Below, in pieces: positions 1 through 64,000 of a DNA stretch of 64,000 nt. A model generated the notes under the pieces. That model did not search any database and was not told the DNA's origin. It saw only the letters and a program-made list of their open reading frames with translations. Every line of letters begins with the position of its first letter. The first letter of the stretch is position 1. Source of the DNA: Meghimatium bilineatum (lineage: Eukaryota; Mollusca; Gastropoda; Stylommatophora; Philomycidae); contig CM067306.1 in NCBI GenBank assembly GCA_034231615.1, positions 60,059,057 through 60,123,056 of the forward strand, given 5' to 3'. The position numbers and the translations under genes were made by a program.

Positions 1-300
1 CATCATTCAATCTCTGACCACTGACAGCAGAGACAGCCTGCATCATTCAATCTCTGACCACTGACAGCAGAGACAGCCTGAATCATTCAATCTCTGACCA
101 TGACAGCAGAGACAGCCTGCATCATTCAATCTCTGACCACTGAAAGCAGAGACAGCCTGCATCATTCAATCTCCGATCACTGACAGCAGAGACAGCCTGC
201 ATCATTCAATCTCCAACCACTGACAGCAGAGATAGCCTCTTCAGCACATACTTCATCAACATTTCCAACCACGGACAGCAGAGATAGCCTGCATCTTTCA
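1..300. repeat. 40-bp minisatellite, window left edge
   Basis: About seven copies of a 40-bp unit containing ctgaccactgacagcagaga; the last copies are degenerate. The array may continue left of the window. Confidence 0.95.
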
Positions 301-489
301 AAGAATAATATAAATTGAAGTGACTAGGTAAAAGAGAAGAAAGTGTGCCTTATTTTGAAATATCTGAAATGCACCCAACCAAAAACTGATTAAAACACAG
401 AACATATAGGCCTATACTCATAGATGGCTGATAATCTGGCAAGCAGGGCTGTTCTGAGAATGCTTCCAGTGTTGTTGGTGCTGGTTCCT

Positions 490-650
490 AATCTGCTTCT
501 TCAGTGTTCATTCTCAAACTTCCACTGGATCTCTCTTGAGCAGAACATGTTTCTACTAGATTCCTGCAGGATGTAGTTCACAGAATGGAAATGCAGCGTC
601 TACCGGTTTATTTACGCCAATGGCCCGACACATCCATCTTTGGTGGACAC
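490..650 (-). mobile_element. Diverged partial copy of the GAA-tailed SINE-like family
   Basis: Pieces such as tgttcattctcaaact, gcaggatgtagttc and cccgacacatcc match the family seen at 1613 and 2335, in reverse orientation, with an extra insert in the middle. Confidence 0.5.
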
Positions 651-794
651 TCCTAATCAAAAATAAGGGATTTAGCTTCTAAGCTGATTATATAGTCCAG
701 TTTCATTTCCTGTTCATAATGATTTTTGGTGACTGTTTATATGATGTCTGCTGTACATGGACATTTGTTTTGATTGTGCGATGTGTATTCTAGC

Positions 795-1275
795 AGTTAT
801 GATTATGTTAATATGTGAAGTCTTGCAGTTATGATTATGTTAATATGTGAAGTCTTGCAGTTATGATTATGTTAGTATGTGAAGTCTTGCAGTTATGATT
901 ATGTTAATATGTGAAGTCTTGCAGTTATGATTATGTTAATATGTGAAGTCTTGCAGTTATGATTATGTTAATATATGAAGTCTTGCAGTTATGATTATGT
1001 TAATATGTGAAGTCTTGCAGTTATGATTATGTTAATATGTGAAGTCTTGCAGTTATGATTATGTTAATATGTGAAGTCTTGCAGTTATGATTATGTTAAT
1101 ATGTGAAGTCTTGCAATTATGATTATGTTAATATGTGAAGTCTTGCAGTTATGATTATGTTAATATGTGAAGTCTTGCAGTTATGATTATGTTAATATGT
1201 GAAGTCTTGCAGTTATGATTATGTTAATATGTGAAGTCTTGCAGTTATGATGATGTTAATATGTGAACTATTGCA
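795..1275. repeat. 32-bp minisatellite
   Basis: About 15 nearly identical copies of a 32-bp unit containing cagttatgattatgttaata. Low divergence suggests recent expansion. Confidence 0.96.
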
Positions 1276-1612
1276 GTTTTGATATTAGCATGTGCCTTCT
1301 CAAAGTTGTGATAATGTTGTTTATTTGTTTGTCAGTATCCCACTGGAAATAGAACACTTAGCTCTTGATTTCTATATGAAGTGTGCTGGATTCCTCCAAA
1401 GTTTTTATTATACCCAGAAGACTGCAGCTTTTGGCATTCAAGCTCATACATCATGCATGGGGGGGGGGGGGGTGGTAGGTTAATGCAAGGAATTTAACAA
1501 AAAGATCTAACACCCATTGTCCCCCCCCCCCCCACCTTTTAGCGATTTAAAAAAAATGTCACCAAAAATGTTATGAAAATGAAGTAGTTACACACAGACA
1601 TGGCAAATGACT

Positions 1613-1896
1613 ATCGCCCGTGTGTTGCCAGGGCCTGAGAGGGGAGCAAAGAATAGCAACACTGTTTACCTTCCACGCATGTTGTAAAAGGCGACTAAGG
1701 AGGTTATGGGATGGAGTTGGTTGTCCATCCCATATAGGGTCAGTGACCCAAAGCCATGCTGAAGTCGAATGTCTCAGGCCGAAAGGCGCAGATATCGCAG
1801 CAATGCTTTAAATCATGACACAGTGCATTCCGTTCTCCGGACTACATCCTGCTAATCTGCAGGAGTTTGAGAACAAATGCAGAAGAAGAAGAAGAA
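1613..1896 (+). mobile_element. SINE-like element with (GAA)n tail, copy 1
   Basis: About 284 bp beginning near cgcccgtgtgttgccagggc and ending in a (GAA)n tract. The flanks gcaaatgact (1603-1612) and gcaaaagact (1897-1906) form a near-perfect target-site duplication. No coding capacity. A clear tRNA-type promoter was not seen, so the class (SINE or other short retroposon) is open. Confidence 0.8.
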
Positions 1897-2334
1897 GCAA
1901 AAGACTTTCTTTTAATTTAGGTTTATACCCTTTCCCCCCCCCCTCCCTTTTACTAAAGAAATATCTATGCCCTGGGTGCTATTCAATGCCTACTCAAGAA
2001 ATATCTATGTCCTAGGTGATATGTTATGCTCTTATAGTAAGGTATGGTCCTATATAGTCCTACCTCTTATAGTGAGAGAAGTTTGTATATACCTCTTACA
2101 GTGAGGTATGCACCTTTCAACCTCAGACATTAGTAAAATTTGCTTACCTTATATTAGAGTTTCACAAGCATCAAAAAAATAATGAAGGCTGTTGTTCTGT
2201 TAATCCAGTCACCATTAACTCAAATCTATAACATAACAATTTGATAATTTAAAATGTTTTTTTCTCACAGTTATGATGTTAACATTTGTCATTTTAAGAG
2301 CATGATTAAACATTTGCCATCTCATTGGCATAAT

Positions 2335-2612
2335 TGCCCATGTGTTGCCAGGGCCCGAAAGGGGAGCAAAGAATAGCAACACTGTTTACCTTCCACGCAT
2401 GTCGTAAAAGGCGACTACGGAGGTTATGGGATGGAGTTGGTTGTCCCATCCCATATAGGGTCAGTGACCCAAAGCCATGCTGAAGTCGGATGTGTCAGGC
2501 TGAAAGACGCAGATATCGCAGCAATGCTGTAAACCATGACACAACGTATTCCGTTCTCGGACTACATCCTGTTAATCTGCAGGAGTTTGAGAACGAACGC
2601 AGAAGATGAAGA
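2335..2612 (+). mobile_element. SINE-like element, copy 2
   Basis: Same family and orientation as copy 1. Flanked by an exact 11-bp duplication, attggcataat (2324-2334 and 2613-2623), which fixes the ends. Confidence 0.85.
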
Positions 2613-2990
2613 ATTGGCATAATATTTTATGATAATCTTGACATTTGCAATCTCAAGGTCGTGATATTTTATAATATTGCTTCTGTTCCAGTGGTGTAAG
2701 AATATTTTTTGGGGGGCTGATGTGTCCATGGTGTAATTTATGTGTTTGTAATTTCATGAAGTTTTAGAAATGTTACTATTATTTATGATTGAACTGATGT
2801 GTTCATTTTTTGATGACTTGATGAACAACCCTTCCCCATCAACAAAGAAAACAGAGGTCATGTGGCAATATGCACGAAACAATCCACATTTCAATCCATA
2901 TATACACATCAAAGAAGACTTTCAAACAGTCAATAGTTTTTCACATTACTTTCTAACAAGCTGTAAACATTCACACTGAGGCAAACAACA

Positions 2991-3430
2991 CAATCATCAT
3001 CATCAGGTGACATATTCTTTCCAGAATGTAGCCTTTCTTATGGATCTCTTGAATTCTCCGCGGTCTTGAGCAAGTTGCCCTGCCTATTCAGTGACATGTG
3101 CAGGCATTCCTGAATGTCTTTTGTCCAACGGCGTCTTGGGGGGGCCTTTGCCCCTGTTGCCTTCTATCATCCCTTCCAGTAACACTCTCTTCATGTTGTC
3201 GTGTCTCTTAATGTGACCGAAAAAACTAGCTTTTTCTTTAATATGGTGTTCAGAAGCCAGCCTTCTTGGACGTTAATTGTTCACCTCCTGGTTTGTTTTC
3301 CTTACTGTCTATGGTATTCTCAAAGCTCTTCTATAGCACTTTAATTCAAATGATGTTATTCTCTTGGCCACTGTTTTATTTAGTGTCCATGCTTCACATC
3401 CATATGTCGCACAGGAAATACACATGTTCA
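2991..3430 (-). mobile_element. LINE-B 3' end fragment
   Basis: Reads on the minus strand as the C-terminal part of a non-LTR retrotransposon ORF: a YGCEAWTLNKTVAKR motif, then a GHIKRHD-type segment and a Gly/Arg-rich WT segment. The 3' end is at the (atc)n tract near 2991. Frames are broken and the element is 5'-truncated. Confidence 0.75.
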
Positions 3431-3934
3431 TAGTAAACACAATTTGGTTCTTATAGCACAATAGAAAAAAACTAATGCCACATATGATACATAAGGACCT
3501 ATGCACAAATGTATGTGACAGAATGGGATTTACGACTACCACCAAATTCATAGTTTACCAACTGGCAGTAATATTATCACTATTTATGTCTGTGAATCAT
3601 GGACAGTATATGCCAGGCAAGCTAGGAGCAATGTTCCCTCTAAGACAAGAGTGCTTGTGAGCAGAAATCCATCTCTATGAACTGATATATTTTGAGCAAT
3701 TTTCTACGGACAAACAACCTACACTAAAAAAAGGGCAATTTTCTTGAGGATATTCTGTTTAAACCAGCTGTATATTTTATTACTGGAATGTTTAAACCTT
3801 CACTTTTCTATAGGTAAGTCTTATGAGCCAAATCCAAAGTCTGTGTGTCAAGGGATGGATGGAAATATGTGCGCTAGCACACAGTAGTGCAGCTTAGGGT
3901 GAACTGTGGTGAGGAGACTCATCCATTTTCACCT

Positions 3935-4293
3935 AACAGGTAAATCCAGGAAAAGGGTAATGAAGTTTTTCTAGTCACTAAAGACACACATAATAACAGA
4001 CACAAATCGATGTTTTGACCAAAAGGACTTTATCAAGACAAAAATTTCAACATACAACAGAAAATTGACAGAACTATAGAAGTTCACATTGGCATGTGAA
4101 ATAGGTGATATGCAATGTCTAGTGAAGAAATACATATGCTAATGTGCACATTCATAATTCTTACTGTCTGTTTTCTGTTGTATTTTATAATTATGCTTTA
4201 GATTTTGTTTTGATAAAGGCCTTTTGGTTGAAATGTTGATTTGTGTCTGTTATTATGTGTGTCTTCATTACGCTGTTCCTGGATTTATCTGTT
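3935..4293. mobile_element. Foldback/MITE-like element with ~130-bp inverted arms
   Basis: Left arm 3935-4072 and right arm 4165-4293 are imperfect reverse complements (acacacataataacagacac left, its complement right) around a ~92-bp spacer. No ORF. A single-arm relative lies at 48055-48150. Superfamily unknown. Confidence 0.7.
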
Positions 4294-5820
4294 GGATCTC
4301 AGTTTTGTGTAGTAAGTACATATTATCGACAATTTCCACCTAAACTGTCGTCATAAGATACTCAACATCCATTGGTGAGATAAAATTCTGGACAGTGAAT
4401 ACTGATGAAATCTAAATCTTTGAGCATGCAGGTAATGTTGATGATGGCACAGAATCACCAGGCGCGATTCATGATCCGCATTATTTTCATCTGAAAAAAA
4501 AGTTGTTATGTGGAGAACTCCAGACTGGCTCCCTCTCAGTCAGAGGACAGAAGAAGCATTTAAAAATAATTAAGGCATTACTGACTCATTTCAATAATAG
4601 ACACAAATTCTTAAGAGAGTCTTGCACGAGACAGATCCGAATGACATCTAGAATCAAGAGGGTACAACAGCAGCAGAGAACCTCAAATGTGATGCAGCGC
4701 AAGAAAAATGTGCTAGGATAAAAATAAGAACTGCTTAATGTCCCACAGACTTCTCCCACACATCCTCATTGCAGTGGGCAATTCCTGGCATGCTAGTTAC
4801 AGCCGGGCACATCACAGTCATCATCATCATCCCAGATGAGCTGAATACATTGGTGTCAACTAGTACAGATTTTCCATATTAATATGGATTTTGGAGCCAA
4901 AAAAAAAACACCAATAAAATCCACATTTAAGAAAAGAAATTTTAATGTCACATTTGGTATTAAATTTCTTAGTAATTATTACTAATGCTGACTATTTTTT
5001 TTTTAATCTCACACAATAATATTGAGGGGCAAATATTAAATATTTACAAAAATATTAGTGGTTAGTGGAGTTTTTTGGGTGGGATTTTTTTGGTGTGCTA
5101 AATAATGAGTTTTTATTCAAATACAAAATAAAGTGTCAAAAATACGGATTTATGAAAAAAATGACAGCTATGTGAATGATCACCTTCGACTTCAACTGAC
5201 GAACAACATGCCTTTTCAATGTTTTGATAGTGTTATCTTATGCTATGATAATGTTAACATGTATCTTCTCATTGTTAATATAGTGTTAACATTCATTCTC
5301 ACAGTTACAAGTTAATTCTCGCAGGGGAGATAATGTTAAACATATGCCTTCTAACACTAATGATATTGTTAATAAGTTCCTTGTACAAATGTGATGTTAA
5401 CAAATGTCTTCCCATGCTTAATGATACTTGCTAATACATGTCTTCTCACAATGCTGCTTGTGTTCTTTTGGAAATATCAAGTTAAGAAACTCCATCTTAC
5501 AGTTGGTTGTCAAGGAGTTAAAATTCATTTTATCAATGCACTAGTGGCACATTACTTTTAACTGTAAAGATGAGTCCATTTTGAAAGAGGCGGGCCTCGA
5601 CCATATGAGGCATAAATCCATACTTAACAAACAAGAGTCCATTTTGATAACGGGATTTGCATTGCTCTCGTGCAATATCTGTGCTAACAGATAGCAGGAA
5701 CCTAAAAGCACCTTCTCATGGTGCACAATGGACACAGATTGCTTTGAAACTCATGCAAAGTAATCTGACTAACATTTTATGGATCGTGTTAGGGGTGTGT
5801 AGACCGAGATGGAATGAGAA
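4294..5820. other. Unassigned intergenic DNA
   Basis: AT-rich sequence with short ORFs only. No gene, RNA or repeat family recognised. Confidence 0.5.
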
Positions 5821-6020
5821 TTGATTGAAGAAGACAAACACTATCTTTGAACAACACCGTTTGGTCTCCACAGCCAAAGCAGTGTTGCATCACAGTGCAA
5901 GACAACGGCTGGTTTGGACTGCTGGCTTGTCATGTTCAAAAGATCACAGAGGTGCAAGAATGGTGAAAAAGTCTTCAGAGAAGTAAGATATACAGGCAAG
6001 GGCAGCACAGTTCTAGAGGG

Positions 6021-6412
6021 CAGTGTCACGTGTGAAACCAAATGAGAAAGTGTCATGTGTGAAACCAAATGAGAAAGTGTCATGTGTGAAACCAAATGAG
6101 AAAGTGTCATGTGTGAAACCAAATGAGAAAGTGTCATGTGTGAAACCAAATGAGAAAGTGTCATGTGTGAAACCAAATGAGAAAGTGTCATGTATGAAAC
6201 CAAATGAGAAAGTGTCATGTGGGAAACCAAATGAGAAAGTGTCATGTGTGAAACCAAATGAGAAAGTGTCATGTGTGAAACCAAATGAGAAAGTGTCATG
6301 TGTGAAACCAAATGAGAAAGTGTCATATGTGAAACCAAATGAGAAAGTGTCATGTGTGAAACCAAATGAGAAAATGTCATGTGTGAACACAAATGAGAAA
6401 ATGACATACGGG
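6021..6412. repeat. 27-bp minisatellite, open in several frames
   Basis: About 14 copies of a 27-bp unit containing gtgtcatgtgtgaaaccaaa. Because 27 is a multiple of 3, both strands stay open and give nonapeptide repeats (SCVKPNEKV on plus). There is no start context, splice structure or flanking domain that argues for a protein. Confidence 0.95.
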
Positions 6413-6424
6413 AGTCATAACTAA

Positions 6425-7200
6425 ATCAGTGTTCATCATCAAGGACAAGCTTCTAGTTTATGCATGGAAACATGTTCCAGGGAAAATCACAAAGTCATAA
6501 AATCCCTGGCCACTGAAAAATGAGGTAGAGGCTCAGATGTGGAAAAGAAATGTATGATGCCGTTGAACAAAAACATGACTAAGAGATGCCACCAACCAAA
6601 GTGCAACTGTACTGTTGATTGCTTCCTACACCAGAACCAGTCTCACAGATATGATAGGTTCAGACCGCAAGAGCAGAGAGGGCTGCGGACATTCTAATTG
6701 CACAAGACAAGTTCACTGACAGGGACAAAAAAAACCTTGTATGACATAGGCATATTCGACCCAAGTCCAAATCTCTGCATACTATTTCCTAGGAAACTGT
6801 TGCCTAGGAATATCTTTTGGCCTGTAAACTCCAAGGGCACAGTGGATGATAAAGCATCAGGGACAGATACACTCTTGTTGCCTGGCGATAGCAAGGAAAG
6901 CTGTCACAGACTAGGAAAGCTTAACTGAATTAAAGGGATGCTGAAATGGGATGTGCTGGGCTAAAAGATGCAAATAATACAGATCTGCTTTAAAACTACC
7001 AGCACAGTGTATTTTACATTCTCTAGCACAACTCTCATGAAAATTCATGCTGAATATTTGAGAGTAAACACAGGACAAAATCAAGGTATACGACCATTCA
7101 ATAATTTGAGAACCCTGATAATGTTACGATTGTCCTGTCCAATATCTTCTCACTGTAATACTAATATAACAAAAAGATATTCCTAGTTAGATTTTAACAG
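6425..7200. other. Unassigned intergenic DNA
   Basis: Short ORFs on both strands (6694-6894 minus, 6698-6928 plus) with no recognisable domain. Nothing supportable found. Confidence 0.4.
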
Positions 7201-7214
7201 ATACATTTGTATAG

Positions 7215-7400
7215 TGTGGTGCGTGGCTGAGAAGTTCGAGCATTGGTCTCACACTAAGAGATCTAGAGTCTGATCCCCAGTAAGTACTGGGTTTTTATCT
7301 GTCGGAGGGTAAATTAAAAACTCACCCTGTACATGACGGGGTGACGGTAAGATCATACAGCCTTTATCACACAGATATTCAATCCCCTCCCTGCAACTCC
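7215..7400 (+). mobile_element. tRNA-derived SINE candidate
   Basis: Holds an A-box-like TGGCTGAGAAG at about 7228 and a B-box-like gagtctgatcccc about 40 bp later, followed by a non-tRNA body. It matches the TRGYNNANNNG and GWTCRANNC patterns only approximately. No intact tRNA fold. Confidence 0.55.
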
Positions 7401-7439
7401 TTATCGGGAAACATGCAGTATTTGACAGCTTTTAACATT

Positions 7440-7665
7440 TGTGCAAGAAACAAAATCTCCCCAGCCTTCAAGATCAAAGTGAATGCCTCAAAACTCAAAT
7501 AGTGAGAGAAAAAATATCCCCAGCCTGCAAGATCAAAGTGAATGTGTACTCAAACAGTAAGAAAAAAAATCCACTATCCTGCAAGATCAAGGTGAATGCC
7601 TCAACACAAATAATAAGAAACAAAATCCTCCAGCCTGCATGATCTAAATGAATGCCTCAACATTC
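7440..7665. repeat. ~62-bp tandem repeat
   Basis: About 3.5 imperfect copies of a unit containing cagcctgcaagatcaaagtg. A fragment of the same unit reappears at 9125-9195 inside another repeat. Confidence 0.85.
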
Positions 7666-7884
7666 AAACAGATACTATATCTTCTTCCTTGTTCCCCAGT
7701 CGAAGTCTGAAGCTGATATGGATTTCATCAATGAACTGTATTGTGTCTACCGTACCCCTGAGACAAGGTAGAGCATGTCCACTATAGCTGTTTCAGTTGG
7801 TCGTAGTTTTATTCTTGTGGTGTCGGACAGTGGGCAGTTCTGAAAAATATGTTATCTGGAGATTGTCCACATGGTCACATATCA

Positions 7885-8772
7885 GTGTCACAAACCTCAA
7901 ACAACTCCATGTCACAAACCTCAAACAAGTCCATGTCACAAACCTCAAACAAGTCCATGTCACAAACCTCAAACAAGTCCATGTCACAAACCTCAAACAA
8001 GTCCATGTCACAAACCTCAAACAAGTCCCTATCACAAACCTCAAACAAGTCCATGTCATAAACCTCAAACAAGTCCATGTCACAAACCTCAAGCAAGTCC
8101 ATGTCACAAACCTCAAACAAGTCCGTGTCACATAACCTCAAACAAGTTCATGCCACAAACCTCAAACAAGTCCATGTCACAAACCTCAAACAAGTCCATG
8201 TCACAAACCTCAAACAAGTCCCTATCACAAACCTCAAACAAGTCCATGTCACAAACCTCAAACAAGTCCATGTCACAAACCTCAAACAAGTCCATGTCAC
8301 AAACCTCAAACAAGTCCATGTCACAAACCTCAAACAAGTCCCTATCACAAACCTCAAACAAGTCCATGTCATAAACCTCAAACAAGTCCATGTCACAAAC
8401 CTCAAGCAAGTCCATGTCACAAACCTCAAACAAGTCCGTGTCACATAACCTCAAACAAGTTCATGCCACAAACCTCAAACAAGTCCGTGTCACATAACCT
8501 CAAACAAGTCCATGCCACAAACCTCAAACAAGTCCATGTCACAAACCTCAAACAAGTCCATGTCACAAACCTCATACAAGTCCATGCCACAAACCTCAAA
8601 CAAGTCCATATCACAAACCTCAAACAAGTCCATGTCACAAACCTCAAACAAGTCCATGTCACAAACAAGTCCATGTCACAAACCTCAAACAAGTCCATGT
8701 CACAAACCTCAAACAAGTCCCTATCACAAACCTCAAACAAGTCCATGTCACAAACCTCAAACAAGTCCACTA
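7885..8772. repeat. 24-bp minisatellite with higher-order structure
   Basis: About 37 copies of a 24-bp unit containing caagtccatgtcacaaacct. Variant units recur in the same order 313 bp apart (13 units plus one extra base), for example gtccgtgtcacataacc at 8121 and 8434, showing block duplication. Apparent ORFs in several frames follow from the unit being a multiple of 3. Confidence 0.96.
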
Positions 8773-8775
8773 ATA

Positions 8776-9635
8776 TAAGTATCTAGGAACAACGATCACA
8801 TTTGATGGAAGACCTACAATAGAGATGGAAACAGAATAGGGCAGGCCAAGTCGGCATTCCTAAAAGTGAAGGGCATGCTGTGTAATATACTTCTGTATTT
8901 TAGACGAGAAATACGAGTAGTTATTTCAGATGTTTATATAACACATATTCTAGCATATCTTTGAGAATATTGGACAATAAATAAACAGAATAGTTGAAAA
9001 TTAGAGGCAACATAAACGATTGGATTGTAGGCTATATACGAATGCTGAGAATATTGGAGGCAACAAATATGTTGTTCTGTAGAAGAAAGCTGAGAATATT
9101 AGAGGCACCAGAGACGTTCTTCTATAGTGAGAGAAAAAAACCTCCCCAGCCTGCGAGGGCAAAGTGAATGCCTCAAAACTCAAATAGTGAGAGAAAAAAA
9201 AAGTTGAGAATATTAGATGCACCAGAGAGGTTCTTCTATATATCAAAGTTGAGAATATTAGAGGCACCAGAGACGTTGTCATATAGAAGAATGCTGAGGA
9301 TATTAGAGGCGCCAGAGACGTTGTCATATAGAAAAATGCTGAGGATATTAAAGGCAACAGATTTTGTTCTATATAAGAATGATGAGAGTATCATGGAAGG
9401 TTAGAAAATCTCATGAGGAGGTGCTGAAAGAGTTGAAAACGAGACGGGAATTATTTAATAATATGAGAAACCATGTAAAAGATGGATCACAGAAATCAAA
9501 GAAGCCACAGGAACAAGCTTATAAACAGCGCACAAGAAGGCCATCTCCAGAGGATTCTTCCACACCTGATGCCGCAAGGTAAACAAGGGCCACAGCGTAT
9601 AAATAGACAGACAGACGGACGGACAGACAAACGGA
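8776..9635 (+). mobile_element. LINE-C 3' fragment with internal repeat expansion
   Basis: Starts with YLGTTITFDGRPTIEMET, the post-RT region of a non-LTR element, and ends in a tail region with a GACA/GACG microsatellite. Its middle (9045-9365) is a tandem expansion of a 45-bp coding piece (RRMLRILEAPETL). Frame broken several times, 5'-truncated. Confidence 0.75.
9045..9365. repeat. ~45-bp tandem repeat derived from LINE coding DNA
   Basis: About six imperfect copies containing gaggcaccagagacgttgtc; a ~70-bp piece of the 7440 array unit lies between copies at 9125-9195. Confidence 0.85.
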
Positions 9636-10510
9636 GAGAATCGTTATTTTTAGTCACTTTATGAGACAGGGAAGTCTGAAGAACATAATTACAATAGGCG
9701 AGACCGTCGACAATTAAGGCATATGTACATAAAGTAATCACGCCTTGATTCGTTGCATTTGTTCTTATTGTTGTGATTTTCGTTGGTCCCTATGCATATT
9801 TATATACTTATATTCTCGAAGTCGCATGCCAAAATAGAAGCTGAGACCAACCAACGAAATTCACGGAAATAATAACAAAAATCATACTTTCAGGTCATGT
9901 TTACTTTCAGTACACTTGTCTTTACTGGAGACCGGAAATAGAACAGGCAAGTGATATCAAGGGCGAGAGTTTGAGAAAATATTTTGATTGTTGAACATCG
10001 TGGAATGTCAATAAGTCAACATTCATCCAAATACAACATACTAGAAATAGTGTGACTGTTTAGTTTGTTGTATTCAAGTATTTAAGAGCTGACGTCATTA
10101 CACTTCGGGCACACCTATAGGTGCTCAGTCACTTTCAGCAGATGATAAAGAGAATGTATGCTTATTATTCCCCTCGCGTGCTGATTGTTCATAGGCCTAT
10201 GTTTAATTTAGCCCTTCTCCTATTCTGCTTATCACACACTCGATCTTAAACGCATGGAGTATCTGTATTACCGATCTGTCCAGTGAATTATTTTCATAAG
10301 ATCCCACCTTTGTCCATATGCAAAGTAACCACTACATGTGCTTTTGTAGCCAGCGTGTCCGCTCGTTCATTTCCACGAACTGCAACAGTACCAGAGCAGT
10401 TGATCCAGACAATAATCGATCACAGAGATCAATAACTGGTTGTACAAAAAGGCGATAAGCCTCTGCTTCATATGTACAGATGACATCGTTTTGTGAGCTC
10501 GATCACTCTC
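9636..10510. other. Unassigned intergenic DNA
   Basis: No gene or repeat family recognised. A piece at about 10330-10400 contains codons reminiscent of an RNase H region on the minus strand, but it is too degenerate to call. Confidence 0.4.
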
Positions 10511-10514
10511 TTGA

Positions 10515-10800
10515 ATCTCTGTATGGTTCTCTTGAAATGAAATCTCTATATGGTTTTCTCGGTATGAAATCTCTATATGGTTTTCTTGGTATGAAATCTC
10601 TATATGGTTTTCTCGGTATGAAATCTCTATATGGTTTTCTCGGTATGAAATCTCTATATGGTTTGCTCGACATTAAATGTATATATGGTTTGCTAGACAT
10701 GAAATGTCTATATGGTTTGCTCCACGTGATATCTCTTTATGGTTTGCTCGACATGAAATCTCTATATGGTTTGCTCAACATGAAACCGTGTATGGTTTGC
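10515..10800. repeat. 27-bp minisatellite
   Basis: About ten copies of a unit containing aaatctctatatggttttct, giving the open nonapeptide SLYGFLGMK. Copies diverge towards the right end. Confidence 0.93.
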
Positions 10801-11357
10801 TCGATAGAAACCTTATTCCACAGGATACGATTAACCCGAGATATCTCAGCATATCGTGTTTGTCAATACTACATCAAGCACCGGATGCAGACTTGATAAG
10901 GCCCTAAGCTTTGGGAACGTGCGGCATTGGGACAAATAATGCTGCAATATATTTAAGTATATATGACAATTGCTCAGGAAAGTGGGCGCCCTAAGCTATA
11001 GATTGTGTAGGTTATACATAAATCCCACACTCTACCTAATATCTAATTATTATGGAGATAATTGCAGCGAACAATGCTATGAAATGGATTGGCACACAAG
11101 AAGTAATCCATATCTGCATTGTCCGCAATTCGATATGAACAGAATAAAACAAGCAGGTTGTGTTTAGTAGATTGCGCTAGTGAGAAGGACTAAGTGAGAC
11201 AGTGTACAGGTCTACCTGTAAGTTCCAGAAGTAGTACCTAAGTAGAAAGGTGTACAGAACTTCCAGAAGGACTATTCTATCTATTTGTCCAAAATCATGC
11301 CTATGTTCTGTATAAACAGTACTCCTCTAATACTGACGGTAAATACTGACGGAAAAT

Positions 11358-11790
11358 CATCATAAGCAAGTGCCGTCTCTGAACGCAGGTTGGCTGCAAC
11401 AGATCTCCAACATCCTATATCTCTTATTTTGGTGGTGCACACTGCTAAACTGTAACCCTCCCATCTTGTGATGTCACTCTACTACTTGTATCTTTGCCTA
11501 CCACTTGCTCGCTTCCCTTCAACTTTACCCTCAAGTAAGATCTTCAACAAGGTGTCATGTCTTTTAATGTGTCCAAAATATGTTATTTGCTTGATCTTTA
11601 TTTCCTTTAATACATTTTTCTTCATTTTAAGTATTGTTAGAACCTCTTTGTTTTCTTCTCTTTCCATGATGTTCTCCCTATTCTTCTATATATATCCACA
11701 TTTCAAAGGCATCATTTCTGTCTTCTAATTATTTTATTGTGCATGTTTCTGAGTCACACATTAATATAGAATAGGCGTAACCTGACAGAT
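11358..11790 (-). mobile_element. LINE-A 3' end fragment
   Basis: Minus-strand translation gives VLTILKMKKNVLKEIKIKQI and [20 protein letters not shown], the C terminus of the LINE-A ORF, then the shared 3' end before the (atc) tail. 5'-truncated. Confidence 0.8.
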
Positions 11791-11889
11791 CTATACTGCT
11801 ACACAATTTCTGAGATCAATGGTTAAACATCCGGTTCAATATTGGTCATGTGTAGAACGGTTTGTTTTAAGTAATCTTGGGTTTCTGAT

Positions 11890-12378
11890 CAAATCAATCA
11901 ATCAATAAAACCCATAACCCTTCAGGGTCGTAGGGGTACCACATTGGAAGCTTCAGCACACAGAGTCCTCCAGCGAATTCTATCCTCAGAGATGCGGATG
12001 AGTGTGGAAATATCTAGCCCTGTCCATTCCTTGATGTTGTCTGTCCATGTCTTTATTTGTCCTCCTTTGCTTCTTCCACCCTCGACAGTTCCCTGCAGTA
12101 TTGTTTTTGACAAGGAATCGTGCCTGCATACATGTCCGAACCATGCTAGTTTTCGTCGTTTCACTATTGAAAGCAATGGCTCCTGGATACCTGCACACAT
12201 CTCTACTTTATTTCTTACGTACACATTGGTCTTATGTTCCCTATAGGAAATTCGTAGAATTCTTCTGTAGCATTTATACTCGAAAGCCTGTAATCTTCTC
12301 TCCATGTCCGCCGTGAGTGTCCAACTCTCACAACCATACAACACAACGGAAAGCACCAGCGACCTATACAGTTTGATT
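11890..12378 (-). mobile_element. LINE-D, 5'-truncated, with exact target-site duplication
   Basis: A 489-bp insert with the C-terminal ORF end open (YGCESWTLTADMERRLQAFE, then WFGHVCRHDSLSKTILQGT, ending EASNVVPLRP) and a (TTGA)n-type 3' tail. The 11-bp flank gggtttctgat at 11879-11889 and 12379-12389 is an exact target-site duplication. The first residues of the open frame before KLYRSLVL are host flank, not element. Confidence 0.9.
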
Positions 12379-12404
12379 GGGTTTCTGATACTACACAACA
12401 ACTG

Positions 12405-13190
12405 ATGACGCTTCTATACTGATACTACACAACATATGATGACGCTTCTATACTACAGAACAACTTCTGTGATTAATTGTTATACTTTCAGTCAAATATT
12501 GTTCGTGTATAGAGTGGTTTTGTTTTAAGTAATCTCGGGTTTCCTACAACTTGCTGTGCAGCGAAACTTCTGTGGGCTAGAATACCGTTCTGTAAACAGT
12601 GAAACTAGGACAATCCTTGGTATACGCTCTGGTGTCTGTGTTGCTACTCTGCAGATCCAGGTCGTAGCGTCGCTGCTATCGATTCGGTGTAAGCGTAATT
12701 TTAGACGGCAGTGTCCGTTCTCATTCGAAATATCGTGACTTATTTACTTTTGTTCAATTTGTTAATGTTACCTTGCTCATTGCTAGCCTTATAATTTTCT
12801 TTTAGTTCTCTTCACTGAAGTCGCATATATTGTTTTGGCAATCTATTTTACTTCTCTCAAACTTTGAGGTGCGAGGTAGGAGGTGCCTCTCTTGCTAATT
12901 CGCTGACTTATTTGTGACCGGCTATGACACAACTGGTATCCACTGTATACTAATATAGTTTTTCTAGATAATTAGAAAATAATTGTTCTGATTTTCTGAA
13001 TGTGGTTGTCTTGTTTGGTGTTTTTGATAGCTTTTAAGACATATTGCTGAATATTGCTATATATAAAATAGCAATAATCACTGAATATTGCTATATATTG
13101 GGGTATGGACTCTCGATTATTAAATCACAATTCCAAACAATTCAACAAATTAAAGATTTGATAAAAGGGACGTAAGTCAATTAATTATTT
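12405..13190. other. Unassigned intergenic DNA with a local duplication
   Basis: About 100 bp at 12440-12545 resembles 11770-11885 on the other side of the LINE-D insert (shared gtttgttttaagtaatct). Otherwise nothing recognised. Confidence 0.5.
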
Positions 13191-13193
13191 CAT

Positions 13194-14222
13194 TTGATTA
13201 ATTCCCATATAGTTATTGTGTCCAATATCCAACAAATATCCAAAAATATTCAAAAAACAAAAACCATGATAATCAGCAAAGACACAGAAGAACAGGAGGT
13301 AAACATAAACATACATGGAGAGAAACTACAACAAGTAAAACATTATCAATATCTTGGACACATAGTCACAAATGATGGCAGATGTGAAATGATGATGTTC
13401 GTCCGTCGTGATCGACGATGACCAAAAACTCAACCATAATAATAATAACAATAAATAATAAAATAATAAAGTTAATAGTGCGTTTTTAAATGACTAGCAA
13501 GTCCAATGCGCGCACAAAATGTTCTTTTACAGAATTGACAACAATAGAAGGTATCTGTGTGAGATTGAGATGTTTTTTCTTTTCTACGTGTCCGCTTCTG
13601 TCTTGCAGTTTCTTGTCTGAATTCTTCCGCCGCTAGTGCTCCCGTTCTAATGCTGTAACGCCACGCTGTAACGACATGCTGTAAAATAGAGGTTAAAAGG
13701 AGAATAGGAATGGCTAAAAGTACCTTCAATGACATGATGAAATTATTAATATCTAAACAAATTACAAACAAGTTAAAAATGAGATTTATAAAATGCTACA
13801 TTATTCTATATTAATGTATGGCTCAGAAACATGGACACTAAATAAACAATTAGAAGACAAAATTGATGCCTTTGAGATGTGGGTATATAGAAGAATAGGG
13901 AAACATCATGGAAAGAGAAGAAAACAAATAAAGAGGTGCTAAAGACACTTAATATGAAGAAAGAACTACTAAGAGAAATAAAGATCCGAAAAATAAAATA
14001 CTTTGGACACATTAAAAGACATGACACCTTATTGAAGACCTTACTTGAGGGTAAAGTCAAAGGGAAGCGAGAAAGAGGTAGACAGAGATACAAGTGGGAG
14101 AGTGACATCAAACGATGGACATGTTACAGTCTAGCAGAGTGCATCACCAAGACAAGAGACAGGAGATGTTGGAGATACGTTGTAGCCAACCTTCGCTGCG
14201 GAGACGGCACTTGATGATGATG
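13194..14222 (+). mobile_element. LINE-A fragment, interrupted by a LINE-E insertion
   Basis: The first part (13240-13390) encodes MIISKDTEEQEVNI and YLGHIVTNDGRC. The second part (13683-14222) encodes RRIGMAK-like, YGSETWTLNKQLEDKIDAFE and [20 protein letters not shown], ending NLRCGDGT. The two parts are contiguous in the related copy at 63050-64000. Several frame breaks. Confidence 0.85.
13391..13682 (-). mobile_element. LINE-E 3' end carrying a C2H2 finger, inserted in LINE-A
   Basis: Minus-strand frame encodes WRYSIRTGALAAEEFRQETA then YCCQFCKRTFCARIGLASHL, a C2H2 finger typical of the C terminus of some non-LTR elements. Ends with the gtcgtgatcgacgatgacc 3' region and an (atg)n tail. 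5'-truncated. Confidence 0.8.
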
Positions 14223-14342
14223 AATTCTTGTGTATAAATGATGTACTTATTTTTCATTCCTTATATCATATTCTTATTATTTTCATCTACATTATCCGTT
14301 CATCACATTATCACCTCATCTATTTTACCCCATGATATATTG

Positions 14343-14710
14343 TTAGTTAGTCGTTGGATCATCGTCATTGCACTCATGACAAGTCCATATGTGTTCAGAT
14401 CTCTCATTTGGTGTGTATCCGCCATTATAAGTTGACTGACGGTCCCAGTACTCAGTACACCACATTTCAATTTCCCTTATTCTAGTCTTGGAACAAGAGT
14501 CATCGTCACTCATACAGTCATTTTTTCGTGCGTTTTCCCAAAGGGCATTCAAAATGTCTGCCAGATCCATCGCTCCACCAACAGACGTAGTAGCAACGTG
14601 TGCGTCCGCCAACCTATCTGCTCTCTCATTACACCAGACTCCAGCATGTCCCGATACAAAAATAAAAGTCACTTTACACACACAGGAATTTTTCACTGCG
14701 TCCGGCCACT
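14343..14710 (-). mobile_element. RNase H fragment of a non-LTR element (LINE-F type)
   Basis: Minus-strand open frame with FIFVSGHAGVWCNERADRLA, the last catalytic block of an RNase H domain, followed by a Cys/His region (HIWTCHEC). It is truncated on both sides, so treated as a retrotransposon relic, not a host RNase H. Confidence 0.75.
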
Positions 14711-14711
14711 G

Positions 14712-14990
14712 TTCCCGAATGTAGCCTCACCTATTGGACACTCTCGCAAAAGGTGGATAAATAGTGTATTAGAAACACTCGGAAATATAACAGCAGAAGA
14801 GGCAAATAGAAGGACAAAAGACCGTGCACTTACTCTCCTCTCAACACCGAAAGGTACATGAGAACAGAAAGAAGAAGATAGAAAGCCTCCCTGCACTCCT
14901 TCACAGAAAAACACACAATAACGAAAGTATCCAGTGAGGCACCCCTACGACCCACGCGGGCTATGGGTCTTACTATTACTTTTATATAAA
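14712..14990 (+). mobile_element. Non-LTR 3' end fragment
   Basis: Encodes SRKRWINSVLETLGN then ITAEEANRRTKDRALTLL, a typical ORF end, followed by an RDPRGLWVLLLL-type 3' region. Opposite orientation to the RNase H piece it abuts. Confidence 0.6.
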
Positions 14991-15192
14991 TGAAAATAAC
15001 AAAGTAGTCTATCTTACAATAGGGTTGTGTTGTCGATATGTGAAGAAAGGTGCCATCTCCGCATTCACTACAAGAGGTATAGGAATACACTTTTTTTAAA
15101 CCATAGGAATGCCATGCTTATCAAGTGGTAGCGTGCTAGATATAAGAAATGCCATGCTTACCAAGTGGTAGCGTACTATATAGGGGCTACAT

Positions 15193-15471
15193 GGCGTTAC
15201 AGCATTAGAACGGGAGCACTAGCGGCGGAAGAATCCAGACAAGATACTGCAAGACAGAAACGGGCACATAGAAAAGAAAAAACATCTCAACCTCACACAT
15301 ACACCCTATATTGTTGTCAATTCTGTAAAAGAGCATTTTGTGCGCGCATTGGACTTGTTAGTCATTTAAAAACGCACTATTCACTTTTATTATTTATTGT
15401 TATTATTATTATGGTTGAGTTTTTGGTCATCGTCGATTACGACGGACGAACATCATCATACGGATACATTT
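15193..15471 (+). mobile_element. LINE-E 3' end with C2H2 finger and approximate target-site duplication
   Basis: Encodes WRYSIRTGALAAEESRQDTA and YCCQFCKRAFCARIGLVSHL, then the same 3' end as the 13391 copy. Flanks tatataggggctacat (15177-15192) and tatataggctacat (15472-15485) are probable duplications differing by two bases. 5'-truncated near the same place as the 13391 copy. Confidence 0.8.
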
Positions 15472-15485
15472 TATATAGGCTACAT

Positions 15486-16520
15486 GACACTATCAAAGTG
15501 GCATTGATGACACATGTAAAGGATTCTGAGATGCCATGTTACATAACAGAATAAAAATAAAAAAGAAAGACAGGGGAATATATGCTGTTTAAAATGCAGG
15601 AATTAAATATCTTAGCATCTCACATATCAAGTACCTTTGGATATAAATATTTTGTTTCGCCATTTCCCACTACACTTCTAAGCGTGGTTGTAACTTTTTA
15701 TGTCATATCCTGTCACGTGAAACCAGGTATCCAATTCTATGAGGGCAATATAAACAAATCGTGCAGGTGAGTTGACAAAACCAATCTGTTCTGGCGACAT
15801 ACTTTAATTAAACGATAAGTTTTCTATAAAAACAAAATTAAACTCGTTGTTTGTAGTCATGTAATTACAACGAATAGTTACTTTATGAGTAACTCGACTT
15901 GTTTACAAACTTAAATCACTGTTTTCTAGCTTGAGGCATAAACCGGCAACAGTTTTTGGTAAGACGCTTTGAACACTTGGTCACTTCCGCATTGATTGAT
16001 GTGCTGATGTGTGTGTAACTTAATGTAAATAGCACAACAGACGTAAGGGCACTGATCATTCTTTGGTTGTATATTAATCAAAGCTCAGTGAGATGTTTTA
16101 TGTGATCGTTTGTTCTTGAAAAAATACAGTATATTTATAACTATTAAATAACGATAATACACGCAATTTAATTGGGAAACAGCAGGTTTTTTTTCCAGAC
16201 CAAGTCTTTGAAGACGCAGGCCAATTTTGTAGTGTAAAAGTTAAAAGTAAATTTCAGTTATGTCTAGTACCATTAGTTCGTAAATATAAGTAAGCCACTC
16301 CACGCCCAAAGCAACACTTTCTACAGACTTCATACAAACATATGGCATTATGTTGATTATATACAGGCAAAGGTTTACTGATCAGCAGTAATACTTCCAG
16401 TGCTGTTTTCTTGTGAAATATGGACCATAGTACAGTTAAGTACAGTAACATAGTAGGGCCTACTCAGTAGTGTAAATGGTTTACTTTACATCATTATAAA
16501 CACAAAAACTACATAGTCCA
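15486..16520. other. Unassigned intergenic DNA
   Basis: AT-rich; no gene, repeat family or RNA recognised. Confidence 0.5.
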
Positions 16521-17805
16521 GCCCTTCAAATTTGTAATTCAATGATACCTCAACCACGTCTGTAATTCTTCTTCGGCGATCATTACTCAGTCAGGTTGGG
16601 ACTTCGGATTCTATGATATAGGCTGCTGTCTGTTTTAAAGTGTCCACTGTGCCATACAGTTTCTCTTCAACACTGATTGGGGTGGGCCATGTCTTGTTTC
16701 TCAGGTCTGCATACTGGGGACATTCTTGTAGGATATGTTCTGCTGTCATATTTGCAAGGCTGCAATGGCAGAGCCCAGTTGTCCCTATTTTGAATTTGGT
16801 GTACAAATGATGTCTCATTTTGTTGTGACCAGTTCTGAGGCGCAGCAGGATAACCTGGTCTCTTCTGTACAGTTGGTAATACCCGTCATCTGCATTATAT
16901 TTGGGGTGGTCTTCTTTCCACTTTTGTTATAGTTGCCTTTAATGATGGTCTTCACTTCTTCATAACTGACCAGATAGTCTTCTTGAGGTAACTTCCCTCC
17001 TTCTTTGGCCAGTCTATCTGCAACTTCATTCCCTTCAATGTTACAGTGTGCCGGTATCCACTGGATCACTACTCTTTGGAAATTATTGTACAACTGAACT
17101 AGCACTGCCCTCAATTCATTCAGTTCGGTGCTCTTGTGTAGCTTCAGTGCTGTTATGACAGAGAGTGCATCTGTTAGTAGTACAATATTCCTGTGCACTT
17201 GTTCTTTGTGTTGTAAGATAGTTTCTGCTGCTTTCTTGAGAGCTTCCATTTCTGCTTTAAAATTGGTTGAGAGCTTGCCTGTAGCTATGGCTAGAGTAAC
17301 ATCTTTCCCGCATTTTAGTCTGAGGGTCACTCCTCCACCTCCATTCTCAATTGCGTTTGTGGCCGAGCCATCTGTCTGTAATTCAATGACACCTCAACCA
17401 ATTCTGTAATTCAATGACACCTCAACCAATTCTGTAATTCAATGACACCTCAACCAATTCTGTAATTCAATGACACCTCAACCAATTCTGTAATTCAATG
17501 ACACCTCAACCAATTCTGTAATTCAATGACACCTCAACCAATTCTGTAATTCAATGACACCTCAACCAATTCTGTAATTCAATGACACCTCAACCAAGTC
17601 TGTAATTCAATGACACCTCAACCAATTCTGTAATTCAATGACACCTCAACCAAGTCTGTAATTCAATGATACCTCAACTACATCTGTAATTCAATGATAC
17701 CTCAACCACATCTGTAATTCAATGATACCTCAACCAATTCTGTAATTCAATGATACCTCAACTACATCTGTAATTCAATGACACCTCAACTACATCTGTA
17801 ATTTT
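16521..17805. repeat. 28-bp minisatellite split by a LINE insertion
   Basis: About 15 copies of a 28-bp unit containing tgtaattcaatgacacctca at 17374-17805, with one or two further units at 16521-16568 on the other side of a LINE-F insert. The array therefore predates the insertion. Confidence 0.93.
16569..17373 (-). mobile_element. LINE-F RNase H segment inserted in a minisatellite
   Basis: An 805-bp minus-strand insert. It encodes an RNase H domain with FKAEMEALKKAAE (catalytic Glu), VLLTDALSVITAL (Asp), IQWIPAHCNIEGNEVADRLA (His and final Asp), and then a Cys/His region (HHLYTKFKIGTTGLCHCS). Flanked by the exact 11-bp duplication gtctgtaattc (16558-16568 and 17374-17384). Non-LTR retrotransposons of the I-like group carry such a C-terminal RNase H. 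Frame broken, 5'-truncated. Confidence 0.9.
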
Positions 17806-17876
17806 GAGAAAAGTTATGAATTTTTATATTTTAATTTAACAAAAAGATAAGCTACATGGAACATGTAAGATCAAGC

Positions 17877-18240
17877 ATTCATCATCATCAAGTGCTGTCT
17901 CCACAACGAAGGTTGGCTGCAACAGACCTCCAACATCTGCTGTCTCTTGTCTTGGTGGTGCACTTTGCTAGACTAACTAACCTGTCGATCTCGTGATGTT
18001 ACTCTCCTGCTTGTATCTCTGCCTACCTCTTAAACGCCTCCCTTCGATTTCACCCTCAAGTAAGATCTTCAACAAGGTGTCATGTCTTTTAATGTGTCCA
18101 AAATATTTTATTTGTTTGATCTTTACTTCCTTTAATAATTCTTTGTTCATACGAAGTATTGTTAGAACCTCTTTGTTTTCTCCTCTTTCCATGATGTTCT
18201 CCTTATTGTTCTATATATCCACATCTCACGGCCAAGAATT
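17877..18240 (-). mobile_element. LINE-A 3' end fragment
   Basis: Minus frame with NKEVLTILRMNKELLKEVKI and [20 protein letters not shown]. Starts with the caagtgctgtctccacaacg 3' end shared with the other LINE-A copies. Confidence 0.8.
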
Positions 18241-18371
18241 AGAGCAGAGCCAATAATTTATCAAATATTTACGATAAAATATTATATTTTTGTATTCAGA
18301 AAGACAAGACGTGTCTGTTTTACTTACATTGTGCTAATTGCAATTATGGCTAATTAATACTCAAAATTGCA

Positions 18372-18478
18372 TCACTATCACCGGCCCACTGATCACTATC
18401 ACCAGCCCACTGATCACTATCACCGGCCCACTGATCACTATCACCGGCCCACTGATCACTATCACCGGCCCACTGATT
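18372..18478. repeat. 21-bp tandem repeat
   Basis: Five copies of a unit containing cactgatcactatcaccggc. Confidence 0.95.
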
Positions 18479-18576
18479 CAAATGATTATAATGTACAAGT
18501 ATATTTATCTGAACATGATGGTTTTTTTTGTGGCTTTGTTGTATGTGGTAGTTTTTTCCCTCATCTTAAAGCCGGT

Positions 18577-18890
18577 TAACAGATATGATAAGTTAACAGA
18601 TATGATAAGTTAGCAGTTAACAGATATGATAAGTTAGCAGTTAACAGATATGATAAATTTCCAGTTAATAAGTATGATAATTTAACAGGTATGATAAGTT
18701 ACCAGTTTACAGATATGATAAGTTAGCAGTTAACAGATATGATAAGTTACCAGTTAACACATATGATAAGTTACTAGTTAACAGATAGGATAAGTTAACA
18801 TATATGATAATTTAGCAGTTAACAGATATGATAAGTTACCAGTTAACAGATAGGATAAGTTACTAGTTAACAGATATAAGTTACCAGTCC
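18577..18890. repeat. ~25-bp degenerate minisatellite just upstream of exon 1
   Basis: About 12 imperfect copies of gttaacagatatgataagtt with variable spacers. The array ends about 50 bp before the candidate acceptor of exon 1. Confidence 0.9.
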
Positions 18891-18938
18891 AGGTACTTTC
18901 TGTTTTGCATGCATTAATATAATACTTTCTGTTGACAG

Positions 18939-19011
18939 TTTGTGTACAGTGACTCCCACTGAAGCAGTTACAAAATGCCTACAGCAACAACTGAGGCACT
19001 GAGTGCTAAAG
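18939..19011 (+). CDS. MPP6: Exon 1: 5' UTR end and start codon of the MPP2/6-like gene
   Basis: Coding part 18975-19011 gives [12 protein letters not shown] plus the first base of a split Glu codon, then donor GTAAAG at 19012. An in-frame TGA at 18960-18962 stands upstream, so this ATG is the first available in the frame. A pyrimidine-containing stretch ending in AG at 18937-18938 could be an acceptor, making this an internal exon with a further 5' UTR exon upstream; that part is uncertain. The junction to exon 2 restores the frame and yields an N terminus like that of MPP2. Confidence 0.8.
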
Positions 19012-22000
19012 GTAAAGTTAGTAATGTAAGCAGCACTGAAATTAGCAGGAACAGTTGCTCTGGGGTGTCAAAAACAATACCTGGGAGGGGGGAGAGTGCC
19101 ACAACAGAAAAAAATGTGTTTATTCAGAGGGTATGTGTGAGCTTGAACAAGGCAGCATAATTTCTAGTATCACCACTGAATGTAGGCCAGGGTAAATATA
19201 GCTTGAAAGTAATGAGAAGTGTGAGCTTGACCAAGGCACCAAATTCCTAGTATAAGCACTGAATGTAGGCCAGGGTAAATATAGCTTGAAAGTAACGAGA
19301 AGTGTGAGCTTGACCAAGGCACCAAATTCCTAGTATAAGCACCGAATGTAGTCCAGAGTAAATATAGCTTGAAAATAATAGACAAAATGAAATTAAGAAA
19401 TCAGGAGAAGAATCGATAGAAGACTATGCACAGAATACATTAAGAAACAACAAATGAAATGGTTTGGACACCTTATGAGAATTAACCATAACCAACAAGA
19501 AGACATAACAAAAGAAGATTTGGATACAAGATCAGAGGAAGACATAGAAGAAGATGGATAGATAACATCAAGACAACACTGAACAAATACAGATTCAACG
19601 CAGCTAAGGCGACACATCTAGCCTTGGATAGACAACTAAAGCTCCCAGTCACCACCCCTACGCTTAACGACAAGTGTGGATATTCTGACCATCATCCATC
19701 TGGGTTCCACTGTGTGATCTTTCATTGGATTTTGTTTGATCTTTCATTGGATGTTGTGTGACCTTTCATTCGATGTTGTGTGACCTTTCATTGGATGTTG
19801 TGTGATCTCTCATTGGATGTTGTGTGATCTCTCATTGGATGTTGTGTGACCTTTCATTGGATGTTGTGTGACCTTTCATTGGATGTTGTGTGACCTTTCA
19901 TTGGATGTTGTGTGACCTTTCATTCGATGTTGTGTGATCTTTCATTGGATGTTGTGTGACCTTTCATTGGATGTTGTGATCTTTCATTGGATGCTGTGTG
20001 ATCTTTCATTGGATGCTGTGTGATCTTTCATTGGATGTTGTGTGATCTCTCATTGGATGTTGTGTGATCTTTCATTGGATGTTGTGTGATCTTTCATTGG
20101 ATGTTGTATGATCTTTCATTGGATGTTGTGTGATCTTTCATTGGATGTTGTATGATCTTTCAGTGGATGTTATGTGATCTTTTCATCCCCAAAGAAGCCA
20201 TATAATTTATATCTTCTCATGGTGGACATTTTTTATCCATTGATTGCATATATGACAGTATTTAGGTTAGTAGCCTACTCCATAATAAGAGGCTGGCCTT
20301 GAAGGGGACAGGTTGAGAGCAAATGGAAGATAAGAAAACAGGAGACAAGCGAGCAGTGTTTCTGTCACACAAACAAACATAAATTTTGAGATATTTCAGT
20401 CATTTCTCTTGTTTATTTTGATAGTTCTCAACTCCACAATTCTCTTATTTGAAGCTGAGAGCTATCTAGCATGTTGTTCGTCCATCACAAGTGATGATGA
20501 CCATTTGTTACATTCACTATTGAAAATTCAATTTGAGTTATGTCCTTGATTATGAGTTCGTAGATGGCTAATGAGCCCTATTTGAGCTGTAAATGTCCTT
20601 GGACAGTTCGAACATGGAATGATGACAGTAGACGGATCTTGGTCTATCTGTGACTTTCTAGCTTCTATCCGCTGTTGAGCTGCTGCATTTCTCCTCTTCT
20701 CACAAGATGATGTGCTCTTATTGATTTTAGAACGCCATGTAAATCTATTTTGTGCAAGTTCTTCCCATGTATCATGGTCTATTTCAAAGGCTTTTAGTGA
20801 GTTCTTTAACGAGTCTTTGTAACGCTTCTTTTGGCCACCATGAGATCGTGTGCCCTTTTCCAGCTCACCATAGAGAAGTATCTTTGGCAGACGATGGTCT
20901 GGCATACGCACCAAATGACCTGCCCAACGAATCTGTGTCTGCATCAGGATCGTGTCAATACTGGTGATACCAGCTCTATCAAGGACAGTGGTATCTGGAA
21001 TCTTGTCTTGCCATCTGATGTACATAACTTTTCTGAGACGATTTGTGTGAAAATGATTGAGATTTTTCACATGACGTCTATACACAGTCCATGTTTCACT
21101 AGCGTATAACAGCACTGGAAGTACCACTGTTCTGTAAACTTCCAGCTTAGTCTGTAGGTTAATGCCATTTCTACGCTAAGCATTTGCGTACAATTTGCCG
21201 AAAGTACTGCTTGCCTTGGCGATCCTTGTATACACTTCATCATCAACGTTGGCATTTTGTGATAACGTACTGCCTAGATATGTGAATCTATTCACAACTT
21301 TCAGTGCTACACCATTTACATCTCTGGTACCACAGAGGGTGCATACATATATATTCAGGCAAACATGAAACACATTTCAACAATAAAATAGCAGCATACT
21401 TGTATAGATGATGTGCCATGAAGCTTCTATAAGAAGATAACCTCAATATAATGGCATGTCATCCACTGTTTTCTGTTGCATGGGTGGTTTGTCTAGTGGG
21501 CCATTGGTGAGACCCACAGACGCAACCACATGCGTAAACATCTCTCTTAAACCACATCTACAGTAACTGAAACACTAAAACTTAAAAATTTGTTCTTTTC
21601 AAATATTTTGAAGAAATAGCAAAAAATGGCGGCACTGGAGTTAGGCCTACGCAGTTCAGCTTGAAAAGATGAAAGGTCTAATAAACTACTAGTGCGTATT
21701 TATATCGCTGCGGAATACTAGGAATGTGGACGATTGTTGTTCATGACTACAAATAGCTACCTCGATGTAGACATTTGTTGACAGTGGGCTTCTATCGCTA
21801 GATTACATTTGTAGAATTTGGATTGCTACAGGTTAAAGAAAGTTGGGGGATAAGCTGACACCTGTGAAAAAATCATTGTCACTGCATGTCTTGTCTTGAT
21901 TCTTTCTTTTGTTGTCTGTCTTACTTATTCATCGCTGCCTTACAACCAGGAATCAACCTCTACAAAAAGTCCCAACTGCCTACAAGTTAGCGCAATAATG

Positions 22001-25000
22001 CCTCAATCCAAGGGAGTAAATCTTTACAGAAAATCCAGAGTTGGAACCCTAAAGCAGTTGATATTGTATTAAGCAATCTTCTGCAGTTCTGCTTGTTTCC
22101 AAATATATTGCTGTTGCCTTTCACTTGGAATGAATTAATTAACACAGCAGAGAGGGGGATAGTGCAAATTTGCAAGGTGCATAACCTAAATCTACATTAT
22201 GTGCTATGTTACTTTTACCTAAATCTACATTATGTGCTATGTTACTTTTACCAAAATCTACATTATGTACTATGTTACTTTTACCAAAATCTACATTATG
22301 TACTGTTACTTTTACCAAAATCTACATTATGTGCTATGTTACTTTTACCAAAATCTACATTATGTACTGTTACTTTTACCAAAATCTACATTATGTGCTA
22401 TGTTACTTTTACCAAAATCTACATTATGTGCTATGTTACTTTTACCTAAATCTACATTATGTGCTATGTTACTTTTACCAAAATCTACATTATGTAATGT
22501 TACTTTTACCAAAATCTACATTATGTGCTATGTTACTTTTACCTAAATCTACATTATGTGCTATGTTACTTTTACCTAAATCTACATTATGTGCTATGTT
22601 ACTTTTACCTAAATCTACATTATGTGCTATGTTACTTTTACCTAAATCTACATTATGTGCTATGTTACTTTTACCTAAATCTACATTATGTGCTATGTTA
22701 CTTTTACCAAAATCTACATTATGTGCTATGTTACTTTTACCAAAATCTACATTATGTGCTATGTTACTTTTACCTAAATCTACATTATGTGCTATGTTAC
22801 TTTAAACCTACAACATTATGTTTTTACTTTTACCCAAACCTACAACATTATGTGTTATGATATTGCAGAGGCTGTGGAGATAGTGATTGACCAGCTAGAA
22901 GAACTATATGAAGTTGGTGCTCGGACAGCAGACCTTAACTTTCTCAAGGCTCTTTTGACAGACAGTGTCTTGTTTCCCATTATTGATGTAAGGAAATTTG
23001 TGAATGTTGTTATTATTAGAGGATTGATTTCATTTTATTTGAGTTTCCCCACATGTACTATCTACCCCTCAGCCGAGCAACAAAGCTGCATGTCAAGATC
23101 ATTTACTTGTAGCATAAAACTGCATATCTCAAGCTTTAATTCCCACGGATGTCCTAAAAAGCACACATAAACATTAACATGATTGGTGTAACGCTGACCA
23201 CATTACACTAGATTCAACAGAAAAATATGAATCGAACACTTTTTCCCTATATGGCTCAGTTTTGAGAAAAGGAAACTTTAATAATTTTTGTAACTCTTTC
23301 AACACATAATTATACCTGGGATTTAGACATAATTAATTTTAGGCTTAATTTTTGGACCGCAACATGATTCAGGCGCAAGCTTCCTGAAGACAAAGTATTA
23401 GCTATGGAAAGTCATATAAGGTATCAAAAGAAAGATAATTGAATGTTAAATTCATATACAATATAAAAATATAAGAATTGTAAGAACAATAATACTTGTC
23501 ATTTACGAACCAAACAAGGCCAATTTGAAATGTATATATGGAGTCCCATTATAATGGGCGTACGTTCTTAAAGGGTGCCGGATCTGCCCCGTTATAATGG
23601 GCTTACGTATGAATTGAGTTAAGGTAGAGAAAAATTTATAGCTGAGTTGCAGTAGAAGTGCTTTGATGCTGGTATATTTTGTGTGTGTTGCAAGCTTCAT
23701 CTTCGTGGCTTGTGACGCAATTGTGGAGGTGATGGTTTTAGGGATTAGAGCCTTCTTTTTGGATGTGTCAGGGCATATTCTTCTTCATCTTCAGCGTTCA
23801 TTCTCAAACTCCTGCAGATTAGCAGGATGTAGTCCGGCGAACAGAATGCAATGTGTCATGTTTTACAGCATTGCTGCTATATCTGCGCCTTTTGGCCTGA
23901 TACATCCGACTTCAGCATGGCTTTGGGTCACTGACTCTAATGGGATGAGACAGCCAACTCTATCCCATAATTTCCTTAATCGCCTCTTACGACATTCATG
24001 GAAGATAAACAGTGTTGATATTCTTTGCTCTCCTCTTGGGCCCCGACAACACATGGGCGAATTAGGACATATGAACATTCATGTGAATATGGCACAATGA
24101 CATCCATTAGATGTCGGATGTTAAAGCCTCTTTGTAATGATGCACAAATTTTCAAGCACAGAAACATGTCAAACAAGATTATGTCATAGTGTGTGAACAT
24201 TAAATGGTAACAGATGTTGGAATTCAGGTTAATGTGTCATAAGGCCTAATCAGTTAGCATGTTTCAATAGATCGGTCTCCAAGCTGTAAATAAACAAAAA
24301 TAAAATTGGTAGCATATTTTATTCAGGACATTGCCATCAAACCTGCATTTTTTGCATGTAGTGATTTACTACTATGTAATATAAATATTCTTAATAGTCT
24401 GGTTGCACAATTGCCTGTGTCGGGATAACTTTTAGTTGTAGATAACTTGCACATATTGATTTCTTGATCACTTTTATATTGTCATTTTCTTATTTTTCTG
24501 CGTTCGTGCTCAAACTCCTGTAGAATGGCAGGCACGATGTAGTCCGGAGAGCGATTTGTCATGCTTTACACCGTTGGTGCGATATCTGCACCTTTTAGCC
24601 TGATACATCTGACTTCAGCATGGTTTCTGGGTTACTTTGACCCCATCTGTGATGGGACAGCCAACTCCATTTTATTACATTCTTAGTTGCCTTTTATGGC
24701 ATGCATGAAAAGTAGATAGTGTTGCTGTTCTTTGCTCTCCTTTCAAATTCCAGTAACACATTGCAGATATTAAAGTTTGTTTAAATTTAAGTTACTTCCC
24801 TTTACATCTTCTCTGACTATTTCAAAGCTACTTCTCCCTATATTTTACTCTGACTATTTCAAAGCTATTTCTTCCTATATTTTACTCTATTTCAAAGCTA
24901 TTTCTCCCTATATTTTACTCTGACTATTTCAAAGCTATTTCTTCCTATATTTTACTCTGACTATTTCAAAGCTATTTCTTCCTATATTTTACTCTATTTC

Positions 25001-28000
25001 AAAGCTATTTCTCCCTATATTTTACTCTGACTATTTCAAAGCTATTTCTCCCTATATTTTACTCTGACTGTTTCAAAGCTATTTCTCCCTATATTTTACT
25101 CTGACTATTTCAAAGCTATTTCTTCCTATATTTTACTCTGACTATTTCAAAGCTATTTCTCCCTATATTTTACTCTGACTATTTCAAAGCTATTTCTTCC
25201 TATATTTTACTCTGACTATTTCAAAGCTATTTCTTCCTATATTTTACTCTATTTCAAAGCTATTTCTCCCTATATTTTACTCTGACTATTTCAAAGCTAT
25301 TTCTCCCTATATTTTACTCTGACTGTTTCAAAGCTATTTCTCCCTATATTTTACTCTGACTGTTTCAAAGCTATTTCTCCCTATATTTTACTCTGACTGT
25401 TTCAAAGCTATTTCTCCCTATATTTTACTCTGACTATTTCAAAGCTATTTCTTCCTATATTTTACTCTGACTATTTCAAAGCTATTTCTCCCTATATTTT
25501 ACTCTGACTATTTCAAATCTATTTCTCCCTATATTTTACTCTGACTATTTCAAAGCTACTTCTCCCTATATTTTACTCTGACTATTTCAGTTCCTTCCCT
25601 CTACATTTTCCTCTGTCTTATATGTTACTCTACATTTTCCTCTGTCTTATATGTTACTCTACATTTTCATGTCTTATATGTTACTCTACATTTTCCTCTG
25701 TCTTATATGTTACTCTACATTTTCATCTGTCTTATATGTTACTCTACATTTTCATCTGTCTTATATGTTACTCTACATTTTCCTCTGTCTTATATGTTAC
25801 TTCTCTACATTTTCCTCTGGTGAAATTCTAAGTTATTTCTTTTATTTTCCTCTTATCTTTCTGTTACCTTCCTCTCATAATGTCCTTCGTGCGTTTATAA
25901 TCTTAGATACATGAAGACTTGGAAGTCAAGTTACCCCCTGCTCAAGGAAATGATGTTGTATCTGCTGCCACAGAGCTCCTCGATGTCCTTGATGACTTCC
26001 ATGATATTGATGAAGGAGAAGAGCTGAAGGAGGTCTTAGGAAACCCTAATTTCAGGGTAACAGTTTCATATTAATCTTACACATGAATGGTTGTCTTCTA
26101 ATTTCAGGATTATAGCTTCTAATTTCAGGATTATAGCTTCTAATTTCAGGATTATAGCTTGCAAAGCAAATGAATATTTTAACATAAAGATAAAAACACA
26201 GAAAAAAACTGGTATTGTCAATCACAAAAAAACAGCAGAAAGAAACACTACTTTTTTCATTGATAATCAACAACTTACACAGGTGAAAGAATTTACTTAC
26301 CTTCCTAGGCTGATCACATCATTCTAGCCTGGTCACAACATGCCCCGGTCACATCATAACATCATAGGCTGGTCACATCATCCCCTGGTCACAACATCCT
26401 AGCCTGGTCACAACAATCTAGCCTGGTCCCAACATCCTAGCCTGGTCACAACATCCTAGCCTGGTCACAACATCCTAGCCTGGTCACAACATTCTAGCCT
26501 GGTCACAACATCCTAGCCTGGTCACAACATCCTAGCCTGGTCACAACATCCTAGCCTGGTCACAACATTCTAGCCTGGTCCCAACATCCTAGCCTGGTCA
26601 CAACATTCTAGCCTGGTCACAGCATGCCCCGGTCACATCATCCCCTGATCATAACATCCTAGACTGGTCACATCATCTGTATGCTAGATGAACATCGTCT
26701 AAAGAGACTATTCTATGGTGGACTGTGTGTAGGTAAGTGCTCAAGAGGAGGCCAGAAGAAATGCTTCATGTACTACTTGACAACATCTCTCAAGAACTGC
26801 AGGATTGACTCAAATTTTTGGTAAACACAGTTCTTGGTCGTCCAGACTGGAACAATCAGATAAGAGAGGGCATCAACATTTTTTAACAGTATAGAATATT
26901 AATCTATTCAAAAGAATTGACCCCGCCGAAAACGGATGTGTTTGGCCATTGACGCAAATAAATCTGGTTATGATTTTAGTCTAGCTCTAATGTATCAATC
27001 TTGTATATCTAATGTATCAATCTTGTATATCTAATGTATCAATCTTGTATATCTAATGTATCAATCTTGTATATCTAATGTATCAATCTTGTATATCTAA
27101 TGTATCAATCTTGTATATCTAATGTATCAATCTTGTATATCTAATGTATCAATCTTGTATATCTAATGTATCAATCTTGTATATCTAATGTAACAATCTT
27201 GTATATCTAATGTAACAATCTTGTATATCTAATGTATCAATCTTGTATATCTAATGTATCAATCTTGTATATCTAATGTAACAATCTTGTATATCTAATG
27301 TAACAATCTTGTATATCTAATGTAACAATCTTGTATATCTAATGTAACAATCTTGTATATCTAATGTAACAATCTTGTATATCTAATGTATCAATCTTGT
27401 ATATCTAATGTAACAATCTTGTATATCTAATGTAACAATCTTGTATATCTAATGTATCAATCTTGTATATCTAATGTATCAATCTTGTATATCTAATGTA
27501 TCAATCTTGTATATCTAATGTAACAATCTTGTATATCTAATGTAACAATCTTGTATATCTAATGTAACAATCTTGTATATCTAATGTATCAATCTTGTAT
27601 ATCTAATGTAACAATCTTGTGTATCTAATGTATCAATCTTGTATATCTAATGTATCAATCTTGTATATCTAATGTATCAATCTTGTATATCTAATGTATC
27701 AATCTTGTATATCTAATGTATCAATCTTGTATATCTAATGTAACAATCTTGTATATCTAATGTAACAATCTTGTATATCTAATGTATCAATCTTGTATAT
27801 CTAATGTATCAATCTTGTATATCTAATGTAACAATCTTGTATATCTAATGTAACAATCTTGTATATCTAATGTAACAATCTTGTATATCTAATGTAACAA
27901 TCTTGTATATCTAATGTAACAATCTTGTATATCTAATGTATCAATCTTGTATATCTAATGTAACAATCTTGTATATCTAATGTAACAATCTTGTATATCT

Positions 28001-31000
28001 AATGTATCAATCTTGTATATCTAATGTATCAATCTTGTATATCTAATGTATCAATCTTGTATATCTAATGTAACAATCTTGTATATCTAATGTAACAATC
28101 TTGTATATCTAATGTAACAATCTTGTATATCTAATGTATCAATCTTGTATATCTAATGTAACAATCTTGTGTATCTAATGTATCAATCTTGTATATCTAA
28201 TGTATCAATCTTGTATATCTAATGTAACAATCTTGTATATCTAATGTAACAATCTTGTATATCTAATGTATCAATCTTGTATATCTAATGTATCAATCTT
28301 GTATATCTAATGTATCTATCTTGTATATCTTCTATAGGCTCTATTAGTTGCACATGATGATATTACAAACAAAAATTTTGAAGGTGAAATCGATAGAACT
28401 CAGATGATTACAAAGGGTCCACAGCTACTTGGGCCTCTGCCTCCCGTGTTCAATGATACACAGGAACAAGTTCGTTATGTAAACATTCGGAAGTCACAGA
28501 CTGAGCCATTGGTGAGTATATGTTAATTGTGTACACATATAATATATTTAAATAATAATAATATTTGTTTATGTTGAAATTCTGGCAAGTCTCCTCTTGA
28601 CAGTCCTTCTCATGGCTTCATCAAATCGGAGTACTGGCATTCACAGAGATATTTATTGCAGCGAAACTAATTTAGTTAGCACCTTGTGTCCTTGAGCCCT
28701 TTTTAGGATTATCAGTCATTTTCAGGGCTTCTACTGTACTCAGGATTGCTTCTTGGATATTTGGATGGTTGACATTTTTCCTCCGATGTTAGAACTTTTT
28801 TATTTCTTGATTGCTGCTACTGTTGATGCATCACTCAGCAGGTTGATGTCTCTTGCCTGTTTTTGGAGGAGAGGGGGGGGGGTACCTGTTCATTTTGTTA
28901 GTTCCAGGTTATCTTCCATTTTGATATCTTGATTCCTAAACGTAAACTAGTGACAGCTGAAATGGCATGCTTACGCATAATCCTAGGAATATTGCTAAGA
29001 GACAGAATGAGAAATGAGGACATGAGACAAAGAACTGGCACCACCCCAATCATGGAGTATATTAAGAGGCAACAGATCAAATGGTTTGCACACATCAGCA
29101 GACTACCACCAGACAGCATACTACAGCAAGTTATGCTACACAGATACAGTGAAGGCAGACCTCGAAAACGATGAACCACCGAAATAAAAGAGGCGACAAA
29201 TTCCACAATATACTCAGCACACACGAGGGCCATCTCCAGATAACTCTTCTACTCCTGACGCTGAAAGACAATAAATGGTTTAGCTAATAGATAGATAGAT
29301 GCCCTTTATCTTGCCTATGACCTCCTCTCTGACTGAGGACAACAAATGACATGTCACATAGAGAGAGAGACTTCCTCTCAGCTCTAATGATCTTCTATGC
29401 AGCCTAAGCTTCCTTTGCATGCCTTGTCTTCCTCTTTATGAAACCCTCTGCATATTGCTAGTAGTTTTCCTCAGATTCTGCCTCCTTTTTCTACACTTTC
29501 CTCTATATTTCTTACCATTGTGTATTCTATATTTCTGTCACTTTCTTTGGCATTATATTTATCTTTGCCACCCTCTGTCGTCTTAGTCCCATGTTTCGAT
29601 TTTAGTTATCATACAGTCCAGCCAGTCTCAATGTGCCAGCGTGGTCTGGTCTTAAAATAGATTTGTATGGTGACAGATTCACTGCGTGCATACAGCGAAG
29701 AATGGGTGTTGGTGGGTGCCTTGAGAGTGGTTTTGGGATTTTGTTAGTTGTGAGAGCAATACATTGTGGAGGTATCCCAGTGTTCATTTTTTATTTTGTT
29801 TTGATTTTTCTCCTTCCCTTTTCTTCCCTTTACTCTCTCTATTCTGTTCTTGCCATATGTATTTCTTTTTACCATTTTTTTCTTTCTCTCATTTTATCTC
29901 CCTTAACGTCTTCTTTAGCTCTTCTCTTACATCATGATTCTCTGTATGTAATATTCATTTCTTGTTGTTTGTTTCTGTTGATGTCGTTAGCTTGTTTTGT
30001 GTTTTACTTCAACACTTCTCTAACACTGAGAATTTGTCCCATTATGCTCCAATTTTATCATATCAGATTCTAACCGTAGAAAAATAGTGAAGATCATATC
30101 TCTTGTAATGCAGTTACCGTGACCTCCGGATTATTAAACCTTTACCTGTTAGATAGTATAGATATTCCCTATTTTGTACAGAATTGACTCAGGTGTTATT
30201 CAACATACGCCTGTTGACTTTTATTGTTTACCTTTGTTGACGTACTCTTTGTGTAGAATCTTTGGAGTAATTACAGAATTTTAGGGTGGCCCTTCTGGAT
30301 GTTGACAGGTATGCATGTGTGAATTTTTTGTGTGTAAAGCAGTTATAAAAATATATGATAAATCCCCTGCATGAAATTAACAATTATAACCATGGAGAGT
30401 CAGTAACAGAGGCTAGTCACAACCAACAATATGGAGAGTCAGTAACAGAGGCTAGTCACAACCAACAATATGGAGAGTCAGTAACAGAGGCTAGTCACAA
30501 CCAACAATATGGAGAGTCAGTAACAGAGGCTAGTCACAACCAACAATATGGAGAGTCAGTAACAGAGGCTAGTCACAACCAACAATATGGAGAGTCAGTA
30601 ACAGAGGCTGGTCACAACCAACAATATGGAGAGTCATTAACAGAGGCTAGTCACAACCAACAGTATGGAGAGTCAGTAACAGAGGCTAGTCACAACCAAC
30701 AATATGGAGAGTCAGTAACATAGGCTAGTCACAACCAACAATATGGAGAGTCAGTAACAGAGGCTAGTCACAACCAACAATATGGAGAGTCAGTAACAGA
30801 GGCTAGTCACAACCAACAATATGGAGAGTCAGTAACAGAGGCTGGTCACAACCAACAATATGGAGAGTCATTAACAGAGGCTAGTCACAACCAACAGTAT
30901 GGAGAGTCAGTAACAGAGGCTGGTCACAACCAAATATATGGAGTCTGTAATAGACTAATCACAAACACCAATATGGAGAGTCAGTAACAGAGTTTGGTCA

Positions 31001-34000
31001 CAACCAACAATATGGAGAGTCAGTAACAGAGGCTAGTCACAACCAACAATATGGAGAGTCAGTAACAGAGGCTAGTTACAACCAACAATATGGAGAGTCA
31101 GTAACAGAGGCTGGTCACAACCAACAATATTGAGTCAGTAATGTAGACTTAATTACAGTCAATTATGTAAAATTTGCATGTGATGTGATTTAAATTCAAG
31201 CACACTTAAAGATTGTATAAAATTCTCTAATTTTATCCCCCTTTGTTTGTTTATCCCTCATTGTTTGTTTATCCCCCTTTGTTTGTTTTCCCAGGGAATA
31301 ACAGTCAAGCTGGATGAGATGAATGACCTTCAAGTGGCCAGGATTTTACAAGGCAGTATTGTGGATAAGCAAGGTATGATATTTCATGAACCGTATTATG
31401 TGGGCACATATTTTCTGTACACTAATGAGTTGTAGAAATCCTCTGGATGCTTGAATCAGGGTTATGTTTGACCAGCATGTTAGATTTGGTGCATCAGATA
31501 ATATCAAATTTTGTCTCCACAACAAAGTTTGACTGCAATGGATCTCCAATGATTTTTTGTCCTTTGTCATATTTGTAAGCTTTACCATTGTTGTAAACTT
31601 TGCCATAGTTGTAACTGTTACCATAGTTGTAAACTTTGCCATAGTTGTAAACTTTGCCATAGTTGTAACTGTTACCATAGTTGTAAACTTTGCCATAGTT
31701 GTAACTTTTACCATAGTTGTAACTTTTACCATAGTTGTAAATTTTCCTTGTTTCATTCATTGGGAAATTATTTGTGAAAGAATTTAGCACAACTAGGATT
31801 GATTACTGAGAACAGTGTAGATGATAAAGGGTTAATGTAATCTGTTTATTCCGTTGTAGTACGAATATGGATGTTTCATGTTTGTGGTCCTGAGAATACT
31901 TCAATACGTGTATGGGATGTTCATTGTTGTTGTAATAGTCTACGTCTCAATTGGTCTGTTCTCAGTGACTTGAGTACACAGTTTGAATGTCTTGACAAAA
32001 TCTCTACTTTTTTAGGGGATGTGGTTAGTCATGTACGGAAAAACCCATTTACTCGAGTTGCAAGGTGATTCGGTGCCACTATTATGGACCTGGTTCAGTT
32101 CCCGTTAGTTTAAAAATTCTGTTTATTTCTGGATGTTTCCCTCCCCATTTATAACTTTGTTATATGTATGTCGTTTGTTCAGCATCTGTTAATTTTCCCT
32201 TCTAGTGCAGTCTTCAACAAAGTGTCATGTTTCTTTTGTATGCCCAATATACAGTTTGTGCCAAATTCAATCATTTAAGTGCCATTACTGAGTGGCATAG
32301 TTGATTATGTTTCTCCACAGCTGTTTGCCTCTTGTGTTGTTAATACGTTCAGTTGATGACATTCTCTGGTGGCACAGTGACAACCCATCCAGCAAATTCT
32401 CTGTTTGTCTCCCTCTAACTCTTCTTCCCTTGATCTTACCGGTTGTTACTAAATGTTCAAGTTTTGCTCTTTTCATCATATGCCCTAAAAATCTTGACAG
32501 TCTGCTTTTAATTTTATAATAATTTGTATTTTTACTCTAACATCTCAGAAGATGTCTACATTATTATTTTTTTTGGTTGTTCAACGAATTTTCATCAAAA
32601 ATCACATCTCAGTATCCTCCAGCTCATTTAAAGCTTTTTTTGTTTACTGTCCATGCTTCACATCCATAGAGAAGAATTCGTTCGATATGACATTCTAGCT
32701 GTATGAATAAAATACATCTGACTAGGGCAAGCATATTTCCAGTAGCAATTTGTACTGATGCCCAATCCTAGGAATATTGCTAGGAGACAGAGTGAGAAAT
32801 TAGGACATTAGACAAAGAACCGGCACTGCCCCAATCTTGGAGTATATTAAGAACCAACAGATGAAATGGTTTGCACACATCAGCAGACTACTACCAGACA
32901 GCATACCACAGCAAGCTATACTACACAGAAACAGTGAAGGCCAACCTTGAAAATGATGGACCACCGAAATAAAAGAGGCGACAAATTCCACAATATAATC
33001 AACACACACGAGGGCCATTTCCAGAGAACTCTTCTACCCCTGACGCTGAAAGGCAACAAAGGGTTAAGCGAATAGATAGATAGAATTTATGGCTGTTAAG
33101 CATGGACACTTAAGAAATCAGTGACAAAGAATAGCTGCCTTCAAAATGATATGAAGAATTTTGAGAATACAATTAGCAGCAAAAAAGACAAATCAAGAAG
33201 AATATTAAGAATGATTCTTAGAGGGTTAACTTTTAAATGGCATAATAAGAAAGCTGAGATGTTTCAGCCATATAAAGAGACATGACAGCATGGAAAATGT
33301 AATAATGGAAGGTGTGGGGCTACTGGTAATAGGGTGAGGTGCCACTCAAGACTGAGACATCTTAGAGTGTTTTAAAATGCCCCTCACTGCAGCAGGGCAT
33401 ATAAACATAAGGTGTTCAGAATAAAGAGAAATACATTATGAAAAGAACATGTCACATGAAAAATAAATAAACTTTCCAACGAGGCTAACTCCTTGAAGTG
33501 AATATGAGGCTTAGGCAAGCCAAGAAACTGGAAACGAAATTGTAAATTGGTCAGGCTATCCTATACATCGAGCAGGACAACAATCATGCCAAAGCAAGCA
33601 CATGTACCGAAGTCTGTGATTCCAGGTTGAGAGGTGCACCAACAACCATGATGTCATATTTGGCCTTTTGCGTCTTGCAGATGGTCATTACGCAGAAAGA
33701 AGTAATCCTTTCAGTATTTTCTCAGGAATGGGGACTTTTTTCAAGCGATCATGTCATGATAATGGTATGCAATACCAATAAAAAACATGTCTTCACAGTA
33801 ATAACAAAAAACTAAACAATATACACACAAGCTATGCTTCAAGCATTCATTATTTTACTAGTCAGTTGTACTCTTAGGGAAGAACTGGAAATATTTTTGT
33901 ACATAGCAATGACCCAACAAAAAAAAGCACAGATAAAAAATCTATGGTAAGGGGTAAACAGAAATTTACAAACTTAAAACTATTAAGAATCTATATTTTT

Positions 34001-37000
34001 CCAATGGCATCATATGGTTGTGAGACATTTATGTTTGTATCTTCCTCTGTTTTCCTCCATCTTTTTGTGTCATGTTTCTCCTAAACATACACCACCAAGA
34101 TGCAACATAATAATTAACGACCCAAAATTAGCACCCAAAAGTTGAAAAGGTGAAATATCTTGGCACCCTGTTAACATCAGAAGGTAGATGCTCAAGTGAG
34201 ATAAAGAGCCAAACAGCACAAGCCAAATCAGCATTCCAAAAATGAGAACCATTTTGTTCACAATTTTTGGAAGACTCAATGCAGACCCAAATTCGAGTAC
34301 TGAGATGTTATATCGAACCAATTCTTTTTTATGGATGTGAAACATGGACTGTTAAAAAAAATAAAAATTCTAAGCAAATTAGAGGCTACAGAAATGTGGT
34401 TTCGGAGAAGAATGATGAAAATACCATGGACAGCTAAGAAAACTAATGCAGAGGTTCTCATTGATGCTGGTGTAAAAAGCTCAATCATATCAAACAATAG
34501 GGGCAGACAGTCAAGGTTTCTAGGGCATGTGCTGAGAAGAACACAGCTTGAACACTTAGTAACCACTGGAAAGATCAAGGGGAGAAGAGATAGGGGATGA
34601 CAAAGAGAAAAGTTACTAGATGGACTTGTGTTGTGGCACAGTAGAAGCTCACCAACCGAGCTTATTGACAACACAAGAGACAAAGAGTCGTGGAGAAATT
34701 GATCGCCTACGCCATTCGGCATGACACTTGATTGATTGATTTCTCCTAAATGACATGTGTATAGTCATGCCTTTATTTCAAAATAAAGGCATGACTATAC
34801 AGATATCATTTAGGATTATACACACGTGCATTAAAAGTGATAGCGAAGATATACACCACTTTTGGAATTAACAGATGAGAAATGTTTTCTTTTGTTGGCC
34901 TATTGGATTATACTGAAGCAAATAAGCCAAAGGTAGGACTTAATATCTTTGCCTAATTGTTCTTAATATCTACCCACAGGAATGCTTCATGTTGGAGATA
35001 TCATCCGTGAAGTAAATGGGATGCCTGTTGCTACCCCAGAGATGATGATGGAGCTAATCATTGAATCCGATCCTGATATCACTCTGAAGATTATCCCATC
35101 CTTCCAACATTTTAGCAAGTCAGAGCCGGTAAGTGATAATGTAAATCAATGGTTCCTAAACTTTAGCAAGTCAGAGTCAGTAAGTGATAATGTAAAACAA
35201 TGGTTCCTAAACTTTAGCAAGTCAGAGTCAGTAAGTGATAATGTAAAACAATGGTTCCTAAACTTTAGCAAGTCAGAGTCAGTAAGTGATAATGTAAAAC
35301 AATGGTTCCCAAACTTTAGCAAGTCAGAGTCAGTAAGTGTTAATGTAGAATAGTGATTCACAAACATTTCCTGCTTATGTTCGCATAGACATTTTGCAAA
35401 GGTCTTATGATCTCTCTCCTTCCCTACCTGATGCAAAGAAAATGATTTGCTATTTACATCAGTGTAAGATTTTAATAAGTATTTCATCAAATTAATTGTT
35501 GTTAGTCCCATCGAGGCAGATCCTTGCCATTGGGCGTTAAGCCAATAGAGGCTGAAACCTAAGACTGGCTGCACTCTCCTATAATCGAGCAACACCACAG
35601 TCTGGGTGCTAGAAAGTGCAGGAGCTTAAGACTGAAGGAACCAGTCAAGAGATGCACCACAGCAATCAGGATGCCATGCACAAATGCAATAACAATATGC
35701 TTCTATCTCTCAGTTATAGATATAGTCATATTTTAAGTGAACAAAAAAAAAACTGGTTATAAAAATATTTTATGTTTTGAGGCATCCAGCATCCATATTG
35801 TACTCGTGATATGATTGAATCTATTAGTAGCGCCTGAAAATGCAGCAATAGTTGAATAGCGATGCCCTGTACATAATATTTAAAAGAATATTAAAAGGGT
35901 AGGAAGGTTGGCTTCTAAACACCATACCATGTTACGAAAAAGCTAGGTTTTTTCAGTCACATTAACCGTACTTATTTGATCTTACGAGTTCTGTAGGCGT
36001 CTAAACGCAGACATCATTACGTTTCCAGGGCCTGTAGGAATCTCCAGTCACCTCCGTTACTATGCCCCGATTCATCAGTACAGAATCACATGAAGTTAAG
36101 ATCATATGGCGTAGAATTCTAGTCACACAAAGCTAGGAATACATCACAGCCGAAAGATAAAATTCCTTTACACATTACGATTGTAAGAGTGAGAAAGCTG
36201 GTAGATTTTGACAATGAATTTCTGGAACAACTTTGTCCTTTTTTGACGCTATATTCTACCATCAAATGTAATACAGCGTAAAATGGTATGTGCTCATCGT
36301 GGAAAGTAATATCTACATGTTTTAATTGTTTTTGTGTTTTAGTTGTTATATTATAAGAATGTTTGGTTATTCATTGAATAACACAAAAACAATATGTTTC
36401 AGGGTGCCACATGTCGGCATGGAAAATAATTACATTGTATGTCTGTCTAGACCTAGTTTTGGGTGGATGGACATTGCATGGGATTTCTTCATGTTTTATT
36501 AGTTTTTTTCAGTCCATATTATATTAGTTTAAAGATGAAATAACATGTATACAATAGGAATAGGTATTTATGAGGATTGCATCAATGTTGCCACACATTG
36601 CTCAAGTATTAGGGTCATCAAAAATTGTATTTGCGATTTAAAAAAATGACATTTTGTGATTTCCCCCCCCCCCCCCCCCCAATTTTCAACTTTACAACTT
36701 GCTCACTACTGTCATATCACACATACAATAAAAGAAAAAAACAATTATGTGTATTATTCACTCCTTTGCTTACATGTGCAAAAATTGTTTTTTTATATCT
36801 TTACAAACAAAATCATATTTATTAAACACTCACCAAAAATGTATGCACATTGTCAACAAACAAAAAAACCACAGAATCTGGGCTCTGTGGAGAAATTGCT
36901 CATTTTTAATCTGGAGCCCTAGAGGTTAAAAGACATGACAGCATAGAAAGTGTTATTAGTGGGAATGATAGAAGGCAACAGGGATAAAGGCTGCCCAAGA

Positions 37001-40000
37001 CGTCATTGGACAAACTACATTCTGGAATGCCTGCATATGTCCCTAAAAGAGGTGGGACAGCTTGCTGAAGACCATGGAGAATTCAAGAGATCCATAGGGA
37101 GGACTACGTTCTGGAAAGAATATGTCACCCGATGAATAATAATAATAGTTAAAATAATAATAATTGTCAACAAGTAGCCAAACAGTTGAGCTTTTATGCG
37201 TAAAATTTGTTGTGACGCTGACTCAACTTACTTTTGACCATCACTGTAATATGCTATAGAACCATAATCACAACAAAACCAAGTTAGTGTGACTCAAATA
37301 ACCAACAGATACTCAAACTTGGTGTTGTGATGATGGTTGTGTAGTGAACTCACTTTTATTAACAAGGAACCAGCTAGTGATGTGAGTATATAGAAGAATA
37401 GGGAGAACATCATGGAAAGAGAAGAAAACAAATAAAGTGATACTAAAAACACTTAACATGAAGAAAGAATTACTAAGAGAAATAAAGATCAGAAAAATAA
37501 AATACTTTGGACACATTAAAAGACATGACACCTTATTGAAGACCTTACTTGAGGGTAAAGTCAAAGGGAAGTGAGAAAGAGGTAGACAGAGATACAAGTG
37601 GGAGAGTAACATTACAAGATGGATAGGTTTCAGTCTAGCAGAGTGCACCTCCGAGACAGGAGATGTTGGAGATACGTTGCAGCCAACCTTTGTTGCGGAG
37701 ACGGCACTTAATGAGGATGATGTTGAACCAGTTTGGTTTTTTTTTTTTTAAATTTATATATTATTATATTTATTATAAAACATTTACTTTTGTATTTCAG
37801 ATATTCATGAAAGCACATTTTAGTTGGGATCCAATGAAGGACCGCCTACTACCGTGTAAAGAAGCGGGGCTTCCATTCACTGATAGTGACATCTTAGAGA
37901 TTGTCAGCAGTGATGACACTAACTGGTGGCAGGTAGGTGGAGTTTGGAAATTTGAAATTAAATTATTGTTATGTTTAAATATAAATTCACTCTTTTATTT
38001 TTTGGGAAAATTTGATCTATCATCTGTTTATGATTCGTGAATCTTTAATGTTGGGATCTGTAAATGGGTCTTTGTGTATTGTCACGGTCAGAGGAGCAGA
38101 TAATATTATGACCTTCCAGTCATGTGCTAAGAATGATTAATGTATTTGTGATGAAGAAGATATCTTTCAACCGAGGAAATTCAAGAAGGAAGCCAGAGGG
38201 TAAATGAAAAATTCCTGAGTCTAAGTATGATTAGGGTTAGTCAAGTGCGGAAAATCTTGTGTAATAGAGTTGCTAGGCGATTTGGTGCCGTTGAACGTAC
38301 TGGTTTAATTCCCGTTAGACTCAAGAATTTTTCAACCGAGGATAAAAGTCCAGTTTGGTTATATCAAGTCATATCACGGAGTGATACTTGATATGTTTTT
38401 TTAGATCCACAGACAAATTTATCTGGTAGGGGCACATATTTGTGTGTTGTAAATCTAGTGTGTAGAACTTATTGATGAGCTTAGGGTGAACTGCTTCTTT
38501 TTCTTTTCTTTTTTTGTACGTGTCTACATCTATTTTTTTCATTGCTTCCTTCTCTATGCCTGCATTCCGCTATTTTCATTTCTTCCATGCCTCATCTCTT
38601 TCTTTTCTTTCATGCCTTCATTTCTTCCTCCTTTACGCCCATATCTTACTTTTAATTTCTTCCTTCTTTCACCTTTAGCCCTCTGCATTAAAATTGCACT
38701 ATTTCCCTCTGCCACTTCTTTCTATTTTGCACTCTACATGTTATTTATTAATGGAATTTGGAAAATGCTATAATCGTTTTGTTTTTGGTGCTTTTTGTAC
38801 AATTGTTGTTTATGGAAATAAAGGAATGGTTGCTGAATGTAGTTGGGTAAAGATCATGAGCCCATGGACAGCTGAATCAACAACCAACAGAGTGTAGTGA
38901 TGTAAGATTTGCTGGTTTATGTGTGATATATGAGTTATTATTGATGATGGGAAAAACCCACAAACATAAGTGACTCATCTATTCTTGTTCGATATAATAT
39001 AATAAATCCATAAACCATCAGGGTGGTAGGAGTGTTTCTTCTTCTTTCGTTCACTTGAAACATGTCTATATCTGTAATTCTGTCTCCTTAATAAAACTCA
39101 CTGTCTTTTGTAGTTCATACAGTGTCCCATAGAGTTTTGATTCCAGTGTTGCCAATATGTCTGCCTCAGCGTTTCATGCTCAGAACACTCTTGAAGTATA
39201 TGTTTGGCACTCTGTGCTGCATGTACACATGGCCGTGTTGCCAATCTTGAACTTTGTATACATGTGACTGCGGAGTCGGTTGTGTCCTGTTCTGAGACGT
39301 AGAATTATAACTTGTTCTGGTCTGTTCATAATATGATAGTCATCTTGTGTTGGTGTTTGTGGCTTTCTTATTGACTTGATCATCTGTTTTTTCTGATGGT
39401 AGGTGATTGGTATATCTGGTTGGTCTTCGGCAGCACCTTCCTTAGCCAGTTGGTCTGCTTTTTCATTTCCTGGTATTCCACAGTGAGAGGGTATCCACTG
39501 CATGGTTACCCTATACTGGTAAGACAATTCGCTAAGTAGTTTTTTCAAGTCTGTTAGTTTTCCAGACTGGAGAGCTTGAAGCACTGACCTTGCATCTGTC
39601 AGGAATACCACAGGCTGTAGGTCAGAGTTGGAGTTCAGCAGTTTTTTAGCTGCCACACTAATTGCCTGGATTTCTGCATCATAATTATGTAGGAGTGTTT
39701 GGTACAGAAAGATCTCCATGCATCTCTAATCTCTACCATCCTGATGAGTTTAGAAACTTCACACCAGTTCTATTCCTTAATATTATCCAGCCATGTCTTC
39801 TTATACCCTCCACTGTACCTTCAAGAACATCTTTTGTCATCGAGGAATGTTATTGAACTTAGAACTCATACCTATTGTCTGAATGTGACAGTTCAGTGGG
39901 CTTGTTTTAATACAGTCTTGTGTCAAAACTTTCTCAGAAATTCCCACAATGAAATGACCACAGAAAAACACAGCTGTTATGGCATGCCATTTTACAGGAA

Positions 40001-43000
40001 GTTTGTTGGATATATTTTATGCTGGATATAATTCTATGCTTGATATATTCTTTGTTGGATATATTCTATGCCGGATATAATTCAGCTAAATGCCTAAGGC
40101 ATATTCTATTTCTGATGTAATTTAATAATGAAAATAACATGTTCCTATTATCCTCTGTGAAAACAAATGAAATACGTCCATCTCATTAGTGTTATCAGCT
40201 AGGCTGAATGTAGTTATAAATGTACTAATACACTTATATTCATAAATATTATATTCTTTTTTTAGTGTGTTAACAATTCAACTTATATTTGTGTTATATT
40301 GAAAAAGATACTCGTAGAATAAAAAATCAAATCATATTATATCTTCATATGCCAAATTGAACAGGCTCGGCTTGCAGATATTAATGGGCCTGTGGGTCTG
40401 GTCCCATCTCAAGCCCTGGAAGAAAAAAGAAAATCTTTCGTCAACCCTGACCTAGATTACTCTAAAAGCAGTTTATGTGAGTATGACATAGTTATATTTT
40501 TTCTTTATAATCGAACATTTGTCTGTGAGCCAGATGCAGCCATCAATAGAGCCACATCTGACTTGCAAGCCATGGGTTTCCGGCCCCTGATCTATCTATA
40601 CGCTGGGGCCCTTCTTTGCCTTGTGGTGTCAGGGGTAGAAGAGTTCTCTGGAGGTGGCAAATGATATTTTAAGCAAATCAAAGAACTCTTTTGTTAAAAT
40701 TTCTTTATTTATTTATAAATGCTTATCTTTAATTCATTTATAAATGCATTTTCCCTTTCAGTTTGCGGTTTAACAAAAAAGAAAAAGAAAACAATTAAGT
40801 ACAGCTCAAAGGATAACAAAGGTAAACAAAAATTGTTATAGTTTTTATTTGTATTTTGTTTTATTTGTATACATTTTTATTGCAAAAATTCTGTTGTAAC
40901 ACTTATATACACAAATCTGGTAGAAAATTTGTGTGCTTGATTGTTAAGAAAATCTTTCCTAGTATAGTGAATCCTATTATAACAAATTGGTCCGTACTAA
41001 CAAAATATGTATGTAATAACAGAAATTTGCTATAACCAGTACGAGCAATATAGAATAAATATAATTGGGGATTTTGAAGTGTTGTTATATCGAGAAATGT
41101 GTTATAAAAGAATGCTCTATTGAGGGATTCCGCCGTATAAACAACTCTGGTAGAGTAATTTTTGAACATTCTGCTTGCTTGGGAAAATCTTTCCTAATAT
41201 ACACATCTCTGGTACAGTGGAATCCAGTTATAATGAATTGGTTGGGACTGTCACAATATTTATGTAATAACCATATTTTGTTAGATAGTAATGGGCAATT
41301 ATTACTATAAGTTATGTCCCTTGCAATTATTAATAGGTTACTTCCCTTGTACAATATCATGACATAATTACTGGGTTTCAGTGCCAGTTCAATGTATTAG
41401 TTCCTTATAGGAAGGGGGCAGTATTGGTTAGGCTCTTTGACCTTCATTGTAATTTTTAGTGAAATCCATGGTCAATACTTTTTTCAACCTTAGTGATGGG
41501 AAGGGAGGGATTGCTGTGTTTCTGACTTTCTTTGCAACTTTTTTGTTATTTAAAAATATTTTTTCGATTATGTAAAATACATTTTCATTATTGTGCACTT
41601 TAAAAAAAACCAGTCTGACGTGCTGGGATAAGTTAAGTAATTTGTATTGAGCGTAGTAAAGGTTAAAGAATACTATAAATATTGATCACATAAAGATGTT
41701 ATATCGGAAATTTCATTATTGTATGGTAAATCCCCATATGTCATTTATGCAAATCTGGATGGAGCACTTTATTTAATAGTATTAATTTTTTCAAAGTACT
41801 CGGAACTTCTTACTGAATTATTTTGTGGGACTGCTTTGTTTTTGTATCTGTGGGACATATTTTTAGTTCTACGTATTTTTATTGATTTGATTACATATCT
41901 ATAACAATCATTTTCGTCCATCAGAATTTGACAAAGCAGATGTCATGATTTATGAGGAAGTAAGGCGAATGGCACCTTTTGAGCGTCCGTTTTTGGTGCT
42001 AGTCGGTGCCAGAGGTGTTGGCCGTAGGTCACTGAAGGACAGGCTTATCAAGGATGATCCACGACGATTTGGAACAGCGATTGCTCGTAAGTTGATGGAT
42101 GGTCTTATAATGAACTACGTTGTTGCTTTTATATATTTTCATTATCTTATAAATGGAAGATACAGGTCAACTTGCTCAAGGCCGCAGAGAATTCAAGAGA
42201 TCCATAGGAAAGACTACATTCTGGAAAGAATATGTCACTTGATGATGGTCTTATAAATATTTTTCTGTATTTTTAGTAACAGTTTATAGAATATGGTTCA
42301 CAACGAGACCATGAGAGCTGTCTTAGGATGCACACGAGATACACCTATCGTGACCATGAGGTTTCTCCTAGACCTACTGAGCATCAAATCAAGGCATAAA
42401 ATAGCTCAGGTTAAAGAATACTTCAAGGTCACCAATAACGATCATCACCTTCATACACCAATCTCTAGACAACACAAAAGGAAGGCATATCAAGAGAAGA
42501 AGGTCCCGGATGGCAGAAGCGGAAGATACCCTACTCAGAGTTTATGAACTGGAAGTAGTAGGAAGAGGCTGTGTAAGGGTGACATTTGGCAAAGAGAGAA
42601 AGTTATTGACAACAGTTGTGATACAGATGGACTTTCTATAAAAACTGCAAGTGCGTGGTAAGAGCATCAGATGGTATAACAGACGCATTTGAGATTTAAA
42701 AAAAGGAGTGCTTCAGGGTTGCATGGTCTCACCCTTGCTATACAATATAAACATACACAGAATAATAAAAGAGGCAAAAAGTGCAAAGGCAACATCACCA
42801 ACTCAGAACAAGACAACTCAGAGCGACTAAATGAAATAAATGAACTACTTTTCGCAGACAACCAGAGCCTCATATACGAAAACGAAGAACAACTACAAAA
42901 TCATGTTCACTCACTATCTGCAACGTGTAGAAAATACAACATGAAGATCAATACACAAATGATGGAAACTATGAAAATATGCAGAACACCAAGTCCACTA

Positions 43001-46000
43001 AACATACAGATAGACAACATAGGAGTAAAACAAGTAACAGAGTTCAAATATCTCGGTAGTATTTTCATAGAAAATGGAAGCCTTGATAGAGAGATAGAGA
43101 CGAGATGTCAAAAGGCAAATGCAGTAACATACCAACTATCACCACTACTTCTACACCCCAAGATCGAGATGGAAGTTAATAGACAAATAATTTACAGTAT
43201 ATTCCTACCAACACTGTGTTACCAGTGCCAAACCTGGTCTCTCTCATCTTCACATTACAGAAAGATAGTGAAATGTGAGATAAAATGCTTGAGGAGAGCC
43301 GCAGTGGTCACCAGGCTTGTTAGATTACAAAATGAAGATATCGGGAAAGAATAGGTATAGCACCGTGCACAGAAAACATAGAAAGGCAGTAGATTAATTG
43401 GTTTGGCCACATTATGAGAATGCATCACCACAAGTTGCTTGTACAGGCATATAACCAAATGAGATCAGGGTACAAATCCAGAGGAAGACCATGGAAAAGA
43501 TGGATAGAAAACGTCAGGGACATCTTGAACAAACATGGTCACAGTATAGCAGAGGCGATACATCTGGCCTTGAAACACAAGCTCAAACTCTAATCACCCC
43601 TACGCTTAACGGCAAGAGTGGATAACAAACCACCTGGGGAAAGACAACAGACAATAAATTTATATAATTATATATCAAATGACATATTCTTTTCAGAACA
43701 TTGTCCTCATAATGGAAGTACGTAATTTTTTTATCCAGACAAGTAACTTGTTGGTCTCCTGAGCACTCTTAATTTTTCTATGAGCAGTGTGTCTCGAACA
43801 CATCAAAAGACAACAGGTCAAGTGATTTTCACATGCTTTCAGACTACAAACAGACAGCATGCCATTGATGGCCATGACACAGACATCACGGCTATAAAGC
43901 CAGAGGCAGACCATGTAAAAGATGGACCACAGAAATCAAAGAAGCCACAGGAATAAGCTTACAAACAGGACACAAGAAGACCGTCTCTAGAGAACTCTTC
44001 TACCCCTGACACTGCAAGGCAAACAAGGGCTACAGCGTATAGATAGAAGTAACTTGTTTTTTATCCTGACAAGTAAACCATTTTTATCCTGACAAGTAAA
44101 TCATTTTTTATCCTGACAAGTAAACCATTTTTATCCTGACATGTAAACCATTTTTTATCCAGACAAGTAAATCATTTTTTATCCCGACAAGTAAACCATT
44201 TTTATCCAGACAATTAAATCATTTTTTATCCAGACAATTAAATCATTTTTTATCCAGACAAGTAAATCATTATTTATCCAGACAATTAAATCATTTTTTA
44301 TCCAGACAATTAAATCATTTCTTATCCTGACTAGTAACTCTTGTTTTATAAAATATTATTGATTTACTATGTGGGAGAATTCATTGTAATTTCAGATACA
44401 TCCAGAGCTCCAAGAAACAAGGAGGTTGATGGCCAAGGCTATTACTTCACCGACAGAGAGACCATTGAAAAAGATATCCTGGACAACAAATATGTGGAAT
44501 TTGGGGAGTTCAATGGAAACCTTTATGGAACAAGAGTGGATTCATGCTGGGATGTGGTCAAATCTGGGAAAATGTGTGTCCTAGATGTTAGCCCTGTGGT
44601 AAGTCCTAGCAAATATTTTGTGTGACATGTTCTGACATGTTTTGTGTGACAGGTCCTGACAAATATTTTGTGTGACACATCCTGACAAATATTTTGTGTG
44701 ACAGGTTGATAAATATTTTGTGATATATCCTGACAAATATTTTGTATTCCTGCTGATACAATGTGTCCTAGATGTTAGCCCAGTGGTAAGTCCTAGCAAA
44801 TATTTTGTTTGACAGGTCCTGACAAATATTTTGTATACCTGCTGAAACATTGTGCTAGATGTTAGCTCTTGTTTAAGTCCTGACAAATATTTTGTGTGTA
44901 TGCTGAGACCATTAGGAAGAGGGCATTTACCCAACTTTTAGCATGCTTCCTAGAACTAAATGACTGGTAAGTCCTGACAAATATTTTATGTACATGCTGA
45001 GACAATTAGGTGTCCTAGATTTGGTTCTAGTAACGAAAGATTACTAGAGAAGTTTCTTTTATCATCTGTTTTTAAACTTTCATATTGATCTTGGGATGTA
45101 TCAATCTTTCTCCAATTAATGCTATACACTTCATGAGGATGGTCTAGTTTGTTTATTATATTTATTAGTTTTCACTGAATTCTCTCAGTAAACATGGAAA
45201 TGACCCATTTTAGGGGTAAAGGGTGTGCTTATGGGGAGTTTACCCTTAAAAGGATAAGAAGGGTTATGGTTTTAAAGTGTTCCAGATTGGCAACACTGTT
45301 AAATTGGTTCATGTTTTCGGTGAGACTGATAAAAAAACTAAATTTATTATTCAATATTTCTGTTGTGTATATTTCTTAGCACAGAGTAAACATGCTGCTA
45401 AAAAAAGACAGAACACACAGATGTCAAATTCTGACCATTACATGTCCCAAATGTGGCAAAACTAGATAAAATAAGAAATTACAATATCAGAAGAAGAGTA
45501 GGAATAATGCCTTCTATTGAATATATAAAACGTCAGCAGATAAAGTGATTTGGTCAATTAGTCTTCTTCTTCTTCTGCGTTCGTTCTCAAACTCCTGCAG
45601 ATTTGCAGGATGTAGTCCGGAGAACGGAATGCGTTGTGTCATGGTTTACAGCACTGCTGAGATATCTGCACTTTTCAGCCTGACACATCCGACTTCAGCA
45701 TGGCTTTGGGCCACTGACCCTATATTGAATGGGACAGCCAACTCCATCCCATAACCTCCTTAGTCTCCTTTTACAACATGGTGGAAGGTAAACAGTGTTG
45801 CTATTCTTCCCTTTCTGGCCCCGGCAACACACGGGCGGGTCAATTAGTGAGAATAGACCCAAGCCAAATTCCTTTGAGAGCTTATAACAAATGATCATCT
45901 GGATACAGAGCCAAGGGTAGACTCAGAGAGAGATTGATAGATAACATCACAACAACCCTACACAGACTTGGCACGACTCAAGCATCACATCTGGCCTTGA

Positions 46001-49000
46001 ACAGAAACTTACAGCTCCCACCACTACACCTAATGGCATGTGTGGATGCAATCAACCAGCTTCCTTCCAGGGAAAGACAATAGACAATTGGACTTTTCAG
46101 TCATCTCTAACCATAGAGATGCACTAACACAAATCTGAGACAGTTGTCATCATTGCCTGGGATATATGGCTATTATTATAATTATAATTTTTCTTAATAA
46201 AGGCTGCATTGGCCACAACATATAAGGCTGTCCTTGTTTAAATTTTATATTACATTTTATACTTTTTTATTCACCCATGTGGCAACCATGGCATAGATTT
46301 CTAGTTTAGGGATTTTTAGTTTTTTTGTCACATATTTCTAGTTTAGGATACAAAGAATAAAGTCGCTGTCTTCTTGCCATGCATGTTGTTGGAGATGACT
46401 AAGGAAAGTTGGGAGATAGTCTGACTATACCTGTCACTTGTTAAAATTTATCCTCAAATTAATTATCAAATAATCCACACGGATGACGAAAAGATGCAGG
46501 TCAGTGGAAATTGCAATTTGTCCTTTTGTAGCAGATGCCTTGGTGATGGGTCAACAGATTTGACGAATGAAATAGATCGAGATGTGTGTGCTCTGCCTCT
46601 GACAAGACTTGATAATCCTGGCATACTTGAATGCTTCATATCAGGGACTAAACATGCATCCATAAACCCCCTTTCACATACAGGCTTTTGAGACCTTATA
46701 TGAGTTCGGGTGTCGCCTCGTTTACACAACGGAGAAGAACCTGTGCTTATGGCAGTAAGCCTATAGGCTGTCAAGAGCTACCTGCTCACAGCTAAAGGGA
46801 TTATTTTTCATCTTCATCATAAGTTTACATTATTATATTAATTAGACTTTTCTCATAACATTTCACTGCTTATCGTTGTGGTGGTGGTAGCTCAGTTAGA
46901 GAAGTGGATTTCTGTTCTTGTGATCTGAGGTTCAATTTCCAGTTCAACTGGAAGTATATTTAAATCGCCACTGTTGTCTAGGTTGATCCTAATTAAGGAA
47001 ATTAGGTGCTGGATATTTTAGTAAAGTAAAGGCGGCAGGCTTGATGCTGACCAAATAATCTGTTGGTCATGAAAAATACATGCCTAACACAGTATTGCAT
47101 TCCCAATACACTTTATGTATTCCCCAATACACTTTAATGGCATAGAAAATGGAAAACTTACTTTTACTTATCCTTAATGGCAACACTGTCCATTTTTGTT
47201 ACTGCAGTCCTCACCTTTTTGTCAGATACTATCTATTTTTTTTGGTTATTAGATATCTTGATTAATGATGGCAGTTGGTAAAAGAAATTTTTTTTTGTTT
47301 TTTCCTGTAGTCGTAACCTTCGGTAAGAGTTACCATGCTGTTCCGACAGGCCGACGTTGTGCTTGAACTAGTTACGGGCACGGCGTTGGTGGACATAACA
47401 ACAAAGTAACCTGTCGCAAGGGCCAGAGTTGTGCCCTGATGTCGACGTCTGTTTCGGTGGCATTAGACTCAAAACACCATTGAGTCGAATGGCTGCTGGA
47501 ACAGTGGGCGAAGCACTTATGGGAATGCCCCATGTGACGTGAGGCCAGTTTCTAATCAAGAATCTGTTTTTGTTTTGGTATCCTGTTTTTATCAAGTTTT
47601 CCTTTAATTAACACGTGTCCCATTTTTATGTTTTATTTATCCAGGCATTAAAAATGTTGAAGACACAGGAATTCATGCCATACATTGTCTTTATTGCCGC
47701 TCCAAGTGTGGAAGCTCTCAAGGTCATGTATGAAGAGGGACGGCGCTTTGCTAGGGGTGGCCGGGTAAGTGCAAACTGTTGTAGCTTTTCAGATTTTCTG
47801 AAATTAGAATTTACTTTGTTATTATGGCAGATGTTCATTAGTGCTGTTGTCCAGGTTTAGCTGTAGAGTTTGTATTGTCTGGGTCAGCTAGTCTGTCAAA
47901 TTGTTGTTGATAGTTGGAGTTAAGCAAAGAACTGGTGCTAGCAACTGGGGAACAGCAAATAAGATTTGAGAAAATTATGGTACTGAAAAGATAATTTAAC
48001 CTTTAACGTTGATTTAACATGAAAGTGCTGTTCTTTATTGTCAGTTTTCATTGTGTATGTAGTCTTTATAAAGGTCTTTTGGTTGAAACTTCGGTTTCTG
48101 TGTGTTATTATGTGTTTCAAGTGGTTAGCAATACTTAATTACCCTGTTTAGAACTTTGACCATGGCATTCTCATAGTAGGTGTTGAGCTGTGTGTGAGAC
48201 TTTGCCACACAAAAACATGGAGGATGTTGGAACATCCATCAATCTATGTCAGTGATTTTTTTCAGTTTGTTTTCACATGGAATAAAATATCTTATTTGGC
48301 TTGGTGAATGTAGAACTAGTTATCTCTGTGCTGATTTATTTTCCTAATTACATCCTAAGTATTTCTTTTTTCCTAGAAATAAATTGATTGCTCTTTTTTT
48401 GTTCCATTGGTGCACATTTTGCCAGCATACATCATTTTGTTCTAACCATCAAGTCTGTACTCTTTCATTTGCTGAATATTGTTGTACCTTCTTTCTAAGT
48501 AATTATATTCTGTCTTACAAATTCAATTTAGTGTTTTTGAATTTAGTACTTTCATTTTTATATTCAGTAAAAAGTAAATTTATTCCTACTGGTATATATT
48601 CAATGCAAAGTAAATTTATATACATATACATATATATATATTGGTGCTATATTAAAAACAAGACAAATTATATTGAGACAAAAACAAGACAAAATACATG
48701 TGTCTGGCAGCAAATAAACAAGATATCAAGAACCAGTTTTGGCAGTGGTGAACTGGCGTAAACTTGTGTGATTTAGACATGACGAGGCAGAAGATTCTGG
48801 GTTGATAACGTCTAGGAGTGGTCTTTGCATGATTTTTCTACACTTCTCTGAATGGCTGAGGATATAAATACTTGGAGAGCTTTTTGTATTGGTGTATCCA
48901 CTGTGGCATCCCTATGACCCTGATAGTTGCCTTATTATTAAATTCATATTTTCCTGTATGTATTCGGGTCAAAGGGCATGAGCCCATGGGCCGCTGGATC

Positions 49001-52000
49001 ATCAACCTGTATGTATTCTGTGCAAAGTAAATTCTTGGTAAATTTATGTTTTCTTGTATTCAGCTAAATGTGTACATTTAATTTGATTTATTGTATGAGT
49101 ATACGGGTTCCGCTACTTTAATGAAACTATTATGTATACGTGTAATGTTTATGAAATACCAATCGAAATATAATATATAGGTCAAGGTATAGATCATAGG
49201 GAAGGTAATGTGATGGAAAATTATAGTAGCGGTCAGTGGATACTTCTCAGACTATACATGTTCCTTATGTGTTCTGTTGGGAGTGGATGGGCGTGTTCAG
49301 CAGGTGGAGTTTAGGTTAGGTTTAGTTAGGTGGCAGGTGCTTGGTTGATGGAATTTAGTATTGTACTTAATACTTAAGTAGCTTTAAGTCCTCTTGTGAT
49401 GGCAATATTCCACAGATGTGCAGAATATGAGATGGCATCATTTTTCTATCTGTAGCAGCTTTGACATACTCAAGGGTGCTACATACTTGATGAGTCTACC
49501 TTTAACATCGTGTCATCTGGGTGGGCTAAAAACTAGAATGCAGAATATAAATTATTAACAAGAAGTCAGTATATTGAAAAGTGTGACTTATTGAACTATA
49601 TTTTAGAAATGAAATACAGTTTTGATTTGTTTGTTCTCAATTTAACTTTTTGCATTTCTTCTTTAATTCAGGGTGGAGCTTCAGTTGTGGAGATAAAAAG
49701 TGTAAGTTTTACATATTTTCAATATTCAATGTTTTAATTAATAATAGAAAACAAAGAATAGACTTGGTTTCCTGTTCATTCATTATTATTAGTGACTCCT
49801 GTTCACTCGTTATTATTAGTTTGAAATGAAAATTATGCATGTGTTTCAAAGTCACCGAAGTTAGGGTTCCAGGACTCCTGCTCTGGGGAGATAAGGGATG
49901 GCACTATCACATGTGAACAAGTATGGTATACTGCACTATTCAGGTAGTTTCTGGTTAGTCATAGACTAGGCATTTAAAGCACTTATAGAAAAACCATGTA
50001 CTGTGATGCTGGTTCATAACTCACTGTAGCTTTACCTTACATCAAGAAAAAATTATCATCAAACAGCAAAACAAGTTCGTAAATATGAAAAAGACAAAAA
50101 GAATGGCAACTGACATAACTAAATGAAGACCCAAAATTAATATTGAGAAGTGCAATTTAGAAGTGACACATTTTGATTATTTAGGAACTAATATAAACAA
50201 TTGGGATGCGCAGTTGAGATTAAGAGAAGAATATGTGGCAACATATGGATATGAAACATGGACTCTAAATAAAACAGTTGTCAAGAGAATAACATCATCT
50301 GAATTAAAGTGCTATAGAAGAGTTCTGAAAATACCATGGACAACAAGGAAACAAACCAGGAGGTGTTAAGAACAATTATGTCCAGGAAGGCTGGCTTCTG
50401 AACACTGTATTAAAGAAAAAGCTAGTTTTTTGGGTCACATTAAGAGGCATGAGTGTTACTGGAGGGGATGATAGAAAGCAACAATGGCACAGGTCACCGG
50501 AGACACCGTTGGACACAAAACATTCAAGAATTCCTGCGCATATCACTAACAGAGGCAGGACAACTTGCTCAAGACCGCTGAGATTTCAAGAGATTCATAG
50601 GGAAGACTACGTTGTGGAAACAATATATCACCTGATGATGATGAAGACAAAAATGAACATAATTTTTAGTGATCATAAAAAACTTTTGAATCTACAGGGA
50701 AATTATATAGGAAATCCTTGAGATGTGGAATAGATAGGGATTAGAACAAATTTTTGATTGGATAGTGTATATAAATATTATGTGTTAGTTACATCTAGTC
50801 CTATAAATTATATCTTGTTTTGAATAATAACTAACCACATGACCCTTAGAGCACATGACTTCTATTTGTAGAACATTGGAAGCTTTTTTTTTTTGATTTA
50901 TTTTGCTAAGATCCATATTCTATTTGAATTTGGCCATGGTCAATCCCTGGCTGTGACCTTTGCGTAGTTCAGAGTTCATGTTTTCTCTGCGTGTTTACAT
51001 TGTGGAATTATGTAGGAATTTTTTTAAACAAAATTTGCGGAGTTTTGACACAATTTGTTCACAATGAAGGTTATTGTTCCTACATACACTGATGATGACA
51101 GCCATAGTTACTATGGAAATATGCATGATGTAGGTAATTTTCATACCAAACATAATGTGGGATGCAACATCAAAGTTCCTTGTTAGATGGATTCAATATT
51201 TCGGACAACAAGAAGGAAATTTGTGGTACTATATGTGACATTGCAAATTTTGTTGGAGTGATGTAGTTTTTCAAGCAGGGTTTGAGAATTTTGTAGAAAA
51301 CCTGTACATAATATTGATGAGATTGCCACACATTACAAATACGAGTACTTTAGCATCATTACGACATGGAGTTTTAATAATTTGCAGCCAATTAAGCATA
51401 CTTGTATGTAACAAGTTACTTGCACAGAGCAAGTAAGACAAGACACATTCTGGACATCTGTAACTGTTAGTGAAATAAAACGTTTTTTTTAATGATTAAT
51501 ATTATGATGGGACTGCGTATTATGCTTGAGTATGTCATGTATTGGAGTAGAGATGACTGGTTCAGGTTTTGGAAATATCAGCCTGTCTGAGAAAAATATA
51601 TCTCAATATTTTCATCTCAATATGACTCTGTGCTACCCAGCACCCCCAAGGGAAAAATATTTGTCCCACATTATTTTGAGTTTGACAGTTTAATTTTTAA
51701 AAATATATTAAATTATCTTTGATATAATTTCATGTGAAAGTTTACATTTTTATGTTGATTTCTGCCAAGTCTGAGTGTGATATGATGAGAAGTTTGAAAG
51801 AAAATGCATTTTTAACATCATCATATTGACAATTTAGAGGAGCTGTGCCTCTTGCCTTAGTGATGGGGGGGAATGACAATAGAGAGATTTTATAGTGGTG
51901 AAAAGGGCTAACCAATTGAGCATGGAAATTGTCAGCATACAGATTTGACTAATATTAATTATACTACTACTATAAGGTTGTAAGATGTGAACCTGCAGTG

Positions 52001-52409
52001 ATAACGAAAATATCGGCATTTGAAATAAAATATTATAGAAAGGCCTTAAGAATGTCATGGACAGAAAGATGAAACAATGCAGACGTCTGCAAAGATCTGA
52101 ACATAGAAGAAGACTGGTTTCTCAAAACTATTTAAAAAAACGCATACTTACATATTTCGTGATAAAAGAGATACAATGGTTTAGAAGTTATTTTTATTCT
52201 GTTGGCTAAAATATTTTTGTGTTTTCCAACAGGAGGATGACTTTATTAAAACAATGAAGGAAAGTGCTGTCATCGAGAAGCAGTTCGGAAGTTACTTTGA
52301 TGAAATAATCGTCAACGACAATTTTGACGAGACGTACCGTCTCCTTCGCAAATCCTTGAATGACATGAAGACACAGCAGCAGTGGGTGCCCGTTAACTGG
52401 GTCCACTAA
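18975..52409 (+). CDS. MPP6: MAGUK p55 scaffold protein, MPP2/MPP6 (PALS2)/Varicose orthologue, 14 coding exons
   Basis: Membrane-associated guanylate-kinase scaffold. The family organises cell-junction and polarity complexes at the inner plasma membrane (Varicose is a septate-junction protein in insects). Coding exons read from the sequence: 18975-19011, 22869-22987, 25907-26056, 28338-28511, 31295-31373, 34980-35128, 37801-37932, 40365-40476, 40762-40821, 41925-42086, 44396-44598, 47645-47764, 49672-49701, 52233-52409. All introns are GT/AG, phases agree, and the sum is 1704 nt (567 aa), close to the 540-576 aa of vertebrate MPP6/MPP2. Domains: two L27 (about aa 13-115), PDZ (147-227), SH3 (237-302), HOOK with a KKKKK run (323-327), GUK (about 360-560) with P-loop-like [10 protein letters not shown]. 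As in the family, the P-loop lysine is replaced by arginine, so a binding rather than kinase domain is expected. The start MPTATTEAL resembles the MPP2 N terminus and the end WVPVNWVH resembles WVPVSWVY. Family assignment is from recalled family sequences, not from a search. Confidence 0.95.
19132..19378. repeat. ~83-bp tandem repeat in intron 1
   Basis: Three copies of a unit containing gtgagcttgaccaaggcacc, about 120 bp after the exon 1 donor. Confidence 0.9.
19383..19710 (+). mobile_element. LINE-C 3' end fragment
   Basis: Encodes [14 protein letters not shown] and a [16 protein letters not shown]-type segment with [13 protein letters not shown] near the end. 5'-truncated with frame breaks. 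Confidence 0.75.
19705..20185. repeat. 23-24-bp minisatellite in intron 1
   Basis: About 20 copies containing tttcattggatgttgtgtga, with gacc/gatc variants interspersed. Confidence 0.95.
20472..21370 (-). mobile_element. LINE-E, longest copy, with C-terminal C2H2 finger
   Basis: Minus-strand frame, largely open. It contains [60 protein letters not shown] and [20 protein letters not shown], ending in the finger [21 protein letters not shown]. This is the post-RT part of a non-LTR ORF found across animals. One frame break near 21180; RT core absent. Confidence 0.88.
21405..21560. repeat. Interspersed repeat also found at 57790-57930
   Basis: The segment with ctgttgcatgggtggtttgt and its surroundings is shared in the same orientation with 57790-57930. 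Family not recognised. Confidence 0.7.
22188..22812. repeat. 32-bp minisatellite ending at the exon 2 acceptor
   Basis: About 19 copies of a unit containing ctacattatgtgctatgtta. Degenerate units (acctacaacattatg) continue to within about 15 bp of the AG at 22867-22868, so the upstream part of this 3' splice site is array-derived. Confidence 0.95.
22869..22987 (+). CDS. MPP6: Exon 2: first L27 domain
   Basis: 119 nt, acceptor ATTGCAG, donor GTAAGG at 22988. Enters in phase 1 and leaves in phase 0. Encodes a helical segment with [16 protein letters not shown] and [12 protein letters not shown], matching the conserved L27 pattern in MPP2/MPP6 (there DLIFLKGIM). L27 domains pair with other polarity and junction scaffolds. 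The acceptor sits at the end of a 32-bp minisatellite. Confidence 0.93.
22988..23765. other. Intron 2, unassigned part
   Basis: AT-rich intron sequence; nothing recognised. A short self-similar motif (cccattataatgggc) appears at 23543 and 23589. Confidence 0.5.
23775..24058 (-). mobile_element. SINE-like element, copy 3
   Basis: Reverse-oriented copy with the (ttc)n tail at left and the head ccccgacaacacatgggcg at right. Flanks show only weak similarity, so the duplication is not convincing. Confidence 0.8.
24488..24765 (-). mobile_element. SINE-like element, copy 4, diverged
   Basis: Same family in reverse (gatgtagtccggagag, cctgatacatctgacttcag). More substitutions than the other copies and a decayed tail, so older. 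Confidence 0.75.
24820..25590. repeat. 37-bp pyrimidine-rich minisatellite in intron 2
   Basis: About 21 copies containing ctccctatattttactctga, with shorter units lacking the tgacta step recurring in a block pattern. Plus strand is T/C-rich. Confidence 0.95.
25605..25815. repeat. 29-bp pyrimidine-rich array upstream of exon 3
   Basis: About seven copies containing tctgtcttatatgttactct. It adjoins the previous array and ends about 90 bp before exon 3. Confidence 0.93.
25907..26056 (+). CDS. MPP6: Exon 3: L27 linker and second L27 domain
   Basis: 150 nt, phase 0 at both ends, acceptor ATCTTAG, donor GTAACA at 26057. Encodes [11 protein letters not shown] through [20 protein letters not shown], the start of the second L27 helix bundle (compare LVNEILEDI and LKEPHF in the family). 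It is preceded by two consecutive pyrimidine-rich arrays. Confidence 0.93.
26094..26160. repeat. 21-bp repeat resembling the exon 3 end
   Basis: Three copies containing ttctaatttcaggattatag. The core ctaatttcagg equals the last bases of exon 3 (26046-26056). Confidence 0.85.
26161..26325 (+). mobile_element. LINE-C-like fragment in intron 3
   Basis: Encodes [20 protein letters not shown] and [12 protein letters not shown], the segment after the RT active site of LINE-C-type elements. Truncated on both sides. Confidence 0.65.
26330..26670. repeat. 19-bp minisatellite
   Basis: About 16 copies of catcctagcctggtcacaa and variants; GC-richer than its surroundings. Confidence 0.95.
26680..26900 (+). 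mobile_element. LINE-E-like fragment in intron 3
   Basis: Encodes [20 protein letters not shown] and [19 protein letters not shown], aligned with the [15 protein letters not shown] region of the 20472 copy. Diverged, truncated. Confidence 0.65.
26990..28332. repeat. 22-bp minisatellite running into the exon 4 acceptor
   Basis: About 61 units containing aatgtatcaatcttgtatat with a tatc/taac dimorphism. Rare gtgtatc variants at 27621 and 28171 lie exactly 550 bp (25 units) apart within matching variant order, showing block duplication. The array ends about 10 bp before the exon 4 AG. Confidence 0.97.
28338..28511 (+). CDS. MPP6: Exon 4: end of second L27 and start of PDZ
   Basis: 174 nt, phase 0 at both ends, acceptor CTATAG, donor GTGAGT at 28512. 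Begins [10 protein letters not shown], equivalent to SLLEAHDIVA in MPP6. It continues through a Pro-rich linker ([10 protein letters not shown]) and ends with the first PDZ strand, [14 protein letters not shown]. The acceptor is the direct continuation of a 1.3-kb 22-bp minisatellite. Confidence 0.94.
28512..28920. other. Intron 4, unassigned part
   Basis: No recognised element; a poly-G tract lies at about 28870. Confidence 0.4.
28925..29310 (+). mobile_element. LINE-C 3' end fragment
   Basis: Encodes [20 protein letters not shown] and [15 protein letters not shown], then GRPRKR, and ends in an (ATAG)n tail. Close relative of the 32760 copy. Confidence 0.8.
29311..30384. other. Intron 4, unassigned part
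   Basis: Pyrimidine-rich plus strand (29360-30000) without a clear repeat unit. Open reading stretch 29633-30073 has no recognisable domain. Confidence 0.4.
30385..31135. repeat. 39-bp minisatellite in intron 4
   Basis: About 19 copies of a 39-bp unit containing caaccaacaatatggagagt. The variant gctggtcac is followed by gtcattaac at 30607 and again at 30841, 234 bp (six units) apart. The frame encoding [13 protein letters not shown] is open through the first nine or so copies only because 39 is a multiple of 3. Confidence 0.96.
31236..31292. repeat. 18-bp pyrimidine-rich units at the exon 5 acceptor
   Basis: Three copies of tttgtttgtttatccccc-like units lead directly into the TTTTCCCAG acceptor of exon 5, so the polypyrimidine tract is itself tandemly repeated. 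Confidence 0.85.
31295..31373 (+). CDS. MPP6: Exon 5: PDZ core
   Basis: 79 nt, phase 0 to phase 1, acceptor TTTTCCCAG, donor GTATGA at 31374. Encodes [20 protein letters not shown] then SIVDKQG. The GIT sequence sits where the carboxylate-binding loop of this subfamily lies (MPP6 has GVTF). Family PDZ domains bind C-terminal peptides of membrane proteins. Confidence 0.95.
31499..31565 (-). mobile_element. Small LINE-A 3' end remnant
   Basis: tctccacaacaaagtttgac and following bases match the LINE-A 3' end in reverse. Confidence 0.5.
31575..31742. repeat. 18-bp tandem repeat in intron 5
   Basis: About nine copies of accatagttgtaactttt and variants. Confidence 0.94.
32020..32125. mobile_element. 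tRNA-like SINE fragment
   Basis: Shares ggttagtca, tgcgg/tacgg, gcgattcggtgcc and cccgttag with 38225-38335. A B-box-like ggttcagttcccg is present. Short and diverged. Confidence 0.45.
32270..32690 (-). mobile_element. LINE-G 3' fragment
   Basis: Minus frame with [20 protein letters not shown] and [20 protein letters not shown], same group as 34110-34742. Frame breaks, 5'-truncated. Confidence 0.8.
32760..33084 (+). mobile_element. LINE-C 3' end fragment
   Basis: Nearly parallel to 28960-29310 (ggcactgccccaatcttgga, ggccatttccagagaactct) with the same (ATAG)n tail. The two copies in adjacent introns are clearly related. Confidence 0.8.
33087..33320 (+). mobile_element. Decayed LINE-B fragment
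   Basis: Contains the ttcagccatataaagagaca to tgacagcatgg region of LINE-B; many changes. Confidence 0.5.
33510..33660. repeat. Interspersed repeat related to 35530-35690
   Basis: Shared order of motifs (cctata.atcgagca, aggttgagaggtgcacca versus agtcaagagatgcaccacag). Family unknown. Confidence 0.45.
34110..34742 (+). mobile_element. LINE-G, C-terminal half
   Basis: Encodes [30 protein letters not shown]-like, [40 protein letters not shown] and ends with a (ttga)n tail. Several frame breaks, 5'-truncated. Confidence 0.85.
34743..34815. repeat. Near-perfect 36-bp-arm palindrome
   Basis: tcctaaatgacatgtgtata at the left is mirrored by tatacagatatcatttagga at the right, with tagtcatgcctttattt and its complement between and almost no loop. 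It sits immediately after the LINE-G tail. Confidence 0.9.
34980..35128 (+). CDS. MPP6: Exon 6: PDZ C-terminal half and PDZ-SH3 linker
   Basis: 149 nt, phase 1 to phase 0, acceptor CCCACAG, donor GTAAGT at 35129. Encodes [16 protein letters not shown] (MPP6 has LLHVGDIIKEVNG) to [18 protein letters not shown]. The exon tail plus donor is tandemly duplicated downstream as a 51-bp unit. Four further GTAAGT donors (35180, 35231, 35282, 35333) lie in one open frame, so longer versions of this exon, ending at 35179, 35230, 35281 or 35332, are possible in principle. The 35129 donor gives the family-length protein. Confidence 0.95.
35102..35353 (+). repeat. 51-bp repeat of exon 6 tail plus splice donor
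   Basis: Units of 51 bp contain tttagcaagtcagagtca then GTAAGTGATAATG. Donors stand at 35129, 35180, 35231, 35282 and 35333. The exon 6 frame stays open (repeat peptide [17 protein letters not shown]) to a TAG at 35351-35353. The first unit is the true exon 6 end. Confidence 0.95.
35530..35690. repeat. Interspersed repeat related to 33510-33660
   Basis: See the shared motifs with 33510-33660; also holds ctataatcgagcaacaccac. No class assigned. Confidence 0.45.
35895..37138 (+). mobile_element. LINE-B fragment split by a 960-bp TTAA insertion
   Basis: The left part (35895-35965) has ggaaggttggcttctaaaca to cagtcacattaa. The right part (36926-37138) continues with [14 protein letters not shown]-like, DKGCPRRHW and [14 protein letters not shown]. 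The 50090 copy shows the two parts are normally contiguous. Confidence 0.8.
35966..36925. mobile_element. 960-bp non-coding insertion flanked by TTAA
   Basis: Interrupts LINE-B precisely between TTAA at 35962-35965 and TTAA at 36926-36929. Ends read CCGTACTTATTT and (reverse complement) CCTCTAGGGCTCC. TTAA target use is typical of piggyBac-type transposons, but the ends share only a few bases and no transposase is present. Contains a long poly-C tract at 36663-36680. Confidence 0.55.
37375..37725 (+). mobile_element. LINE-A 3' end fragment, 75 bp before exon 7
   Basis: Encodes [20 protein letters not shown]-type sequence and ends at ggagacggcacttaatgagg. Its 3' end lies only about 75 bp upstream of the exon 7 acceptor. 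Confidence 0.85.
37801..37932 (+). CDS. MPP6: Exon 7: SH3 domain
   Basis: 132 nt, phase 0 at both ends, acceptor GTATTTCAG, donor GTAGGT at 37933. Encodes [22 protein letters not shown] and [14 protein letters not shown], matching MPP6 VFVKCHFDYNP, LIPCKEAGLKF and ILQIVNREDPNWWQ. The SH3 packs on the GUK domain in MAGUKs. Confidence 0.96.
37933..38998. other. Intron 7, mostly unassigned
   Basis: Pyrimidine-rich plus strand at 38485-38730. A tRNA-like SINE fragment lies at 38225-38335 (B-box-like ggtttaattcccg). The rest is not recognised. Confidence 0.45.
39000..39855 (-). mobile_element. LINE-D 3' end split by a LINE-F insertion
   Basis: The 3' end piece (39000-39037, catcagggtggtaggagtg) and the ORF piece (39701-39855, minus) belong to the LINE-D group (compare 11890-12130). 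They are separated by the LINE-F insert. Confidence 0.75.
39038..39690 (-). mobile_element. LINE-F RNase H segment nested in LINE-D
   Basis: Minus frame with [53 protein letters not shown] (RNase H blocks with Glu, Asp, His and Asp) and [17 protein letters not shown]. Exact 10-bp duplication aggagtgttt at 39028-39037 and 39691-39700. 5'-truncated. Confidence 0.9.
39856..40364. other. Intron 7, unassigned end
   Basis: AT-rich with short ggatatattctatg repeats at 40005-40075; no element recognised. Confidence 0.5.
40365..40476 (+). CDS. MPP6: Exon 8: end of SH3 and start of HOOK
   Basis: 112 nt, phase 0 to phase 1, acceptor TTGAACAG, donor GTGAGT at 40477. Encodes [19 protein letters not shown], matching the conserved SAGLIPSQ.LEEKRKAFV of MPP2/6. 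The following intron (285 bp) is the only short intron of the gene. Confidence 0.95.
40762..40821 (+). CDS. MPP6: Exon 9: HOOK region with lysine run
   Basis: 60 nt, phase 1 to phase 1, acceptor CCCTTTCAG, donor GTAAAC at 40822. Encodes [19 protein letters not shown]. The poly-lysine patch matches SKKKKKMMYLTTRN of MPP6. In the family this region binds FERM/4.1-type proteins; that function is inferred. At 60 nt and symmetric in phase the exon is easy to miss. Confidence 0.92.
40962..41145. mobile_element. MITE-like element with GGGATTCCACTGT-type ends, copy 1
   Basis: Left end agtgaatcctattataaca and right end gagggattccgccgta are inverted. The interior contains tagaataaatataattgggg shared with copies at 58048, 58279 and 60895. 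No ORF. About 185 bp. Confidence 0.75.
41211..41290. mobile_element. MITE-like element, left half only
   Basis: acagtggaatccagttataa followed by the family's left interior; right half missing. Confidence 0.65.
41291..41924. other. Intron 9, unassigned end
   Basis: AT-rich intron DNA with no recognised element before the exon 10 acceptor. Confidence 0.5.
41925..42086 (+). CDS. MPP6: Exon 10: HOOK end and GUK P-loop region
   Basis: 162 nt, phase 1 to phase 1, acceptor CCATCAG, donor GTAAGT at 42087. Encodes [16 protein letters not shown] (MPP6 has EFDRHEIQIYEEVAKM) and [20 protein letters not shown]. The nucleotide-binding loop keeps the family form GVGRRSL, lacking the lysine of true guanylate kinases. 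Confidence 0.96.
42155..42250 (+). mobile_element. LINE-B 3' end remnant
   Basis: acttgctcaaggccgcagag to ggaaagaatatgtcact matches the end of the 50090 and 36926 copies. Confidence 0.7.
42288..42600 (+). mobile_element. LINE fragment, RT to RNase H linker
   Basis: Encodes [20 protein letters not shown] then [20 protein letters not shown], a segment common in non-LTR ORFs between RT and RNase H. One open frame of 84 codons. Confidence 0.75.
42600..43665 (+). mobile_element. LINE-C with partial RT domain, longest copy
   Basis: Encodes [14 protein letters not shown] (RT block), [20 protein letters not shown] (active-site block, with FADN in place of FADD), [20 protein letters not shown] and [12 protein letters not shown]. 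It continues to [16 protein letters not shown] and the 3' end. Two or more frame breaks; the altered active site and breaks argue that it is dead. Confidence 0.9.
43690..44050 (+). mobile_element. LINE-C 3' end fragment
   Basis: caggtcaagtgattttcaca to ctacagcgtatagatag, same ORF end as 9440-9600 ([16 protein letters not shown]). Ends where the next minisatellite begins. Confidence 0.8.
44045..44340. repeat. ~24-bp minisatellite before exon 11
   Basis: About 12 copies of aaatcattttttatccagac and variants; ends about 55 bp before the exon 11 AG. T-rich on the sense strand. Confidence 0.94.
44396..44598 (+). CDS. MPP6: Exon 11: GUK domain, central part
   Basis: 203 nt, phase 1 to phase 0, acceptor AATTTCAG, donor GTAAGT at 44599. 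Encodes [35 protein letters not shown] and [11 protein letters not shown], aligned with TSRKPREDEKDGQAY, YLEHGEYEGNLYGTKIDS and GRTCILDVNPQ of MPP6. The exon tail and donor reappear as imperfect copies in the intron at 44762 and 44851. Confidence 0.96.
44575..45015 (+). repeat. Array containing duplicated exon 11 tail and donor
   Basis: Irregular repeats of cctgacaaatattttgtgtg begin at the exon 11 donor. The exon tail tgtgtcctagatgttagccc with a donor (GTAAGT) recurs 187 bp downstream (44762-44791) and again, decayed, at about 44851. The 187-bp shift is not a multiple of 3 and an in-frame TGA follows the first donor. Confidence 0.9.
45395..46090 (+). mobile_element. LINE-C fragment interrupted by a SINE-like copy
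   Basis: Parts 45395-45551 ([11 protein letters not shown]-type) and 45848-46090 ([20 protein letters not shown]-type, [13 protein letters not shown]) are one ORF end split by the element at 45562-45837. Confidence 0.8.
45562..45837 (-). mobile_element. SINE-like element, copy 5, inserted in LINE-C
   Basis: 276 bp, minus orientation, (ttc)n tail at left. Flanked by the exact 10-bp duplication ggtcaattag (45552-45561 and 45838-45847). This copy best defines the family ends. Confidence 0.92.
46091..46860. other. Intron 11, mostly unassigned
   Basis: About 46375-46435 resembles a diverged inner piece of the GAA-tailed SINE (catgcatgttgttggagatg). Nothing else recognised. Confidence 0.4.
46878..47095 (+). 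mobile_element. tRNA-derived SINE candidate
   Basis: Head ggtggtagctcagttagaga with A-box TAGCTCAGTTAG and B-box ggttcaatttcc about 45 bp later, followed by a tail with aaggcggcaggcttgatgct. The head resembles a tRNA D-arm to T-arm stretch; no full cloverleaf. Confidence 0.65.
47310..47540. other. GC-rich island in intron 11, unassigned
   Basis: About 230 bp clearly GC-richer than the flanks, with a 7-bp stem gactcaa/ttgagtc. It is bordered by T-rich, partly similar stretches (ttttgttttttcctgt and gttttggtatcctgt). No ORF or known element; possibly an inserted short retroposon. Confidence 0.5.
47645..47764 (+). CDS. MPP6: Exon 12: GUK domain, C-terminal part
   Basis: 120 nt, phase 0 at both ends, acceptor TATCCAG, donor GTAAGT at 47765. 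Encodes [20 protein letters not shown] (MPP6 has ALKVLRTSEFMPYVVFIAAP) and a basic tail, [11 protein letters not shown]. Confidence 0.95.
47765..49671. other. Intron 12, mostly unassigned
   Basis: Single arm of the foldback family at 48055-48150 (aaaggtcttttggttgaaac). AT microsatellite near 48625. Nothing else recognised. Confidence 0.5.
49672..49701 (+). CDS. MPP6: Exon 13: 30-nt microexon in the GUK domain
   Basis: 30 nt encoding [10 protein letters not shown], acceptor TTAATTCAG, donor GTAAGT at 49702, phase 0 on both sides. It can be included or skipped without changing frame. Including it makes this part of GUK about seven residues longer than MPP6, skipping it about three shorter. Both splice sites are strong by eye, so inclusion is the default call, but its constitutive use is not certain. 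Confidence 0.75.
50090..50645 (+). mobile_element. LINE-B 3' end fragment
   Basis: Encodes [38 protein letters not shown] and [20 protein letters not shown], then the GHIKR region and a 3' end at gatgatgatga. Reference copy for the split LINE-B at 35895. Confidence 0.85.
50646..51930. other. Intron 13, unassigned part
   Basis: AT-rich; nothing recognised. Confidence 0.5.
51935..52190 (+). mobile_element. Decayed LINE-B-like fragment before the last exon
   Basis: Contains [17 protein letters not shown]-type coding (tattatagaaaggccttaag) and IEEDWFLKT. Ends about 40 bp before the exon 14 acceptor. Confidence 0.6.
52233..52409 (+). CDS. MPP6: Exon 14: GUK C terminus and stop
   Basis: 177 nt including TAA, acceptor TTTTCCAACAG. 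Encodes [20 protein letters not shown] and ends [10 protein letters not shown], matching SARIQRAYNHYFDLIIIND and EPQWVPISWVY of MPP6. The stop at 52407-52409 is followed by the 3' UTR. Confidence 0.96.
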   Translation, partial: EDDFIKTMKESAVIEKQFGSYFDEIIVNDNFDETYRLLRKSLNDMKTQQQWVPVNWVH

Positions 52410-53260
52410 ATTTGAACTTGTTTTTTAAATATCACAGTGATTGAGAAAGGACTTTGGTCCACTTTTTTATGTAGAACCTAATTATATTAGGAGATGCAGC
52501 TGACATGCTCCGTGATTGTGTTAGATCTTTATATAAGAAATCTATTGTATATTTACAGGGTGTCCCATAAACTCTAACACTGTATGATTTTCTGTAACAT
52601 TTATTCAGGAATATTGTAAGTGAAGATATATATATAATAATATAATAGCTTGGCTATAGTTGTTTTAAGTGCAGTGGTTCTCAACCTTTTTTCTCTCGTG
52701 GTTGCCTTCTTGAACAAATTATATTTCGACCAGATATTACTAACTACATTGTCCATCCTGAAGTGTTCAGTGCAACACCGCAATAATAAAATTATTAAAT
52801 TTTCAATTATCGGCTCTGAATTGATCCAATAACCTTTACCATCATTTTAGAATGATATTTGTATAAGTGGGAAAGTCTTACACTGAATAAAACTAGTGTA
52901 AAGTGAACAAAATTCCACCCCCAAAAATAATTCATATTTACGGATGACGAGTTATACTTTTTGTTGCCCCATTTTTTTTCCTTTTTGTCGACAACTTTTG
53001 TCGAAGTGTTAAATATAGATTTTCACAATTAAGCAGTATCAGATGTACAAGACACAACTTATTTTTGGTTCTAAAGATGGATCCACGCAAATGTTTTAGA
53101 ATTCAGATATTCGTAAGGTCCACAAATACAAACTTGATTTGCGATTTGTGTGTTTTGTTAGATGATAGCACGTGTAAAGGGAATGTGATGCTGAAATAGG
53201 ACGTTCAGGTCATTGACGCAAATAAAACAGAGACAAAGATCATTTCCATTCTCTGTACTA
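52410..53260 (+). other. Probable 3' UTR with candidate polyadenylation signals
   Basis: AT-rich non-coding DNA after the stop. AATAAA hexamers occur at 52785-52790 and 52886-52891, with another near 53219. Which is used, and whether the transcript reaches farther, cannot be told from sequence. A segment at about 52557 (cagggtgtcccataaa) resembles mariner-type terminal repeats, but no partner end was found nearby. Confidence 0.5.
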
Positions 53261-53262
53261 CA

Positions 53263-53480
53263 TCCTGCTGGAAGTCTAGTAGGACCATTGTCCTGCTATA
53301 AGACAGATCTAGTAGGACTATTGTCCTGCTATAAGACAGGCCTATAAGACAGATCTAGTAGGACCATTGTCCTGCTATAATCTAGTAGGACCATTGTCTT
53401 GCTATAAGACAGATCTAGAGGACCATTGTCCTGCTATAAGACAGATCTAGTGGGACCATTGTCCCGCTATAAGACAGGTC
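53263..53480. repeat. ~33-bp minisatellite
   Basis: About six imperfect copies of aggaccattgtcctgctata with variable spacers. Confidence 0.93.
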
Positions 53481-53874
53481 CTGTGGGAGTTTAAGTAAAA
53501 TAACCAAACAAAGGGAGTATTATGTAATCAAAAACATTGAGATAACTTACTGTAATGTTTATATATCTGATTCAGTGCCTGAAGTAATGCCAGTCTTTGT
53601 ATCATTTCTTTGAATTGTTTCATTTGTTTTTAGTGAGATTCTTGACCACCTGTTCATATTTTACATTTTCATTATTACATTCCAAGATATTTGAAACTAT
53701 ATATAAAATTCAAATCGTGCTGCTGTTTTTGACTTTTGTTGTTTCTTTATTAATTATGTAGTTTTCATTGGTAACTTGTCTCTTTCAAGTACTATTATGC
53801 AATAATAATATGGGGTGGAGTCGGTCAGGATCATGCCAGAGATGATACCTCACTGTGATTGGCAACAAAGACCT

Positions 53875-54030
53875 GAACATAGAAGATTGACTCTTGAAAC
53901 TATAAAAACATAGAAGTTTGACTCTTGAAACTATAAAAACATAGAAGTTTGACTCTTGAAACTATAAAAACATAGAAGTTTGACTCTTGAAACTATAAAA
54001 ACATAGAAGTTTGACTCTTGAAGCTATAAG
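53875..54030. repeat. 31-bp tandem repeat
   Basis: Five copies containing tagaagtttgactcttgaaa. Confidence 0.94.
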
Positions 54031-54539
54031 AAAATTTAACATTTATTTGAAGACAAAAAATGAAAAGAAAAAGAGTCAGAAAGATTGATCAAGAAGGGAA
54101 ATGGTTCAGGTAAGAATAATTGACATCCACAGAATATTGAAGTCTTTTTTTTTTAATATAGCAAAACCGAGAGGATTACAGGGTGCCAGTTAGGACAACA
54201 TTCTGTAAAGGACATGTTTTTAGAATAACCATACCATTGTACTATATCATAATTTCAGTGGAAATATGTCAAGTATAACATAATTTTTAATATTACCTCA
54301 TAGTTAATCAATCTGGAGTAGATCATTCTTAGTTAATATGTATGTGATTTTTGTATGTAGTATCAACTTTTTAGTTAACATGTATGTTATTTGTGTATGT
54401 AGTAATTACTTTAAAAAAAATTAAATTATGAATAATGCAATGAAAACAATAAGAATTGTTATATCTTGCACAACCTAAAAATGATCATATGGAAACAAAT
54501 TACTATTTTCTTTATTAGAGTTAAGCTCTCTTAGTTCAT

Positions 54540-54692
54540 ATCATAATGTGCTATCATATTATGTTATCACATTATGTTATCGTACAATGTTATCATATTA
54601 TGTTGCATTATGTTATTGTATGATGTTATCATATTATGTTATCACATTATGTTATCGTATGATGTTATCATATGACGTTATAATATTATGTA
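54540..54692. repeat. Short irregular tandem repeat
   Basis: Repeated tatgttatcacattatgtta and variants. Confidence 0.85.
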
Positions 54693-54721
54693 TGAGTATT
54701 TAATTACTGCTGATAGAGCAG

Positions 54722-54815
54722 ATTATGAGTGCATCAGGATATTGTCAATGCAAGGGATAACAAGTCTATCAAGGACAGTTATATCCTGAATCTTGTCTTA
54801 TCATCTGATGCAATA
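54722..54815 (-). mobile_element. LINE-E remnant
   Basis: gtgcatcaggatattgtcaa and ctatcaaggacagttatatc match 20940-21030 in the same (minus) orientation. Confidence 0.65.
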
Positions 54816-55289
54816 TATAATATGTAATAGTTATTTCCACTTGTGCAGTTGAGTCATGGTAGGAGAGGGGGGGGGAGGTGGTGTTATCTGTCTTCTGCCA
54901 TTTGGGTCACATTGGCCACAGTCAGCCAGCCAGTGTCACAGGTTTGTTTGATTATGTAAACAGCTGACCATGGAGCAGTCGTAGTCTTTAGAATAGATTT
55001 TAAGAAACTGAGAAATTCCTGTCATAAGTTTAGGTTCTCATTTATAATAATTAGTTGGCGAAATGTTTTTCTATAGCTGTGATCCTGCTCGTGAAAGTTG
55101 TCTGTTCATTTGATTTAATTTTGTGGTGTTTTTGGTGGTTTTTTTAAAAATGCATCCAAAAAAAAGGTTGCTGGAGTAGTCGTGGCATTTGAACACTTAT
55201 ATTATCATATGGTTAGAGGACTTGAGGACAAGAGACATCAACAATTTATCACTCTAGACAAACTGCAGTCAACCCAGCTTGTAGACTTT

Positions 55290-55890
55290 AAAAAAAAAAA
55301 TTTTTTGGGGCGTTCGCTCCATTGTAATCAGCATGGATATCCGTGCGATTTCCCCCGTGAGCGTGTTTACGTTGTGCTACCGTTATGCGCCTTGTAGGCC
55401 TAGCACATTCGATTTCGGCATGCCTTGACAATTCGGATGGGCCACCCTAGCCTGTGACAGCCTCCCTATCTGTCGCCAGGCACGCGTGTGTGTGGTGACT
55501 CTTTGCCCAGATGATTATTTTGCTCACTTCTGTCTCGCACGAGGTGTTCCACTGTCTATGAACTTGCCTCGTGTAATTGGACGTACTGTGCCTGTGCCCA
55601 TCGGGTACTAAACCGTTTCTCATCCGTGAGCCTGGTTTCTTAAGAGGAAGAACTCAACAGAAGAGTTGGACCCTGGCTCTTTCGCCCTCTTAGCCGAGGT
55701 GTCATTCACCGACATCGTGAACCTCTCGCCCAAGTTCGAGTCACACCACGCGATTGAGAGCAAGGCGTTCTCGAGCTGAGCGACCGTGTCCCAATAGCGC
55801 CTGAGCCCATCAGGTACTGAACCCTTTCTCTCTGCAAGTGTATTTCCAGTATAGGAGAACCTGACAGTAGAGTTGGGCCAGGGCTAAGTT
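55290..55890. mobile_element. GC-richer composite with tRNA-like promoter and direct repeat
   Basis: Contains tagccgaggtg (A-box pattern) near 55690 and gttcgagtc (B-box pattern) near 55733. Two ~88-bp related segments flank them (55592-55680 with gcccatcgggtactaaaccg, 55801-55886 with gcccatcaggtactgaaccc). It looks like a tRNA-derived, possibly dimeric SINE; no tRNA cloverleaf is evident. Confidence 0.5.
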
Positions 55891-56134
55891 GACATGTGAA
55901 AATGAAAAGTTGGAATTGAAAGCAGTTTAAAACAACATAAAAATACATTTTTTTTTAAGTCAAATTGTAAACATGTGCCATTATGTGCAATGTTCAGTTT
56001 TTTTAAAATCATGCACCTAATAAGAAAATGTGTATATTACAGCCATCACTGCTAGACACGCTCTCTCAACCCCGAATAAAAATTCCCAGATTTATATCAG
56101 TATGCAACATATATATTTAGCTTTTATTGCTCTG

Positions 56135-56560
56135 TTTATAGAATTTTGTTATGTATAGTTGGTAATTCCCATGTTTATAGAATTTTGTTGTTATGTATAG
56201 TTGGTTGATTCCCATGTTTATAGAATTTTGTTGTTATGTATAGTTGGTTGATTTCCATGTTTATAGAATTTTGGTATAGTTGGTTGATTCCCATGTTTAT
56301 AGAATTTTGTTGTTATGTATAGTTGGTAATTCCCATGTTTATAGAATTTTGTTGTTATGTATAGTTGGTAATTCCCATGTTTATAGAATTTTGTTGTTAT
56401 GTATAGTTGGTTGATTCCCATGTTTATAGAATTTTGCTGTTATGTATAGTTGGTTGATTCCCATGTTTATAGAATTTTGTTGTTATGTATAGTTGGTTGA
56501 TTCCCATGTTTATAGAATTTTGTTGTTATGTATAGTTGGTTGATTCTCATGTTTGTTGAT
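56135..56560. repeat. ~43-bp minisatellite
   Basis: About ten copies containing gttatgtatagttggttgat, some shortened. Confidence 0.95.
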
Positions 56561-57160
56561 GTTTTGTAACTCTTTTGCAGCCTAGTCTGAGAATATGCAA
56601 ATGTTTTATGAATTTATAAACTTTGCCCTAGTTTTTTCTCTCATGTCTTTTTTATGAAAATTGTGGTGTGTGTACTATGATAATCTTGTAATTTTTTGGC
56701 TATTTTATTGTCATTGTAAGGGAGATAAGTAATTTTGTGAAGGTGTATTTTGCTCCTTTGTCATGATCTATGCTCATTCAGTCACAAAACAGAAACCGTG
56801 TTATGTCCCTTTCATACATATTTAAGATATGGAAGGGAGATAACACTTAGCTCTTAGTGTATACATTGTGAACCCACATTTTTGCAAGCTTACTACAGTG
56901 AAATCCCATGACAACAGCTTGGTCTGGATAGACAAAATATTTGTGGGATAATAGAAATTCACTATATACAGTGGGCAGGCATATCCAAATTATGAACAAC
57001 AGCCATATCCCAAGATAAAAATTGTTTGGAGAACTCTCACAGAGTGCTAGAAGGGGGACTCACACAGAGTGCTAGAAGAAAAAAACATCAAGGGAACTGT
57101 CACAGAGTGCTAGAAGAAGAGATGGACACAAGTTGTGACACAAGGATATATGCAAATAAT
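56561..57160. other. Unassigned DNA with a MITE half
   Basis: 56892-56970 matches the left half of the MITE-like family (acagtgaaatcccatgacaa). 57015-57120 holds three copies of ctcacagagtgctagaag. Confidence 0.5.
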
Positions 57161-57164
57161 CAGT

Positions 57165-57370
57165 GAATGCTTTTGCTATCGCTTCTGACATCTGGGAAAA
57201 GCTGGCAGAAGGCCACATCACATGGAGAACAATCCTGTGTAGTGGGGCTAGAACATGGGAGAAGTCAATACTGAACCGAGTGGAAGAACAAAAGTTCAGA
57301 CATACGGTGCAGCAATCCAGCGATAACATTTTCCCATGTCTTTTCTGCAGCACACTAAATCACAAATTAG
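57165..57370 (+). mobile_element. Probable LINE ORF end
   Basis: Encodes WEKLAEGHITWRTILCSGAR and a possible Cys pair, FPCLFC, resembling the region before the finger in LINE-E. Short and weak. Confidence 0.45.
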
Positions 57371-57789
57371 TTGGTTGCTGATCCAACGGTCATGTGCTCA
57401 TGACTTTTGACCCAAAAGTACATTATAGTGCTGGGAAGTTTCGACCGGGCCAGAGCCAGAAAATATCTATCACGCCACCAGGAAGGTAGGTTTCTACTTA
57501 TGCAGCCAAGATATGGTTCACTGTGCTCATTTCCCACCACCAATTGCCTACTGGTTATGCTCCAGGCATGCAACCAAATGTTCAAGTCAAAAGGCTTGTC
57601 ACTTCCTGAGTTATTGCACTGTTATGATGGGCCTCAACCATAGGACAACAGTCCAGTAAGTTTCTCCCTCCCCAGTGCTGCACAGTATATCTCTGGCTCC
57701 CTCCCAAACACAGAGGGTACATGCATATATACTAATAATAATGAATATAAAATGCAAAAACACATGAAAAACATAATTGTATGGATGAT

Positions 57790-57930
57790 ACATGCTATCA
57801 TGTTTCAAAAAGAGGGCCTCAATATAACCGCATGTCATCTACTAAAGTTTTCTGTTGCATGGGTGGTTTGTCTAGTGGGGCATTGGTGGGACTCACAGAC
57901 GCAGCTGCATGTATAAATCACTTACAGATC
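57790..57930. repeat. Interspersed repeat shared with 21405-21560
   Basis: Shares gttgcatgggtggtttgtct and neighbouring bases. Confidence 0.7.
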
Positions 57931-58047
57931 GGCAGATTTAGCCATCACAAGACAGGTTCTGCTTGTGCCCTATTGACTCCATCTTTCACATTTAAACGTT
58001 AACAAGCTTGCTTCAGACTGATCGACGAATAAAGCCATATATATATA

Positions 58048-58150
58048 TATATATAGTGTAAAGAATAAATATAATTGGAGATTTAAAAAAGTGTATTACA
58101 TAAAGTTTGCTATAAAAGGATGTGCTATAAAAGGATTTCACTGTATAGCG
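58048..58150. mobile_element. MITE-like element, right half
   Basis: gaataaatataattggagat to aggatttcactgta. The left half is absent. Confidence 0.65.
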
Positions 58151-58299
58151 AATATAACAAATTGTTCTCCTCAGTGGAACTCCTGTAAAACTAGACTACC
58201 ATTCTGTCACATAAGGAGATCTGAGATAAATTAAGTGATTGCTGTGCTGCTTTAATGAGGATTATTACTTGACATTGTTACAGTGGAATCCCATTATAA

Positions 58300-58505
58300 A
58301 GTTTATAAAGCATATATGAAGAGAGAAGCAGAAAGAAGAGCCAGGGGTAGATCTAGAGTACGCTGGATCGACAACATCAAAGAGACATTACACGAACACC
58401 AAATAACATTATTTGAAGCTGCCAGAAAAGCGAGAATAAGAACATTGTATCTCCGGCCCTTGACACCTGTAAAGGGTAAAAGAGGAAGGAAAGAAGAAGA
58501 AGAAG
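58300..58505 (+). mobile_element. LINE tail inserted in the MITE, (GAA)n end
   Basis: Encodes RRARGRSRVRWIDNIKETLH and ends in gaagaagaag. Exact 12-bp duplication atcccattataa at 58288-58299 and 58506-58517. Confidence 0.88.
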
Positions 58506-58541
58506 ATCCCATTATAACAACTTGGTCAAGACCAACAAAAT

Positions 58542-58761
58542 TTGTTGTCTGTTCCCATGTGAATGATGGTTGATCGTATTCACACTTGCCATTAAGGGTT
58601 GGGGTGGGAGCTTCGGCTGTCTTTCCAAGGCCATATGACTCACCTTGGTTGCATTGGTTCATATTTGTTCAAGGCTATCTTGATGTTTTCTATCCACCGT
58701 TTTCTTGGTCTACCTTTGGCCTTATGTCTGATTATTCTTTTGTTACATGCTTTTAATACCT
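58542..58761 (-). mobile_element. LINE-C tail inserted in the same MITE, opposite strand
   Basis: Minus reading gives GRPRKRWIENIKIALNKY and the family 3' end. Flanked by acaaaat at 58535-58541 and 58762-58768. Confidence 0.8.
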
Positions 58762-59254
58762 ACAAAATATGTATGTAATAATAGAAATTCTCTACTTGAA
58801 TACTTAAATTAAATGAAAAACACTATAGAATAAATATAATTGGGTATTTTGAAAAGTGTTGTTATATAGGGAAATGTGTTATAAAAGAATGTGCTATAGC
58901 GGGATTCCACTGTATGTGTAAGCGGTATATCATTATCTTGTGTGAATATTTAGAAGAAAATTAAGGTTGAATAATAATTATTATGTCCTTGAAAAATTTG
59001 TTACTGTATTTTAATTCTTTTATTGCTGTACAATAACAACTTGCCAGAACCAAACAATTTTCATATTACAATCAATATTTACGTTTTTGTCATCTATTTT
59101 TCTAGTTTGACCTGTATTATATCGTTTTTTGGTTGAGAAATAATTTGGTTCATTGTGAATGTTATGTTGAATGTGTCAAGGGGAGGGTAAATTGAAAAAC
59201 CAGATTTTATCCACCACTGCCGTATGTTCACTCTAATCTCCAATCTCTTACACA

Positions 59255-59510
59255 TCTTATTCTCACTACATCTCCCTACACTCATTATTTTCACTACATC
59301 TCCCTACAAATTTTATTTTCACTACATCTCCCTACAAACATTATTCTCATTACCTCTCCCTACAAACTTTATTCTCACTACATCTCCCTACAAACTTTAT
59401 TCTCACTACATCTCCCTACACACTTTATTCTCATTACCTCTCCCTACAAACTTTATTCTCACTACATCTCCCTATACGCCATATTTTCAATGCATCTCCC
59501 TATGCATGTT
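59255..59510. repeat. 28-bp minisatellite
   Basis: About nine copies containing tctcactacatctccctaca. Confidence 0.94.
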
Positions 59511-59984
59511 CATATTAACCGTGTCCCTCATACAGTTCAAAGGAATCATTGAGAATCACCTTCTAGTGAAGCAATTTGACTTTTCGCGTGTTATCCATTG
59601 GTCACTGTCTATATATTTGTATAGACAGACAATGAAAATCACAAATGACATCACTTTAGAAGATGATTTCCCATGACTCTGCAGGACTGTCATTGATGAC
59701 AAAACACAATATTAACTACACATATCTATATGCCACCAATTCTTCTTATTTGTTAACTTCCTGGTCATGTTAACAATTTCCAGTGTTTGATACTTTTAAT
59801 TCCTTCTTCGAACATTCCTTCATTGTTGATATATTTACCCTTACAGTTTCCATTATTGATAGTTTGAAATATTGATATGAACTGTTTGTACATATTTTTC
59901 ATATATTTGTGAGAGACTCCTTAAATCGTTATTAAGCAAAGAAGTAGCTTTTTGAGAAACAGCATTTCTGATCATTGAACCTTC

Positions 59985-60893
59985 TATGTGATCAAGTCAC
60001 ATTTGAACCTTCTATGTGATCAAGTCACATTTGAATCTTCTATGTGATCAAGTCACATTTGAATCTTCTATGTAATCAAGTCACATTTGAACCTTCTATG
60101 TAATCAAGTCATTTGAATCTTCTATGTGATCAAGTCACATTTGAATCTTCTATGTAATCAAGTCATTTGAATCTTCTATGTGATCAAGTCACATTTGAAT
60201 CTTCTATGTAATCAAGTCATTTGAATCTTCTATGTGATCAAGTCACATTTGAACCTTCTATGTGATCAAGTCACATTTGAACCTTCTATGTGATCAAGTC
60301 ACATTTGAACCTTCTATGTGATCAAGTCACATTTGAACCTTCTATATGATCAAGTCACATTTGAACCTTCTATGTGATCAAGTCACATTTGAATCTTCTA
60401 TGTGATCAAGTCACATTTGAACCTTCTATGTGATCAAGTCACATTTGAATCTTCTATGTGATCAAGTCACATTTGAACCTTCTATGTGATCAAGTCACAT
60501 TTGAACCTTCTATGTGATCAAGTCACATTTGAACCTTCTATGTGATCAAGTCACATTTGAATCTTCTATGTGATCAAGTCACATTTGAATCTTCTATATG
60601 ATCAAGTCACATTTGAATCTTCTATGTGATCAAGTCACATTTGAATCTTCTATGTAATAAGTCACATTTGAATCTTCTATGTGATCAAGTCACATTTGAA
60701 TCTTCTATGTGATCAAGTCACATTTGAATCTTCTATGTGATCAAGTCACATTTGAATCTTCTATGTGATCAAGTCACATTTGAATCTTCTATGTGATCAA
60801 GTCACATTTGAACCTTCTATGTGATCAAGTCACATTTGAATCTTCTATGTGATCAAGTCACATTTGAATCTTCTATGTGATCAAGTCATATTT
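59985..60893. repeat. 28-bp minisatellite adjoining a MITE half
   Basis: About 33 copies containing ttctatgtgatcaagtcaca, with aacc/aatc alternation. It runs directly into the right half of a MITE-like copy (60895-60982). Confidence 0.96.
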
Positions 60894-60894
60894 G

Positions 60895-60982
60895 AACTTT
60901 AAATTGGGGATTTTGAAAAGTGTTGTTATATAGGGAAATATGTTATAAAAGAATGCACTATAGAGGGATTCCACTGTACTTC
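60895..60982. mobile_element. MITE-like element, right half
   Basis: aaattggggattttgaaaag to agagggattccactgtac. Confidence 0.7.
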
Positions 60983-61650
60983 CTAAATGCTGCTCTGCCT
61001 ATTGTCCTGACCCAGCCATCGTAGTCTATTTTATATGTAATATACACCTTTATGTATTGAGGTTAATAGCTGCAACCTGTATTCTGAGTTCTGACTCCAC
61101 ATTTTGCAAATGATTTATATACTTATTTCTAAAATAAACAAATTCTGAATAATTTCTTTTCAAATTATTTAAATATTACAAAAATATTTTCTTTTCAAAT
61201 AAAAATAATTCCAAAGTCATTTTCAATAGTTCTGGAAAATTCTCATTTCTACAAATGGGTATTTATGTCAAAGGTTCTCAAAATTGGTCAATGGAGTCTG
61301 GTGGAAGCAAAAAAAAGGTCCTTTATTTATGATGAAATAACTACAAAAGCACTTCCTTAAATTCAATGGCAGGGTTATCTATAGTGTTTGATACACAATG
61401 AGAATCTAAATTTAGAAATTACTTCATGTGTTCTTATATATTTACATCAATCTCTTTCATGAATTTATAAATAAATATAAATTTATAAATTCAACACTCT
61501 TTTGTTATAATTTAAGTGAAAGTTGTAAAATTTTGTTATTTGTTTATTATCAGACCTTTCTTTAGAGACAGTCAAGATGTATCACTTTTCTGACCAACAA
61601 TCCAATGTGTAATTATCTCCCATTACCAAGATCTTTAGAACTTTCTATAT
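60983..61650. other. Unassigned intergenic DNA
   Basis: AT-rich; nothing recognised. Confidence 0.5.
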
Positions 61651-61654
61651 CTTA

Positions 61655-61860
61655 TGAAAGATTTTATGAGGACCTTCTGTGAGAGATTTTATGAGGACCT
61701 TCTGTGAGAGATTTTATGAGGACCTTCTGTGAGAGATTTTATGAGGACCTTCTGTGAGAGATTTTAGAAGGACATTCTGTGATTTTATGATGACCTTCTG
61801 TGAGAGATTTTATGAGGACCTTCTGTGATTTTATGATGACCTTCTGTGAGAGCTGTCATG
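61655..61860. repeat. 25-bp tandem repeat
   Basis: About eight copies of tgagagattttatgaggacc with shortened variants. Confidence 0.94.
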
Positions 61861-61912
61861 ATGTTCTATAATAAATTTTATAGTGGCAACCTCTAGTATG
61901 ATAATGAAGATT

Positions 61913-62280
61913 CAGGGTGTCCATAAATAATGTTAATAATTGGGAGAAGAGTCTGAATGTTGATCATTGATAGTACTTGACAAGAAGGAAAGTTTGTTCA
62001 CGTCTACGTTTGTGTTGATACAAGTTGATGTGAACTATATATTTTAGACCAACCAAATTGTTCAAATTTTATATACAGTTTGTTTTTTTTATCAGATAAA
62101 AATCCTTTAGGTCTCTTCATTCCATACTTCTGCAGAAAATTTGGGATGGGGGGGGGGAAAACATACATTAAAAAAAATTATTTAGGCAGAAAGGGAGTGG
62201 TTTCCTGTAATCTTGACAGTTGTTGGGGGAGGGAGTAAAATATTTGAAAAAATTCTTGCCGTGATTTATGGACATCCCTT
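61913..62280. mobile_element. Candidate mariner-type MITE
   Basis: Left agggtgtccataaataatg and right end whose complement is agggatgtccataaatcacg are inverted repeats of about 18 bp, 367 bp apart. No transposase. A TA duplication is not clear. Confidence 0.45.
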
Positions 62281-62332
62281 AATAATAATAAAAGTCATAA
62301 CCCATCAGGGTTGTAGGGGTGTCACATTGAGA
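62281..62332 (-). mobile_element. LINE-D 3' tip
   Basis: cataacccatcagggttgta matches the 3' tip of the 11890 and 39000 copies. Confidence 0.55.
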
Positions 62333-62556
62333 CATTTGATGCAGAAAAGATGCAGATAGATTCCAGGTCTTACAGCTATATACGGTTCCTTGTGGGGGAA
62401 CTAAAATTGATTTCAGCACAAAACTTTGGTAGCTGTAGTAGTGACAAACTGAGTCCACATGCTGAAAGATAAAATAAATGGGTGACTTAGACATTTGTGG
62501 ATGAAGTGGCTTGTCCATGAGTAGATGGAGTGGCATAGATATGAGTTAGTGGAGTA

Positions 62557-62745
62557 CAGTGCATGTTTTAACCTGCGGAGACTTCATTAAATTTATTGCA
62601 TGTTTTAACCTGCGGAGACTTCATTAAATTTATTGCATGTTTTAACCTGCGGAGACTTCATTAAATTTATTGCATGTTTTAACCTGCGGAGACTTCATTA
62701 AATTTATTGCATGTTTTAACCTACGGAGACTTCATTAAATTTATT
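62557..62745. repeat. 37-bp tandem repeat
   Basis: Five nearly identical copies containing ttaacctgcggagacttcat. Confidence 0.95.
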
Positions 62746-62746
62746 G

Positions 62747-62960
62747 GCTTGGACAGCAAGAATCATCGGCAATGAAAGAGCCTCCACATTGGGACAGCAG
62801 GAATCAATGGCAATGAAATTGGCCTCCATGTTGGAACAGCAGGAATCAACGGCAATGAAATTGGCCTCCATGTTGGAACAGCAGGAATCAATGGCAATGA
62901 AACGGGCCTCCACATTGGGACAGCAGGAATCAATGACAATCAAAGAAAATCCACATTGGT
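62747..62960. repeat. ~42-bp tandem repeat
   Basis: Five copies containing acagcaggaatcaatggcaa, directly following the 37-bp array. Confidence 0.95.
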
Positions 62961-63049
62961 TGGAAAGCACAAATACAAGAAGAATTTTTTAAGACCATGA
63001 ATGAAATGTTATGAACTCTACATAAACATTTTCTAAATGAGTATACTAA

Positions 63050-64000
63050 ACTATCGTCAAGTGCCATCTCCGCAACGAAAGTTGGCCGCAACATATCTCT
63101 AACATCCCCTGTCTCTTGTTTTGATGGTGCACTGTGCTAGACTGTAACTTGCCCATCGTGTGATATTACTCTCACTTGTATCTCTGCCTACCACTTGCTT
63201 TATTCCCTTTGACTTTACCTTCAAGTAAGGTCTTCAATAAGGTTTCATGTCTTTTAAAGTGTTTAAAATATTTTATTTGATCTTTATTTTCCTTAGTAAT
63301 TCTTTCTTCATATTAAGTGTTTTTAGAACCTCTTTGTTTGTTCTTCTCTTTTCATGATGTTCTCCCTATTCTTCTATTACCCACAAAGGCATCAATTTTG
63401 TCTTCTAATTGTTTATTTAGTGTCCATGTTTCTGAGCCATACATTAATATGTGATGTTTAGATGTTACAATTTTTCTAATGTCATTGAAGGTATTTTTAG
63501 CCATTCCTATTCTCCTTTTAACTTCTGTTTCATATCTTGCCATTTTTTGTGACTGTGTCCAAGATACTTGTTGTAGTTTCTCTCCATTTATGTTTAGCTC
63601 TTGTTCTTCTGTGTCTTTGCTGATTATAATGGTTTTTATTTTTTGAAATTTATGTCCAGTCAATATTCTTTACTTGATCTATTAGTCTGTAGTTCATGTT
63701 CACTTTCTGCTAAAAGAACAGTATCATCTGCATATCTACGGTTGTTTATTATTTTCCCATTGATCTTGAGTCCTGGAATTTCTTCTATATTTTTAAAGAT
63801 ATTCTCTGTGTAGATATTAAATAGGCTTGGTGATAAAATGCATCCTTGTCTTACCCCTCTTTTTATTTCTATGTATGATGAGTAGTTGTTCCCAATATAT
63901 ATTTCTTATCAGTCTGTCTTTTCCATCTATGCTTATTTCTTGTAGTCATTTGGTTAATTTTTCATGTTTGACTCTGTCAAAAGCCTTGCTGAAGTCTATG
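63050..64000 (-). mobile_element. LINE-A with RT blocks, running off the right edge
   Basis: Minus strand: 3' end at 63050, then YFGHIKRHD-type end (decayed), YGSETWTLNKQLEDKIDAF, IISKDTEEQELNINGEKLQQ, the active-site block RYADDTVLLAE, the GCILSPSLFNIYTE block and DFSKAFDRVKHE at the window edge. These are RT motifs of a non-LTR element. Several frame breaks; the 5' part is outside the window. Confidence 0.9.

Follow-up and report, generated by a model that had tools for sequence, protein, structure and literature searches.

A minisatellite with a 51-nt unit lies across the exon 6/intron 6 boundary of a MAGUK gene in the window (the whole stretch of 64,000 nt of Meghimatium bilineatum DNA analysed here), and its units carry five GTAAGT donors that all remain in frame with exon 7. 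The reading favoured here, with a probability of about two in three, is that the array is neutral, that splicing would take place mainly at donor 1, and that isoforms longer by multiples of 17 residues (+17n) may be produced at a low level. It is built on the observed anatomy, reading frame, gene identity, divergence of the copies and ancestral linker length.

In this reading a young minisatellite would have arisen when the junction of exon 6 and intron 6 was duplicated in tandem, and would have grown to about 4.6 copies, its growth copying the last codons of exon 6 together with the 5' splice site. U1 would bind mainly donor 1, the sole donor with G at position −1, to give the ancestral linker, and donors 2–5 would be weaker sites, perhaps used at a low level to give in-frame +17n isoforms. 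These may be tolerated, because the insert would be placed in a loop that directly precedes the SH3 domain. The reading requires neither selection nor regulation; the array is one of many in a genome of which about one-fifth is tandem repeats.

Anatomy of the gene and of the exon 6 array

Judged by its predicted protein, the gene belongs to the PALS2/MPP6 (varicose-type) MAGUKs. The PDZ, SH3_2 and Guanylate_kin entries of Pfam all scored over their cut-offs in the 397-aa model, which was the range covered by the domain search, and the PDZ-SH3-GK order is present with segments of MPP2/6 type. The closest among the homologues listed came from land snails, with 91% (Candidula) and 90% (Bradybaena) over the 397-aa model; where the sources name the nearest homologues, the names are MPP6, MPP2 or PALS2. 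Nine exons with mutually consistent phases were brought to 14 by additions made by eye and with tblastn, exons 1–4 among them. Exons 2–4, upstream of the PDZ domain, where two L27 domains would be expected in a gene of this type, align to the N-terminal part of homologue P0003, which carries PF02828. A 30-nt match at 49672–49701 of the window, followed by GTAAGT, resembles a microexon in the guanylate kinase region and is absent from the 397-aa query. Fragments at 20528–21175 (−), 11922–12413 (−) and 34200–34720 (+) resemble LINE open reading frames; one ends in a C2H2-like CSNCPRTF...H...H motif.

The sequence-only reading had placed five GTAAGT donors, in 51-nt steps, after the exon that ends the PDZ domain, which it numbered 6. 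All five were found at these places (Table 1), and in the present model of 14 exons this exon is likewise number 6. The exon 6 frame is open past every donor before it closes at a TAG, and exon 7 starts in phase 0, by which each donor keeps the frame. With the frame open and exon 7 in this phase, donors 2–5 would add 17, 34, 51 and 68 residues, as had been proposed.

Table 1. Coordinates in the window of exon 6, its repeat units and the exons and array related to them (energies in kcal/mol).
Feature	Position	Strand	Basis or score
Exon 6 (second half of PDZ), ancestral form ending at donor 1	34980..35128	+	Frame, gene model, homologue alignment
Repeat unit 1, with the CCG that ends the exon, donor 1 (GT 35129) and intron start	35102..35152	+	U1 duplex −10.1
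Repeat unit 2, donor 2 (GT 35180)	35153..35203	+	U1 duplex −6.4
Repeat unit 3, donor 3 (GT 35231), identical to unit 2	35204..35254	+	U1 duplex −6.4
Repeat unit 4, donor 4 (GT 35282), equal to unit 2 over 51 nt, TRF phase aside	35255..35305	+	U1 duplex −6.4
Repeat unit 5, donor 5 (GT 35333), frame closes at TAG 35351–35353	35306..35356	+	U1 duplex −7.5
Exon 7 (SH3 start), phase-0 acceptor TTTGTATTTCAG	37801..37932	+	Gene model
Exon 11 (guanylate kinase part), 3' end and donor copied downstream	44396..44598	+	Gene model, copy search
Second array, with copy of exon 11 end (44762–44785) and donor (GT 44786), out of frame	44728..44895	+	TRF, copy search

TRF reported a single array at 35111–35347 (period 51, 4.6 copies, 97% matches, a size of about 240 bp), which spans the end of exon 6 at 35128 and thus overlaps the exon-intron boundary. 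Exon-derived letters and a consensus 5' splice site are present in each of the units. Units 2–4 show 0/51 differences among them; compared with unit 2, unit 1 has 6 differences in 51 positions, and so has unit 5. Donor 1 reads CCG/GTAAGT and donors 2–5 read TCA/GTAAGT. A 102-nt array query, in a search that passes over very common words, gave three matches in the 1.61-Gb genome, all within the exon 6 array. Since units 2–4 are identical and this search, at its sensitivity, turned up no other place in the genome with the array, it is evidently a young, local and recent expansion.

The heptamer AACATTT occurs in the exon at 35106–35112 and in the intron at 35363–35369, and an origin by slippage between these microhomologous copies might be guessed. 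Such slippage, however, predicts a first unit of 53 bp and not of 51 bp, and a further loss of 2 nt would be needed. A mini-exon internal to the unit (TTTAG, 13 nt, GTAAGT) was set aside, as its length of 13 nt would not preserve the frame and its pyrimidine tract is poor.

Donor strength and linker length

Donors were scored by the energy of their duplex with the 5' end of U1. By this pairing donor 1, the only one of the five with G at −1, has an advantage of 2.6–3.7 kcal/mol over donors 2–5. For eleven further donors assumed in this gene (exons 2–5 and 7–13) the energies ran from −4.8 to −12.9 kcal/mol; those of donors 2–5 lie within this range, and donors 2–4 are equal to or stronger than five of the eleven (exons 2, 3, 5, 10 and 13). 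That the copied donors fall in the gene's own range is the chief reason not to expect splicing at donor 1 exclusively. Where strong 5' splice sites compete close to one another, the choice often falls on the intron-proximal site, as Eperon et al. are said to have reported in 1993; by this rule donor 5 would be favoured.

The PDZ-SH3 segment, taken to start at the Pro that follows the last PDZ strand and to extend to the KAHF motif of SH3, was measured in 121 alignment rows made up of the query and the best 120 of 2292 homologues. It has 18 residues in 110 rows, including the query and each named mollusc listed, and 20–39 residues in the remaining 11, which belong to ten named insects and one unnamed source (P0106). 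No longer form occurs among the named molluscs in the 120 homologues listed, and neither a relative bearing the insert nor a protein of M. bilineatum itself is present among these best 120 of 2292. In the slug's own C7 paralogue the segment also has 18 residues; the matching exon end there reads GGACCCT/GTAAGT, and the nearest array lies 87 bp past the end of the match. The longer segments of the insect homologues, together with the CASK linker considered below, show that a longer PDZ-SH3 linker occurs in the wider family.

At the boundary formed by donor 1 the relatives have sequences of equal length (PSFQHISKSEP, PSFQHFNKSEP, etc.). The CCG of unit 1 encodes proline, matching the Pro that precedes the boundary with exon 7 (SEP in P0001 and P0002, PNP in P0003). 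Since this Pro is present in close relatives, the CCG of unit 1 is ancestral and the TCA of units 2–5 derived. By this comparison the exon originally ended at donor 1.

An AlphaFold2 model of the Bradybaena homologue, of modest confidence (mean pLDDT 76, pTM 0.56), has an 11-residue loop without secondary structure at residues 226–236, followed by the first SH3 strand at 237–241. On this model the insert would fall immediately before the SH3 domain.

Copied splice sites elsewhere and chance estimates

The end of exon 11 and its donor have also been copied within an array. The copy, with the codons for CVLDVSPV, sits +187 nt downstream behind a TGA, and shows the outcome of donor copying when the frame is not kept. 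A third, degenerate copy of this exon end was seen near 44850 (window 44599–44895). The acceptors of exons 4 and 5 adjoin minisatellites at distances of 7 and 2 bp (window 26986–28337 and 31232–31294); exon 4 is preceded by 61 copies of a 22-bp unit, and the tract before exon 5 is itself built of 18-bp repeats.

In the C7 paralogue, where arrays fill 42% of 30 kb, the acceptor of exon 4 and the first bases of that exon lie within a 43-bp array of ten copies of CTCCTGCCTGAYAG (L020 1111–1538). None of the ten tblastn matches at this locus ends inside an array, and one of them begins in one, at this acceptor. The exon-proximal acceptor is TGACAG and the nine upstream copies are TGATAG; CAG is preferred over TAG at acceptors. 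The exon 6 and C7 exon 4 arrays are alike in that the ancestral exon edge has a site that departs from its copies toward the stronger signal. Either relaxed copies stand beside a constrained original or the likeness is due to chance, and two cases do not decide.

A second tandem copy of an exon end with its donor was found at 0 of 32 donors outside this gene (10 of the C7 paralogue, 12 of other MAGUK-like loci and 10 of dynein), a small and partly biased sample. Captures of an exon end and donor are accordingly uncommon but not unique. The ten dynein exons were taken from 122 matches, and an array reached the exon end in none of them over about 350 nt of covered intron. The MAGUK-like donor positions were picked automatically; at least two were wrong (L021 and L034), and those two were read by eye. 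At one of the 12 MAGUK-like donors (around position 1683 of L042) a copy of the exon end with its donor, alike at 29 of 31 nt, lies about 1.0 kb downstream, TRF finding no array at this locus. At another (L034, 1739–2139) a 43-bp array of 9.3 copies begins about 20 nt into the intron, and its consensus unit contains GTAAGT.

Tandem repeats are abundant throughout. TRF gave 45 merged arrays covering 19.8% of the window, and arrays made up 16.8% of 14 arbitrary genome stretches, one of which is half N; the genome-wide figure published for the species is 19.46% by TRF (PMC10770140). The period is divisible by 3 in 20 of 46 window arrays, and nine random codons of the window, as for the intron-derived stretch, stay open with a probability of 0.59. 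From these two values, capture of a donor in frame at a phase-0 intron would be expected by chance in about one case in four.

Random 45-mers of the window had a copy in their own neighbourhood scoring at least 15 in 18.8% and at least 13 in 21.4% of 3000 draws, and exon interiors had one scoring at least 15 in 0.6% (n = 666). With 18.8% of random 45-mers having a local copy, some splice junctions inside arrays are expected in this window. Seven of 21 real junctions had a nearby intronic copy that outscored all of the 53–59 random window places tried for each, in a test that leaves out a row labelled "ex12 don", which is the stop end, and exons 1, 3 and 13. An enrichment of arrays at splice junctions was dropped, the values of 7/21 (at least 13) and 6/21 (at least 15) against controls of 21.4% and 18.8% coming from too few junctions.

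Alternative explanations and known systems

The neutral reading with main use of donor 1 agrees with that donor being ancestral and the strongest by U1 pairing, with the identity of units 2–4, and with the out-of-frame copying of the end of exon 11 and its donor, to which the C7 exon 4 acceptor array is the mirror case. Against it, the copied donors are not dead, all five retaining GTAAGT and the frame with U1 energies in the gene's range; the frequent preference for the intron-proximal site points to donor 5; and with 0 of 32 further captures in the small outside sample, such events are not common. The same five in-frame donors would also suit an unlikely alternative, in which several of them are used in ordinary proportions and without regulation to give a constitutive mixture of linker lengths that varies with the repeat copy number of the individual. 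The longest form of the exon would measure 353 nt, the insertion site is the loop before the first SH3 strand in the modest-confidence Bradybaena model, and the ten named insects and the unnamed homologue do have 20–39-residue segments; the better pairing of donor 1 and the lack of a longer form among the named molluscs listed speak against such a mixture.

The sequence-only reading had gone further and had seen in the minisatellite a switch of linker length. One part of this stands, namely that a real 5' splice site has been multiplied in frame and that use of donors 2–5 would lengthen the linker by multiples of 17 residues. The switch found no support, given the 18-residue linker in every named mollusc listed, the strength of donor 1, the one-in-four chance of an in-frame outcome and the loss of frame in the exon 11 copy. 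A regulated switch under selection is improbable also on the grounds that the array is young and confined to this locus in the 102-nt genome search, with no insert-bearing relative among the 120 homologues listed, although frame and donor are kept in 5/5 units and the MAGUK CASK does splice the exons of its PDZ-SH3 linker alternatively (PMC8208546). Very improbable is a copy number inflated or collapsed by assembly error: identical units such as 2–4 can be miscounted, but the array measures about 240 bp, units 1 and 5 can be distinguished from the others, and the published assembly is described as made from PacBio HiFi reads (PMC10770140).

It is a speculative and rather improbable extension that the array acts as a molecular ruler tunable by copy number, the number of units in a population setting the possible PALS2 linker lengths (+0, 17, 34, 51 or 68 residues), and that in the genomes of land slugs such arrays may be made out of splice sites time and again. 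If it were true, a hypervariable minisatellite would act as an inherited control of MAGUK geometry. The land-slug cases so far are two exon ends with donors in this gene and, in the C7 paralogue, an acceptor with the start of its exon in ten copies. With five near-identical in-frame 5' splice sites spaced 51 nt apart, in a gene that otherwise has one linker length in all named molluscs listed, the locus offers a clean natural test of spliceosome choice, and it shows how coding variants at splice junctions can come from a genome rich in tandem repeats. If donor 1 alone is used, tandem consensus donors need disturb splicing little.

No land-snail or MAGUK instance of a donor-bearing minisatellite was found, by title and start of abstract, among the open-licence papers listed. 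The kind is already known from human IFI6, where a minisatellite supplies multiple splice donors; according to a citing paper, the use of two downstream units as donors enables three mRNA species. The slug units likewise carry 5' splice sites across an exon-intron boundary; gene, unit and host differ, and several mRNAs are reported for IFI6, whereas the additional mRNAs of the slug are putative. A possible change of PDZ-SH3 linker length by splicing is shared with CASK, where it is established, exons 19/20 (69 and 36 bp) encoding the alternatively spliced linker (PMC8208546); CASK uses cassette exons instead of tandem donors, and the passages on it mention no repeat array. The C. elegans minisatellite CeRep25B is located near alternative splicing regions (PMC4039745) and resembles the present array in its association with potential alternative splicing, but the abstract proposes it as intronic regulatory motifs and mentions no units acting as splice sites in their own right. 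For human duplicated genes it is reported that alternative splicing patterns can result from internal tandem repeats located at exon-intron boundaries (PMC2812944); the cases described there concern novel introns in recent paralogues, and in the slug one donor has been copied within a single gene.
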